Source: Prorocentrum cordatum
Lineage: Eukaryota; Sar; Dinophyceae; Prorocentrales; Prorocentraceae
NCBI GenBank assembly: GCA_963575745.1
Contig: CAUYUJ010003880.1
Span: 250,001 to 314,000 of the forward strand
Direction of reading: 5' to 3'
Length of the DNA stretch: 64,000 bases
Below are positions 1 to 64,000 of the stretch, piece after piece; position 1 is the stretch's first letter; every line of letters starts with the position of its first letter. Made by a program: the position numbers and the translations under genes. The notes below the pieces were generated by a model, which was not told the origin of the DNA, ran no database searches, and saw nothing but the letters and a program-made list of their open reading frames with translations.

Positions 1-215
1 CGACGGGTACCCGGCGGCGCGCTGGCTACGCCGGCAAGGACGCTCAAGGTTGCATTCTGCGACGTGGAAGCACCGAGGGACACGGTGACGCGATCGGACC
101 TGACGGAATTCAACCTTGAACGATCGGGGCCGCGATCCATCCATTCAAGGTTGAACGATCGACCCAGGGTCAGAAACCATCATCGACGTCATCGCCGCAC
201 GAACCTGCCGTGGAG
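1..215. repeat. Partial copy of foldback family FB2
   Basis: The motif TTCAAGGTTGAACGATC occurs with variants around 108-170, and the segment ends in GCACGAACCTGCCGT near 197-211. The same motif and the same end occur at 55626-55835 in a complete foldback. The left part here is cut by the window edge or diverged. Confidence 0.6.
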
Positions 216-420
216 AAAAGGGGGGTGCGAACTCTGCTGCATGCAGCTGGTTCTGGCCACGGGGTGCGGGGTCAAACGACCGGCTGCGTGGCTGGGGTAC
301 GGGCTCTGCTACGAGAAGCGATCGACTTGAGGCTGAAGGATCGACAACCTTTGTGCGCGCCGATGCCGCGCGAACCCGCCCTACCTTTTAGAAGGTCCGT
401 GCGGGTTTCTTGACGGGCGT

Positions 421-559
421 GTTTTCCGCCACCACCATCATAAGTTGGAGGGGGGGTCCTTCTCCTCCTCCCCCTCCTTTTCCTCCTCCTCCTCTTCGTC
501 CTCCTCCTCCTCGCCCTCCTCCTTCCCCCCTCCAACTTATGGTGGCGGTGGTGGAAAAC
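421..559. repeat. Foldback element with a pyrimidine loop
   Basis: Two roughly 35-bp arms (421-456 and 525-559) are near-perfect reverse complements. The left arm begins GTTTTCCGCCACCACCATCA. The arms flank a TCC-rich loop. A diverged copy of the right arm follows another TCC tract at 10761-10792, so arm and microsatellite travel together. Confidence 0.8.
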
Positions 560-584
560 AGGCTCATCATGTCTGGGGTCGGCG

Positions 585-680
585 CAGGAAGGCCCCCTGG
601 GCGGCGCCTCCGGCGCCGCCCCTGGGGCGCGTTCGGTGCCCCGGGGGTCCAGCGCCCAGCCAAGAGTCCACTCGGGGGCC
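585..680. repeat. GC palindromic core related to foldback family FB1
   Basis: A GGCGGCGCCTCCGGCGCCGCC-like palindrome is followed by GGGGGTCCAGCGC, as in the centres of the FB1 copies near 14.9, 21.4, 55.3 and 61.3 kb. The outer arms are not recognisable here. Confidence 0.5.
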
Positions 681-692
681 CCCAAGCGGGGT

Positions 693-880
693 GGTGACCG
701 CACCGTGCGGTGAGTCGGTGAGGGTTCGGGGTCACCGCACGGTTTTGGGACTCGGGTCGTTCTCCGACAACGTCTCGGGCGACTGGGGCCTCCAGGGTCC
801 CAAAACCGTACGCTGACGGACCGTGCGGTGAGGTCTTGGGTGATTTCGAGGTCACCGCACGGTCTGTCACCGCACCTTTT
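693..880. repeat. Nested inverted repeats (CCGCACGG / CCGTGCGG)
   Basis: GTCACCGCACGGTTTTGGGAC (about 740-760) is matched in inverse near 797-817, and further ACCGCACGG/CCGTGCGGT pairs lie on both sides. The segment can form nested hairpins. No coding signal is seen. Confidence 0.65.
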
Positions 881-1499
881 CGGGACTCCCAAATCTGCGC
901 GCACCTTCCAAGATGCTCTCACACGCCCGTCGTTGGAAGTAGGCGTCTCCGGATTTTCGGATCCCAGTCGGCTTTCGGCGCCTCCCTGCTTCAAGGGTCG
1001 GGCATTTGCTCCCTCTTCTTCATCTTTCAGTGGGCGGGCGGAAGCCCAATCTACTTCCGACGCCTTCCTGATGCATGTTTGTATCCATTTTTTTCGACGA
1101 CTGTCCGGTACTGGTTTGTTCGGAACCCATGGTTTTACGAAACCGATCCCGGATGGAAGCCTGACCTTGCCAGGTTATGGGAGGGGTACGGGGATCAATT
1201 TGAGGCGCGGTCTGGGAATCGAGTTTGAGAGCGCTGTGGCCAGCAGGGCAGAGGAGAGCACATGATAATGCCGTTGCTGCCCTTCTCTCAGTTTCGCCCT
1301 CTTGGAGCGTCCCTGGGGGTCCTCGTCTTCGCGGTGGGATTTGCCTGATAACCCAGGTCGGAGCGCGTTGGGTCCACTGTCTCGGGCGTGCTGGCGTCTG
1401 GGCACTCGTCCATCGGAAAGGGGATCGACAACAGAATTGATCTACCCAGTAATGGTTTTCTCGTTGAATATACGAAGCATGCGTAGAATGCGTGCATAA
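881..1499. other. No recognisable feature
   Basis: Unique-looking sequence. Short open frames on both strands show no recognisable protein motif, and no RNA gene was recognised. Confidence 0.5.
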
Positions 1500-1654
1500 A
1501 TCGGGCCTGCCCCTCTACAGCAGGAATATTCTAAAATAATCCGAACAGAGTCCGGGGACGACTTTTTAAAACCTAATTGTTTGACTGTTTATGATTTTCT
1601 AAAGCATTTAAGCTTTTTCCTCCCAACTCCGCCTATAGGGGGACAGGCCCGACT
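1500..1654. mobile_element. TIR element, family T1, copy 1
   Basis: The ends are inverted repeats of about 20 bp: TCGGGCCTGCCCCTCTACAG at the left, and a right end whose reverse complement reads GTCGGGCCTGTCCCCCTATA. The interior is AT-richer and has no coding capacity. TAA trinucleotides flank both sides and may be a target-site duplication. Related copies lie at 14603-14755 and 59018-59155. It could be a non-autonomous DNA transposon or an introner-type element. Confidence 0.7.
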
Positions 1655-2815
1655 TAACCGTAGATCCACGAAGAGTCGATTTATTTGTTCGCACAGTTGA
1701 CGAGAAAACCAGTTTTGGGGTGAGTCAATTCTGTGCCCGATCCCCTACTCGAAGCCTGGTCCTGGCCTGGCCCCTCCGCTGCGCACGGCCCCAGAGCCCA
1801 GAGCATCCAGACGGTCACCAGAAAGAGCCGTAAACCGTCACTTGCAGCATGAGAGGCATCACGATTCCGAAAGGCTTTCCGTCCTGGAGGCCCTTAATGT
1901 CCGGGTCGGGGCTGCCAGAGGCTCCTTTGACGAGGTTCTGGTGTTCCCCCCCGATTTCCCCTGCCCACCATCCTTGGCCTCCTCGTCTTTCGCATCTCCG
2001 AGGCCAGAATCGATGCATAGTGGGGCCACTTTCCCAGACAACCAACGTCTTGACAACCAACGGCTTCTGGGGGCCCTCTGGGCCCCGAGACCGTTACAAA
2101 CGGTAGGGATGCAAGCAGGCCCTAAAGAAGTTTTCGGGATTTCTGGGATCCCGTGCGGAAGTCAAGACATCGAATATGCCTGGGCCCAGCAAGGATGTTT
2201 TCGGTGCCGCCCAGGCCAGAGACCAGAGGTGCCTCGAGTCGAGCTGGGCAGGGGGGGGGGCTCACGACCAGGAGGACCCGCAACTGGCACTTCGCGGTGT
2301 TGCTGGTGGTGTTGCTTCAAGATCGCGGGCGGCCAAGGGGGGGAGATGATTTTGTGGGGCGGATCTCATGGTGGGGGCCATGATATTTTCCCAGATTTCA
2401 CGGCATTTCACGACGTCTCCTGCCCCCCCTTGTGCCGCGTAAGTGCCGCCGGCTATGATTTGCGCAACCCCTCTCCTGAACGCCCTCCATTTGGACGCTC
2501 CCAACAAGACAGCGACCCCAGACACCCGACGACGTGATTTGTTGAAATCGTGGTCCCAAGGGTCCCTGTCCCTCCTCTGGGGCTAGTTTGCCGCCCCAGA
2601 TCAATGCCTGATGGCCCCAGGGCCCGATGATGGGCCCCGGCGGCCTAGGTCGAGGCAAGGCGCCGGCAATGGAAGGAGTCACCACATCGGCGGAGATCTG
2701 GGCTGGCAAGGCTTCGGCTTGCACGCAGACAGCCCCCCCCCAGAGGCGGCGCCAGGGTGGTCAGACCTCCCCGGGGCCCTGTGGAGTCCAGCCGGGACAC
2801 CCTGCGCTGTGAGTA
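1655..2815. other. No recognisable feature
   Basis: About 1.2 kb of mixed GC-rich sequence. Open frames of up to about 230 codons on both strands have no family motif and look like stop-poor DNA. Confidence 0.45.
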
Positions 2816-2912
2816 GCCCCTCCTCCTCCTCTTCCTCTTCCTCCTCCTCCTCCCCCTCCTCCCCCTCCTCCTCTCCCTCCTACTTGTAAATCTCTCATGC
2901 GAGCCGGGGACA
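2816..2912. repeat. (TCC)n tract with conserved 3' flank
   Basis: A TCC-rich tract is followed by AATCTCTCATGCGAGCC and GGGGACA. The same order of TCC tract plus this flank recurs at 4598-4694, so tract and flank form one dispersed repeat. Confidence 0.7.
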
Positions 2913-3104
2913 CTTTAAAGGCCCGCCCCAATCGGAGGTTGGGGGGTGAGATCGAAGTGGAACGGAGAGCCCCCCTACCTGGAAATCGATTTCGGTTTCG
3001 TGTTCGTGCGTGCCGTGCGGGCGAGGCGAAGCTGCGTGGGCGGGCGAGAGAAAGTCTCCTGTGGCTGAGGCGCGGCAGGAGCAAAAGAACCTTGACCAGG
3101 CGGC

Positions 3105-3196
3105 CGGTGCCCGGCGGTGTCCCGCCGGTGTCCCGCTCGGGGGCCGGTGGCGCGCGGTATTCCGCCGGTGTCCCGCCAGTGTCCCGTCGGTGTCCC

Positions 3197-3198
<2 letters not shown>
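3105..3198. repeat. Minisatellite of GGTGTCCCG units
   Basis: Degenerate 10-13 bp units of the type CCGGTGTCCCGC repeat up to the start of the GAT tract, where the last unit reads GGTGTCCCGATGATG. The two repeats share this junction motif. Confidence 0.7.
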
Positions 3199-3257
<59 letters not shown>

Positions 3258-3903
3258 GTGGTGATGATGATGTTGATGATGTTGACGGTGTTGATGATGG
3301 TGGTGATGGTGGTGATGGTGGTGATGATGATGGTGTCCCGATGATGATGATGATGATGTTGACGATGTTGATGATGGTGATGGTGGTGATGATGATGGTG
3401 CCCCGATGATGATGTTGATGATGATGATGTTGCTGATGCTGATGATGGTGCCCCGATGATGATCATGATGTTGATGATCCTGATGCTGTTGATGATGTTC
3501 AGATGATTTGATGATGGTGACGATGAAGATGATGATGGTGACCCGATGATGATGAGGTTGATGATGATGCTGTTGATGATGATGGTGATGATGATGATGA
3601 TGGTGTCCCGATGATGATGATGGTGATGATGATCATGATGATGGTGACGATGATGGTGTCCCGATGATGATGATGATGGTGATGATGATGATGGGGATGC
3701 TGATGAGGTGATGATGATGATTTTGATGATCTTGGCCCAATGATGGTGATGATGCTGATGTTGATGATGATGTTGGTGTCCCGATGATGATGATGATGAT
3801 GATGATGATGGTGATGATACTGGTGACGATGATGATGGTCTTCCGATGATGATGATGATGTTGATGATGATGATTTTGCTAATAATGATGATGATGGTGT
3901 CCC

Positions 3904-3937
<34 letters not shown>

Positions 3938-4196
3938 TTGATGATGATGTTCATGATCGTGATTATGAGATGATGATGATGGTGATGATGATGATGGTGG
4001 TGATCCGATGATGAGAATGATGGTGCCCCGATGATGATGATGTTGATGATGGTGATGGTGACGATGATGGTGTCCCGATGATGATGATGTTGACGTTGTT
4101 GATGATGGTGATGAAGTGATGATGACGATGATGGTGTCCCGATGGTGCTGATGATGATGATGATGTTGATGGCATTGATGGCGATGATGTTGATGC

Positions 4197-4243
<47 letters not shown>

Positions 4244-4320
4244 CTGATGCTGATGATGATGATGAGGATGAGGATGATGATGATGATGATGCTGATGATG
4301 ATGATGGTGATGATGTTGAT
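3196..4320. repeat. 1.1 kb (GAT)n tract with periodic TCCCG interruptions
   Basis: GAT/ATG trinucleotides run for more than 1.1 kb, interrupted by GGTGTCCCGATGATG or close variants every 45-120 bp (for example near 3336, 3604, 3657, 3777, 3898, 4072 and 4135). Long His/Ile/Ser-rich frames on the minus strand and Met/Asp frames on the plus strand are by-products of the repeat. Confidence 0.9.
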
Positions 4321-4530
4321 TGTGATATCGAGTGTGATATCGATAGTGAGATCGATAGTTCGACCGAATGTGAGATCGATCGTGAGATCGATAGTGAGAT
4401 CGACGATAGTCAGATCGATTGTGAGATCGATCGAATGACATAGATCGAGTAAGATCGATTGTGAGATCGATCGAGCGAGATCGATCGAGCGAGACCGATA
4501 GTGAGATCGATAGTATGACCTATCGAGTGA
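4321..4530. repeat. GATC-rich array (GAGATCGATAGT units)
   Basis: Degenerate units of about 12 bp (GTGAGATCGATAGT, GATCGATCGAGC) directly follow the GAT tract, giving a very high local density of GATC/ATCGAT sites. Confidence 0.8.
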
Positions 4531-4597
4531 GACGTTGGTTCCTCCCCCCGCAAACCTCCTTGTCACCCGAAGGGTGGTCGTATAGGTAGTTATATCC

Positions 4598-4694
4598 TCC
4601 TCCTCCCCCTCCTTCTCTTCCTCCTCCTCCTCCTTCTCCCCCTTCTCTCCTCTCCCTCCTGTGCGTGAATCTCTCACATGCGAGCCCGGGGACA
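4598..4694. repeat. (TCC)n tract with conserved 3' flank, second copy
   Basis: A pyrimidine tract is followed by AATCTCTCACATGCGAGCC and CGGGGACA, matching the flank at 2883-2912. Confidence 0.7.
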
Positions 4695-4797
4695 TGTCCG
4701 TACCCACCGACGGCGGAGCCGGTGTCCTGGGACCCCCGCGGGTTGTGGACATTGATTTCTGTTGGGCCGCAGGGGCCCCCGCACATGTCCATGTCTA

Positions 4798-4972
4798 CCG
4801 CCTCCTCCTCCTCCCCTTCCTCCTCCCTCCTCCTCCTCCCCCTCCTCCTCCTTTTCCTCCTCCTCCTCCTCCTCCTCCTCCTCCTCCTCCTCCTCCTCCC
4901 TCCTCCGCCCTCCTTTTCCCTCCTCCTCCTCTTCCTCCTCCTCCTCCTCCTCCTCCTCCTCCTCCTGCCACG
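4798..4972. repeat. (TCC)n microsatellite
   Basis: About 175 bp, nearly pure CTC/TCC. Proline-, serine-, leucine- or glutamate-rich open frames here are translations of the microsatellite. Confidence 0.9.
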
Positions 4973-5577
4973 GAGGTCCCTCAGGATCGATCCACCAGGC
5001 GGTGGCTATGGACAAGTCCTCGCCTCCTGTGCCCTGTCGTCGCAGATCTGGGCTCCCTGCTCCCCTCGGTTCGGATGCGTCTCCTGGGGGTCAAATCTTG
5101 TTTCTGCCCTGGTCCGAAATGCTGCTCAATCCAGCTTCATCCCGATTCATCCGGCTCAATCCCACCTGCACTCACTCTGGCTTAAGCCCGCTCCCCACCC
5201 GCGGCCTGATTTGGCGTAGCAGCCCCCCAAAGGGGCTTACAGTCAACCTGCATAGTAAGGATGGCCCCTCGGTGCATTCTTGGCCGCTTTCGCTGGCCGC
5301 ACCCCGCTCGAAGAGCTTCGACATGGGCGTCGAGGGCCCTCGCATCCTTACATCACACATCCTCTCATGATTCGGGCCGACTGCAATCCTCCTCCATCCC
5401 TTCGACTGCAATCCGCCTTCATCTTGGCGACCCGGAATCGTGCCATAACGCCATTTTGGATTTCAACACCGCGCATCCACATTAGTATTGCACCCGCGAA
5501 GTCCTGAATCCCTCCAAAACACAATTTGTGGTACGTTGATCATGGGAATCCGTGAAACTCTTTTGTATTTGTTTGAC
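4973..5577. other. No recognisable feature
   Basis: About 600 bp of unique-looking sequence with no recognisable protein or RNA motif. Confidence 0.5.
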
Positions 5578-5995
5578 GAATGTGCGGGGCGCTAAGGCGA
5601 GAACCACATTTTGAAGAGGAACCGCCTCAATCGGTGAAACCCTTGCAAATTGTTACGAATAATGTTCGCGGCGCTGAAGGCGAGAGCCACATTTTGAAAA
5701 CGACCCGCCCTCAATCCGTGAAACTTTTGCAAACGTTTGCAGTGAATGTGCGCGGCGCTCAGGCGAGAGACATATTTTGCAGAGGAACCGCCCTCAATCC
5801 GTGAAGCTGTTGCAAACTTCCACAGAGAAGGTCCGCGGCGCTCAGGCGAGAGCCACATTTTGAAAACGACCCGCCCTCAATCCGAGAACATCTTGCAAAT
5901 TTTGATCACGATTGTGCGCGGCGCTCAGGCGAGAGCCACATTTTGAAAACCACCCGCCCTCCATCTGTGAGACTGTTGCCACTTTTTTATCTTCA
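5578..5995. repeat. 83-bp minisatellite, five units
   Basis: Units start near 5581, 5664, 5748, 5830 and 5913. Each contains GCGCGGCGCTCAGGCGAGAG, a CACATTTTGAAA block and CGCCCTCAATCCGTGA. Units differ by substitutions. One related single unit lies at 49951-50012. Confidence 0.85.
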
Positions 5996-7179
5996 CAGTC
6001 ATAAGTTGCGAGGAAGTATCAGGCGAAACGCCCGGCCCGCCCTGAAAACGGGCCTCGGGGTGCGACAGGGAGGAGTCATCTACAAGGAGAAGGAATTGGA
6101 GGAGGAGGAGCCCCGCCCCCTTGATGTGCGCAGAGGAGCCCGCCGCGGGGGCGGGCGCCGGCGAAGCCGGCGAAACCGGCGAAGCCGAGCGGCCGGGCGC
6201 CCGGCTGGACCTGCCGAGCCCGGAGGATGCCCGCGGCGGCGGGGGGCGCGGCCGTCCCACCTCGCCTCGATGCTCCAGCGCCTGGGGAGGAGGCAGTCCC
6301 AGACATGATCGCATCGCAGAAAATCAGGACGGGCGGTTTTTTTGTTGGTCAATTTCGGCCCAGGGGGGCCCTCGCCGCGCCTCGGGGCCGTCAAAGAACG
6401 ACCCAGGACGAAAAACCGGTCCCGGGGAAAGGGTCGGGACTTCCAGGGACCCCGCATGGAAAAAATCAGGACTTCGCGTGTCTGGGTAATTACGGACACT
6501 GCTGCTGTCCTGGCCTCGTTTTTCGGGCGGGTGGTCATGGGGGATAGCCCACATGGGGGCGAAGAACAGGGCCCCCTTCGGTGCCCTCTTCTTCACCCCC
6601 TAAGTCGGTCACCCCTATGACCACCCGCCGAAGCTTTTTCACATTGTCTGTGCCTCCTGGGAGGCCCTCGTCGCCACCGCCGGATTCGCCTCGAAGTCCC
6701 GGTCAGGGCGCGTCCCTCGACAGTTTCGGGGAGTGGCTGCATCGGTGCCTGATTGTTTTCACACAGGTGGGCCGATCCGCGGTGGTTGTGGACGATGAAG
6801 CATCCGGACGAACAGCTCGAAGAGGCAGGGCGCAGCGAGACATCCACTGCCTCTCATCATGGCGGGCTCGGCCTTGGGGCCACACCAGGGTCCTGGCGTT
6901 GCAGCCCAGCGCCAGCTCCTGAATGAGAGGAGGAAGAGGATACGATGCTGCGGAGCGGCCGCGCTGGTCCCCAGCGCCTATCTGGCACAGAAGAAAGTAG
7001 CGAGAGCAGTCCTTGCTGCGAGGAGCCCTACTTCGGTATCGAATGGCTTTCGGCCTATCCCGCCACTGTGCCTGGGTTGTGGGTCAGGGATGCTTCTGGG
7101 GGTCTCTTCGGAACGGTCTGGGAGGCCTCTATAAGGGAGCAGTTTAGGGGGCCTCTTGGGAGCCTGTTTTTTTGGGGGC
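5996..7179. other. No recognisable feature
   Basis: GC-rich sequence with local short palindromes (GCCGGCGAAGCCGGCGAAACCGGC near 6160). Open frames on both strands overlap heavily and show no family motif. Confidence 0.45.
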
Positions 7180-7440
7180 CCGACGAGACCTTCTAGAGCC
7201 TCCCAGGAGGGCCCTCGGGGCCGAGGGCCCCTCATCTGGTAGGGCCGTCTTGGGGGCTTCTCGGGCCGTCTTTAGTGCCTCTTGGGCCGTCCTGGGGCCC
7301 TCTTGGGCTGTTTGAGGGCCCTCTTGGAGGCCTCTTGGGGCCGTCTTGGGGCGATCTCGGGAGCCTCTAGGGCCGTCTGGGAGCGTCGGGCAGCCAACAA
7401 GGCGAGAACGCCAATTTCCTCCAAACACCATGCGGTTTTA
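7180..7440. repeat. Degenerate CTTGGGGCC repeats
   Basis: Short units of the type GGCCTCTTGGGGCCGTCTTGGG repeat irregularly. The same low-complexity family occurs at 12510-12760 (reverse orientation), 25700-26430, 36040-36390 and 56300-56930. Confidence 0.7.
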
Positions 7441-7738
7441 GCATCGTGGGGTCCTACTTGGATCCTCCGGGGCCGTCTGGGGGCAATCCTGAGCGTCTTG
7501 GACCGATCGTTCGGCGTCTCGGTCCCTCTTGGACCGCCTTCGGGGCCTTGTCCGTCCTGGGGCCCGCTTGGTCCCGAACAAGTCGTGCGGGAAGGTGTGA
7601 GGAGAACCGCACGGGAACCGCGGCAGGGCCCGGGAGATGTGTGCGTTCGGGGCCTGGGCCCCTTCTCTAAGGACCGTCGGGGTCGAGGATTGAGGCTCAG
7701 TGGATGAGGCACTGAATCTGAGGACGCGCCCACTCGAA

Positions 7739-7812
7739 CGAAGGATTGCAAAAAAACCTCCGGTTTTTTGCAATCCTTCGTTTTTTTGCAATCCTTCGGT
7801 TTTTGTTGCAAT
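7739..7812. repeat. Hairpin followed by direct repeats of one arm
   Basis: CGAAGGATTGCAAAAAAACC (7739-7758) is separated by TCC from its reverse complement (7762-7780). The right arm TTTTTTGCAATCCTTCG is then repeated directly about 18 and 40 bp further on. Confidence 0.8.
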
Positions 7813-8080
7813 CCTTTGCCCACGGGGACGCGATGACCCGGGTCAAGGCAAACTCGGGTCCGTCAGGCTCTGCAGGATCCTGCGGGATCTTGCGCGTTGG
7901 CCCGGGCCGCCGCTACCTTGGTTCTGCGGGAGCGTGCAGGATCCCGCGCTCTGGCTGGCCCCCGTTGGCATTTGCCCCCTGTCTCAAGGCTCCCGGGAGG
8001 AGCTCGGCCGGGCCCCGAGGCGAAGGAAGACGGATGGATGCCGGCAGCAAAGGCAGCGAGCGGGCTCGCGGTAGGCGCGC

Positions 8081-10025
8081 TTGCTCGAGTTTGACAGATG
8101 TTTCGAGCAAGGCCTCGCCAAGAATTTTCCGCCCCAGATCTTGCTGCTCGAGAAGCTCGCGCACTTCACTTGCAGGATCTTCAGGGAACACCAGAGCTTC
8201 TTGGAGCCCGTGCAGGCCTATGAGAGTATCAAAGTTGGGGCCCGCAGGGGCTGGATTTCGGGAGGTTCTACATCTACTCCATCCTGGAGTACTTGTACAA
8301 CCAGTTCACACCAGCTGTCTATACGTCTTCTTGGGTCGATGACATCACACAGATGTCCTCCGGGTCCGTCAAATTCGTCACCCAGGCCCTCATCATAGCT
8401 GGCACCTCCCTCGGCAGGCTCTGCAAGAAGGCCCGCCTCGACATGGCCTCAAAGGCCAAAGTTATCAGCAACGACCCGAACATGAGAGTCCGACCGAAGG
8501 CTGCCGCTCGACGGAGGGCCGCATGGCCTCAAGTTCGTCGTAGCAGTACGTTTTTTTGTGCGGCAGGTCGTCGAGGGTGACACGCTGCACGTCGTGTCGT
8601 TCAAATAAGTATGTCTAAAGTTCAATTTGATGCCGCTCGGTACGGACAAACCCTATCTGCAGTCTTTGCATGGAGGCTAACCATCGCCCGCATTTGTTCG
8701 CCGCCAGTCCGAGGCAGTTGCTTAGACTCTAGACCCCCTGCTACAGGTGCAGCTGGGCAACAACGACCCAGATATTGCCAAGGTGTGGAGGATGGTCGAC
8801 TCATGGATGACCGTCATCACAGCTGGCGCTAGAGAGCGATCGCTAGCGTTTCGAGACTGGCCAGTTCATGTGCAGCCTGCCCGCAGTGAGCCAGAACATG
8901 GATGGAAGAAAGCAGCGGGGCCCACGGCCATCAACACCCTCCTGGTCCGCGACTCGAGCCCCGAAGGTTCTTGGGACTGGGTTTCAAACCAGGGAGAAGG
9001 ATTTCGAACCTCTGAAGAAGTTTTGGCACTTGATGTTTTCGACACCTCCGTTTTGAAGGAGGACCTAACCGCCTCTATTCGGAGGAGGATGTGGAGGAGA
9101 GCCGCGAGACATTCCGAGAGTGAGGATGTCGAAGGAGACTTTTATCTTCATGGTGTTTGTCGGGAGCTAGCCGCCGCTAGAACAGCCCAACAGTTCAATG
9201 GACTGGAGCCTTTCTTGCAGTCGTTCCAGGGAGGGCAATGGCCAAACGGTCGCGTCGCCGAGGTTTGTAAGCGACCAGATGTGTCTGTCCTGCTTGATCG
9301 ATGTGGGGAAGAGGAGACACTCTTCCATAGAGTGTGGGGTCGCAGGTGAAACGATGAGTGGTGGCGGAAAAAGCTTCGACTTACTTGTCACCTCGTGGAT
9401 ACACACAGCACGAGGCTCATCATGCAGCTTGGCTCCGAGGTCTAAACTCGAAGGTTTGGATCGACGCGCTTGACCCGCCTTCAGGGCAGGCGGTCGAGAG
9501 TGTATGCCACGGACGCTGGCCGAGCGAAGCAGAATGTCTTGGTGGCGCTGGATATGTTTCAGGTGGAGAGCGCACAGAGTCCAGTCTCTTTCGCCGAGTG
9601 GCGTGGGCTTATGTTGTACTCCACCCCTTCAACCTCGCGAGCCCGTCGCCCGAGCTCGATCTGGCGAAACAGTCGGCAGGGGCGGTCTGGGGCGCCCAGA
9701 CCATCAACCACGTCGAATGTCTGGATGTCCTGCAGTTCTTGGAAGGGGCCCCAGTGGGCACACTTTTGATCTACGCCACTGGTTTCATGCGCGTGCCCTT
9801 GAACGCTCTCACAGTCGTGAACAACCGGTTTCCAGAACAGTACATCGATGATTGGCTCAGGGCCCAGGCGATATCGAATAGCAGGGGGTCGGGGCGATCA
9901 AGATCGGCGTCCCACATGCGCCTCGATGGGGCGGCTTTGAAGCACACGAAGGTCTTCGCTTTTGTAGGCAATCATCTAGCATGTACATTTGCTGACGCAG
10001 CGGCCGATCGAATACAAGGTGAGCC
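8081..10025 (+). pseudogene. Decayed retroelement pol: RT motif C plus RNase H
   Basis: The locus encodes a reverse transcriptase palm and a later RNase H domain, spread over several frames. Around 8250-8470 the reading TSSWVDDITQMSSG carries the RT motif C (the FxDD/YxDD position), followed by a stretch ending KAKVISNDPNM. Just upstream, GRFYIYSILEYLYNQFTPAV is in the same frame, but the segment before it (8081-8260) is shifted. After 8747 a long frame includes CGEEETLFHRVW (near 9300), which resembles the Cys/His segment between RT and RNase H. RNase H remnants are VYATDAG (near 9500, one frame), RRVAWAYVVL (near 9590, another frame) and GNHLACTFADAAADR (near 9965-10010). Multiple stops and shifts make it non-functional. 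Retroelement origin is well supported, the clade is not assigned, and the ends are approximate. Confidence 0.75.
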
Positions 10026-10655
10026 AGGCTTAGTAGGGCCACTAAGATGTGCATGGCCCTCACAGGGGCCGTCCGCATTTGAGCCGCCGAGATTTTCCTG
10101 AGTAGGTTCCAGGCGCCCGACGAGAACCCATCGAGAGCCAGACGACCCAATGGCGAGAGATCCATACGACAGTCGCGTGCCAACAAGGCCGCGGCTGGGT
10201 TGCCCAGGGGGATCACTTCCAACGTTTCAAGTCTGAGGGCGCCCATGACTTGCTGCCCGGCGAACTGAAACTATTCTGCAGTTCTCAATGAATTTCTGTA
10301 GTTCTGGTGGATTCGTATAGGAACAAGCCTGGACAAGCCTTCCTGTCTTCGGTGTGTTCCCCCGCGGGTCCCTGGAGGGGCTCGGTGTCGGTCCCTGGCG
10401 CACGCGCGGTCGAACGAGGCTTCGCTGAAACCTCATATGTGTACGAATCACACCAGATGGTGGTCACAGGCAGAGGCACGTATATACGTGTGTCCTGCGG
10501 CGCCCACGCCGTCCGCAGTTCGCCACAACAACACGGAACGCGCCACTCGCTAAATTCATGAGAGGTTCCTTGCGAAGTTTTGCAACGCCCCGCCCCCAAG
10601 GAGCGGGCCTCGGCACATTTTTCAAACGACCACTGGTCGGCATCGGGGTCCTCCT
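10026..10655. other. No recognisable feature
   Basis: Sequence downstream of the retroelement remnant. No 3' tail or target-site duplication was identified and no gene motif was seen. Confidence 0.45.
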
Positions 10656-10792
10656 GTTCCTCCTCCTTTTCCCCCTCCTCCTCCCCCTTTTCCTCCTCCT
10701 CCTCCTCCTCCTCCTCCTCCTCCTCCTCTTCCTCCTCCTCCTCCTCCTCCTCCTCCTCCCGTCCAACTCATGGTGGTGGTGGTGAAAGACAG
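10656..10792. repeat. (TCC)n tract plus foldback arm
   Basis: About 100 bp of CTC/TCC repeats followed by GTCCAACTCATGGTGGTGG. That arm matches the right arm of the foldback at 421-559. No left arm is recognisable. Confidence 0.65.
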
Positions 10793-11094
10793 GCCCATCG
10801 AGAGGAACACCCGGCGGTGGAGCGGCGGCGGGGCGTGCCAGGGCAGAGTATAGGGCACGACGGGCGGAGGGCGCGGAGAGGCGCGGGGCGGCCGAGGGGG
10901 GGGGTGCCAGGCGGCGAGGGAGCCACTCGCGGGCCACGGAGGTATTTGTGGGCGCGACGGAAAATCAAACAGTGGCGAAGCGTCTTGGCTTGCCTATGGG
11001 CTTACCAGAGAATGCTCGAACAGCTTTTTGAAGTTTGCCCGACACGTTCTCAGAACATTTCTGGGTGGGCCTGTCGTATGTTAACACACCGGTC

Positions 11095-11205
11095 TTCTTT
11101 TCTAAGCGCAGTGGCGGTTGTTCTTAGAACATGTTGGGCTCAAAAACATTTCGTGGAAGGCCCAGTGGAATTCCAGGACGGCTGGTCCTTGTGCAAGAGA
11201 AGAAA
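11095..11205. repeat. Dispersed repeat shared with 22455-22660
   Basis: The segment has TTCTTAGAACATG, then CAAAAACATTTCGTGG, then GGACGGCTGGTCC. The same blocks in the same order occur near 22555-22640. Confidence 0.6.
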
Positions 11206-11689
11206 ACGAAGTTTTAAAACCGCAACACCGATTATGCGTTGTGCTCGAACACAAACACGAAGCAGTGCCGAACCCATGTCTTCGCGGGGTCGCCAATTTA
11301 GAGATTGTTTGGTGCGACCACGTTCCATGTTTCAGTCGAGTTTGATTAGTAGGTCGACCCAACCCAAATAAGGGTACCCTTGTGTCCTGTGTTTCGCGAC
11401 CCATGCCCTCTACGTTCCACTGTCAGTATGGCCATCGGAAGGGTCCCTTGTCCTCTCGCGTGTCCTCTCCAATCCACACCGACTGTAGTTGGTAGCGCTT
11501 CGCGCATTCCCACCGGCCCAGTCAGACTCGATGCCCAGCCGGTGGTGGTGGCATACATTCAGATAACGGTGAGTTGTGTGGGCCAGATGCCACTGACATG
11601 TTTCCTTGGTGTTTCCCCATATCCTAAACTGGGGTTATTGTTATTACTTGGAGGCGTCCTACCCCTTCTTTTCCCTCTTCTCTTTCTCC

Positions 11690-11910
11690 TCCTCCTCATA
11701 CCCAGACTTACTCACACTCAGATTTACTCATACCCAGACATACTCAGACACGAACTTAATCATATTCATACCTGCTCATACTCAGACCTACTCCTACTCA
11801 GAGTTACTCATGCTGAGACTCACTCGCGCCCTGACTAATACTCAGAGTTTATTCCAGACTTACTCATACTCAGACCTGCTCGTACTCAGACCCTTTCGTT
11901 GTCTGATTTA
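11690..11910. repeat. Minisatellite of TACTCATACTCAGAC units
   Basis: Degenerate 15-18 bp units (ACTCATACTCAGACYTACT) repeat about a dozen times. Confidence 0.8.
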
Positions 11911-11924
11911 TTCCACACACAGCA

Positions 11925-12445
11925 GATCGCGAGGACGTCTCAGGCGGGGCGCTGGCTTCAGCCCCCCTAAGGGGAGCCGCCAGGGGTGTTTTCACGGTCC
12001 CGCTCGCAGCAATTTTGTGGGGATGTCTCCGGCGGTGTGCTTGTTGTCTGTCCCAACATCCTTGGCTATCCGAGCAGATTGTGAGGATGTCTCAGGCGGG
12101 GCGCTGTCTTCAGCATCCCTAAGGGGGGGCGCCAGGGGTGTTTTCACGGTCCCGTTCGCAGCAATGGTGTGGGGATGTCTCCGGCGGTTTGCTTGTTTTC
12201 TGTCCCAGCATCCTTGGCTATCCGAGCAGATTGTGAGCATGTCTCAGGCGGGGCGCTGGCGCTGCTTTCAGCATCTCTAAAGGGAGCCGCCAGGAGTGTT
12301 TTCACGGTCCCGTTCGCGGCCGTTTTGTGGGGATCTCTCAAGCGATTTGCTTGTTTTCTGTCCCAACATCCTTCGCTGTCGGAGCCGATTTGGAGGATGC
12401 CTCGAGCGAGGCGCTCATTTTCACCCCCCCAGGTGGGCCAGGTTT
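11925..12445. repeat. About 155-bp tandem repeat, 3.5 units
   Basis: Units begin near 11928, 12083, 12235 and 12395. Each has GAGGATGTCTCAGGCGGGGCGCTG, a GCCGCCAGGGGTGTTTTCAC block and CTTGTTTTCTGTCCCAACATCC. The core GAGGATGTCTCGAGCGA also builds the array at 37040-37470. Confidence 0.85.
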
Positions 12446-12509
12446 TGAGGATGTCTCGATCGGTTTGCCTGTTGTGGTGGCCAGGCTCGTGGGCGCAGAT
12501 TCTTCTCAG

Positions 12510-12760
12510 GATGCCACAGGAAGCTCCAACAGGCCCCAGGAGACCACATGAGGTCCCAGGAGGCATCAGGAGGCCACAGAAAGACTCAAGAGGCCACAGG
12601 ATGTCCCAAGAGGCTCCAGGAGGCCCCAGGAAGCTCCAGAAGGCCCCAGGAAGCCACAGGAGGCCCCAGGAGGCCACAGGAAGCGCCAGGAGGCCTCGGA
12701 AGGCAACAGGAGGCCCCGAGAGGCCCCATGAGCAGGAGGCCTCAGAAGGCAACATGAATG
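12510..12760. repeat. Degenerate AGGCCCCAGG repeats
   Basis: Units such as CAGGAGGCCCCAGGAGGCCACAG repeat irregularly for 250 bp. They are the reverse-strand form of the CTTGGGGCC family. Confidence 0.75.
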
Positions 12761-12774
12761 GCTCCAATCCCATG

Positions 12775-13045
12775 TGTTTTACGTATGCTCCTATCGATTG
12801 GGCCTCACCTGGAGCACGATTCCTTGATGTTATACGTATGTTTCTATATATTGTTTTTCTTCTGTGTACACAATCCTACATGTTTTGCTGATGTTCCTAT
12901 GTATTGGGCCTCTCCTGGGACACGAATCCTTGGTGTTTTACGTGTGCTCCTACAGATTGCCCTTCTCCTGTGGCTCTAATCCGCAATGTTTTTATGTACG
13001 TGTGTTGCTATAGTTTGGGCCTCTCTTGGGGCACGAAATCTCCCT
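12775..13045. repeat. About 110-bp tandem repeat, three diverged units
   Basis: Three blocks each read roughly TTTTACGTATGCTCCTATNGATTGGGCCTC, then CTGGGGCACGAATCCTTG (starting near 12777, 12890 and 12990). The units are diverged, with length differences between copies. Confidence 0.65.
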
Positions 13046-14020
13046 AGGAGGTCCCAGTTGGCCCCAAGAGGCTCCTGGGGACCCCAGGAACCCCCAGTAG
13101 GTTTCAGGAGGCCCCAGGAGGCCCCAGGCTCATGCGCAGAGACGCGCTCGTACTATTGAGGCTCTGTCCCACTCCAATTCATTCGCAGTTAGATTCATGT
13201 CCAGACCGTCACAACTGAAGCCCGTTTATATTCGAAAGCTTTTGCGCCTAGACATTCACGGCGGACAGGTCCATGCGAATAGATGCACATATGGGGAGCT
13301 CCACGCAGTGAATCTTTTTTGTGGTCGCGACACGAATAGTAGAAGTAAACAGCTTGGCATTCACCCAGTCCCCGTTATTGTTGGCGCAGAAAGAGGGAGA
13401 GAGAGAGAGAGAGGGAGAAAGAGAGAGAGACCTAAAGACAGAGAGAGAAAGAGCGAGATAGAGTGAGAGAGAAAGAGAGCGTTGCAAACCTCTGTCCAGG
13501 CACCGCAACAGGTCAAGCAATGTCGCTTGTCCTATCTTGGATCACTACGGCTGACGCCGACGTCGGAAGAAAGGAGGCGGGAGCAGAGGGGACGCGGCGG
13601 ATTGGGTCGGTGGTTGTGATGGTGGGCGCGACGATGGTTTAGATCTGCGACCAGTTGCGGACCTCACCTCTGCGGTTCCACGCGGCCCCGGGGTATTTCA
13701 CACCCCTGGTGGGGTTCACTTGGCCGCAGACATCCTTCAAACTTTGAGTCCTGGCCAGCTTTCAGAATTCAAACCCGCAGGGGCAGGGTTCACACGTGGT
13801 GGCCTAGCGGAGGGGACGGATGAGGACTGTCTGCCTGGTTCTGTCTTGGTAATCGACCAAGGACCCCTTGTTGAACGTGACCGACCAGCTTTCGCGCCGA
13901 AGACCGCGGGGAACCGCCGAAGACCGCCCGAGATCGCCGAACACCTTCGGAAAACCGCCGAATATTGCGGAAGACTGCCGACGAGCCTCCGAAAGCCGTC
14001 GAGGACGGCCCGGGAGGGAG
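13046..14020. other. No gene recognised; contains a (GA)n tract
   Basis: A (GA)n-rich tract lies at about 13388-13480. The remainder has no recognisable protein motif; a short GCCGAAGACCGCC-type repeat precedes the GGA tract. Confidence 0.5.
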
Positions 14021-14024
14021 GCGG

Positions 14025-14155
14025 AGGAGGGGGAGGAGGAGGAGGAGGGGGAGGAGGAGGAGGAGGAGGAGGAGGAGGAGGAGGAGGAGGAGGAGGACGA
14101 GGAGGAGGAGGAGGAGGAGGAGGAGGAGGAGGAGGGAGGAGGAGGGAGGAGGGAT
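14025..14155. repeat. (GGA)n microsatellite
   Basis: About 130 bp of nearly pure GGA. Poly-Gly, poly-Glu and poly-Arg frames here are repeat translations. Confidence 0.9.
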
Positions 14156-14234
14156 GGGTGGCAATAGTCCGCGCGCGCCGCGGCACGGGCAGACCTGGCC
14201 AGTAAGGAGGCACTCGGGAGCTGGCAGGCGGCGT

Positions 14235-14394
14235 CCTCGTCGTTGTCCTCGTCCTTGTCATTGTCGTCGTTGGCGTCAGCGTCGTCGTCGGCGTCCTCGT
14301 CCTCGTCTTCGTCGTCGTCGTCGTCGTTGTCGTCGGGCTTCGTCTTCGTCGTCGTCGTGGTCGTCGTCGCCGTCGTCGTCCTTGTCGTCCTCCT

Positions 14395-14452
<58 letters not shown>

Positions 14453-14455
14453 CCC
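14235..14455. repeat. (GTC)n microsatellite
   Basis: CGTCGTCGTC-type repeat with interruptions, about 220 bp. Similar GTC tracts occur at 42605-42720, 49740-49820 and 51640-51955. Confidence 0.9.
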
Positions 14456-14602
14456 CGCGCGCGCCGTCGCACCGACGGCCCGCCCCGGCAAGGAGGCGCT
14501 CTGGAACTGGCAGGACGCCGCGCGTCGCCTGCAGGGGCGGATGCTAGGCTCTGCGCTCCCAGCGTGGCTCTTTTAACTGATTTCGCGCGGGTCTAGGATT
14601 CA

Positions 14603-14755
14603 GTCGGGCTTGTCACTCTACAGGAGGAAGTTTCAAACATAGTAAAAACATAGTGAGGGGACGATTTGTTTGTAAATGTTTGCGTTTGTTTGGGCATTGT
14701 TTATGTATCTTTTATTTTTCGTTTAAAATCCGCGTTTAGGGGAACACGCCCGACC
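14603..14755. mobile_element. TIR element, family T1, copy 2
   Basis: The left end reads GTCGGGCTTGTCACTCTACA; the right end TTTAGGGGAACACGCCCGAC is its diverged inverse. The interior is AT-rich and non-coding. Size and ends match the copies at 1500-1654 and 59018-59155. Confidence 0.7.
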
Positions 14756-14761
14756 TAAGGC

Positions 14762-15092
14762 TAGGACGAGGATCAATCCGTTCCAGAACCCGAAACGCTT
14801 TCACAACATTCCAGAAAGCTCTTGGATTCGAATAAGAAGAAGCCACATGATAAGTTTTTGGCGCTCCGCGAGGATTTCTTGGATCCGCGCGTCGGCCCCC
14901 CCGGCGGCGCCTCTGGCGCCGCTCCTGGCTCGCTCGGCGTGCCAGGGAAAGGAGTCCAGCACGGATCCAAGAAATCGGCGGGGAGCGCCAAAAGTGTAAA
15001 GTTAAGTGGTTTGTTTATTTTTCGAAGGACAAGGATCAGTCCGTTCCAGAGCGTCCCGACACGCTTTCACAGCGTTCCAGAACGCTCTGGGA
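14762..15092. mobile_element. Foldback element FB1 between direct repeats
   Basis: The foldback core runs from about 14856 (TTTTTGGCGCTCCGCG) to 14996 (CGGGGAGCGCCAAAAG). Its arms contain GATTTCTTGGATCCGCGC and the inverse, around a GGCGGCGCC centre. It sits between two copies of a segment of about 65 bp (14762-14823 and 15026-15092), each with GATCARTCCGTTCCAGA, CGCTTTCACA and TTCCAGAAMGCTCT. The outer repeat may be a tandem duplication or part of a larger element. Confidence 0.75.
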
Positions 15093-16300
15093 AGGCCGCA
15101 GGGCCCGAGACATCCTCCAGAGCCGCAGGATCCCGGAGACTCGATGTACACTCACCGTGTCACCCAATGTTGTCCCCGTCCTGGCTTCGTCTTACGATCC
15201 CCATCCCACTGTGCCAGCCGTCGCCACGGAAAACTTCGCGGAGTTCCAGCAAAAAAGGCGAATCACAGTGATATGCCGTTCGGTCCTTGACTCCTGAGAG
15301 CCGACGTCGCGACAAGGTGCAAGCGCTGTTGAAAAAAACAGGATTCGAGCTCCAGACTCCAATGTTGTACTGCATTGCTCGAGCCAGATCGAACCGCGAG
15401 GGCCTGCAGGCCAGAATACTGGCGAACATATTCAGTGCGAAACAAACGCGCCACGTGGACTTCCAGGCTCCACTCGAAGAAAAGACCACCTCCAAAACGA
15501 TTAGCAGTCGACGATCGGCCACGATCTCTTGGATCTGCGCCGGAGCCTCCCCCCCGTTCCGTTGGGCGCGGGGCGTGCCAGTGGCGGCGACGGATGGACG
15601 CGCACGGCGCACTTCCCGCGGGCACGAGAACTTGCCGTCCAGGTCCCATATCTGACCCCCCATCCCTGGGCATGCATTCTTGTGGGGAGGTTTCTCGTTA
15701 GTGCAAGCTGTAGTTCGCTTCGTGGGGTGCGTTTCCAAAACGAAAAGCACCCATGAACCTTCTTCGCGCGTCGCATGACACAGCGCGCGCTGTTACACAA
15801 GCGTCAACGCCGCACTCCCCCCAGACTGTCCTGACGCCTTCGGAGTGCCGGAGCGTTCCAGCTGGGGCAGACGGATCTCCAGCGGCTGCGCCGCCCTGGC
15901 AATTGTCCTTTTTGTGGGTGGGATTTATTCGTATGGCGGGTATATGTGGGTACATCATCTGGCCTGTTCGCAGCATTTGTATCCCCCGCCCCCGTGGGCC
16001 CAACGCGATTTCATCGCGTTGGCTGGCATTTGGGGAGCGCCATTCCTGGCGGGCCCGCAGGCCCCCCAACGGGTGGCAAGGGGGTCCAGCGGGGGAAGGA
16101 AGGCGGTGGGATTGAAAGGGATGACGGCATCGGGGCTGGGCAGGTCGGGGCCGGGCATGTCGTTTTTTCTTTTGGTCTCACGCAATCAAGGGCCCCGCGG
16201 GGCCCCACAGGTGATGCCAACTTCAGGTTTGTCCGTGTCTGCGGCCCCAGTGGGCGATGGGTTATTGAGCCGAGCGGGACGGGGTCTCGCACGGAGCGAA
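15093..16300. other. No recognisable feature
   Basis: About 1.2 kb without a recognisable gene. The segment near 15530 (ATCTCTTGGATCTGCGCCGG) weakly resembles one FB1 arm. Confidence 0.45.
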
Positions 16301-18700
16301 AGCGATTTCTCCCAAACCCTTCGCCCCGCGCGGTGCGCGAGCGATGTCCGAGGCGATGCGAGAGTAATTTCGCCAGCGCGCCGCGGGGGGGCGCTGCCTC
16401 CCGCGCGCGCCCCCTTCAAAGTGCGCGCGCGGCTCTCCACTGACGGGCGCGGCCCGCGCGTCGGCGTCAGCCGGGAGCTTGTTGGATTGTCTGCGGAGTG
16501 GAAACGCCCGCGGCGCGCTGTCCTTCGCCGCGCGCGGGCGATGCTCAGGGCGCCGCGCTTCGTTTCGCGTGGCGCGGTCGATTGCAGTCGTGACCAGTTG
16601 CGCGGGGCGCTATCGATCTGCGCGGGCCACGGCGCTCCTTGCCCGCAGTGCGCTTGGGGCGCGAAGATTTGTTTTGCGCGCTGCTGTCGCCGCTGGTAGA
16701 TGCGTCAGTCGCCCGTGAGGCTGCTGCGATTCTCGCGGGATGCATTGTCTCGTTCCCCTCATCGTCGGTGCGCGGGCGAGTTTCGCGCGCCGTTGGCCCC
16801 CGCGCTTCTCCCCCTTGCGGGGCGTGGGCGATTCTCTGGGGGGCGCGGGCGATCTGTCTGTCGCGCGGCGACGCGAGGGGGGGCGGGGCGGCGCGCGGCG
16901 CGCGCGTCGCGGGGGCAACCCGCCATCGCGCGCATCTGCCCGGGGGCGCGGGCGCAGCGCGCGCGTCGATCTTTTCTGGAGTCCTGCGGGGAACCGCCCA
17001 ATCGCCGGCGTCGGCCGGGTTTTTTGTTTTGTTTGTGCGGGCGGGGGGGGGGGGCGTGCGGATTTCCTTTATATATATATATGTATATATATGTGTATAT
17101 ATATATATATATAAGTTGCTGGCCCTCCCCGCGGCGCCCGACCCCTGTCGCGGCGTGCCCGGGCTCTCGGGCCAGCGCGGCGACGGCGCGCAGGAGGGCG
17201 TCGCGCGGGGGCGTCGCGCAGGGCAGAGGGCCGGATCGCAGAGCGGCCGGGGCGCGGCACAGCAAGATGCCCTTCCCGCATCAGTTCTCTTCTCTGATCG
17301 CGCCCCATCGGGCGCTTGGGCCGGCGCGCCCGCGGCCGCGCAGTCCCGGCCCAGGCGCGGCGGTTTTCGCTTGCGTGGGAGTCGGTTTGCCCTCGCCGCA
17401 ACGGAGCCCTCGCCGCGCGCGCGTTCTCGGGCCTGCGCGCGCGCGAGCGGCGCCCGCGGCGATAATCGGAACTTTTGGGCGCGACGGCAGGCCCGCGCTG
17501 GCGTGGGCCAGGCGACGCGGCGCTCGCCACGAGGCCCCTGGGCGCGCGCGCGCGCCGGCGCCGGGGGCCCGCTTCTGGGGCCTGCGAGGCGCCGAGCGCA
17601 GAGGGCCCAAATTCCGTCGGCAGCTGAAACGAAGGGTCAGTTTCATTGGATTTCATTTGAAGGAAAAATTTACTATCCATGGAGCACGCGGGCGCGGCCC
17701 GCGGCCTCGCCGTTGAGCTCGCGCTGCGGTTGGCGCGCGCGCGGGCGGACGAGCCCCCCCTTGACCTCCGCCGGGCCAGGCCCCCCGCGATGCCCGCGTG
17801 CGAGGCCCGGGCGCCCGCGGGCGACGCATGGGCGCCTGGCGCTCTGCGGCGACCCTGGGCGGCGCCGCGTTCCCAAGTGTCATCCGCCGGAAGTCGCGGG
17901 GGCATTTTTTTTGCGCGCGTCCAGATCCGGGTCGCGCCCCCTGCCAGACTGGTTCCGCTTGCGTCATTTCTTCTATTTTTTTTTCATGCGGTTCACGCTG
18001 CTTGCTCTCGAGCTTGAACTTGGAGTTTCAGCTCGTTCTTCTTTTGTGGTGGCGGGTATCCAACTCTGGGCTTTTCTTGTTGCCATGCTGTCTAAACCTT
18101 TGGCCGACCTTTCAACTTCCGACGCGTTCCAGTGCGTTCCGCATATGCCAAACTGGGGCGACGTATCTGTCAGACATGTTTTGCGGTCTGTCTGGGGACA
18201 TCTGTCCAAACGTTCTAGTTTGTTTCGCGCGTCCAGATTCGGGGCGCCTTTGGTCGAATCACTGCGTGCAGGCTATGCCAAAGCACGCGCGCGTGAATTT
18301 TCGTTCGCTTCGCGTGTCCGACTCGGGGGTTTGCCCTCGGGGCCCTCCTGCCGCCGGCCCCGCCGCTGCGGGCGCCAACCAGGGGCCGCGTGCAATGGCC
18401 CATCCGGGCGCTTGCCTGGGCCCCGCCCGCGGGCGAGGATCAGGCCGCGCCGCGCCCTGGTCCGCCCCGATTCAGCTGCCCCGCCGGCGCGGCGCCCCGC
18501 CGCCATGCTCGGCAGGGCCCCTCGGCGCCGCGAGCCCGCGGCGAGGCCGATCGGGGCCTGGCGCCGAGCTAAGCTCGTCAAAGACGCCCGCGCCCCGCGC
18601 GCGGAAGTCGCGCGGCCGAGTGGTACTCGCCAGATATCGCGCGCGCTCCGCGCGGGGTAATGCCTCTGGGCGAAGCGTGGAACTCGCCGGCAATCGCTCG
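16300..18700. other. Very GC-rich block with CG/GC alternation
   Basis: Long runs of GCGCGCG-type sequence give open frames of hundreds of codons on both strands at once. The translations are Ala/Arg/Gly/Pro-rich without domain motifs. I read this as stop-codon depletion from composition, not as genes. A short AT island (17069-17113) lies inside. Confidence 0.6.
17069..17113. repeat. (TA)n microsatellite
   Basis: About 45 bp of TATATA with two TG interruptions inside the GC-rich block. Confidence 0.9.
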
Positions 18701-18879
18701 CACCGAGCGCGACAGGGGAGCTCGCGGCCGCGCCGTTCCCGGGGGGGGCGGCGCGGCTCCCAGAAATGGTGCAGAAAGATGGGCTCCAGGGCTCCGGGTG
18801 TGACTTTTTGGTTGTCTCGCCGCGCCGGATCTCAGGGTTCGCGGCGAAGCGTCGCCCCCGCGACGCCCGGGGCCGGCGG

Positions 18880-20232
18880 TGTGAGGGGTGTGCCAGAATG
18901 GGGGGTGGAACCGCATGCGGGCGCAGCCACTGGGGCCTTCGGTGGAGCTCCCTATTGGGCCACGAAGCGTGCGAGGGGTGTGCCAGGATGGGGGGTGGAA
19001 CCGCATGCGGGCGCAGCCACTGGGGCCTTCGGTGGAGCTCCCTATGGGGCCACGAAACGTGTGAGGGGTGTGCCAGAATGGGGGGTGGAACCGCATGCGG
19101 GCGCAGCCACTGGGGCCTTCGGTGGAGCTCCCTATGGGGCCACGAAACGTGTGAGGGGTGTGCCAGAATGGGGGGTGGAACCGCATGCGGGCGCAGCCAC
19201 TGGGGCCTTCGGTGGAGCTCCCTATGGGGCCACGAAACGTGTGAGGGGTGTGCCAGAATGGGGGGTGGAACCGCATGCGGGCGCAGCCACTGGGGCCTTC
19301 GGTGGAGCTCCCTATGGGGCCACGAAACGTGTGAGGGGTGTGCCAGAATGGGGGGTGGAACCGCATGCGGGCGCAGCCACTGGGGCCTTCGGTGGAGCTC
19401 CCTATGGGGCCACGAAACGTGTGAGGGGTGTGCCAGAATGGGGGGTGGAACCGCATGCGGGCGCAGCCACTGGGGCCTTCGGTGGAGCTCCCTATGGGGC
19501 CACGAAACGTGTGAGGGGTGTGCCAGAATGGGGGGTGGAACCGCATGCGGGCGCAGCCACTGGGGCCTTCGGTGGAGCTCCCTATGGGGCCACGAAACGT
19601 GTGAGGGGTGTGCCAGAATGGGGGGTGGAACCGCATGCGGGCGCAGCCACTGGGGCCTTCGGTGGAGCTCCCTATGGGGCCACGAAACGTGTGAGGGGTG
19701 TGCCAGAATGGGGGGTGGAACCGCATGCGGGCGCAGCCACTGGGGCCTTCGGTGGAGCTCCCTATGGGGCCACGAAACGTGTGAGGGGTGTGTGAATGGG
19801 GGGTGGAACCGCATGCGGGCGCAGGGGGGTGGAGCTCCCTATGGGGCCACGAAACGTGTGAGGGGTGTGCGAATGGGGGGTGGAACCGCATGCGGGCGCA
19901 GCCACTGGGGCCTTCGGTGGAGCTCCCTATGGGGCCACGAAACGTGTGAGGGGTGTGCCAGAATGGGGTGGAACCGCATGCGGGCGCAGCCACTGGGGCC
20001 TTCGGTGGAGCTCCCTATGGGGCCACGAAACGTGTGAGGGGTGTGCCAGAATGGGGGGTGGAACCGCATGCGGGCGCAGCCACTGGGGCCTTCGGTGGAG
20101 CTCCCTATGGGGCCACGAAACGTGTGAGGGGTGTGCCAGAATGGGGGGTGGAACCGCATGCGGGCGCAGCCACTGGGGCCTTCGGTGGAGCTCCCTATGG
20201 GGCCACGAAACGTGTGAGGGGTGTGCCAGAAG
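18880..20232. repeat. 90-bp satellite array, about 15 units
   Basis: The unit runs from GTGAGGGGTGTGCCAGAATG through CGCATGCGGGCGCAGCCACT to CCTATGGGGCCACGAAACGT with a period of exactly 90 bp. Units from about 19061 to 19780 look identical. The first two differ slightly, and units near 19781-19970 carry small deletions. Because 90 is a multiple of 3 and the unit lacks stops in several frames, open frames run through on both strands (for example a 30-residue repeat with PEWGVEPHAGAATGAFGGA). No start, SL or flanking exon supports translation. Confidence 0.9.
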
Positions 20233-20778
20233 GGAGGGGGAGGAGGGAGGAGGAAGGAGAGGAGGAGGAAGGAGGAGGAAGGAGGAAGGAGGAAGGAACG
20301 CGGGGACCGTCTCTTCAAAACGAGGACCCAACAACACAGGTTGGTTGGGAAAAAATAGGAATCCTGTTATTTGTGTCTATTTAACTGCGTGACCTTGGGC
20401 CACTTGAAATCATGTCGTCGGTGATTCGGCTTCGACGTCGTAACTCGAGTCTCCGGCCACCGTTCGGGACGGTTCGGGCACCCCGAGAGCGGTCTCGGCG
20501 AGGCGCATCTGCTGGAACGCATCCCAACGCTGACTGGCCTCGAGCACCTTTCTTTTGGTCGACGTTTTCTTATCCACTGTTTTGCCGATCGGCGCGGGCC
20601 TCGCTTCCTCGCGCTCCATGGATCCATGGAGTAGATCTTGGTTTTTTGTTGGGCGCCTGTTTCGAGCAGGCGGATTCCCCCCCCATGGGACGCACTGCTG
20701 CACACAGTCGCACCGAACAGAGGCCTGGAGCAACCCCCCTACCCCCCCTCCCTTCGCCCAGTGTCGAAGCGCTCGGAG
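20233..20778. other. No recognisable feature
   Basis: A purine-rich GGAGGAAGGA stretch follows the satellite to about 20295, then unique-looking sequence without gene motifs. Confidence 0.5.
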
Positions 20779-20955
20779 GTTGATAGACCTCCTGCCCTGA
20801 CGCGTCGATTGAGGAGTTGGCCGTTTTCGGTTCGCGAGTGGGCGTCGCGGCCGTCATTTTTGCGGGTCCAGGTCCGTCAGTTTCGGTCCCAGGCCGTTTT
20901 CATTGCGGGGAGGTTTGCTAAAGGGAGGTTTGTCCACCGCCGAGTCGCCGAAGAA
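20779..20955. repeat. Dispersed repeat shared with 61900-62065
   Basis: About 170 bp align closely between the two loci, including TTGGCCGTTTTCGGTTCGCG, GAGTGGGCGTCGCGGCCGTC and GAGGTTTGTCCACCGCC. Both copies are in the same orientation. No coding signal. Confidence 0.8.
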
Positions 20956-21365
20956 GAAGAAGACGCTCCCCTGAACAGGCCATGTCGTCGGAGAGCCGCT
21001 GCGCCCTCCCCCCCTGGGCCAGGCGACACGCCCGGCGCGGCGGCCGAGGAGGAGGCGCCCGCGGCGGGCCCGGCGGGCGGCAGCGGTGCGCTGGGGGGCG
21101 CCGACAGCGGGCCGCAGGCGCGGGATGCCCTCGCCCCCTCGCCGCTACCCCGCAGAGGCCAGGGGAGTGAACAGTGCCGCTGGATACCCCCTCGCCGAAC
21201 TCTCGACCGCTCGCTTGTTCTCTCCGCCGTCGGCTCCTGTTCCGTCGGGACGGTAGCCGCGGGAGCGTGGCTGGTCACCCGACTGCGTCGCCCGAGGCCC
21301 TGGGAACTCAAGGGGACACCTGAGAGCACACTGAGGCTGCAAAAAAGAGCCAAAAAACAGAAACA
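20956..21365. other. No recognisable feature
   Basis: GC-rich with overlapping open frames on both strands; no domain motif. Confidence 0.45.
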
Positions 21366-21476
21366 GTACAACTCGGAGGTCCAGGCGCCTCCGGCGCGGT
21401 CCCTGGGGCGCTCCGCGCGCCAGGGAGGGGGGTCCAGCGCCGATCTCAGAAATCCGCGCGGACCTCCCAGTTGTTA
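21366..21476. mobile_element. Foldback element FB1, diverged copy
   Basis: The ends CAACTCGGAGGTCC and GGACCTCCCAGTTG are inverse. The interior has GGCGCCTCCGGCGC, GCGCCAGGGAGGGGGGTCC and AGAAATCCGCGCGGA, as in the other FB1 copies. Confidence 0.65.
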
Positions 21477-22454
21477 TGTTTACGTCATTGCGATGCGGGC
21501 GGCGTAGTCCCCGCCGCGGCGGCTGATTGTTCGTCGCACTCGGCCGCTATGGGAGGAGGCCCGTCGGCTCGCCAGGGGGTGAAAAGCGGGCCCTGAGGGA
21601 AGGAGGGCCCTGATGTTTTTTGTATGGTTGTGGGCCCTCCACGGTCCCCCGTACCTGTCCGAAAACGACTTGGGCTGAAGATCTCGTCCTTGGGGGGCAG
21701 GCCCCCGGGTGCCAGGGCCCGTTTCCTCGAGGACCCGCGTCCCCCCCAATGCAAAACATCGGCGCGGTGGCAAGGCGCCGCTCTTTGGTCGGCCACAGCC
21801 TTGCGTGCTGCAGTGCCGGAGGCAGAAAGCATATTGCGATTCCCCGTGCTCAGTGGCCCTATTCTCACGTGCGTTCCGTGCTCCGCATTTTGCTTGCTGG
21901 CGGCCGCTGAGGCTCATATCATCGAGAACAAGATAACCCTCTAACCCTAGTCACACGATGAAGACGTGGCCTCGTTTAGGTCCCCGTCTTGGCACTAGGG
22001 ATGCTAGATCTTGGCGGTTTGGTCTTATACATCTACAGAACAGACCCCCTGTCCCTCATGTTTCTGGCCTTCCTAACGTAGCTGTTGCTAGTCACCATCT
22101 GCCCCGCGCGGAATGTGTTTCCTGCGGATGTTCGGCGACCCGCGCGGAACGCATCCACTGTATAGCGTATATCTGCGGGCTGCTCCTCAGGATCCAGACA
22201 GCCGCGGGGGCGTGACTGCGGATATGCTCTGCGGGATCCACTGAGGTCGGTCCTGCAACCCCTCCGGGGGTCATCCCGAGCGGATGTCCAGGAAAGCAGG
22301 CTATCGGCCACGCGGCTGGGGCAGATGCCCGTTTTGGGGGGCCGAGCTTCGTGGCACCATTTTTGGCAGGTTCTGCTTTGCGGAGGCCCCTTTCCAATCA
22401 GTTGGGAAGCCGGCGTTCTTCGTAGTCCGACAACTCGTCCATGTCAGAGAGAGA
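21477..22454. other. No recognisable feature
   Basis: No protein or RNA family recognised. Short frames on both strands overlap. Confidence 0.45.
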
Positions 22455-22660
22455 AAAATGTTCTAAGAACCTTTCGTGGCTTGCACGAAATGATCTTAGA
22501 ACATGTCTGGCTGGGACTGTCTTGGTTTCACACATCGGGTTCATGTTCTAAGAATATTGTTTTTGTTCTTAGAAGATTCCTGGGTTCAAAGAACATTTCG
22601 TGGTAGGACTAGGAATGCCGGGACGGTCGGTCCCTGCTCAAAAAAAGAGGCGGGCTTCCC
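22455..22660. repeat. Dispersed repeat with TTCTAAGAAC motifs
   Basis: ATGTTCTAAGAAC, CTTAGAACATG and GTTCTTAGAAG repeat as short inverted motifs. The right part matches 11095-11205. Confidence 0.6.
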
Positions 22661-23104
22661 AGATCCATTCTGTATATCGGTGGCTCTGGTGCCCGAAAGC
22701 GCCCCCCCCAGAGGCCGAGAGCGGTGAGCAACGAGTGCGTAGCATGTCGTCTCTTCAGTCCCTCAGCCACCCGTTCCCCTCAAGGAGGGTGTGGCAGAGG
22801 GGCGGACGGGGCCCAGGAGCGCAACCCCTCCCTTTACGGGCATTGCGCCTGAGGGGGTCGCGACGGGCGGTCGAGTCTCGCCTCCCTTTCTTTTTTAATC
22901 AACGGAGGGGTGCGTTCTGACCAAGATCATTTCGAAGGCGAATCCAGCCGCGGCGACCATGATGTACCCCGAGGCCGAAAAAATCGCCCACTCCTCTGGG
23001 GGATCTGGGGTGGGGAGGGCCTCGGTGCCCCATTGTCTTGGGCGGTCGTGATTCTTGGGTCCCCGCCCGTTCCCTCTGGTGCCCCAGGGGGCCCCTTGGC
23101 AGTT

Positions 23105-23340
23105 TTTTTGGTTGGTTGGTTGGTTTGGTTGGCTGGTTGGTTGGTTGATTTGGTTGGTTGGTTGGTTGGTTGGTTTGGTTGGCTGGTTTGGTTTTAGTTT
23201 ATGTCTATTGGTTGATTGTTTTTTATTTTTTTTATTTACTTTTTTGTTGGTTGGTTGATTTGGTTGGCTGCTCCCCCATGGGCTCTCGCGGGGGCTCTCT
23301 GCAGTGCTGGCAGGTTGGTTGGTTGGTTGGCTGGTTGGAG
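23105..23340. repeat. (TTGG)n microsatellite
   Basis: TTGGTTGGTTGG tracts at 23108-23196 and 23243-23340 are separated by a T-rich spacer. Confidence 0.9.
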
Positions 23341-23396
23341 AGTTTCCTGGAGCGCTGTTGGCGCATGATCTGGCCATTAACTGGCCCAAATGTTAG

Positions 23397-25020
23397 ATGA
23401 GGCCATCACCTGCCGACCGCACTAGGTCACGTGGGGCGCGGCGATGGGTTCCCAACACTGGCGATCAGCGTGAGGCTGGCGCCGCCCTGTTCAAACGGCT
23501 GCTCGACCTCTACTCGGCGGCCAGACTGAGAGCGAAAGACTTGACGCAACTTTGCTATAACATCGATCGGGCTGGAGTTCAGGGCGCACCATTCAGCGCA
23601 TTCGCTGTCGCCCGTCAAGGCAATCGGGACACCAAGACCACTTAGACAAGGTCCTTCCCGATAGCCGGCGACTCTTTTACGTCGACGCTCCTGTTCAGAA
23701 AAAAGGTGGATATGCTCGCACGTCGTGGCCTGTTCCAGTGAGATCAGTGGTGGAATCACTCGAGTGTGAGGTCAGCCAGGACGTCGGGCTTCGGCGGCGG
23801 CTCGACAACCTCGATGGTCCCGAGTCGGTTCTAGACACTGGCGCATACCGCTCCCACCCAGCAGCTGTGGCCGCTGAGCGGGATGGCCGCAGGCGCCCCC
23901 TCCCACTGGCCGTATACCTGGATTCTGTCACCTTTATCCAGCAGGCCGCAGGCCGCTCAGAACCAGTGCTGGGCATATGGATTGTGAATTTGCTGACCAG
24001 ACGTCGGCACTTTTATGCTGCTTTCAAGTCAGGCGACATGTGCTCATGTGGCTGTCGAGGGAATTGCACATTATTTCCCATCTTACAATCGTTGCAGTGG
24101 CAGCTGCGCGCGCTGCAGGACGGAGTGACACCAGCCATGACACACGACGGGCGCGCCTGGCCCGCTGGTGACCCTCTTGAACCCCAACGACCCTTGGCGT
24201 TCAGCGCCATACAACTGTACATCAAAGGCGACTGGGCGGAGTACAACCACAGCCTCGGGCTCGCGCCGTGGAGCAGCGCGTTCGCCCCGTGCCCCTTCTG
24301 TTCCCTGAGCAAGGCTGATCTCTACTCGCACGACACCGACTTGGGCGCCCCGTCATCGCCAGTGTTACCGTTGAGGTGCCACGAGGACTTCGAGCGCGAG
24401 TGCAAGCGCTGCGAGATCAACCTCTCAATCGCCACTGAACATGACAGGGCGCTGCTGTGCGATGTGCTCAGGTGGGGGAAGCCTAAGAAAGGCATTGGCG
24501 GTCGTCTTGCATACCGTGACCAACGCGTCGGGGACGTCATGGTGCGCCGTGGAGACCGCATGGACCCTTCAGTCGGCTTACTTGATATAGCCCTCCTTGA
24601 GATGCAGGAGCTGCCGATCAGCATCGTGCTCTGGCGGGCTCGACGAGACACCGCGAACAACCCAAAGGTTATAGATTCAGTGCTGCGGCGGTGCCCGCTC
24701 TTCGACGAGTGCTTGCATTCAAGCCCAGCTGCGACGCTGGCGATCGACGAGCTACATGTCCTGTTCATAGGACCAGAGCAGCGCTACGTGGCTGCGGCGC
24801 TCTGGCGAATCATTTTGAAGAACCCATGGTCTATTCGTGGACGCGTCGATCGAGTAGCTGACATCGGGGCCAGGTTCCTGAAGGCAGAGCTGGATTTGTG
24901 GCAAGCTGATCCTGCCAACAACATCCCGGTGAACAAAAGGGTCGGCAACCTGGCCCGCGGGATGCCCGGGAAGCGCCTGGGCTACACCACGCAGGAGATA
25001 CGGGCGATGAAGATGCCATG
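23397..25020 (+). CDS. First exon of a transposon-like family gene (unassigned)
   Basis: I do not have a name for this protein, but it resembles a high-copy dinoflagellate family with transposase-like character. The N-terminal part (about 23460-23620) includes ALFKRLLDLYSAARLRAKDL and AGVQGAPFSAF. The main part follows in another frame from about 23615 to 25015, with HLDKVLPD, PLPLAVYLDSVTF, the zinc-knuckle-like CSCGCRGNC (near 24045), GDWAEYNHSLGL and CPFCSLSKADLYSHD. The frame change near 23610-23625 is either a 1-nt indel or an unrecognised short intron. The frame dissolves into a GGA/GAT-rich repeat after about 25015, where I place the exon end. Three further segments of the same family follow downstream on the same strand. 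The start codon is uncertain because the frame is open from 23397. A CACTA-like origin is possible but unproven. Confidence 0.65.
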
Positions 25021-25029
25021 GAGAAGGAT

Positions 25030-25245
25030 ATCAAGGAGGAGGATGATGAGGAAGAGCATAACGAGTATAATGACAATGATGATAAGGGGGAAGGGGAACC
25101 GAAAAGGAGAGATGAGGAGAACTGGGGGGGGGGGGGGGGGGGGGGGGGATGATGAGAGAGGAGGAGGAGGGAGGAGGAGGGGATGAGGAGGAGAAGGATG
25201 AGAGGAGGAGGAGGAGGAGGAGGAAGGAGGAGGAGGAGGAGGAGG
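25030..25245. repeat. Purine-rich (GGA)n tract with a G homopolymer, intronic
   Basis: GAT/GGA repeats include a run of about 23 G near 25126-25148. It lies between exon 1 and exon 2 of the split gene. Confidence 0.85.
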
Positions 25246-25393
25246 ATGCGGGGCGACGCTTGGACATGTCCAAGGTGGGACATGCAAGTGTCCCATTTTC
25301 TTTCCCCATGCACCCCTTAAGCTGTTCGGCATGTCCGAAGCCCGACCCCGCGTCCTGTTGGAACGACGCTACAGGGCCCCAATCACAGCGGTG

Positions 25394-25595
25394 CTCACAT
25401 GGGCACGAAGGCCGCCGAATCCGCCGTGCTGGTCAAGTTCGCAGTTGACATGCTGCTGGAATTCGGGGGGGGGGGGGGGGGGCGCGTTCGGTTTCGACAT
25501 GATGGGCGCTGGCGAGGCGCTTCTCGCGTTTATCCAGGAATTGAAATCACACAGGGCAGTTGTAAACGAAACCAGCGTTGAAAAATTGTTGTCGC
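25394..25595 (+). CDS. Second exon of the 23.4-27.6 kb gene
   Basis: KAAESAVLVKFAVDMLLEF (about 25405-25463) is followed by a 19-G homopolymer (25465-25483), then MMGAGEALLAFIQELKSHRA to VEKLL in the next frame. These two pieces fit one continuous family segment, so the frame change most likely reflects G-run length variation or a sequencing error. Splice sites are not fixed; the end near 25593 is an estimate. Confidence 0.55.
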
Positions 25596-25699
25596 TTCGC
25601 GAATCCCCACCAGCCCATCCAGAAACGATGCCCAGAGGAATTGCCTCGATCAGAGAAGTGGGCAGCACACAGAGGAAGCCATTATGAGACATCTTGGGA

Positions 25700-26430
25700 T
25701 ATCTTGAGCCATCTTGGAGGTCATTTTGGGCTCTCCCAGACGCTCTTGGAGTCATCTTAATCCGTGCCCCCCCCCAAGAGGCCTCCATGTGGCTAAAACC
25801 TGTGTAGAATCAATGATTAGGCATTCTCGCCGAGGCCTCTTGGAGCATCTTGGGTGCATCTGGGGGGGCTCTTGGGGCCTCTTGGGGGTCTCTTGGGGGC
25901 CTCCGGGGGGCCTCTTGGGGGCCTCTTGGGGCCATTTTGGGGCCATCTTGGGACCTCTTGGGGCTTCCTGGGCGCTTCTTGGGGCCATCTTGGAGGAGAT
26001 CGATCAAACAAGAGGGGGGCTTTAATTAGCGCCCCCCCTCGGAAGCCCCTAAAATCGCCTCTTGGACCCCTCTTGGAACGCTCTTGGAGTGCTCTTGGGC
26101 GCTCTTGGGGCCGTCTTGGGGCTCTTTTGGGGCTCTCTTGGGGCCCTCTTGGGCCATCTTGGAACCATCTCCAGGCCTCGGATGGCCATCGGAAGCGAAA
26201 AGGCGAGAAAGCAAAAATCATTGATTTTCCTTAGGTTTTGGGACGATTTTGGCCTCTTCGGGGCCTCCTTGGGGAGCTGTTTGGCCACTTGGAGTTATCT
26301 TGGGGCCGTCTTTGGGCTTCTTGGAACCATCTTAGGAGCCATCTCGAGCGATCTTGCGCTATCTTGAGCCATCTTGGAGCTCATCTTGGGTTCTCTGAGG
26401 CGCTCTTGGAGCCGTCTTGGGCCATCTGGG
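25700..26430. repeat. Degenerate CTTGGGGCC repeats, intronic
   Basis: Irregular units (CTCTTGGGGCCATCTTGGGG) fill most of the gap between exon 2 and exon 3. Long Trp/Leu/Gly-rich frames here are repeat translations. Confidence 0.8.
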
Positions 26431-26576
26431 ACGCTCTAACTACCCGCGGCCCCCCCCGTCCAGGTCCAGGGGAGGGGGTAGGGGGAGGGGTAAACCCCTC
26501 CCCAAGGGGGAAGAGGGAGGGGTGGAAGAGGATCTGCTCTAGACCACCTACGCCCAGAGGGCTGGTGGGACTCCAG

Positions 26577-26672
26577 GGCCACTTGGAGATGTTTGCCAAG
26601 CTGTCAGCAACGGCTGGAATCAAGTTCGTTCCGAAGAACCACGTGCTAGGGCACTTCGCCCACAGGGCCCGC
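26577..26672 (+). CDS. Third exon of the 23.4-27.6 kb gene
   Basis: The frame reads GHLEMFAKLSATAGIKFVPK then NHVLGHFAHRAR. This fits the C-terminal region of the same family. A plausible acceptor is CTCCAG at 26571-26576. The frame meets TAA directly after HRAR, so the donor lies within CACAGGGCCCGC at about 26660-26672. Confidence 0.55.
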
Positions 26673-27130
26673 TAAATCCCAAATCCTGGGGCCGCCAGCC
26701 TCGGGCCATTAGGGGCGGCAAAGCTTCGAGATCCCTCGCATGCCACTGCTGGACAGCAGATCGTCGAGATCAATGAGATCTGGGAGGGCGGAGCGGCAAA
26801 ACCCTTTCCGCGTTATAGATATTCTGGCATTCCTGGACGGCGGGGGCGGGGGAAGGGAAGGGTGGCGAGGCTGCTGGTGGATGCATGTCCATTCCGTGCT
26901 TGTCGCCTCCCCCCTTCCTCTCCTCTTTCCTGGATCGCAGGGCCCGCTAACACTTAAACCCAGGGACCGCTAGCCTCGGGTCATGACGGAACGGCGTAGC
27001 CTTTCTCGTATGCCACTGCTGGACAGCAGATCGATCGTCGAGATCAATATGACCTGGGATTTGGCGGAATGGCGAAGCCCTTTTCACATTGCAAATCATC
27101 CGGCCCCCCTGGGCGGCAAGGGCAGGGGCG
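26662..27130. repeat. Diverged tandem duplication starting at the exon 3 boundary
   Basis: CAGGGCCCGCTAA near 26662 and again near 26938 starts two parallel blocks. Both contain TATGCCACTGCTGGACAGCAGATCG-like sequence, CGAGATCAAT and CCTGG-CGGC blocks, with a period of about 275 bp. The intron thus begins with a duplicated module whose first bases overlap the donor site. Confidence 0.7.
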
Positions 27131-27504
27131 CGGGGCGGCGAAAGTACTACTGGTAATCGTCCTTTCCGTGTCTCTCGCATCTCCCCTCTCCACCTTTCTC
27201 TCCGCCCCTCTCTCATCTCATCTCCTCTCCTATCCCCTCCTTTCCCTCCCTCTCCGCTCGCTCACTTCTATATATATATATATGATTGCCAAACGGCACT
27301 CGCGATCACATGCGAAATCCCATGCGTGTGATCTCGAGCGCGCTGCGGCATTCAGCCTTGGGCGCAGTCCAGTAATCTGCGCAGCGTTGGGAATCAGCCA
27401 CGGGGGTGATGCTGACACGCAGGGCGCTGGCGCGAGAGCTCTTGGGGCGATGTGGCACGCTGATTTGGACCGACCGAAACTAAACGAACCCTCGAGGATG
27501 CTTT

Positions 27505-27650
27505 GGCAAGGCGCGGCATGCCTCTACCACATCTACCTCGACGAATCGTTGAACGTGCGTCTGAAATCTCTCGCGATGTTCTGTCACCGTCGGACGTTCC
27601 CCAGACGGGTCCACCATTTGATGGACCTACAGGGCCGCTTGGGGAACCGC
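27505..27650 (+). CDS. Fourth exon of the 23.4-27.6 kb gene
   Basis: The frame reads WQGAACLYHIYLDESLNVRL then KSLAMFCHRRTFPRRV, which I align by eye to the C-terminal segment of the same family (a ...YLDESLN... block). Downstream the frame stays open but becomes Glu/Gly-rich repeat. The exon end and any later exon were not identified. Confidence 0.5.
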
Positions 27651-27824
27651 AATTTCGTTAGCGCAGGCCCCTGGCTGCCCTGCCTAGCGTCGCCATGCTG
27701 GCGCGGACGCGTTTCTGTTGCACGGCATTGTATAGTTGTGGGCACCAATGTCGGATTCATTTCAGCAGGAGGCGTTCGGATGAGGAGGGTCGATGAGACG
27801 CGAGAAGGAGGCAGAGGACCTAGG

Positions 27825-27945
27825 CGCTCGGTGGAGGAGGAGGGGGAGGAGGTGGAGGAGGAGACGGACGGAGAAGGAGGAGGAGGAGGAGAAGGACGAG
27901 GAGCAGCCAGAGGAGGAGGAGGGGGCGGATGCAGACAGAGGATGG
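27825..27945. repeat. (GGA)n microsatellite
   Basis: GGAGGAGG-type purine tract, about 120 bp. Confidence 0.85.
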
Positions 27946-28284
27946 AGGAGGATTGCGCTGCAGGACTGCCAGCTTTTGGTTGAATTCTCTGCGTGGCTTC
28001 CTTCGCAACGCGAGGGGCTCGCGAGCTGGCATTCCATATCACACGTCGCGTTGTTAATTCAGTGTCGCACTAGACCCCTCCTCTTCAGCGCAAATATACA
28101 GATATTATATCCCTCCACCCCCCCTCTATCCAGCAGTGCCTCCCATTCCTTCGTCTCTCATTTCCCCGGGTGCCCCCGCCGTTTCCCCTGCCGCGCCCCC
28201 TCGCGCTCCCCCTCCCCATGTCGCTCCATCCATCTCCCTCCCCCTCCCCCCCCCTCACTCTCGGGATATCTGCTCATGAGAGAG

Positions 28285-28395
28285 GAAGGAGGGGGGGGGA
28301 CGAGGAGGAGGAGGAGGAGGAGGAAGAGGAGGAGGGGGGGAGGGGGGGATGATGAGGAGGAGGTGAGGAGGGGGAAGAGGGGGAGGGGGCAAGCT
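28285..28395. repeat. (GGA)n microsatellite
   Basis: GAGGAGGAGG tract with G runs, about 110 bp; a pyrimidine-rich stretch precedes it (28160-28260). Confidence 0.85.
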
Positions 28396-29480
28396 AGGTG
28401 CGCTCGCGCCACATCTGACATCATACCCCTCCCTCCCATCCCTTCTCGAGAATCCGTCCTCTCCAAAGTGGCGTCAGGTCTGGCACGGCGGCTCTAACGA
28501 AGACCCCACCGTGCGTCTGAACCACTGCCCCAAGCTGCGATGGGCCCCGATCGACTGACGACGGGGGGCAGACGATTCGATTACGGACAGCGAGGCGATG
28601 CAGCTCGTTCGCGCCAAGGCTCGGTCGAACGTCCAGTCGGCCTTGTTTCAGAGAGTGTGCCTGACCGATCCTCGGCGATTCGCGATTCGAAACTGCCCAC
28701 CCTGTCAACCGCGGGGTAGCATGCGACGTTGCACTCCCGTTCCGCAGAACGGGTGCGACGCGGCCACATCCTCAATTTTTTCTCCGCGCTCTCAAGTTTC
28801 CTGGACTGCGGACTCCGCTTCGTGATCTCGTTCCACCACGATCCAAAGCAGCGGTTTCGGGCCCAATGTCAGGGCCGCCCATCGCGCCCCCCAGCGCCTC
28901 CTCGTTCTGCGCTGGCGTGGCTGCCGCCATGGAGACGCGGTGGGTGATCATCCGTGCATCACATCCACCTAGGGCTTTGCCTCCACCATCCTTTTGTCTC
29001 ATTGCGCCCGCCGCCCGAGGGCGCGACCCCAGACGACAGGTTTCTCTCGCGGGATGGTCTCTTCAGGGCGCCGAGTCCGACCAGGCCGCCGAGTCGGGCG
29101 GTGCCCCGACCAGGCCGTCGAGTCGGGCGGCGCCGATGCCCCCCTGCGAGCGATGCCCGGGCCGAGCCGGGCGGGGCGGAGTCCCTTGCGAGTGAAACCC
29201 AGGTGGGCTCCGCTGCGAGGCCAGTCTGGGGCGAGGCCCCCGCGCAAGAAGAGCTCGCAGGCGCCAATATAATGATGTGGGTGGCTGGGAACGGGGGGTG
29301 ATTGGGGGATGGGTAGGGGCGGATGGGGATGGCCAATCACGCTTCCGTCGCCGCCGCCAGCTGGTGCTGCCACGACCGCAGCTGCGCATCTGATGTTGAA
29401 ATGCAGAGGTCGGCGGGGGAGTGGAGGGGCGAGGGAGGGAGGGGTAGGGGAGGCGAATGAGGGGTGGGAGGGATGGGGGA
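28396..29480. other. No recognisable feature
   Basis: About 1.1 kb without recognisable gene motifs. GCCGAGTCGGGCGGTGCCCC repeats about twice near 29080-29130. Confidence 0.45.
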
Positions 29481-29484
29481 TGGG

Positions 29485-29901
29485 AGGATGGCGAGAAAGA
29501 GAGCGATAGAGATAGAGGGAGCGCGATAGAGGGAGAGAGAGAGAGAGACAGAGAGAGAGAGCGAGGGAGAGCGAGAGAGAGAGAGAGAGAGAGAAAGAGA
29601 AAGAGAAAGAGAAAGAGAGAGAGAGAGAGAGAGAGCGACCGAGAAGGATAATGAATGAACGACCTCCCGCGATCGACAGACCCGAGCAACGACCCGCCGT
29701 GCGACTCACGTGGTCGTCGCCGTCTTCGCATTGGTCGTCGTAGCCGTCGCCGTAACCCTTGGCGTCGACATCGGCGTCAACGTGACATGTGCGCCGACGT
29801 TGTCGCCCTCGTTCGTCGTTCGTACATAAAATGCACATATATGTAGAGAGAACGAGATAAAACATACATATATAGAGAGAGGGAGAGAGAGAAAGAGAGA
29901 G

Positions 29902-29940
<39 letters not shown>

Positions 29941-29980
29941 ACACGAGAGGAGTGTGTGAGAGAGAGAGAGAGAGAGAGAA
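29485..29980. repeat. Two (GA)n tracts
   Basis: GAGAGA runs at about 29485-29640 and 29870-29980 flank about 230 bp of mixed sequence containing CGTCGTAGCCGTCGCCGTAA. Confidence 0.85.
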
Positions 29981-30699
29981 ATATACGTCTCGAGGGATTG
30001 GCCTAAGCTCCCCCCGGCGGTGAACGGGGAGGTCTCTGCGTGGATGCAGACGCGTGGTTGCTCGATGGGTGGTCGTGCGGATGGGGGCCACTCTCTTAGC
30101 TGCCGTGAGCGTTGCCCGAAACCTATAGTCGTGGCCGCTTGCCCCGACTGCCCCGTGGCCGTGGCCGTGCGCCGAGTGTCCCGATTATGGTTATCCCGAC
30201 GCTTCCGATTTGGCCGTGGCCCGTGGCCGTGCCCCCCCCCCCCCCCCCCGAGCTGAGGCCAAATTCTGATTGCATGCGGGTGAGGACCGAAAGTGGAATT
30301 GCAAGGTAGTTGGGCGCCATCGAGACCTCGGAAGCGAACAATGGTTTGCACCTCTATGAGCCTGGGAAGATGAGGAGGAGGAATATGACGACAAGGAAGA
30401 TGAGGAAGAGGAGGCGGGAAGGAGGGCGAGGAAACGGACAAGGACACATAAAACGATATGCCCCGTTGTACGGGTTCGACAGCGACCCCGCCACCGACGG
30501 GGAGTACGAGGAGGAGGAGGAGGAGGAGGATACCGATTTCGAAACGGACGCCGAGAACGAGGGGGGTGAGGCGGTGGAGGAGAAAGACATGGACGATTGA
30601 GCGGCGGCGGCGAGAGACGGCGAGGAGAGCTCGGCCGAGAAGCGGGAGCGTCGGCGAGGGGCGCTCGGCCCCAGAGAGAAGCGCGCTCTATCCCTCCCA

Positions 30700-30701
30700 C
30701 G

Positions 30702-30754
<53 letters not shown>

Positions 30755-30872
30755 TTTTCCTTCCCTCCTTTCTCCTCTCTCCCCTCCTCCTCCTCCTCCT
30801 CCGCCCTCTCCTCCTCCTTTTTCGGTGCCCTTTCTCCTTCCTCCTCCTCCTCCTCCCCCTCCCCCTCCTCTT
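30700..30872. repeat. (TC)n and (TCC)n pyrimidine tracts
   Basis: A (CT)n run at about 30705-30752 is followed by TCC-rich sequence to 30872, directly before an SL-like segment. Confidence 0.85.
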
Positions 30873-30907
30873 CCGTTGCCTTTTTTGGCTCAATGCTTTG
30901 GCTCAAG
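30873..30907 (+). other. Degenerate tandem SL-like segment
   Basis: The segment reads CCGTTGCCTTTTTTGGCTCAA then TGCTTTGGCTCAAG. The first part resembles the dinoflagellate SL with a few changes, and the second repeats its last 11 bases exactly. This would fit two rounds of SL addition followed by retroposition, but the match is imperfect and lies next to low-complexity sequence. Confidence 0.35.
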
Positions 30908-31823
30908 CTATATGGTTTGTTCGGCATCGCGCCGTTGCACCGCGATGACGGTAAAATGCAAATAGACTTTGGAATTGTGGCCAATGCATTAACATCACGT
31001 CTTCCATGCAAAACAATATCGTGTCAAAAAATGTTGCCCAACATGAATCATGTCATTCCGTATCATAGCAACACAAGTCATGTCATTTTGATGTTAGCAT
31101 AACACCATGACAGGGGACACGAGAATCTGGTGTCAAACGTTCTCTGGGTGCGCGGAGGAGTCCATGGGCCCGTCGAGCCAGAACCCCTTCATGTCCACGC
31201 TCGCCTCGTCGTCGTAGTAAACCTCGAGGTCGGGGGCCGCCTGCCCGTGCACAAGCTCGGCGCTGGCCACCGCCATCCCCATGAGGATGACGAGTGGAGC
31301 TGCGGCCCAACCGGGGCGCCTGCCGGCGAGCGGCGGCGCCGGGGCCCCGGGGCAGCTCCTCCAGGCGGGCCCCGGCGAGCGCGCGCGCTTCGCCGCCCTC
31401 GCCTGGTCTTGAGCGGGCGCCGGCGCTGATGCGCGCCCGGCCGCCCGTTCGGCGGCGGCGGGCGGCGCCCATGTCACGGCTGCCGCCCCTCCGCCCCCGG
31501 GTGCTCCGCGGCTAGCGTGAGCCGGCGCCGCTCGGCACCCGGGCTCTCCGCCGCTGCGCAGCTGCGCGCCCTCGGGCAGCGGCGCCGCCGCCCCCCAGCC
31601 GCGCGGCGCCAGGCGCGGCCCCATCTGGCCGCGGGCGCCCCCCTTCGGTCCCGGCCCTGGCCCCGAAGGTTTTCCGGCCCCGGTCCCGGGGCCCGGCCTT
31701 AGGCCACCTGAGGCCGACCCCCAGCTTGGCCTTGAAAAGGCTTGAGCCGCCAAGCGGCGGCGAAGAGAGAGGGAGCGAGAAAGGGCAAGCAAAGAGGCAA
31801 CGGCAGGAGCAAGGGGACCGCAA
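30908..31823. other. No gene accepted
   Basis: A minus-strand frame ending at 31133 has a hydrophobic stretch (PLVILMGMAVASAELVHG) and an acidic tail, which could be an exon. The upstream part is only Ala/Gly/Pro-rich GC sequence and no splice site or start was found. Confidence 0.35.
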
Positions 31824-34057
31824 GTGGAAGCCCGCGCCAGCTCTGGAAGCGGGGAGATCCATCAGTTTTACCAAACATCCTATAGGAGGTGCAAGGGCGA
31901 CGGGAACGTGAAGACAGTAATCTCCAAGTTCACTGCTAGGCAGGCCGCTTTCAAGAAGCGCTGCCAGAGATTCAGCCCATGTAAGAAGATTATTGGCAGG
32001 CATGCTCGTAAAATGTATGTATCAGGCCCCTTGGCTGGTGTGACTTTCGGCATTGAAGTGCACGGCGCCTCCGATTACGAACTTCACTCTTTTCGCCGGG
32101 CTACGGGGGCGGCTTTGAAGCCGACTGCGGGGCACCGTTCGCTCTCGTGTCTTCTTCGGCTAGAATATGACCCCACTTGGTTCGCAGCCGCGGCGCCGAT
32201 CCTCCGGTACAGCAAAGAGGTCTGGGCCAACCAAGTCAGGCTGTTCAGATACCCCCTCACCTTCCAGGAACTCAGAGAGTCTTGGGAGGCTGCTTTTGGG
32301 GAGGGCTCTGAGGAGCCCACCTGGCGGAGAGTTCGTGGCCCCTCGGGGGCCATGAGACTTTCCCTCAAACGCATTGGATGGTCCATGGAACAATGGCACA
32401 CGCTCAAAAACGATTTCGTCTAGGAGATTTGTTTGACTGTTTTCGGCCCCGGGGTCGTGAAACGACTTCTTCATGATGGGGTCCTTAGGCAGCTTGAGCG
32501 AGACATAGGTAGCAAACAGGGCATGCAGATGGCCTGCTTGGGCGTCGTGGGCTCAGAGTTGCGATCGAAGCGGCGCTCCCCGCTCGCTCGTGGCACGATC
32601 AAGGCTCTGGCGTGCGACGCTCTTTGGACCAAAGATCGCGCGGTCGCGTTTGGATATAGATTACCCGCTGTGTTGTGCGAGCTCTGCCAGGCATGCGAAG
32701 ACTCTGCCATCCATAGGCTCTGGAAATGTGACCACTGCGCTGAAGAGCGGGACCACATCGTTCCTGACAAGGTTTGGTCTTTGTGGGCTGCCGCCGATAT
32801 GTCCGACCCCAAGCAAAAACTCTGGTGGTCTCGAGGTAGTTTTGAACATCCAGGGGACCATTGGCCCCGTCCCTGTAGCAGCGGGGGCGTGGAGGTCACC
32901 TGGCACAACGATGACCAGGCCCCGGCCGACATCCAAGGTCATATTTTTCTGGACGGATCGGCTTATAAACATGTAGTTCGGGAGCTCGAAGGCCGGATGG
33001 GGGTTTCAAGCCCAGGACGACTCCGGCAATAGGACTTGCACTGTCTGGGGTCCCGTCTTTTCCCCGTACCCCCAGACGTCGCAGGCTGGGGAGTACGCGT
33101 CGTACTCGGCCTGCGGCCTCTCCCTAGACGGCCCCAGCACAGGATACTCGGACTGCGCCAATGTGGTCAAGGCCTGTGCTGCTCCCATCTCCATTCATTT
33201 GTCTCATCGTAGGCCTTACGCTGGGATGATGCTGAATGGCAGAAATAACCTGTGGCTGTCGATTGAAAAGGTGAAGGCCCATCAGGTTGAGAATGACCAG
33301 ATGTCGGCTGCTGATCTGTTTCGTCTGCGCGGGAATGATGCTGCCGACAAGGCCGCTAAGCAAGGAGCCGCCCTTCATCCCAAGCCCTCCCAGGCTGATT
33401 CTGACGCGGTGGAGGACCTGGTGTTAATTAGCAGGACGGTCTGCCGCCTCGCGGGGGCCCTCCTCCCGCTCTGGCCCCGGCTTGACCTCACTGATTGCGA
33501 ATACGCACCCACTGCTACACCGAAGCCATCCAAACCCGTGGGAGTTGTGCATCAATGGGTTTGGTTTCGGGGGATTTGGCGGTGCGAGTGTTGCTTGAGG
33601 TTCCGAAGGTCCCCGGCGAAGCCTTCGGAGGTTGGCTGTGTTGGCCGCGTTGCTTAGCAGGGGCACTCCTTGCTTGCACCCGGTTGCTCGGATGGTGCCA
33701 GCCTCTTTATCTGTGTCAGTTGCAAGGCTTACACTACTTTCGGACAGTTTCGTAATTTGCTCGAGCCCTGCCGTCCCCTGGACAAGAAATCTGGAGGAGG
33801 CAGGAATGCTCTGGACCTTTGGAGGCGGATCCAAAGAGGCTTGCACCCAAAAATTCATGGAGTCACTGTGGACCTTCTTCCCCCTCTGGGTGGGGATGGC
33901 ACTTTTGAGCAGCAAGACGAAGCCCCTCCCAATGAGCTGGGCCCTCCGATTGCTGACCCTCTGCGCCGTGTCGCCGACGCTCTGAGAGAAGAAGAGGACA
34001 ACGCTCCTCTCGTCGTAGCTGGCCGCGAAGGTCAGGGTTCCTCGGGCGACTCGGACT
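31824..34057 (+). pseudogene. Decayed retroelement pol: RT C-terminus, Cys/His finger, RNase H, zinc ribbon
   Basis: The RT thumb-side region (about 31860-32230) contains LAGVTFGIEVHGAS and AAAPILRYSKEVWA. The frame stops at TAG 32421-32423 and continues unchanged to a Cys/His finger (LCELCQACEDSAIHRLWKC, near 32680-32735). RNase H follows: catalytic Asp in FLDGSA (near 32952), Glu in AGEYAS (near 33090), Asp in YSDCANVV (near 33147) and the last Asp in RGNDAADKAAKQGA (near 33336). The frame shifts by one base near 33000, between the first Asp and the Glu. A second in-frame stop (33655-33657) precedes a zinc-ribbon-like end (WRCECCLRF, then LFICVSCKAY). All four RNase H acidic positions are present, but the two stops and the shift break the gene. 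The 5' half of RT is absent. Confidence 0.75.
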
Positions 34058-34204
34058 AGCGGGTGTCGGGCCTGGGGTGTCTTCCGTGGTTCCGCGTAAG
34101 TCACCACTGCAGGTCTCCTTCGTGCTGCTGGTCTCAAGCGACTCCACCTGCTCGAACTGAGGTGGTTGTGGGAGCCATCTGGAGTGCGAGTGTCAAAAAA
34201 CATC

Positions 34205-34450
34205 CCCTTCTCCTCCTCCTCCTCCTGCTCCTCCTCCTCCTCCTTCACCTTGGTCGTTTGCGGCCCTCCTCCAGCAGGAGGAGGGCCGCAAGCGCACCGC
34301 CCGTCCTCCCTCGTCCTCCGCTCCGCGCGCGGGCCCGCCCGCAACCGAGCGCGGCGGAGGAGGAGGAGGAGGAGGAGGAGGAGAAGGAGGGGGAGGAACA
34401 CAGGAGGAAGGCCAGGAGGTAGGAGGAAGGTGAGGAGGAGCAGGAGGTAG
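34205..34450. repeat. TCC tract, GC foldback and GGA tract
   Basis: CTCCTCCTCC (34207-34245) and GGAGGAGGAGG (34350-34400) are inverse tracts around CGGCCCTCCTCCAGCAGGAGGAGGGCCGC, itself a perfect palindrome near 34261-34290. The whole region can fold back. Confidence 0.7.
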
Positions 34451-34720
34451 AGGAGGATCATGATACTGCTGACGATGATGGTGATGGTTATGGTGGTATT
34501 GATGACGATGATACTTTTAGATGCTGCTGATAACGATGAACATGCTGTTGATGATGCTGCTTCTGATGCTGCTGATGATGGTGATCTTGCTGACGATGCT
34601 GATGCTGATGCTGATGGCGACGATGACAATGGTGATGATGACGCTGCTGATGATGATGATGACGATGCGAGGGGGAGGAGGAGGTGGAGATGGAGGAGGA
34701 ATAATCAGATGAGGCGATGA
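34451..34720. repeat. GAT/GCTGAT-rich tract
   Basis: Degenerate GATGATGCTGCTGATG repeats, similar in composition to the 3.2-4.3 kb tract. Confidence 0.8.
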
Positions 34721-35075
34721 GGGAGTGGAGGAGTGAGGGGAAGGAGGGGGAGGATGAGGAGGACGGGGAGAAGGAGCAGGAGGGCGACGCGACGATGGAC
34801 GACGAAGGACGACGACATTGGAATTGGAGGAACCAGGTAGGCCCAGGGTGATTTTCCAAAAGCGGTATGGGTCCTTGACGTTTTCAGTGCGGTCCGCAGC
34901 TTTCTGGGCTGGCCGCGGCGCCCGATACATCTTCCCACGCCTTCGTCGAAAGAGGGTGAGGATGAATTCGGAGAACTTCTGCGTCGGGCGACGCCAAGTT
35001 TTCAACGCGTGGCCACAAAGATCCCGGCCCCTCCCCGGGCCCCTGGCGGAGTACGCACTGCACGCACCATCGCAC

Positions 35076-35795
35076 GCACGCACGCACGCAAGCACGCACG
35101 CAAGCACGCAGGCACACACACAATCACACACAGTCGCACACACTTTTACACATTCTACCACATTCGCACACATTCACACACATTCACACACAATCACACG
35201 CATCCACATGCATTCATACACACTTGCACGCATTCGCACACATTCACACACATTCACACACACGCACGCACACACATTCGCACTCTCTCGCACACCTTCA
35301 CACACATTCACACACACGCACACACACCATACACATACAGACACAGAACACGCATAACTCACCCACACAACACATACATACCATGTGCACATAACACACA
35401 CACCACACGCATGCACGCACGCACGCATGCACGCATGCACGCTGCACGCATGCACGCACGCACGCACGCACGCACGCATTCACGCACGCACGCATAAGCG
35501 CACGCACGCGCGCGCGCACGCACGCAGGCACGCACTCTCGCACGCGAGCACGCACGTACCCACGCACGCATGCACGCGCGCACGCGCACACCCACGCACG
35601 CCCACGCACTCACGCACGCGCGCGCACGCCCACACACGCACGCCCACGCACGCCCACGCACGCACGCACGCACTAACGCACGCGCGCACGGACGCACGCA
35701 CGCACGCACGCACGCGCGCGCGCACTCACGCACGCACTAACGCACGCGCGCACGGACTTACGCAAGCACGCACTCACGCACGCACACACATACAT
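35076..35795. repeat. (CA)n/(CGCA)n tract
   Basis: About 700 bp of CACACA and CGCACGCACGCA. Ala/Cys/Val or His/Thr frames here are repeat translations. Confidence 0.9.
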
Positions 35796-37039
35796 ACACA
35801 TTGTGCCGTAGTTTCGAGCGGTGTACGCTTTGCCGATCAACTCCCGCAGGGGATCTGTGCGGTTTTCGATTTCGCCATTGTTGGTTGCCGCGTCCCGCCG
35901 TGCTGCCTGGGTGCAGCTGTTCCTGGTGTCGCCCCTCTTCCTCTGCGTCTGTTGCGGGGTTTGGGACTCTCGGCCCCAAAAGGACAGGGGCCCTGAATGA
36001 ACTCCAGATGCCTCGTGGAAGGCCGCTTTTGAGTTGAATCGAGGCTCCCGTTCTCTTTGGGGTTTGTCCTTGCTTTGGGGCATTTTGGGCGTCTTGGGGG
36101 CCATCTTGTGGGGCTCCCGTGGCCCCACGGACTGAATGTGAGAGTGTCCACTTATGTTCGCCATCTCTCGCAGGACAGCCCGTCGATGTGGCTGGACGCC
36201 TCAGTTCCGCTGCGTGCACACCTACAGTAGTCGACTGGTCCTGTGCGGCGGTCCTCCCTTCAGAGTGGTCCCTAGGAGTTCCTTCTTTTGGGGCCTCTCC
36301 CAGCCCTCTTGAGGCCCTTTTATGGAACTTGGGCGCCTCCTGGGCATTCTTCGAGCCCCCTTGGGCCACCTCCAGGCCCTCTTGGGGTTTCCCTTCTTTG
36401 CGTAACCTTCCATTTTCAAATTGATGGGATGGATTGATTCAATCATTGGAGTCGTTGATTCGAATCCTGGATTCTGAAGCAATCGTGTACTACGACGTCT
36501 GAGTTTCGGCGCTCCTGCGCCCCCGCCGAGCTCTCAGAGGGCCGCCACCCCCCTGGGGCGAACACCGGCGCCTTGCCTTGCCTTGCCTTGCCCTGCCTTG
36601 GGGTGCCCCCCGGACCGTCTTGGGCAAATCTGGGGGGCTTCCCGTGCCGTCTCGGGTGCAGGGCCCCGAAACGGCAATTGTTCGGCGGTGAGGGGGGGAA
36701 TTTAGAAGGAGAAGGCATTCTCGGAAGTGGACGAGACTTCTCAGAAGCAGCGCGCCTTCTAAGAGGTTCGTATTGCGTCTTCGGGGAAGGCTTAGCAAAC
36801 TTGTCAGAGTGCTGGGGGAAGTCCGAGCCTTCTGAGAAGCCCCGCCCCTTCTCACTTCCCCCCGGGCGCGTCGGCAAATTGAAGCGAAACCTCTGACTTT
36901 GACATCTTGAGGCGGTTCCATGGAGACTCTTTTTTCGTGGAAAGGGCTTGGGCCCAGGGTTTTCTTTTAGAGGTTTACCCCCGGATCTGACGGCTGTAGG
37001 GCCGGCGATTTTTTTGCGGTAAATAACGAGGTCGCGCAG
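35796..37039. other. No gene recognised; includes CTTGGGGCC repeats
   Basis: Degenerate TTGGGG repeats occur at about 36040-36390, and a short GCCTTGCCTTGCCTTGCC repeat at about 36570-36600. No domain was recognised in the open frames. Confidence 0.5.
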
Positions 37040-37470
37040 GGCCGGCGAATTAAGATTTGAGGATTTCCCTAGCGAAGCGCTTGTTAGTCAGAATGTGTTG
37101 AGGATGTCTCGAGCGAAACGCTTGTTTTGTGTTATAGATTGTCCTCTCCCGAGGACCTGAATTCAGAGGATCTCTCAAGTGAAATGTTTGTTTTCACGTG
37201 CCCAGGTCTTGAGGATGTCTCGAGCGAGACGCTTGGTTTCACGCCTCCAGGTTGCCCAGACAGGTGTCTAGCATGAGGATTTGTTGAGGATGTCTCGAAC
37301 GAGAGGCTTGTTTTCACGTGTTCAGTTCGCCCAGGTGGATGTATAGCATGAGAATGTGTCGAGGAAGTCTCGATCGAGACGCTTGTTTTCACGAGTCCAG
37401 GTCGCCCAGGCGGATGCAGGAGGATGTGCTGAGAACGTCTTGAGCGAAACGCGTGTTTTCACGTGTCCAG
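37040..37470. repeat. 60-75 bp tandem repeat with GAGGATGTCTCGAGCGA core
   Basis: Six or seven irregular units carry GAGGATGTCTCGAGCGAGAC then GCTTGTTTTCAC, some with CAGGTCGCCCAGGCGGATG. The core is shared with the 155-bp repeat at 11925-12445. Confidence 0.8.
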
Positions 37471-37479
37471 GTCGCCCAG

Positions 37480-38275
37480 GCACAGCACAGCCTTCGGCAC
37501 GGTACATCAAGATCGATACACTGAACATTGCAGCCTGGCATGTTGCCTGGCACGTTCCGCGGAGCGCCCCGTGGCGAGTCCACTTGGCACGTCGCGCGGT
37601 GCACGTCCATTGGCGCGTTCCGTAGTGCGTCCCCTTGGCACGTCCCGCGGTGCGTGCCCATGGCACGTCCCTTGGCACGTCGCCTGGCGCGTCCCTTGGG
37701 ACGTTCCGCGGCGCGTCCTCCTGGCATGTCACGTCTGTCGATTAGCTCTGGGGCAGCTACCATCTGCTCAGGCAACTCGAGCTTAAGATCCAGATCAGTT
37801 CGGTCAGGACTCGGTGGCAACGAGGACTCGATCCACAACGCTATATATAGAGCACAATCGCGGCATGGCACATCGCAGTTCAGCACGGCCCAGCACAGCA
37901 CAGCCTTCGGCACGGTACATCAAGATCGATACACTGAACATTGCACCTTGGCACGCTCCTTGGCGCGTTCCGTGGCGAGTCCACCTGGCACGTCGCGCGG
38001 CGCATCACCTGGCACGTTCCGCGGCACGTCCATTGGCACGTTCCGTAGCGCGTCCCCTTCGCACGTCCCGCGGTGCGTGCCCATGGCAAGTTCCTTGGCA
38101 TGTCGCCTGGCGCGTCCCTTGGGACGTTCCGCGGCGCGTCCTCCTGGCATGTCACGTCTGTCGATTAGCTCTGGGGCAGCTACCATCTGCTCAGGCAACT
38201 CGAGCTTGAGATCCAGACCAGTTCGGTCAGGACCCGGTGGCAACGAGGACTCGATCCACAACGCTATATAGATAT
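37480..38275. repeat. Tandem duplication of about 400 bp
   Basis: Two blocks (about 37485-37850 and 37895-38275) both start with ACAGCCTTCGGCACGGTACA then CAAGATCGATACACTGAAC. Both contain degenerate GGCACGTCCCTTGGC units and end in ACGAGGACTCGATCCACAAC with GCTATATA. The joining segment at 37850-37945 recurs at 52300-52420. Confidence 0.85.
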
Positions 38276-38369
38276 ATGTATATATTTATCAGAATGAGCT
38301 ACAACGAAGCTTTTTGCATGCGTTGTAGGGTGGGGGGTAGTCCTTGGGATGTGGGGGTGGGAAGCCGCC

Positions 38370-38530
38370 ATGAAAGGAATCCCTTTTGTATTCACTACAA
38401 AAAGAATTCCTTTGTATTCCGCTACAAAGGGGATCCTTTTGTATTCCGCCACAAAAGGAATTCTTTTGTATTCCACTGCAAAAGGAATCCTTTTGTATTC
38501 CGCCACTACAGAAATCCTTTTGTAATCCGC
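38370..38530. repeat. About 30-bp minisatellite, plus orientation
   Basis: About five units of CCTTTTGTATTCCGCCACAA with AAAGGAAT. The same unit occurs in opposite orientation at 41010-41362. Confidence 0.85.
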
Positions 38531-38537
38531 CACAACA

Positions 38538-38927
38538 GAAATTCAATTTAAATTTATAAAGTAATTAAGTTTACATATGTTTTCACAGCGTTTTCGCAGT
38601 TTTTTTAATAAAACTATTTTTTTCATTGTCAGGCACGGCGTTTGTGCATTTTTTAATTAAGAGTATTGTTTTTCATTGCCAGTCACAGCGATCACAACAT
38701 TTTTAATGATTTTTCAATTATGGGTATCGATTTTTACCAATAGTAGGAAAATCATTATAACTGCTGTGATCGCTGTGCCTGGCAATGGAAAAACAATATG
38801 TTTAATACAAATTGCTGAAACGCTGTGCCTGGCAATGAAAAAGCAATACTTTGTTATTAATAATTGCTAGAACGCTGAGAAATAACATGTTTTTTTTCAT
38901 TATCTTATAAATTTAAAATTGAATTCT
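38538..38927. mobile_element. AT-rich MITE-like inverted-repeat element
   Basis: Arms of about 30 bp at each end are inverse: the left reads ATTCAATTTAAATTTATAAA, the right TTATAAATTTAAAATTGAAT. Internal blocks are also inverse (TTTTTCATTGCCAGTCACAG against CTGTGCCTGGCAATGGAAAA, each roughly twice), so most of the 390 bp can fold on itself. It is strongly AT-rich in a GC-rich neighbourhood and has no coding capacity. Confidence 0.8.
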
Positions 38928-38930
38928 TTT

Positions 38931-39957
38931 ATGGGGCTCCTCCCTCCGACCCCCGGACGACAGCTTCTGGAGTTCCTCGCAGACGAGGCCGACCAATGCG
39001 AGGAACGGTGGGCCGGCCTCTTCGACGCTGGCGCACACGCCAGCGACGGCGGTCACAGACGGAATGGCCGGAAACAGCGCATGGGCAGCGGCATCGTCCC
39101 TCTCGACGAGGACGAGGACGACGAGCACCCGGCTGCTGCCCCCCGCGGCCGCGCCCACCTCCAGAGGGCCATCCTGGCCCGCCTCGACACGCAGGCTCGC
39201 CTGGAGCTTCGCGAGCGCCACGCGCAGGCCGGCAACCACCCAGCGCTGCGCCGCTTGGAGGACCTCGGCCACCCCGACACCAACCACGAGTGGCTTTGGG
39301 TTCTGAGCCGACACAAGGGGCCCCTCCTCGACCAGCAGGACTTCGTGGAAGGGCTCCGCCTGCGCCTCGGCGCCGCCGGCCCCAGCGAGCCCACGCCCTG
39401 CAACCTCTGCGGCGCTGAGCTGCTCGACTCCGCGGGCTCGCGCGCCCTCTGCTGCAGCAGAGCCGAGGCTACGAAGGGCCACCACGCGTTGGCACGGCAG
39501 GTATACGAGGCCGCCAGGAGTTGCGACCCCGCCACCGACCTCGAGGCGCAGAACCTCATCCCAGGCACCCGCCTGCGGCCCGCGGACGTACTCACGGGGG
39601 CGCTGGGGCACGGGCTCACGGCGCTCGACATCGGGATCGCCTCCCCCGACGCGTGCAACGCCGGCCCCGACTGCGTCTCCAGCATGTACGAGCGCAAGAC
39701 GGCGTACTACGCCGCTTACAGCGATGTTCTGGACCGCCAGAACATCCTGTACCAACCCTTAGTCTGGTCAGCCTACGGGCGGCCCCACCCCCGGACGACA
39801 TCCATCCTCCGCACGCTCGCGACCCGCCTTGCCCGGCGGAGGGGATGCTCGACGGGGCGTGGCGGTACCGCCGCCTGGCCAGCGCGGCTGGCGTGGCGCT
39901 GTGCCGGCGGGCGGCCGCCCACGTCAGGGCCTGCTGGCCTGGCGGGGGTGACGACTA
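38931..39957 (+). pseudogene. Retroelement C-terminal protein: zinc knuckle plus PD-(D/E)XK-like domain
   Basis: The frame begins at ATG 38931, a few bases after the MITE arm. After an acidic linker (DEDEDDEHP) come LLDQQDFVEGLRLRLG, a knuckle CNLCGAELLDSAGSRALCC followed by KGHHALARQVY, and a nuclease-like core: RPADVLTGALGHGLTALDIG (RPAD and LDIG at the acidic positions) and YERKTAYYAAY (Lys). The pattern resembles the restriction-like nuclease end of some retroelement proteins. Near 39840 (GGAGGGGATG) the frame shifts by one base; the expected end (WRYRRLASAAGVALCRRAAA ... GGGDD) is in the other frame and stops at 39955-39957. The RT part is not present upstream. Nuclease assignment is inference. 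Confidence 0.6.
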
Positions 39958-41005
39958 AGGCGCCGGCCGCCGGCCTGCCCGCCCCCGCGGGCGCGGGCCC
40001 CCCCTTCCCACCGCCCCCGTCCGCCCCCACCCGAGCACGCGTGCCTAACCCGCGGGGTCAGGTGGCTCACACCCCGCGGCCGTGCTCCCCCCGGTGCCCC
40101 CTCCTTGCCTGCCTGCTTGCTGCCCCTCCTCCCTCCCCCTCCTCCTTCCTCCTCCTCCTCCTCCTCCCTGTCCCCCCTCTTCTCCTGGGCCCGGAGGCCG
40201 CGTGCTGGCGCGAAGCTGCCGGTGCAGTCTTTTCTCCTCCGGAGGCCGCGCGCTGGCGCGAAGTGTCCTGCCGCGCGCCCCAGCAGGCACTGCCGTTGCC
40301 GTCCCTTCTCCTCCTCCCTCCACCTCCCCCCCTGTGCGCCGGGTCCTTTGCACGGATATCCGTCGGTACAAATGTGCACCGTTTTTCTTTTCAGGCCGTC
40401 GCGTGTCTGCGCGCCGGGGAGACGGGCCGCGCACCTGCGTCTGTCCAGTTTCTTTTGCTTTCTCCCCCCTCCTCCTCCTCCTCGTCCTCCTCCTCCTTTC
40501 CCCCCTCCTCCTCTGTTCCCTCCCGCGTGCCTGGTCCGAGGCATCGAAGCACGCAGCGTGCCGCGCGCCGCGTGGGTGGGCCGCGGCTACTGGCGCGCGG
40601 CTTTTTCCTCCGTGCCCTGTGGCTGTTCTGCGGCCTCCGGGCTCTCTTGAGCCGACGTCCCCCTCTCGTCGTTCCTCTTCGTGTCCCTCGTCTTTCTCGC
40701 CTTTCCTGGCCTCGTGGCCGGTCCGCTTGTCGTCCTCGTCGTCGTCGTCTCGTTTTCCTCCCCCCCACGTTCTCGCCGACTTGCCTTGGTTGTGCCGGCC
40801 TCGGTGCAACGCTGTAGCATCGAGGGGCCCCCTTCCCATCAGTTGGGAAGCTGGCGATTTCTTGCTTCAAGTGCGCATGGCCCACGCAGCTCTTGCTGGC
40901 ACCCGGCACCGTGCTTCTCACCCGCAGGCCAGGGAACGTACCCCAGGAGAGGTCCAGGCAGTAGCGGTATCGGTACTTTTGGGTTTCCCCATCTTTGCGC
41001 ATGTC
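39958..41005. other. Pyrimidine-rich sequence, no gene recognised
   Basis: TCC-rich tracts at about 40130-40170 and 40465-40510 are embedded in mixed GC-rich sequence. GGCCGCGTGCTGGCGCGAAG and GGCCGCGCGCTGGCGCGAAG form a short direct repeat (40196, 40243). Long Ser/Pro/Arg frames are compositional. Confidence 0.5.
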
Positions 41006-41009
41006 GGCG

Positions 41010-41362
41010 CGCCGGTGGAATACAAAAAGATTCTCTTTGTGGCGAAATACCAAAGGATTCCTTCTGTGGCGGAACACAAAAGGATTATCTGGATTCCCCT
41101 GTGGCGGAATACGAAAGGATTCCCTTGTGGCGGAATACAGAAGAATTAATACTGTGGCCTAATATGGAACGATTTTTGTGGTAGAATACAAAAAGAAATC
41201 CTTGTGACAGAATAGAGAAAGACTCCTTGTGTAGCAGAACTCAAAGAGATTTTCTTCGTGCCGGAATACAAGAATATTTTTTTTGTGCCGGCTTGCAAAG
41301 GCATCCTCTTTTTTTGTGCCACAGAATTCCTTTTGTGTCGGAATACAGACATGGCGGTTTCC
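41010..41362. repeat. About 30-bp minisatellite, minus orientation
   Basis: About ten diverged units of GTGGCGGAATACAAAAGGATT, the reverse complement of the unit at 38370-38530. Confidence 0.8.
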
Positions 41363-41404
41363 TTAGAAACGAAAAATAAGTAATCTGCTTGCGGCCGCAT
41401 TATC

Positions 41405-41635
41405 TTATAAGCACCACAGTGCCTGCATTAACCGCAGATCCTATGAGCACCGCGGAGAATGCGGAGGAGAGCGCAAAGCGTGGAAATGTTTATGATCAAA
41501 TTGAAATGGTATGCGCTTTTCCTCGTGGTTTTCTGAGTCAAACGCTCTTTCTGCAGAAACAGGCTAAGCGCGTGGTAGCTAGCAGCTACCTTGGGAATGC
41601 TAGCGAGCAGCCAGCTTAGTACGAGAACGAGGACG
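41405..41635. repeat. 3' gene cassette, copy 1 (downstream of gene A)
   Basis: The segment has GCACCACAGTGCCTG, CCTATGAGCACCGCGGAGA, GGAGGAGAGCGCAAAGCG, ATGATCAAA, TTTTCCTCG and GGTAGCTAGCAGCTACC, then ATGCTAGCGAGCAGCCAGCT. The same blocks in the same order form 42737-43005. Confidence 0.8.
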
Positions 41636-41685
41636 CAAGGGGGCCCCAGGCACCGAGCCCGCAGACTTTCCCAGGCTCTATGCGT

Positions 41686-42468
41686 CTACGACAAGTCGAT
41701 GTCACTAATGCCTTCCTCCTTTGCGAGGTGAATCTCGTAGGCCAGCTCGAAGGATTGACCGCCGAGCTCGATTGCGTATTCCTGGCCTTGTTGGAGTGTC
41801 TGTAGAATGCGACACATAGTTTTGCCGACGTCGAGCTTCGCGCTTTTGTAAGTCAGCAGATCCCTGCAACGCTCTGGAACGAACATTGCCACAAATACCC
41901 GAGGGTGCTTACCGCCTCCGGTCAGGTGATGCTCTGAACCCGACACGATGGGTTGGTATTGTCGGAAGTAACCTTCCAACACTGTAAGCTGACGAGGCTC
42001 CCGCGTATCTGGCTCGGTACCATGCTTCTTGTTGAACAATGGATGCCAGAATTCAACTTTGTAGTTCTCGTTGAAGCACATCCGTATCACTGCTGCTCCT
42101 GCAAGCCAACCCATACTCTCGAAAACTATTATTCTGAACTCCTGCGAAAATTACATTTGCTATGTAAAACTATCTTGATCTTTTGGTGCCCAATGGGGCG
42201 AACCCCAGAAATCCATTCCGATTGGCACACCGATCTTATAGAACGATGTGTATGTTTACGATGCAAACCCACTGATCTTGTCGCGCGGCCCCGAAGCGCC
42301 ACCGTCGGTTAATACCTTCACATGGTGACTCGTCTGCTGATGCAGAAGCACTGCTGCGTTATTATTCGGATCAGGGGCGCCTTGCTGCTCTAGATATGTG
42401 AGAATCAATCTGCTGTGCGGAAAGCGAGCGTCGCTTGTGCTCTCACTACCACATGATACGTTAGCCAT
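41686..42468 (-). CDS. Gene A, unknown protein, probably two exons
   Basis: I do not recognise the family. Exon 1 runs from ATG 42468 (MANVSCGSESTSDARFPHSR start) to 42260. An intron is inferred at 42259-42134 on the minus strand, with donor GTAAAC and acceptor TTCAG. This removes an in-frame TAA and joins two phase-2 ends, giving GFAS/IIVFESMGWLAGAAV across the junction. Exon 2 ends at TAG 41686, for about 218 residues. The protein has no obvious transmembrane segment or catalytic motif; the C-terminus is acidic (GISDIDLS). It is flanked by the 5' cassette (shared with gene D) and the 3' cassette (shared with gene B). A degenerate SL-like segment lies about 50 bases upstream of the ATG. No frame break was seen other than the inferred intron. 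Confidence 0.5.
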
Positions 42469-42548
42469 GAGCTAATTTGTTATCAACCAGCAGTTGACTA
42501 GTTATGTCGGCTTCTAGGTTTGAGCCACTTATGGCAAGCAGAAGAAGA
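42462..42548 (-). promoter_or_regulatory. 5' gene cassette of gene A with SL-like relic
   Basis: On the minus strand this reads GCCATAAGTGGCTCAAACCT (42517-42536), then AACTGCTGGTTGAT, AGCT and ATGGCTAACGT. The gene D leader at 49085-49162 has the same order. TGGCTCAA within CCATAAGTGGCTCAA matches the SL end with a short insertion. It is a shared 5' UTR; promoter function is not shown. Confidence 0.5.
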
Positions 42549-42736
42549 AGAAGGGGAAGAGGACCATGATGATAATGATAACGGGATTGGAAATGTGATA
42601 ATGATCCCGTCGTCGTCGTCGTCTTCGCCGCCGCCCTCGTCGTCGTCGCCGCCGTCGTCGTTGTCGTCGTTGTCATCGTCGTCGTCGTCTCTCCCTCTTC
42701 TTCCCCTTCTTACTACTACAACTATTACTACTACTA
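42549..42736. repeat. GTC microsatellite flanked by inverse purine/pyrimidine arms
   Basis: AGAAGAAGAAGGGGAAGAGG at the left is answered by CTCCCTCTTCTTCCCCTTCT at the right, around CGTCGTCGTC sequence. The segment separates the gene A leader from the 3' cassette of gene B. Confidence 0.65.
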
Positions 42737-43005
42737 AGAGCACCACAGATCCTATGAGCACCACAGAGCCCACGAGCAATGCTGCATTATATTTTAACTC
42801 CGCAATACCTGCACCCACCACATGTCCTATGAGCACCGCGGAGACGGCGGAGGAGGGCGCAAAGCGCGGACATCTTCATGATCAAAAGGAAATATGGTGT
42901 TGTTTTCCTCGCGTTGGTTCTGCAGAGAAGCTGAGTACGCGGTGGCTAGCAGCTACCATAGAGATGCTAGCGAGCAGCCAGCTTAGGGCGAGAACGAGGA
43001 GGAGA
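42737..43005. repeat. 3' gene cassette, copy 2 (downstream of gene B)
   Basis: It matches 41405-41635 block by block (CCTATGAGCACCGCGGAGA, GGCTAGCAGCTACCAT, ATGCTAGCGAGCAGCCAGCT), with an extra GAGCACCACAGAGCC duplication at its start. Confidence 0.8.
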
Positions 43006-43048
43006 GGGGGGAGAGACAACACTTAATGGCGAGCAGCCATCTTGAAAC

Positions 43049-43597
43049 TCATAGTCGCTCCCCATCCTGAGTGGGGAGAACAACCAAAGTGCTTTGAGGT
43101 GCTTCAGAAACAGCAGTAGTATTGTCCAGCATTGAATTTACCACGCATTGCGCCTCATCAAGAAGAATTCCATTCGCCGCCCACTCCCCCTTCCACCTCT
43201 GAGCGTGCCACAGCTCTTCAACCAAACTTGAATCTGTCAGGGCTGCACGTTTCATATAGCAACGTCTGTTTTTGTAAGTTGGAATATATATGCGGCCGAA
43301 AAGACCATTCGATCCAAGAATAGCACAACTCTTGAACTCATTCCTGAATAGCTCAGAAGGTGCCCCACCAATCCGAGCAGTTGACCGGCCGTGAACAGTA
43401 AAAGCTCGCATTACCGAGTTTATGTTATCCACGCGGCCAAGGCGAGCATCTGCGCATTTGCACGTAGGCCAATTATGCAGAGATGTTTCACTGTTGACGC
43501 AATGCAGGTTGATATCTTCTGCAGTATTGCAATTCAATTTGTTTTTCGCTGCGGCGTCAAGCAATCCGTCATCTACTGCGCGTGCCAAATAACTCAT
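43049..43597 (-). CDS. Gene B, 3' part, unknown protein
   Basis: An open frame of about 182 codons with normal-looking composition, unlike the repeat frames around it. It contains LHNWPTCKCADARLGRVDNI, GRIYIPTYKNRRCYMKRAAL and VVLPTQDGERL at the end. I do not recognise the family. The frame is open at its 5' side without a convincing start (first codon near 43597). Two further minus-strand frames upstream (43687-44138) are probably the same gene. The 3' cassette begins about 45 bases after the stop. Confidence 0.45.
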   Translation of the reverse strand: MSYLARAVDDGLLDAAAKNKLNCNTAEDINLHCVNSETSLHNWPTCKCADARLGRVDNINSVMRAFTVHGRSTARIGGAPSELFRNEFKSCAILGSNGLFGRIYIPTYKNRRCYMKRAALTDSSLVEELWHAQRWKGEWAANGILLDEAQCVVNSMLDNTTAVSEAPQSTLVVLPTQDGERL

Positions 43598-43686
43598 GGC
43601 ATTTGACGTTTGAAGAAAATTATTGTCAATTGGAAGCCGAACAGATATGTGTCCATCCCTTCTCTTTGCTCGCGCGCACTACATTG

Positions 43687-44138
43687 TTATTGAAATTGCT
43701 TTCCAATGCGGTCTCCGGCAAAAATCCAAATGTCTTTAATATCATAACTGTGCGGGTCGATAAACTTGGTCGGTTGAGGAGGCGGGATTATCGATTTGGG
43801 ATAATTCCTGACGCTGAGATCATCGTCATCTTGCGAACTATCCGCCCAACTACGCTCCTTTCTGCTGAGTGCCAGACTTTTCGGTTGCGCCCCTGGCGTT
43901 GGTTTCAACTCATCGGCATGATCGGTTGGGGGTGAATCTTTCGACTTTGCACTGGTTTCTCAAAATGCAACATTAGCCCGTCGTCGCCAGCGTCGTCCGA
44001 AGACGAAGAGGACGATGAGCCATCTTGGATATCCGCCCTCTGGCCGCCGACGGGGCCGACCAAAGATCGTCCATATGCTGTTTGACAATATGGGCCATAT
44101 CCGTTCTTGTAGAAATACCCTGGAAGCGGCGTATACAC
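43687..44138 (-). CDS. Gene B, 5' part, in two frames
   Basis: From 44138 the frame reads MYTPLPGYFYKNGYGPYCQT, an acidic-serine stretch (SSSSSSSDDAGDDG) and HFEKPVQSRKIHP, then stops at 43905. The adjacent frame takes over near 43920 (ELKPTPGAQPKSLALSRKER ... IIPPPQPTKFIDPHSYDIKD) and stops at 43687. The change is a 1-nt shift or a short intron. Function unknown. Confidence 0.4.
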
Positions 44139-44565
44139 AACAGACTGTTGATTGAATGAAGAAGAAGAGCCACCATGTGCAGGTGTAAACGCACTGCTTC
44201 AAGCATGCACATACTGAGGGAACTCTTTTTTCACAATTTCACCACGCCGCCGCCTTCCTTCTTAGCCTCATGCACCTCTTTGCTGATTTTCAATCAACCC
44301 ATGTGCTGATTTCAAATATTTCCACAACTTGTCGCCGAAAACACCCCACTTTCGGCACCTGGTGATGCATGTGGGCCAGGGGCCCGCACTGCGGATTATA
44401 CGATACAGTCCGTCCAGTTGTCGGAATGCGGATCTATCGAACGGCGAAAACCTTGAGCCGCAGGTTCTACTGATCAGTTGGAGTCGCGGCAACAATGCAA
44501 GAACAGAGGCTGATCCACGACCCAGGCGCGGCGCAGGAAGGAGGGCAGGAGAAAGAGAAGAAGGA
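44139..44565. other. No recognisable gene
   Basis: Region upstream (minus strand) of gene B. CAGAGGCTGATCCACGACCC then AGGCGCGGCGCAGG (44506-44540) resembles GCAGAGGCTGACCCGCGACC then CAGGCGCAGCC at 49702, so part is a dispersed repeat. Confidence 0.5.
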
Positions 44566-44566
44566 G

Positions 44567-44648
<82 letters not shown>

Positions 44649-44652
44649 GGAG

Positions 44653-44711
<59 letters not shown>

Positions 44712-44755
44712 GAGAGAACGAGAGACGAGAGAGAGGGAACGAGAGGGGAAAGAGG

Positions 44756-44799
<44 letters not shown>

Positions 44800-44832
44800 T
44801 AAGGAGAGACGAGGGGAAGGGAGAGAGAGGGA
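44566..44832. repeat. (GA)n microsatellite
   Basis: About 265 bp of GAGAGA with few interruptions. Confidence 0.9.
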
Positions 44833-45150
44833 TCCGTTGGAGTTGTGGCAATAATACATGTATTTTATGAACATAATAGTAACCAGTACAATAGTGATAC
44901 TGTGTGTAGCGTAGGGGCGTATATGAATGATGACATGGATTATGGTGAATGATATTTTTTGGGGACACAACTTGAGCAGTGAAAATGTCGTAAGTTGCGC
45001 CTCAGCCATTATGAGGACGATCAGCCTTCTTGCGCGTGCAGCGCCTGATGTGAAAGCGAACAGCTTTCTTGTGAGGACAAGCAGTCCTCTTAAAGAAAGG
45101 GCCTAATTGTTGGTGTGTTTTCAGCTCGTTTCCAGTGAACGAGAAAAGCT

Positions 45151-46640
45151 TCATCGCTTGCGTTTCGGCGTGCGCTTCTGCTTCGGCGTGCGCTTCTTTA
45201 CTTTTCTCAGCGACATGCATGTGCCTGGATAGTTCTGATAATCATTCCTGGACTGCCCCGCGGTGAACTTGTTGCGCCATAAACAGTAATGATACAAGAA
45301 GCATCGGTAGCGCGCGCGCTTCATCTTTAACAGCCGAGTCAATTTGTCCAATCGCGACCACAACTGTTCCGCCGCCTGAGAGTTCAATGTCTTTTCATGA
45401 ATAATGGCAGGGGTGTTGCATTTGTGTTTCTTGCTGTGATACCCGTCCAAGTATCATTTATCGCGCAGATTCCCTTCGAAGTGCTTGGCGACCACGCATC
45501 CGCAATCGCACGCGTACTTGCCAACAATCATTTTGGTTTTCTTCATATCAACCAAACAATATTTTGTATGCTGTATCTCCATTCGACATCTCCGCCAAAT
45601 GAAGAATTTCGCCGCCACCTCCTGCGATTTTTCACGTTCACGGTTGCGTAGAGCCCACCAGTGTGAGCGCGCGCAATCTTGATGTTTTCAATCTGCGTCA
45701 CTGCTCTGCATCTCGACTTAGATTTCGCCTTTGCTTTAGCAGTGGCCTGCGTCTTCTTGATGAGTCTTTCTACCTTCTTCGTGTTCGGACGCCCAGGAAG
45801 ATTTTCCTTTGCGTACTTCTTTTCTGCCTCCGCCAGTTCCCGATTGCACTGGAAATTGCCGTCGGTGGCAACGTCAAGTTTACCGCGCGGGTGCTCGCAT
45901 AAAGGACCCCCCAGGGCAGCGTCGACAGCTTCGTCGCCGTCTGGCACTAGATCGTTGATGTCAAACTCAAAGACACCCTCTTCCAAGCGCAAGAAGCAAA
46001 ATCTAGCTTGCAAGATGGCACCACTTAGTTGCTGATTATCCTTCACGAATTGAATTGCTTTACTGGCATTCCCGATGATGACGTCAGGACACGACAACGA
46101 TATCACTGCTTCCTCGGCACCCGCCGATACTCCTGCGCGACGCATGCGATGCCACATCTGCACGAGGTAATTATGCGTGAAGCCAAGTTGTGCGTGCACT
46201 AGAAGAATTTGGTTGTTGCCAGTTTTCACCATAATGTTTTTCTTCGAACCAGAACGCGCAATGTAGTTTAGTTTGTAACGTAACCCACAAGACTTGCTCG
46301 TGCAAAGCTTCGTTGAGTGGCGCACCGCGCTCCACTCAGCTCCGTTCCAAACAGTGGCATCACGCGCCCAGCAGCGCCCTCGCTTCTTCTCCAAATCCCA
46401 ACCGCACTCTTTGCACGAGTCTATATCCGGCCAAATTATCGGAATACTTTCTTCTACCATTGCAGAGCTGACTTTCCCTGGGTCGGCTAGGAGCCGATTT
46501 GTTTCCGGTTGGCAGATTGCCAAGATGTTTTGAGCCGATGGCCACTGCCGCGACAGATCAATCTTGGCATCGCAACGATATGAAAGCGCACGCAGGATTA
46601 AGTATAATTGCCAAGTGTTAGTGTTTTCTAAGCGCGACAT
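45151..46640 (-). pseudogene. Gene C, KDZ-like transposase with cysteine cluster, broken
   Basis: KDZ (Kyakuja-Dileera-Zisupton) transposases are cut-and-paste DNA transposases often carrying Cys clusters (CxC). Here the N-terminal part has CKECGWDLEKKRGRC, ARDATVWNGAEW and CTSKSCGLRYKLNYIA, then LLVHAQLGFTHNYLVQMWHR, the order expected of a CxC5/CxC6-like cluster. A possible catalytic start is LDVATDGNFQCNRE (near 45855). The frame then shifts twice (near 45620 and 45560), recovering GEILHLAEMSNGDTAYK and VDMKKTKMIVGKYACDCGC. An in-frame TGA (45454-45456) interrupts RDK*YLDGYHSKKHKCNTP. The end has LNSQAAEQLWSRLDKL and RYRCFLYHYCLWRNKF, like the NxxAAEQ block of KDZ proteins. The start is uncertain: ATG 46640 is used, but the frame is open to about 46728. 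Family call is by motif, moderately sure. Confidence 0.6.
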
Positions 46641-46654
46641 CAAGTCGAGTTTCT

Positions 46655-46800
46655 CCTGTATCGCTAGCAGCGACAGTATGCACCCACGCGCGTGGGTTTC
46701 GCCGCTAGCAGCGGCATTTATTTATATGCGAACGCCTGGCATGAGTTTCGCTGCTGTCAGCAGCATTTATATGCACGATTGACCAGCAGTCAAAATCGTA
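46655..46800. repeat. Imperfect tandem repeats upstream of gene C
   Basis: Three units of 45-60 bp share GCTAGCAGCGRCA-like starts and ATTTATATGC. The last runs into GATTGACCAGCAGTCAAAATCG, which resembles the leader motif of genes A and D. Confidence 0.55.
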
Positions 46801-47042
46801 ACAACCAAAGGTAGAAAGTCAGGTCGTAAAATACAAACATGCAAGCAGCTGACTTGAGACGAACGTCACAGAGTTGCGAGAACCGCTATATAGGCAAGTT
46901 GCATTTCTTACATGCCCTTACGTTGGTGACCAACCACGTCTTCCTCCTCCATGTCGGCGTTGCTTGGGCGAGATCCCGCAGACATTCCCGCGCTAACGCG
47001 AGAGTTATGAACGGCTTGAGCCAGTTCCTCCCCGGCAATTTC

Positions 47043-49094
47043 CTACCACGCCTCCTCCATGTCCTTGTTATCGTCAGCCAGCTCTGCCTCGGGCGTGGTC
47101 CTCTCTCCTTTCTTGGCTGTGCCGGGGCACTCTAGTTCCTCTGCCTTGCGGCGTTTCCTCTCGGGCGTATCAGCAGTCAGGTCAACCTTGCATCCGTTGT
47201 AAGGTTCTGCCTTCAGTGATAGAATGCGCTGCATTTCTTGCATGTCCTCGAGGTTGCCACAAAACGAAATCACAGCTGCATTCGCACTGCGATCCACAGA
47301 GCTAAACCCGGTAGCCTTTAAGAAGGAATGTTCGTATGACTCAGGACCCATTGCTGTACCATTGAGTAATCCTCTGTCGCCCCGTGCAGTTGAAGGCCTG
47401 ATCGTTCTCGATTGAGGAATTGGCTCGCCCCTCATAGCCCTGCCCAAATATTCCAAAGACCACATTACATCGTCATGGTAATTCGGCGGGACCTCCTTCA
47501 GTTGTCCATCCTTCCATTTCTGCATAGCGATTTTCACCTCCGGTTTGAATATATCAATTTCTTTGCCTTCCGACCAATGAATGCAGGGGGCGTCCACCAT
47601 ATCCCTAGTAGCACTGCGGTGGAAAATGCCACGGCGAGTGATGACGATGGTGTGGGAACGACGCCTGAATGCTACCCAGTCTTCTTCGTCTGCTTCTTTG
47701 TCGATTGACGGCGTAACGAGCTTCTGCCATTCCTCGTCGGAGATTTTATCTTTGCGCGCAAGATCCTTGGTCAATTTACCGTCGCACTGCTGACTTACTG
47801 CTTGGCGGCGCGAATGCATGTCGAATCCCGAGCCGCCCCATCTGGCCCATAGAAGAGCATCTACCTCTGCGGGGTACAAAAAAGCTTTCACCATATCAGC
47901 CCCAAGCTGATAGAATTTCCCGTCATCAAACATACACGGCTTGAAAACAGTGTTTCGCTCGCCTCTGAACATGTCAACGAATTTGGCAGTCGTTATGGCT
48001 GGCTGCACGTCGTCTCTCTTCTCTTCTGATATCCAATGGTTGGAAGCCATGAAGGCGTGCGTCCTTGAACACAAGCTTTTTCCACATTCCGAAATTCCAA
48101 TCCACAGAATGCCATGTTCTTCATGTGTGGCACTCTTACCTTTCAGCACCAAATCCAGGAACCACGGCTTCAAATCCTTGTAGGTGGTGACATTGAAATC
48201 AATTGTCCTGGCAGTTGTCGCGCTTCTCGCACAACATTCCAAAAACGATCTGCGCTTTGCTTCTGGCCAGTCCAATATGGGGCTTCCTGGTTTGTTGGCC
48301 CGCATCCACCCACTCTGCGTACTGTCCTTCGTTGTTTGAAGAAGTCCTCATCTTGCGCATAAAATTGTACCCAGCTGCAATCTTATTGAAATCAACTTGC
48401 TCTTCCTCACCTTCTCTTAACCATTTACCATAGTGAACTTGAAACCCACCAAGCCCTTCAACAATTATGTGAAATATTTGTGTTCGTGGAGGTTGGGTTG
48501 CGAGTTCACCGCGGAGTACAATGCACCGAGCCGCGCGCGAAGTCATCCTGAACTTTCAGAAGCTTTTGCAACTCGTCGAACAAAATGTGTTTGATGACGT
48601 GCCACTTATCGCCGGCGGGAACAATCGCAAGTTGCATTGTGTACGCCACTTCCCACGAGTTTGACGGGTCAAATGGGCATGGTAAGGCTTAGTAGTTGCC
48701 CAACTCCATCTCTTTTGCGATCAGCCCTTTCACCTGATCATTGCAATTGCCGTCCCATTGATCACTCCAATCATTACTTCCGTGGAAGTCATTTGCCAAC
48801 TTCTTTACCACCTTTTTTGTCTTCTTCTTCCAACTTCCCGTTCCATTCGAGAATGCAATCCAGCGCCCACTTGTTTCTCTGACTAACGTTCGTATGTGGG
48901 AACGCGTATATCGGTAAATCTGTAACCTCGGTTAACACTGGAGCATCAAACTTGATGGTAGGGCGTCCCGTGACAAATTGCAACCTTTGAGTCGAAGTTT
49001 GCCTGTCCGTGTCCGCCAGAATCTGATTCGTTTCCCTCAGGATTTCTAATGCCATGCCTAATGTTTTCATGCCCCCACATACAACGTTAGCCAT
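47043..49094 (-). pseudogene. Gene D, P-loop ATPase (SF3 helicase-like), broken
   Basis: From ATG 49094 (MANVVCGGMKTLGMALEILR) the frame reaches an A-run near 48800 and shifts to SNDWSDQWDGNCNDQVKGLI and KEMELGNY. It meets TAA (48689-48691), then continues SNSWEVAYTMQLAIVPAGDK and WHVIKHILFDELQKLL. Further shifts near 48490 and 48240 lead to the ATPase part. Walker A is GISECGKS in GILWIGISECGKSLCSR (near 48090); Walker B is probably KPCMFDDG (near 47930); an LLWARWGGSGF motif follows near 47845. The C-terminus is charged (PERKRRKAEE ... DDNKDMEEAW). The Walker pair with a following arginine-containing motif suggests a superfamily 3-like helicase, which would fit a replicative role in a mobile element. 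At least three frame shifts and one stop make it a pseudogene unless some are introns or errors. Confidence 0.5.
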
Positions 49095-49162
49095 CAGCTA
49101 ACTCATTGATCAACCAGCAGTAGATTCGTCTTCTCGGCATGTAGGTTTGAACCACTCATGGC
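49085..49162 (-). promoter_or_regulatory. 5' gene cassette of gene D with SL-like relic
   Basis: On the minus strand: GCCATGAGTGGTTCAAACCT (49143-49162), then CTACTGCTGGTTGATC, then GAGTTAGCTG and ATGGCTAACGT. It is homologous to the gene A leader. The SL resemblance is weaker than in gene A. Confidence 0.5.
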
Positions 49163-49264
49163 AAACGGCGAGGACGAGGGAGAGGGAGAAGAGAAGGAAA
49201 GGCGAGCAGAAGGGGAGGCAGAAAGAAGGCAAGGAATTGGGATGAGTATATGAATATATATGCA

Positions 49265-49700
49265 TATAATCTGCAAACATTGCGCGCGCCGGTCAGAACA
49301 TGCAGCGGCGGACTCTCTTTCGCACCGGCATTTATCTGTTCTCTTGCAGCGGCGGCCTCTCTTTCGCACCGGCATATATCTTACCCATTGCAGCGGCGGG
49401 CTCGCTAATCTGCACGCATTGCGCGCGCTGGTCAGAACATGCAGCGGCGGACTCTCTCAGATAGAAGGAGAGGGGGAGAACAGGGGAATATAGGGAGGGA
49501 GGAAGAGGAATAAGAGAAGGGAAGGCGAGCAGGATGGGAGGCAGAAGTGATGCAGATAATTGAGATGAGCATATCGATATATATGTATATAATTTGCACA
49601 CGTTGCGTGTGCCGGCCGGAACATGCAGCGGCGGACTCTCTTTCGCACCGGCATTTATATGTTCTCTTGCAGCGGCGGCCTCTCTCGCAGCGCCTCTTTC
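49265..49700. repeat. Dispersed/tandem repeat with CGCACCGGCATTTAT units
   Basis: Blocks of GGTCAGAACATGCAGCGGCG then GACTCTCTTTCGCACCGGCA with TTTATCTGTTCTCTTGCAGC recur near 49285, 49360, 49430 and 49615. Confidence 0.75.
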
Positions 49701-49739
49701 GTTGCAGAGGCTGACCCGCGACCCAGGCGCAGCCTCCGC

Positions 49740-49820
49740 CGCCGCCGTCGTCGTCGTCGTCTTCGCCGCTGCCGCCGTCGTCGTCGTCGTCGTCGCCGCC
49801 GTCGTCGTCGTCGTCGTCGC
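49740..49820. repeat. (GTC)n microsatellite
   Basis: GCCGTCGTCGTCGTC tract directly before a copy of the repeat shared with 51947-52070. Confidence 0.85.
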
Positions 49821-49950
49821 TGAACGCACATGCGAAGGTCGGCGCGGTACCCCGAGGCAGAGCCGAGCGCTGGAAATACATGCGGCCACATGCGCATCCA
49901 GCTCTCGCAGTCGCCTCCTTCCTCCCCCCTCCCTCTCCCTTTCACGATCG
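49815..49950. repeat. Direct repeat shared with 51947-52070
   Basis: GTCGGCGCGGTACCCCGAGG, AGAGCCGAGCGCTGGAAATA and CATGCGGCCACATGCGCATC match the other copy almost base for base. Both copies follow a GTC tract. The two copies bracket gene E. Confidence 0.85.
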
Positions 49951-50012
49951 AGTCCGCGGCGCCAAGGCGAGAGCCTCAGATTGGAAACCGACCGCCCTCC
50001 ATCAGTGTAATT
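49951..50012. repeat. Single unit of the 83-bp minisatellite
   Basis: GTCCGCGGCGCCAAGGCGAG then AGCC and CGACCGCCCTCCATCAGTG match the units at 5578-5995. Confidence 0.6.
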
Positions 50013-50444
50013 GCTGTAGACTGTTAGAACGACAAATCGACTGCTCCACCGTGTGCCCTTAGTACATGTTGAAGTAAAATTGTCATTGTGCAAAGATGCA
50101 AGGATGCTGCCTTCCCCTTGTCTTTTTGTTTTCTCCTTCCTGCCCCATCCATTCCTCGAGCCCTTCTCCTTCCCCTCCCTTTGAGGACGCAGGCCCTTGG
50201 AGGCCCTCTTCTCCTCTCTCCCTTCCTGAGTCTCCGCCGTCAGTTTTCCATGGATCTGCCATGTCACCGCGCAAGAGCACGCCTTGGCTGGCCCAAGCCA
50301 TGCCTTCAAGCCTGCTGAACACACCGCGAGCGACTGGCCGAGGCCGAATATTTCGCAGGATAAAATAGGAGATTGCGTGGCAAAAGCAGTCGGAATAAAT
50401 GAGCCTGCCTGACTTATTTTACTTTCGTTGATCATTTAATCCAT

Positions 50445-50765
50445 ATTGCAAGCGGCCGAAATGTTATCAGTCACGAGTCATACTACGATCAATATTGCAA
50501 GCGGCTGAAATCGTTTCGCTGTGAGGATTCAATAATGATCAGCCACCCATCACAATCAATCACATACTACTTGAAAACAATTTGGCCGGTCTGAAATATC
50601 ATCTCCATAGTATGCCGCAGCAAATATTGCGAACGGATGACCAGAGCCAGGCCTGAGCCAGTCTGAAATGCAAGTATCACATTCAATATAGCGGGCGGTT
50701 GACCCAAGCCAAGCGTGCTCGCAACCAGCCTCAATTGCTCATGACCAATCACAATCAATACTGCT
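50445..50765. repeat. Diverged repeats with AATATTGCAAGCGGC
   Basis: ATATTGCAAGCGGCCGAAAT, ATATTGCAAGCGGCTGAAAT, ATATTGCGAACGGATGACC and ATATAGCGGGCGGTTGACC recur at 60-110 bp spacing with CAATCACAATCAATC-type spacers. Noncoding. Confidence 0.65.
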
Positions 50766-50795
50766 CAAAGCTACCGTGCTCCATGATCAGCTCGG

Positions 50796-51578
50796 TCAAC
50801 TTCTCCTGTAAAATCTTGAGCTCACGCGCTTGGTGCTGGCTGAGGCCAAAATATCGAATATAGCTGAAATGTCCATATCCTCAATGCTTGAACCGTTCTT
50901 TGCGGCCGCCCGCGCAACTTTCTGCAATTCAGACTTCATGGGAGATTCGACGGCAGCATTCGCGACGAAGTCGTTCAAATGTTTCTCCATCAGTTTGCGT
51001 GGAGGCGTCTTCGTCGCAGGAGGCTTTGCCACATTGGCAGGCGGTGGCGGCGGCGTTGGTGTCAAACGCTTGGCATCCTTGGCATCATTGACATCCATGC
51101 TGCACATCTTCAATAGCTTCCGTGCGCTCGCCAGAGGAATGCCGAACGACGTCAGTTCTTCTGCCTTCAAATATCCGCCACCGCGCTTGCAGCAGTAGGT
51201 GTGTCTCGAACCCTTTCGCTTCTTACGAAGCAATAAATAGAGGCGCATCGGGCCCAAGATGCGGCTCATTTGTGTGGCCAAGTCTTTGCGTTTTTGGTTT
51301 TCCAAGGAAAACGCGCCGACATTCCATAGCCTCTCCCCCCTGCACACACCCCCGGGCGCCCGCCCGAGCGCGGTGGCGGAATCGCGCGGCAGCGCCACTG
51401 GATTCCACATCGCCAATACAGTACATTCCATAGGTTTGCAATGGGTGGATGAATTCTGTCAGATCTACTTTTTGAGAATATTCTCAACATCTGGATCAAT
51501 ATGAGACGACATGCGAGTGCAGAAAAAACGCTTGCGTGAAAGATTCGATGCTGCCTCTTGAGCCACAATGGCTATCAT
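50796..51578 (-). CDS. Gene E, unknown protein with SL-like 5' end, frame-shifted
   Basis: From ATG 51578 the frame reads MIAIVAQEAASNLSRKRFFC and DPDVENILKK, meets TAG, and continues one base shifted as VDLTEFIHPLQTYGMYCIGD. A second change near 51300 (shift or intron) leads to FSLENQKRKDLATQMSRILG, YCCKRGGGYLKAEELTSFGI, a Pro-rich linker (TPTPPPPPANVAKPP), MEKHLNDFVANAAVESPMKS and EDMDISAIFDILAS, stopping at 50796. Composition and the run of aliphatic/charged helices look like real coding sequence. Family unknown. The first codons overlap an SL-like relic, so the ATG may be fortuitous. Flanked by the direct repeat at 49815-49950 and 51947-52070. Confidence 0.4.
51557..51577 (-). other. Relict spliced leader, minus strand
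   Basis: On the minus strand the segment reads TAGCCATTGTGGCTCAAG preceded by TGA. Against the dinoflagellate SL, 17 of the last 18 positions match (one T to G). It lies at the 5' end of gene E, in the orientation expected if that sequence once derived from an SL-bearing mRNA. Confidence 0.65.
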
Positions 51579-51639
51579 GACGCCAGAAATGACCCCCGTC
51601 GAGGCCAGGCCGCCAGCGCGCTCCTGGCCGCGGGGGGGA

Positions 51640-51736
51640 TCGAGGTTCCCGTCGTCGGCGTCGTCGCCGTCGTCGCCGTCGCCGCCGTCGCTGTCGTCGT
51701 CGTCGCCGTCGTCGCCGTCGCCGTCGCCGCCGTCGC

Positions 51737-51772
<36 letters not shown>

Positions 51773-51846
51773 CGTCGTCACCATCAACGTCGTCGTCGCC
51801 GTCGTCGTCATCGCCGTCGTCGTCGCCGCCGCCGTCGTCGTCACCA

Positions 51847-51879
<33 letters not shown>

Positions 51880-51955
51880 CCGTTGTCGTCGCCGCCGTCG
51901 GCGCCGTCGCCGTCGTCGTCGTCGTCGCCGTCGTCGTCGCCGCCGTCGCTGAATA
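51640..51955. repeat. (GTC)n/(GCC) microsatellite
   Basis: About 315 bp of CGTCGCCGTCGTCGTC. Ala/Val, Ser/Pro or Asp/Gly frames here are repeat translations. Confidence 0.9.
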
Positions 51956-52070
51956 CACATGCGGAGATCGGCGCGGTACCCCGAGGCAGAGCCGAGCGCT
52001 GGAAATGCATGCGGCCACATGCGCATCCAGCTCTCGCAGTCGCCTCCTTCCTCCTCCCTCCGTCTCCCTG
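51947..52070. repeat. Direct repeat shared with 49815-49950
   Basis: Second copy, followed by a pyrimidine tract (52045-52215). Confidence 0.85.
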
Positions 52071-52299
52071 TCCCTCCCTTCTCCCCCCCCCCTCCCTCCC
52101 TCCCTCTCTCTCCCTCCCTCTCCTCCTCCTCCTCCTTCTCCTCCTCCTTTTTTGTTTTGTGTTTTGCAACGTCTCCTCCTTCCTCGCCTCCTCCCTTCCT
52201 TCTCCCTTCTTCTTTTTCTCTTCAACCGTTAAGAGATGAAAGAGGGTGGGCGACCCCCCACCCGACATCGAATCTTTTCAGATTCGTTGTCCCTCAGCC

Positions 52300-52420
52300 T
52301 CATATTCATATATAGAGAGAGCACGATCGCGGCATGGTTCATCGCAGTTCAGCACGGCTCTCGGCACAGTGCATCAATTTCGATACATTTAGCATTGCAT
52401 TTGCTCGTCGCCCATTCAGG
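52300..52420. repeat. Dispersed repeat shared with 37850-37945
   Basis: GCACGATCGCGGCATGG, CATCGCAGTTCAGCACGGC and a GATACATTTAGCATTGC-like end match the joint of the 37.5-38.3 kb duplication. Confidence 0.7.
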
Positions 52421-52495
52421 TGCCTTTGAAACGTCGCCATGCCTTACATGTTTAGATTCCTTTCCGGGTTCGTGGGCCGATCATGTTTAGGTCCC

Positions 52496-52672
52496 GCGAT
52501 AACCCCGGTTATTGGGCTTGCCCCCCCTCCCCCACCACCGGATAACCTAATCTTACCCGTTATGCAGGTCCGGGGTGGGGGGGGGCGCGGGCATGTGCAG
52601 GGCTGCCTACAGCGCGAAGGTTGAGTTATCGGCCGGCCCCCCTCTCCCCCCGGATAACCCGGGTTATCGCCG
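52496..52672. repeat. Inverted GATAACCCGGGTTATC motifs
   Basis: CGATAACCCCGGTTAT at the left and GGATAACCCGGGTTATC at the right are each palindromic and bracket C- and G-rich stretches. A small foldback element is possible. Confidence 0.5.
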
Positions 52673-53640
52673 ATTCAAAAAAAAACACGGTTTCCTGAAG
52701 CTCCGTGTGTGTGGGGGGGTGTCATGTGGTGTTCGCGTGCAGACACGTGCTCGGTTCCTGCTGGACGAAGATCGATCGAAGAGGAACAGAAAAGCCATGA
52801 ACATAACATATTGTCTTCTTGAGGCGGTCTCATGGGCCCTCTTTGTGTCTTGTCCAGGCGTCTTCCGAGGGCCTCCCTCCCTTGCGCGTTGGAGCCCTCC
52901 GTGGGAGCCACCTCGGGGACGCCGCGGGGGGGGGCGACTTTGGAGGCTCCTAGGCCAGGGGCGTGCGCCAGGGGCTTCGTGCCACCCCCCTTTCGCATTT
53001 TTCCGATTTGTTCCATGTCGCACTTCGCTCCTCAACCAAACCTTGACGCACAGGCACCACCAGGTGATGCACTTGATCTTGAAAGAGCGGCTGGCAACCA
53101 AGGGGGCAACAAAGGCTTTAAGAACTAAGCGCCTATGAAGATTTAAAACCTGAAATGCCCACCGTACTTTTGATGCGCCCGCTTATGCCGCCCCCAAGTT
53201 CGGCGCACCCCTCACTCATATGCTTGCCCTCGGAGTAAAAGGAATGGTTTTCTGAGAGCTTCTGCAAAACGGAGGGCGCACCCCTCACGCACTGCGCCGC
53301 AGTGCTCAGGATGCGAACTGGGGATCCGTCTCTTCGAGGCCACGAGCTATCCCGCGTTCGTTGCGCAGCCACTTCATGCAATCTCACCGCCGCTGGGAGG
53401 CGTCCCTGCGACGCACAGAGAGTCGCGTAAATAAACGTTGTTCTTCAAATCGCGTCGTCGCGCGCGCATGCCGCATCGCCGTTGTAGCGGTTTCCTAGGA
53501 GACTTTGCGCGACTGTCGTCGTCGTCGTTTTGAGATCAACATCGTCGTCTTCGTCATCGGTATCGTCGTCGTCGTTTTGAGACCAATATGTCTTGGGTCA
53601 TGTGTGGGTGGGACACGTCCGACAGGTTTCAAGTTTGGGG
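52673..53640. other. No gene recognised
   Basis: No domain in the open frames. A short direct repeat of CGTCGTCGTCGTTTTGAGAN near 53517 and 53564 is the only structure seen. Confidence 0.45.
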
Positions 53641-53655
53641 TAGCGGACCCCAAAA

Positions 53656-53672
53656 CCCTAAACCCTAAACCC
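53656..53672. repeat. Interstitial telomere-like motif
   Basis: CCCTAAACCCTAAACCC, two and a half units of the TTTAGGG type, inside unique sequence. Too short to be a telomere. Confidence 0.6.
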
Positions 53673-53779
53673 GACCCCAAAAAAATATACACGCATTGGC
53701 GCAGAAACACCACCAGGTGCAGCACCTTGACAAAATAGGAAGGCAAACGATAAGCGAGCAACGCAACCCACCCCATCCT

Positions 53780-54424
53780 CGAACGGAATTTTGGACGAAG
53801 TGGGGAAACAGCTGAATGTCTCTCACGCGCATCTTCGCCCGGGAAAGCTTGGTCGGCAGCGGCACAGCTGCTGGAAAGCAGCCCGAACCCAAACGACCTG
53901 GAAGCTGATCCGGACGCCCGGCATGCTCGAGATCACAGGAAGACCGCTCGGAGATCTGGGGCCGGAGGGCCGAGGAGGGACGGAGGATGATTCGGGGGAT
54001 GTGGGATTGCCCGAAGATCCGATGTATTGTGCTTTTCGGGAGCCTCGAGACGGGGGTCAATGCAAACTGGGGTAAGTCAGAGCGCCCGTTCTTGCAGGAT
54101 CCTGCGGAGGCCACTGTCGCATTGACCCGGGCTTGGGTGCAGGAGCCTGCAGGATCTTGCAGTATCCTTCGCAGTGACCTGGGCTTGGGTGCAAGGCCTG
54201 ACTGACCGGGGTCCTGGATTGACCCCGGTCAGCAGATCCCCGAGTCTTCAGGTGCGTTGTCCCTGGAAGTCTCGACCCCCTCTCGCGGAGCGGCTCTTCC
54301 TGCCGAGGCCTTCTGTGGATGGGCCCGTGCCGGCCTGGCGGGGGCCTGCAGACGCCCAGCGCGGCGAACACACACTTCCGCCTCGTCTTCGTTTCAGTGA
54401 GGGGGCCGTTAAGGTCTAGGCCTC
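53780..54424. other. No gene recognised
   Basis: No protein motif. TGCAGGATCCTGC-type short palindromes occur near 54095 and 54145, as at 7872-7945. Confidence 0.45.
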
Positions 54425-54627
54425 CTAGATGTGGTCGGAATAGAAAGGCTCGGAGGATCTCGCCGCATCGCCGATGCATCGGCGATGCAGGTCGATGTGG
54501 GGCCCGAGTTTCTCCACGCCGACGTCACCGACGCACCGCCGACGTCGCCGATGCATCGCCGATGCATCGCAGATGTAGCGGTGATGCGGCGCGATCCTCC
54601 GACCCCATCTACTCGGACCCCATCTAA
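54425..54627. mobile_element. TIR element, family T2, copy 1
   Basis: The left end carries TAGATGTGGTCGG and CTCGGAGGATCTCGCCGC; the right end GGCGCGATCCTCCGACCCCA then TCTACTCGGACCCCATCTA is inverse. The interior is made of ATCGCCGATGCATCGGCGAT palindromes. It matches 62068-62274 in ends and interior. Confidence 0.75.
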
Positions 54628-54869
54628 GGAGCCTCTATAAGGGACTGGAGAACGGTAGCCCGTGCTCCGATAGCAAATCATCCCCCCCCCCTTCTGAAGC
54701 TCCTGGTCTTGATTATCTCTGGCCCAGACGGAGTTGGCCGGGGGAGAGGGGCAGCGAGGCCGAACTTCACTCTCCTGCGGACAGTTACGAATCGAAGTTT
54801 TTATGTTCTCACCCTCTCAAGCCCTTTCCGAGTCAGAAACTTGTGTCAGGAACGCATGAGGAACGTGCG

Positions 54870-55000
54870 GTCTATGTGGTGCTGTCTTTGTGGTGAATCT
54901 GCGTGTTGCTGTTTATGTGGTGCTGTCTATGTGGAGCATATGCGTGATGCTGTCTATCTGCTGTCTATGTGGTGCTATCCATGTGCTATCCGTGCATCCG
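54870..55000. repeat. Short tandem repeats of TATGTGGTGCTGTC
   Basis: Degenerate units (CTATGTGGTGCTGTCT, TTATGTGGTGCTGTCT, CTATGTGGTGCTATCC) recur at 20-40 bp. Confidence 0.7.
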
Positions 55001-55101
55001 TACATGCGACTCGCCAGGACAATAAGTTTAATATCCCCCAGAGCCCCGAACTTTATCTCTGGGGCATTACTCGCGGAGGCACTGGGTTATAACATGAGCT
55101 T

Positions 55102-55210
55102 TCCCGCCGTGGAGGACGCCTGCCCCCCAGGCAGTTGGAAAGTTTATATCCCTCCGTAGGGGCGCAAACTTTTCAGCCGCACGGGGGGGCAGGCGTCCCC
55201 GACGGCGGGA
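55102..55210. repeat. Foldback element
   Basis: TCCCGCCGTGGAGGACGCCT at the left end is answered by AGGCGTCCCCGACGGCGGGA at the right; the inner AAAGTTT / AAACTTT pair continues the stem. About 109 bp, noncoding. Confidence 0.8.
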
Positions 55211-55239
55211 CAGTTTACTTCATACCGTTCTTCGCTCCG

Positions 55240-55420
55240 TAAGTACAAGAAGCAGGAACGGCATACACATACACTTTTGGCGCTCCGCGTGGATTTCTTG
55301 AATTCGCGCTGGACCCCCTCCCTGGCGCCGGAGTCGCCGCCATGGGGCCCAGCGCGGATCCAAGAAATCCGCGCGGAGCTCCAAAAGTTTACATGTATCC
55401 AGTTCTTCTTCGAGTAAGAC
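55240..55420. mobile_element. Foldback element FB1, complete copy
   Basis: The core 55273-55388 starts ACTTTTGGCGCTCCGCG and ends CGCGGAGCTCCAAAAGT. Stem blocks GGATTTCTTGAATTCGCGCT and AGCGCGGATCCAAGAAATCC are inverse. Weaker inverse similarity (AAGAAG ... ATACA) extends about 30 bp outward on each side. Confidence 0.8.
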
Positions 55421-55477
55421 CGTGCAGGGGATTGAGGAGATCTGGGATCTGAGGTCAGCTCGGGCATGCCCTCCTAC

Positions 55478-55577
55478 AGGTGGCTTCTGGAAGACAAGCG
55501 AAGCATAACAAAACACATGTCACACACAGGTGGCTTCTGGAAGACAAGCGAAGCATAACAAAACACACGTCACACAC
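55478..55577. repeat. 50-bp tandem duplication
   Basis: Two nearly identical copies of AGGTGGCTTCTGGAAGACAA, GCGAAGCATAACAAAACACA and GTCACACAC, differing at one base. Confidence 0.9.
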
Positions 55578-55625
55578 GTGGCCCAAAATAGCCGACGCTT
55601 CGCATCCAGGGCTGACACAAAAGAG

Positions 55626-55835
55626 ATGGTACGGTAGGTTTGCGTCGTGTCGACCAGCGGCGACCCCAGCGTGGGCGTTCAAGGTTGAACGCCGGCGGCG
55701 GCCCAGAGTCGATCGATGTTGAACGATCGGACGTTGCGGAGACGGCCGATCGTTCAAGGTTGAACGATCCAGCGCGGTGTCAGGAACCAACGCTGGGGTC
55801 GACACGACACGAACCTGCCGTATTCCCCCTGCAGG
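55626..55835. mobile_element. Foldback element FB2, complete copy
   Basis: The left arm GGTAGGTTTGCGTCGTGTCG ... GACCCCAGCG is inverse to CGCTGGGGTCGACACGACAC then GAACCTGCC at the right. The interior holds repeated TTCAAGGTTGAACGATC palindromes. A partial relative forms 1-215. Confidence 0.75.
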
Positions 55836-56045
55836 GGGACCTGCCCGACCTGAGGATGGAGAGGGGACCGGGCCCTCCCTGCAGCCGCCCTGCAAGAGGC
55901 CGCCGGCGCCGCCGCGGCCGCGCCGGCGCCGCCCGCGGACGCCGCGCCCGCCGCCGCGGAGGCCGCCAGGGGGGGGCGTCGGCGGACGTCGGCCGTCGAG
56001 CGTCGCGGCTGGCGTGAAGTCGGGCGCGTCCCTCTACAGGAGGGA
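55836..56045. repeat. GC-rich segment between two T1-like ends
   Basis: GCAGGGGGACCTGCCCGACC (about 55839-55858) resembles a T1 right end and GTCGGGCGCGTCCCTCTACA (about 56020-56039) a T1 left end. Between them is GCCGGCGCCGCCGCGG-type sequence. Either two fragmentary T1 copies or the ends of a larger element. Confidence 0.45.
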
Positions 56046-56299
56046 GATTCGAACACAGTAGACAAAAAGTCTTGGGGCCATTTTCGGCTGTGTTTCAAAC
56101 ATGTCTGGGCATGTTTAAACCGTGCTTTATTTAATCGCTTCGCTCATTCCGCCGGCCCACATTGCCTCGCCGTTGTCGGTTGTCGGGGTATTGTTGTCAA
56201 TGCGGTGCGGTTGGGCGGCTGCCAGTTTTCGGAGGCGGTGGGTGGCGGGTCAGAGGCCTCACGGATGTTGGTTGGTCTTTCGTGGTTGACCTCTCATGG
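56046..56299. other. No recognisable feature
   Basis: Short unique-looking stretch before the CTTGGGGCC repeats. Confidence 0.5.
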
Positions 56300-56930
56300 G
56301 CTTTTGGGAGGCAGTTTTGAAGCTTCTTGGGGGCCGTGTTTGGGCCTCTTGGGGGCCTCCTGGGGGCCTCTTCGGGCTGAAGGCTGGACTTTTCGGTTGC
56401 TGGTTCCCGTCTTGAGCCCCTCTTGGGGCTGTTTTGGGGCTTTCTTGGGCCGTCTTGGGCGCCTCTTGAGTTGTGCTGGGGCCATCTTGGGCAGTCTTGG
56501 AGCCCTCTTGGGCCCTCTTGGGCGCATCTTTTGGGCATGTTGGGCCATCCTGGGGCGATGTTGGGGGGTTCTTGGGGAGTCTTGGACGCTGTGAACCTCC
56601 GAGCGTCGTCTATGCCAGCAATGTACATTTTCCCATAAGGACATGGGGCGATTTCTGCTTGTTGGGACCCTCTTGGAGGGCCTCTTGAGGCTCTCTTGGA
56701 GCTTCTCGGCGGCGCCTAGGGCCGTCTGATGACCATCATGGGCGTCTTGGAGCAATCTTTCGGCGACTCGGGGCCCCTTGGACCGTCTCCTTGGGCATCG
56801 TCGGCCGATCTTTCGAGGACTCCAATGGCTCTTGGACCGTCTGTGCGCTCTCTTGAGGCCGTCTTGGGCGCCTTTTGGGCCGTCTGGGGGGCCTCCGGCA
56901 TCTCTGACGGGCACTTGCCGGGGCCTTGCC
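56300..56930. repeat. Degenerate CTTGGGGCC repeats
   Basis: Same family as at 25700-26430; Leu/Gly/Trp-rich frames are repeat translations. Confidence 0.75.
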
Positions 56931-57171
56931 GGGGACTTGCTGGGACTTTGGTGAGGTATTTGTCGCGTCGGGGCCCCCAGGGGCCGCCTCGCGCGCGCGA
57001 TTTTGTGATTGTTAACTTGTTACTGGAGATCTTAGCACGCCTCTGGCCCGTTGGCCCGGCGATGTTTTCGTCAAAATTCCGCGTCTAGGAGGACATGCCC
57101 GATTTATAGCTGGGGGTCGTCGTCGTCGTCGGTCATCAGAGGAAGAACGTCAAGGGAGGAAAAATTGTCCC

Positions 57172-57189
57172 TTCCACGACAATTGACGT
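57172..57189 (+). repeat. Target-site duplication, left copy (LINE)
   Basis: TTCCACGACAATTGACGT, identical to 58149-58166. Confidence 0.85.
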
Positions 57190-58148
57190 GGGAGCCAGTG
57201 TACGCGGACGACACGTTGCTCATAGACTCCGATACCTGAAAACCAGTTTGCGAGGGAGCTCGTGTACGCGGACGACACGTTGCTCATAGACTCCGACCCA
57301 GCCCTCGTTCAAGAGCTGATGCGCTGCATTGAGGAGTGCGGGGGCCAGTGCGGGCTGCAGTTCAATTGGGGCAAGTTGGAACTTATGAAAGTAAGGACCG
57401 AAGCTGATATTTTGGGACGCAACGAGGTCCCCATCCCAGCCAAGCAATCATTAACTTATCTCGGGACGTCTCTTGCTTCGGACGGGCGCATAGGCACAGA
57501 ACTGAGTCGGAGAATTGGGGCGGCCAGAAGTGACTTCAAGGTGCTTGCAAGAATATGGTCGCATTCGACTTTGAGTAGGAGACAGAAACTACGTATATTT
57601 AATGCTTGCGTTGTTTCCAAACTCACGTATGTATTATTCACTGCGTGTCTTAACCAGGCCGAGCGAAGACGGCTCGACGGGTTCCAGAATTATTGTCTCA
57701 GACGTATTTGCAGAGTCTCTCCGTCGTACATCAGTCGGGTGTCGAACCGTGCAGTTCTGCAGATCAGCCAACAGACGCCTCTGAGCCATAGTCTTGCGCG
57801 TAGACAGATGTTGTACATGGGCCATTTGGCGAGAAGACCAGACGAAGATCCAGTCAGAAGCTCGGTGTTTGAGCCGGGCGGTCTGGTTCTCAAGAGCCTT
57901 CTTGGGAAAAGGAGAAGAGGCCGCCCGAGACAGTCTTGGGGGCCCATGGTGCTGAAGAACTGCTTGAATGTTGCCGGCTCCCATGAACGACTTGCTGATT
58001 ACTTCCGCCGAGAGGGCGGTGCAGCTCGCAGGTGGGAGCAGGCGGTCAAAGCATGGGCGGCGTGCTGAAGGCATCCGTTTCCGTGCACATTTTCACCCAT
58101 TGCTCACGCGCTGTGGCCGGCGCAAGGCTTCTGTTCTGTTCTGTTCTG
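57190..58148 (+). mobile_element. 5'-truncated LINE insertion
   Basis: The 959-bp insert lies between identical 18-bp duplications. It contains only the C-terminal half of the reverse transcriptase frame plus a short 3' region ending in (TTCTG)n, the kind of short tandem tail used by some LINEs instead of poly(A). At its 5' end a 35-bp block (57198-57232) is repeated 64 bp later (57262-57296), a probable integration artefact. Confidence 0.85.
57226..58068 (+). CDS. LINE reverse transcriptase, C-terminal half
   Basis: An uninterrupted frame of 280 codons from just after a stop at 57223. It carries the RT catalytic motif C as LVYADDTLLIDSD (near 57260-57297), then CGLQFNWGKLELMKV, LTYLGTSLASDGRIGTELSR, KLRIFNACVVSKLTYVLF, RRLDGFQNYCLRRICRV, LARRQMLYMGHLARR and RGRPRQSWGPMVL before the stop at 58066-58068. 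This order fits the thumb and C-terminal region of non-LTR RTs common in dinoflagellates. The finger and palm part up to motif B is absent because of 5' truncation, so it cannot be active. The intact frame and the perfect target-site duplication suggest a recent insertion. No start codon is expected. Confidence 0.85.
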   Translation, partial: TPIPENQFARELVYADDTLLIDSDPALVQELMRCIEECGGQCGLQFNWGKLELMKVRTEADILGRNEVPIPAKQSLTYLGTSLASDGRIGTELSRRIGAARSDFKVLARIWSHSTLSRRQKLRIFNACVVSKLTYVLFTACLNQAERRRLDGFQNYCLRRICRVSPSYISRVSNRAVLQISQQTPLSHSLARRQMLYMGHLARRPDEDPVRSSVFEPGGLVLKSLLGKRRRGRPRQSWGPMVLKNCLNVAGSHERLADYFRREGGAARRWEQAVKAWAAC

Positions 58149-58150
58149 TT
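58131..58150 (+). repeat. (TTCTG)n 3' tail of the LINE
   Basis: CTTCTGTTCTGTTCTGTTC directly precedes the right target-site duplication. Confidence 0.75.
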
Positions 58151-58166
58151 CCACGACAATTGACGT
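58149..58166 (+). repeat. Target-site duplication, right copy (LINE)
   Basis: Identical to 57172-57189. The TT at its start may be shared with the TTCTG tail. Confidence 0.85.
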
Positions 58167-58179
58167 TTACGAAGCGGTC

Positions 58180-58880
58180 TGGGGATCGGGGACGTCTGGG
58201 GAAATCGGGGATGCCTGGGGATGCCTGGAGATGTCTGGAGAGGTCCGGGGATCGGGAAGTCTCGAGAAATCGGTGATGTCTTGCGATGTCTGGAGGTCTG
58301 GGGATCAGGGACGCCTGGGGAAATCGGGGATGTCTGGGGATGCCTGGAGATGACTGGAGAGGTCTGGGGATCGGGGAGGTCTGTGGATTCTGGGGATGCC
58401 TGGAGATTTCTGGAGAGGTCCGGGGATCGGGGCAGTCTGGGGAAATCGGGGATGTCTGGGGATGCCTGGAGATGTCTGGAAAGGTCTGGGGATCGGGGAC
58501 GTCCGGGGAAATCGGGGATGTCTGGGGATGCCTGGAGATGTCGGGAGAGGTCTGGGGATCGGGGACGTCTGGGGATGCCTGGGGATGCCTGGAGATGTCG
58601 GGAGAGGTCTGGGGATCGGGGACGTCTGGGGAAATCGGGGATGCCTGGGGATGCCTGGAGATGTCGGGAGAGGTCTGGGGATCGGGGCCGTCTGGGGAAA
58701 TCGGGGATGCCTGGGGATGCCTGGAGATGCCAGGAGAGGTCTGGGGATCGGGGCCGTCTGGGCAAGTCGGGCATGTCTGGGGATGCCTGGAGGAGATGTC
58801 GGGAGAGGTCTGGGGATCGGGGACGTCTGGGGAAACCGGGGATGCCTGGAGAGGTCTGGTCATCGGGGAGGTCTGGGGAG
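58180..58880. repeat. About 66-bp tandem repeat, about 11 units
   Basis: Units contain CTGGGGATCGGGGACGTCTG, GGGAAATCGGGGATGCCTGG and AGATGTCGGGAGAGGT, with some 45- to 63-bp variants. The array starts 14 bp after the LINE. Open frames run through it on both strands for compositional reasons. Confidence 0.9.
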
Positions 58881-59017
58881 CGGAGATCGGAGGCCGCTCC
58901 CCTTCGTGCACGCATACGCCTCCCCGAGCTGGGGATCTGATATTCCTCGGGCACGAGGGAGGGAGACCACGCCGCCGAGTTGACCACTCCTGGCTCCCCT
59001 CGCTAGTGGTGGTGTTA

Positions 59018-59155
59018 AGTCAGGCGTGTCTCCATACAGTTTAAAAATGGTCGGGGAACGGCTTTTAATGTTTGTTTTCCGACTATGCTGGGGTATCTTT
59101 GGACTATTTTTGATTTTCCGTCCACAGTCGCCCTGTAGGGGGGACATGCCCGACC
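59018..59155. mobile_element. TIR element, family T1, copy 3
   Basis: The left end AGTCAGGCGTGTCTCCATAC is inverse to the right end GTAGGGGGGACATGCCCGAC. The AT-rich interior is unrelated in sequence to the other copies. Confidence 0.75.
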
Positions 59156-59156
59156 T

Positions 59157-59344
59157 GATAGTGGGGCCGCTCTTCCCTGCTTCTGCTCGACGGGCGCACC
59201 CTCCGCCAGGCGCCGGCGGCCGCGGCCCCGGCGGCCGCCGGTGCTGCCGCGCCGCCTCCGGCCGCGGCGGGGACGGCGTCTGCCGCGGGAGCGCCAGCTG
59301 CGGCGGAGGCGCCGGCCTGGCCCCCTGAAGGGGCAAGGTCCTGT
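59157..59344. other. GC-rich palindromic stretch
   Basis: GGCCGCGGCCCCGGCGGCCG-type sequence, similar in composition to 55880-55970. No gene. Confidence 0.4.
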
Positions 59345-59433
59345 TCCTTTCTCTTCTCTTCTCTTCTCTTCTCTTCTCTTCTCTTCTCTTCTCTTCTCTT
59401 CTCTTCTCTTCTCTTCTCTTCTCTTCTCTTCTC
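59345..59433. repeat. (TCTTC)n microsatellite
   Basis: About 17 perfect pentanucleotide units. Confidence 0.95.
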
Positions 59434-59596
59434 CTCCTCCTCAGCAGGCTGGGCGGCACCTTTTCTCTGAGCTCGGCGGTGGGAGTGTTTCCACCGTCCC
59501 CCGGGGCGCCTGTGTCAGGGGCAATCGCCCGCAGGCGGGCCGGACCCCCTGCAGTCGAAGAAAAATCGACGCCATGAGCAGAAGCAAGCCATAAAC

Positions 59597-59644
59597 TTGT
59601 TGGCGCTCCTCGCGCATTTCTTGGAGCCGCGGTGGGCCCCCCTG
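59597..59644. mobile_element. Foldback FB1 copy, left part (interrupted)
   Basis: TTGGCGCTCCTCGCGCATTT then CTTGGAGCCGCGGTGGGCCC is the left FB1 arm. The element resumes at 61275, so the retrogene sits inside it. Confidence 0.8.
59628..59644 (+). repeat. Target-site duplication, left copy (retrogene)
   Basis: CGCGGTGGGCCCCCCTG, identical to 61275-61291, ends directly before the SL. Confidence 0.9.
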
Positions 59645-59666
59645 TCCGTAGCCATTTTGGCTCAAG
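59645..59666 (+). other. Complete dinoflagellate spliced-leader sequence
   Basis: TCCGTAGCCATTTTGG followed by CTCAAG is an exact match to the conserved dinoflagellate SL (first base T). It is followed by CTTCC, not by a GT splice donor, so it is a retroposed SL and not an SL RNA gene. Confidence 0.95.
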
Positions 59667-59748
59667 CTTCCGCAGTTGGTTGCAACTTGGAAGTCGCTGG
59701 CGACCCCGCCCTCTGCAAGCATCCGCCGAGCCGCAATGGCCCCCGCAC

Positions 59749-61198
59749 ATGCCGGAGCTGGAGGAGGTCCCTGTGCCAGCGGATGCGCAGGCACTGTGGG
59801 AGAGGAACGGCGGCCTGGAGCTCGACCCCGTGCTCGGCAGTGGAGCGGTCGTCCTGATGGACGCGGAGTGGATGGTGAGGCGAGCGCGCACTGGCGGCGT
59901 CCTCGAGCCGCGCCAGGCGTTGCCGCCGACGGCCTTCGTGCCCCACAGCGCCGTCAAGGCCGCCACGCCCTTAGACCTTGTGCCGTTGCTGCACATCGCG
60001 TGCATATCACACTGCTGGCTGCAGGCGAACCACCCGGATCCACGCGGGCACAACCTGCGCATCTTGGGCCAGGCCCTGCAGCTGCAGTTTCACTATGTAG
60101 TTCAAATGCGCAGCCGCTGGTGTGTATTCATGGACTTCTGCTGCATCCATCAAAACTGCAGGGACCGCGAGGGCGTTCCCCATCAGCGCACCTACCAGCG
60201 GCTCGAAGGCTCAGATTCTTTCGAGGACGATGCCCTCGGCCGCTTCGAGCTGGAGCATGCGCTCTTCAAGGAGGCATTGGGGAGCCTGGGGGCTTCTACT
60301 CCCACCCCGCCACTGTCGTCTTCATGCTGACGCGGTTTCCAGATGATTACGGCGATGCTGCAAAGTACACCCAGTCGGGCAACACGGAGCAGTACTTCAA
60401 CCGTGGCTGGTGCTTCTGCGAGTCCTCCTGGGCGATGCTGACGAAGCCGGCTGACGTATTGGACCTCGGCCGATCCACCGGAGCGGAGACCTACTACTAC
60501 GAGTTGGTGAGTACCTGCGCCGCGGGGCGCCGGGCGCCCTTCCTGCCCGACGCCTTCGACGTGGAGCTGCAGAGCAAGGGGTTCACCAACGGCAAGGACG
60601 ACCGTCCCCGGGTCGCCGAGCTCTACCGCTCCGCCTTCGCGCAGCGCTTCGAGGCCGCGGAGGATCTGCTCTACATTGGGCTGCAGTGGGGGGACGAGGA
60701 GGCGCAGCAGCTGGCCGCCGTGCTCGCCTCGGGCGCCGCGCCCCGGCTGGTGAGGCTCGACCTCGGCCGCAACCGCGTGGGCGACGAGGGCGCCGCGCGG
60801 CTGGCGGAGGCCCTGCGCGCCCCGGGCGCGCTGCCCCAGCTGCAGAAGCTCAACCTCGCCTTCATGGGCGACGAGGGCGCCGCGCGGCTGGCGGAGGCCC
60901 TGCGAGCCCCGGGCGCGCTGCCCTGGCTGCAGTGGCTCGACCTCCACAGCAATCGCGTGGGCGACGAGGGCGCCGCGCGGCTGGCGGAGGCCCTGCGCGC
61001 CCCGGGCGCGCTGCCCCAGCTGCAGAAGCTCAACCTCGCCTTCAACCGCGTGGGCGACGAGGGCGCCGCGCGCTGCCCCGGCTGCAGAAGCTCAACCTCG
61101 CCTTCAACCCGCTCGGCGGGCCGGGCCGGGCGGCGCTGCGCGCCGCGTGGGCGGAGGCCGGGCGCCCGGAGGTCGGCCTGGATCTCGGCGACTACTGA
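59749..61198 (+). pseudogene. HET-like domain plus leucine-rich-repeat protein (retrocopy)
   Basis: The start is ATG 59749 (MPELEEVPVPADAQALWERN), 82 bases after the SL. The N-terminal domain has ISHCWLQANHPDPRGHNLRI, CVFMDFCCIHQN, FYSHPATVVFMLTRFPDDYG and YFNRGWCFCESSWAML. The order SxCW, DxxCIxQ, RGWCxxE recalls the fungal heterokaryon-incompatibility (HET) domain; a TIR-like fold is an alternative. A linker (FTNGKDDRPRVAELYRSAF) leads to 28-residue LRRs of the NLRC3/ribonuclease-inhibitor type (RLDLGRNRVGDEGAARLAEA and repeats, 60750-61100), ending LDLGDY at TGA 61196-61198. The frame shifts once in a G5 run near 60286-60290. It shifts again near 61072, where 31 bp are missing from the fourth LRR. 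About 483 residues if intact. Function is inferred only as innate-immunity-like sensing or scaffolding; this copy looks broken. Confidence 0.7.
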
Positions 61199-61248
61199 GG
61201 AGGGCTGGGCGCGGCGCGGCGCGCGGCCGTCCGAGGCGCGCGGCGCGG

Positions 61249-61274
61249 AAAAAAAGGGGGGGGGAAACAAAAAA
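61249..61274 (+). other. A-rich tail of the retrogene
   Basis: Seven A, nine G, then AAACAAAAAA up to the duplication; probably a degraded poly(A) tail. Confidence 0.7.
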
Positions 61275-61390
61275 CGCGGTGGGCCCCCCTGGCGGCGCCT
61301 CCGGCGCCGCCCCTGGCGCCCTCGGCGCGCCAGGGAGGGGGTCCCAGCGCAGATCCAAAGAAATCTGCGCGGAGCGCCCCGTGGCTTTTT
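61275..61390. mobile_element. Foldback FB1 copy, right part (interrupted)
   Basis: It starts with the second target-site duplication (61275-61291), then GGCGGCGCCTCCGGCGCCGC and AAGAAATCTGCGCGGAGCGC. Joined to 59597-59644 it restores an FB1 stem-loop. Confidence 0.8.
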
Positions 61391-61899
61391 TTTGTCTTCT
61401 ATGCATGCACAGCCGGGAACGTTTTGAGCGCCGCGCGGAGCTCCGAGCATCGAGGGAAGCCGGTGCGCTCTCGCGGGCGTCGGGCGCACCGGTTCGGTTC
61501 GAGGCGCGGGCCCCCCAGAGAGCTGGAGCCCCTCCCTTGGGGTTCCTGTTCTGCCAGAGGCGCTCGGAAGACTCCGGCTGGAGGTTCTGCAGGGGCAAGA
61601 CCAGTGGGGAGAAGGAAGCCGTAGAGGCGGACCGAGGTACCAGGTCGTCGTGGCCGGTCTGGGGAGGGTGCCCCAGTGTTCTTCTCGTGTCTGTTGGAAA
61701 TTCCTTCGCCTTGCTCTCTTGCACGCCGGACAATCTGCCCATCGGTGGCCCCGATTTATCAGCGCCACGCGGGTGCGGAGTGCCTCCTTGCCTCGCCGCC
61801 GACGGGACCAAGTTTGTTGGCTATTCTGGTGCATCCTGGGCGGGGGAAGCCGCGCAGTCGGACCGAGGTATAAGATTCCAGGCCTCCAAAATTCGGGGG
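61391..61899. other. No recognisable gene
   Basis: About 500 bp without protein or RNA motifs. Confidence 0.5.
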
Positions 61900-62065
61900 T
61901 TGACAGACCTCCTATTGTGACACGTCGACTAGCGAATTGGCCGTTTTCGGTTCGCGAGTGGGCGTCGCGGCCGTCGTTCGTGCGGGTCCAGGTCCGTCGG
62001 CTTCGGTCCCAGGCCGTTTTCACTACATGCTGGCTTAGTAAAGAGAGGTTTGTCCACCGCCAAGA
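61900..62065. repeat. Dispersed repeat shared with 20779-20955
   Basis: Second copy in the same orientation; it ends where the T2 element begins. Confidence 0.8.
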
Positions 62066-62067
62066 AA

Positions 62068-62274
62068 TGGGATCCGAGCAGATGGGCTCGAAGGATGGCG
62101 CCGCCTCGCCGACGCATCGGCGATGCGGCTCGATGTGGAACCCGATATTCTCCCCGTCGACGTCGCCAATGCATCGCCGACGTCGGCGATTGATCGCCAA
62201 TGCCTCGCCGATGCATCGGCGATGCATTCGCGATGCGGGGCGATCCTCCGACCCCATCTACTCGGACCCCATCT
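62068..62274. mobile_element. TIR element, family T2, copy 2
   Basis: The left end GGGATCCGAGCAGATGGGCT then CGAAGGATGGC is inverse to GCGATCCTCCGACCCCATCT then ACTCGGACCCCATCT at the right (arms about 40 bp). The interior has GCCGATGCATCGGCGATGC palindromes. Same family as 54425-54627. Confidence 0.8.
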
Positions 62275-63835
62275 GGGAGGCCTCTAAAGATCGAGGTCGG
62301 TTCGGGAAGGGTACCCTCGTGTTCTTCGTGTTTGTTGGATTTTTGTGCATCTTGGGCGAGGGTACCCTGGAGTGTCCTTCATTTGGTCTGGCGGAGGGTC
62401 TCGTGTTCTTGAAGGCTGTCCTTCTGTCCTAGGTCTGGCTGGCTGTAGCCAGTGCCGAGAGGATGGAGTCTCTTGGGCTTGCTTAAGGGATCCGCCCTCT
62501 GGGAGAAGCCTTGACCAATGCCTGGGTCGCCTCCTTGTCATTGGTCTGGTCAGGGCGTCCCTCCTCCTCACAGTTGTGCCAGCATTGGTTCTTATGTCAT
62601 GGGAGGCAGGGTCGGTGTGATCACTGGCAGGGACGTCAACTCCGCCCAGGAAGGCTAGGATTCGCGATCGGGGGCCTGTCGCCAGTTCGTCAACGAGCTA
62701 TAGCACCGACAGGTTAACATTTCCCCCCCCTTCCCCCGTAACAGTTCCCCTCACCTCTGGGGTCCGTTTCGATCCGATCGATCACGCATTGAGGATCGTA
62801 GATGAGGGAGATAGGTGAGGAGGATCGATGTTATCGAGGTTCGAGGTTTACGAGGCTCGAGGTTCTTCGATCGAGGATGGAAGTGAACGCATCCATTACT
62901 TTATACATTATTAGCAGTGCCGCCTCCTCCCCTTCAGTCAGAGTGCCAGATCTCAGGTTTGTTTATCAATCCCCGCAGTTTTCAATGGTGTCGGCGTTCA
63001 TGGCCTGCTATCGGGGGTCTTTGCTAACAACGGTGGTTCTGAGACGAAGACTTGCCCCCTGCGGGAGGCTCGTAACCTCTCGGGCCGCGCATTGAACACA
63101 ACACATCGTCGGGTGTCTGGGCAGGGTCCAGTTCGAGGATCGAGGACTGAGCGATAGGATCGTAAGCGAGGATTGAAGGTCTTTTCCAGCTGCTGCCGAT
63201 CCGACAAGTTGTCGCTGCTAACCTTTCCGACGCACGCACTGATTCGACCTCATTTACCGATCCCATGCTGACTGATTGTCTCGCTATTGCTATGCTGAGG
63301 CAGGTTTTGATGTTTACTATTTGTGGCCCAAGGGGGGCGAGTTGCGCGCCCCGCGGCCGTCCAGCAACGAACATCAGGATGAAGAAGCCAGCCCTGGGGA
63401 ATCGTCACTTCATCCCTCCCTCCCTCCCTCCGTCCCTCCTTCCCTCTCCTCATCCTTATCCTGCTTCCCCCCCCGACGTGCCAGTTGCCGCTGCCCCTGC
63501 CCCTATTCGAGCGTCGCAGTTCCTTCACACCGGGCGGTTTTCGCTCTCCCCCCGGGGCTCTCGCAGATCGATTCGGCCCGAGACACGCGATTGAGTCTGG
63601 GGTTCTGGTCGTGGTGTGTTTGTCCGCACTTCGGGCTCGCCTGCGGCTCCTGGTGGACGCCTCGGAGCTGCATATCGGTGTCCGGCTGTCGCCCGCGACG
63701 CCCTGGGAGATGTGTGCAACCTGGGAGGGCGGCCGTCCCGCAGCGACGGTGCAGACGAGCTAGGGGGCGGCGCCCGGCGGGCCCTCATGTGGCTCTTCAT
63801 CTGCTTCTTCTTCTTCTCCGACTTCTTTGTTCTCG
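62275..63835. other. No recognisable gene
   Basis: About 1.5 kb without recognisable coding or RNA features. Small GAGGATCG / TCGAGGTT repeats near 62780-62880. Confidence 0.45.
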
Positions 63836-63955
63836 CAGGCACCTCCCAAGTGCCTTTCCTGGGCGCCTGGGCCGCACGCAGGCACCTCGCAAGTGCCTTC
63901 CCAGAGCTGCCCGCAGGCACCTCCCAGGTGCTTTCCTGGGCCGCCCGCAGGCACT
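63836..63955. repeat. About 35-bp tandem repeat, three units
   Basis: GCAGGCACCTCCCAAGTGCC then TTTCCTGGGC recurs three times with small changes, then a fourth partial unit. Confidence 0.8.
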
Positions 63956-64000
63956 GCACCATCTCTGTTTCTTCCTCCTTCTCCTCTCCTCCTCCTTGAA

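Follow-up and report, generated by a model that had tools for sequence, protein, structure and literature searches.

The window analysed in this work, a stretch of 64,000 nucleotides from the own genome of Prorocentrum cordatum (C3880:250001-314000), carries on its plus strand an mRNA-derived insert between two identical 17-mers. The first of these (CGCGGTGGGCCCCCCTG, 59628-59644) is directly followed by a complete, DNA-encoded dinoflagellate spliced leader of 22 nt (59645-59666) and by a 5' UTR (59667-59722) that begins where the source gene has its trans-splice acceptor and is identical to the relative L010 at 56 of 56 positions. A 38-nt deletion at 59722/59723 has removed the start codon and the MGCC protein start, and the coding sequence continues in three segments: 59724-60291 up to a 1-nt deletion, 60292-61067 in a shifted frame with leucine-rich repeats (LRR_6, E 9.2e-15) up to a 31-nt deletion, and 61068-61198 including the stop codon. 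The 3' UTR (61199-61247) ends at the poly(A) site GGCGCGCGGCGCG, and an A-rich tail without counterpart in the intact genes (61248-61274) leads to the second copy of the 17-mer (61275-61291).

Leader, duplication and target site

An earlier note on this DNA had described a complete leader directly 3' of the first 17-mer and an exact repeat of the 17-mer directly after an A-rich tail, and both were found as described. The leader sequence used for the search is that of the dinoflagellates; its 21-nt core, which together with the preceding base makes up 59645-59666, is exact in the insert and has no other match in the window at up to 3 mismatches (0.00 expected from shuffles). The leader is complete to its first base, the 5' end of the mRNA, and PMC12014239 gives a relict form that agrees with the last 15 nt of the sequence. 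Even with 2 mismatches allowed, the window has no match to the 17-mer beyond these two copies, where shuffles predict 0.10. When the stretch 61201-61400 was scanned for the 5' flank, the exact 17-nt match came out with a score of 17, the best of 50 shuffles of the stretch reaching 8. These shuffle controls rule out a chance origin of the repeated 17-mer. The tail consists of one G, seven A, nine G, AAAC and six A, and is therefore A-rich as described (16 A in 27 nt) but no clean poly(A). For its nine consecutive G, slippage, tailing or an assembly error are all possible.

The exact leader might also be that of a spliced-leader RNA gene or of a working gene with leader. A splice donor after the leader, which would point to the former, is absent, with CTTCCG following, and Rfam at gathering thresholds gave 0 family matches over the whole window; an SL RNA gene was rejected on these grounds, and a working gene because the start codon is lost and the frame broken. 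We give practically no weight to this explanation.

The insert lies within a foldback repeat, the left part of which ends with the first 17-mer (59580-59644) and the right part of which starts with the second (61275-61378). Uninterrupted copies of the target repeat, proposed earlier as a check, are present in the window at 14835-14989 on the plus strand and at 55324-55391 on the minus strand. After joining both flanks with one 17-mer, the resulting sequence aligned across the junction with the first copy at 127 of 157 identical positions and with the second (55391-55324) at 61 of 70, while random joined flanks of the same geometry aligned across their own junction in 3 of 300 trials. These empty sites are paralogous and not allelic. 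The target repeat also matches its own sequence in inverted orientation, and a foldback repeat family with inverted ends is present in several copies in the window (14835-14998, 55268-55391 and 59580-61378). A tandem array with 90-bp spacing was also seen in the window at 18789-20331, most of its copies being 93-99% identical to the reference copy. The proposed reading of the locus, in which a processed mRNA with its SL was copied into a foldback repeat and came to be flanked by a target-site duplication, is supported by our analysis.

Lesions, relatives and source gene

The coding region is intron-free, as had been stated, but not intact, with deletions of 38, 1 and 31 nt relative to its relatives. 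All 11 aligned relatives carry one extra base at 60292; the 38-nt gap (about 59722/59723) is visible as such against L009, L010, L011 and L015 and the 31-nt gap (about 61067/61068) against L009, L010, L011 and L013, the other relatives aligning differently at these places. The 1-nt loss, next to a run of G, may be due to a sequencing error; for the two longer deletions this is unlikely. With its start codon deleted and its frame broken twice the insert is a processed pseudogene and not a working retrogene, which qualifies the label "retrogene" of the earlier note. The loss of start codon and frame took place either after insertion or already in the source.

The lesions also affect gene models in the databases. 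Among protein records, the second coding segment is matched best by one from P. cordatum, with 100% identity over 97% of the query, and the GenBank model P0001 of this locus consists of the window frames, leaves out residues where the frame first breaks and stops short of the second break. Another model, P0003 (NLRC3 according to one source), has the sequence of the retrocopy L014, which carries frame-breaking indels of its own. Both models compared look like frames that were patched over breaks by annotation, and caution is needed with these two proteins, as they come from retro-pseudogenes.

We searched the own genome (4,128,499,153 bases) with the insert and short flanks as query, which gave at least 65 matches, with scores computed for 40 of 788 first-look candidates, and took 34 genomic stretches of relatives for comparison. 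Among the matches listed, the query, extended by 65 nt on its 5' and 49 nt on its 3' side, is found at full length only at the window, and all others start at or inside the leader or later. This argues against an mRNA copy that was inserted elsewhere and reached the present locus by a later DNA duplication of that insert, as does the duplication abutting the insert exactly; even with the many repeats and tandem families in the assembly we consider such a history very unlikely.

An intron-bearing relative, which the earlier note had suggested looking for, is present on C16101 (L053) as an intact gene with three exons, introns of 2051 and 1487 nt and a spliced frame of 453 aa. Its exon 1 starts with CTTCCGCAG, at the identical base to that after the leader in the insert, and is preceded by ...TTGTTGGTTCAAG in the genomic DNA. 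The exon 2/exon 3 junction, occupied by a GC-AG intron in relatives (1487 nt in C16101), is joined in the window copy (59790/59791), and the exon 1/exon 2 junction falls inside the 38-nt deletion. Both C16101 introns have GC...AG ends and in each of them the two ends resemble one another, as would be expected for introner insertions; introner elements and 51.4% GC donors are described for P. cordatum in PMC10666404. The acceptor region before exon 1 (CCACTGCGTTGTTGGTTCAAG) agrees with the leader core at 14 of 21 positions (hand count), so that the gene itself may be the descendant of an old leader-tagged copy which gained its introns later.

A tandem trio on C14528 (L009-L011) has intact 510-aa frames and is intronless; its 5' UTR is preceded by a TCC tract with GCTCAAG, perhaps a 7-nt leader relic, at its end. 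Because this intact trio is intronless as well, the lack of introns alone is weak evidence of a passage through RNA, whereas the combination of leader, poly(A) site, tail and duplication proves it. No close source gene was found among the relatives in the own genome, the top identity in the aligned core being 94% (L017), and the difference between the insert and its nearest relatives is mostly confined to hypervariable patches. Three copies (window, L016 and L029) follow the intact genes up to GGCGCGCGGCGC(G) and then run into A-rich sequence at their 3' end, which defines a common poly(A) site that L028 possibly shares; the intact genes read on past it with AGAGGCC. The duplications of L014 and L019 lie 3148 and 2330 nt from the leader, and their 3' ends are thus further downstream.

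The proteins of the family start with MGCC and contain leucine-rich repeats that in sequence come nearest to those of ribonuclease inhibitor, and over 309 codons in 12 copies 82% of the sites are invariant. The variation is concentrated in sharply bounded hypervariable patches of varying in-frame length, in the window at 59938-59990, 60083-60117, 60450-60515 and 60663-60680 and at variable LRR positions in 60750-61120. Compared over L009-L029 the patches have random-looking residues, like binding loops, in copies that are nearly identical elsewhere. Synonymous and non-synonymous differences are both raised in the patches, with a pN/pS of 1.55 in 64 patch codons against 0.63 in the 245 others and a pS about five times higher in patches, a contrast that is inflated because the patches were picked for their diversity. 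The cause may be diversifying selection, targeted mutation or segment conversion. Adenine-directed mutagenesis of the kind known from diversity-generating retroelements is not supported, since adenines within a patch are invariant among the genomic copies (TAC). A literature search on hypervariable dinoflagellate leucine-rich-repeat genes gave, judging by titles, nothing on such patches.

Sibling copies and leader sites in the genome

Six further loci of the family (L014, L015, L016, L019, L028 and L029) have a leader or a decayed leader at their 5' end. It is exact in L014 and L019, with one change in L015 and two in L028, and in L016 and L029 it carries deletions and changes and was recognised by eye; when the 34 stretches were searched for exact matches, L014 and L019 were the only ones to have the whole leader, and L028 had its last 12 nt. 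The seven leader-tagged copies are scattered over the family tree, the inner branches of which are mostly weak (9 of 29 starred). The bases directly before the leader are alike in L016 (CCCCGCCAGCC) and L029 (CCCCACCAGCC), which suggests that these two may go back to a single insertion. Duplications are kept in three of the seven copies, namely the window (17/17), L014 (20/20) and L019 (16/19). In L016, L028 and L029 a duplication was sought and none found, and L015 was left out of this count, having repeats on both flanks.

As a measure of age we counted private changes at sites that are identical in 12 genomic copies. The window copy has 7 in 751 (95% range 0.37-1.92%) and L014 8 in 754, followed by L015 (26/764), L016 (33/764), L019 (37/764), L028 (45/759) and L029 (47/751); the genomic copies themselves have 0.13-1.55%. 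Changes of the unsampled source gene are included in the figures of the leader-tagged copies, which therefore give a maximum for the time since insertion. The state of the duplication tracks age: it is perfect in the window copy and L014, the two youngest, degraded to 16/19 in L019, and was not found in the three copies with 33, 45 and 47 changes. Furthermore, leader, both 17-mers, 5' UTR and the part from stop codon to tail of the window insert show one difference in 164 nt (hand count). The insert is recent on the scale of its family. The coding difference of about 6% from its relatives was rejected as insertion age, since most of the variation falls in patches in which every member differs from the others.

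The sibling copies also bear on an artefact of assembly or library in which cDNA was joined to genomic DNA. Local sequence is duplicated on both sides of the insert, the lesions are private to the window copy and siblings occur with other duplications at other places, making an artefact extremely unlikely.

The exact leader followed by C occurs 4,837 times in the genome (2428 and 2409 by strand) against 0 for a reversed-pattern control, and at 1,202 sites a leader is combined with a second 15-nt leader end. The window insert is one among thousands of leader-bearing sites. From transcripts, 477 retrogenes are given in PMC12014239 for P. minimum, the former name of P. cordatum. The genome of the species is given as about 4.15 Gbp in PMC10449503. 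The pattern CTCCTCCT-N-leader was found 467 times and its complement AGGAGGAG-N-leader 212 times (binomial p 6e-23), both being raw counts of patterns that each catch one repeat phase only. The excess behind CTCCTCCT could reflect a bias of insertion or the survival of copies behind a pyrimidine tract.

We sampled 12 leader+C sites, ten of them being every fifth of the first 50 listed and two being the first two of six absent among the listed double-leader, TCC and GGA matches. Clean duplications are a minority in this sample: one site (L050) has a duplication of 15/15, three (L043, L052 and L056) lie within a repeat present on both sides, and in the remaining eight no duplication was found within 2.4-3.85 kb. 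Upstream of the first ten leaders there is a CCT tract in six cases, GGA in one and other sequence in three. For the leader site of L043, which is inside a repeat array, no A tail was seen. In L050 (C130) two different sequences, each headed by a leader (at locus positions 151 and 1316), directly adjoin one another in the order 15-mer, leader with gene 1 and A-rich tail, the same 15-mer, and immediately leader with gene 2, possibly two mRNA copies inserted at one target.

Mechanism and relation to known systems

The insert derives from an mRNA, has its full 5' end, stops at a poly(A) site and was inserted by way of staggered nicks. As the process behind it we propose, with a probability of roughly 0.9, that a leader-bearing LRR mRNA was reverse-transcribed and inserted into the foldback repeat by LINE-type machinery acting in trans. 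The mRNA of a multicopy leucine-rich-repeat gene would have been trans-spliced to the 22-nt leader, have ended just after GGCGCGCGGCGCG and have been copied up to its first base, and the cDNA would then have entered the repeat at nicks 17 nt apart. For the copying step we infer target-primed reverse transcription by a non-LTR (LINE-type) retrotransposon.

Integrases leave duplications of 4-6 bp and end joining usually leaves none. The capture of a cDNA at a double-strand break by end joining or its integration by an LTR-type integrase could be suggested by the irregular tail and by the eight sampled leader sites without a duplication within reach, but neither fits the perfect 17-bp duplication of the window or the duplications in three other inserts (L014, L019 and L050), which differ from it in sequence. 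With 15-20 bp these are LINE-like in length, and we regard end joining or an integrase as unlikely. Against the LINE-type process proposed here stand the mixed tail with 10 G in 27 nt, the leader site of L043, at which no A tail was seen, the low share of clean duplications in the sample (1 of 12) and the top identity of 94% to a relative. The window duplication does not start with A, so a nick with a T-rich primer end as in L1 is not seen. In the four duplications the preceding base is C in all and the first two bases are AA in three, which is too few for a motif; as tails end in A, the lengths of those three are perhaps 1-2 nt too high.

Leader-tagged retrogenes of dinoflagellates (DinoRL) were reportedly first described by Slamovits and Keeling in 2008. 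As reviewed in PMC6050394 and PMC12014239, these copies are tagged by leader relics. With its leader directly before mRNA-derived sequence the window insert bears the mark of this class, and it shares with it the origin as an mRNA-derived gene copy marked by the encoded leader; in DinoRL repeated rounds stack leaders, as at the 1,202 sites mentioned above. The studies deal mostly with transcripts of expressed copies with partial relics, whereas the present insert is seen in the DNA with whole leader, tail, both duplications and target, and is broken. No report of target-site duplications was found in the accessible parts of the dinoflagellate retrogene literature, our search of which lay outside Slamovits and Keeling 2008 and Song et al. 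2017.

Processed pseudogenes mediated by LINEs are characterised by missing introns, a 3' poly A and target-site duplications (PMC4151081). The insert resembles them in some form in each of these: introns are absent, although this is weak evidence, the 3' end falls at the poly(A) site common to L016 and L029 but carries a tail with 16 A in 27 nt, and its duplication of 17/17 lies within the usual range of about 7-20 bp; it also begins at the mRNA 5' start and its frame is disabled. It differs in its mixed tail and in its exact 5' end, which is provable because the leader marks it. For RNA-virus insertions in dinoflagellates a nearby leader was likewise read as host retroposition, with LINEs suspected (PMC10235124), but there the leader is within 500 bp of 6 of 26 insertions and not at the exact junction, and the accessible text describes no duplication. 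Insertions with terminal inverted repeats and short direct repeats, to which the foldback target bears a likeness, are common in this genome as introner elements (PMC10666404); the insert differs from them in being an mRNA copy. Events of this kind are known, but here their traces can be read unusually well.

A wider and more tentative idea is that a very productive machinery copies whole mRNAs and that gene birth by mRNA recycling is a self-feeding cycle in the DNA, which we consider possible though rather doubtful. The machinery of P. cordatum would copy mRNAs in full, up to and including the leader's first base, copies landing behind a TCC (pyrimidine) tract would gain a ready trans-splice acceptor in which the AG of the encoded leader could itself act, and such copies would be expressed and recopied, so that leaders stack up. 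Signs that may be cited for it are the 4,837 leader+C sites, the 1,202 with a second leader, the ratio of 467 to 212 and the intact intronless trio behind a TCC tract ending in GCTCAAG.

The recycling of mRNA in dinoflagellates has so far been inferred mostly from leader relics in transcripts, and the enzyme responsible, the completeness of the copies and how often they work are open questions in the field. From the window locus and its siblings one can read exactly where single events start and end and which duplication they left, and also their relative age; with thousands of candidates in the genome the duplication length, nick motif, 5' completeness and survival of such copies become countable.
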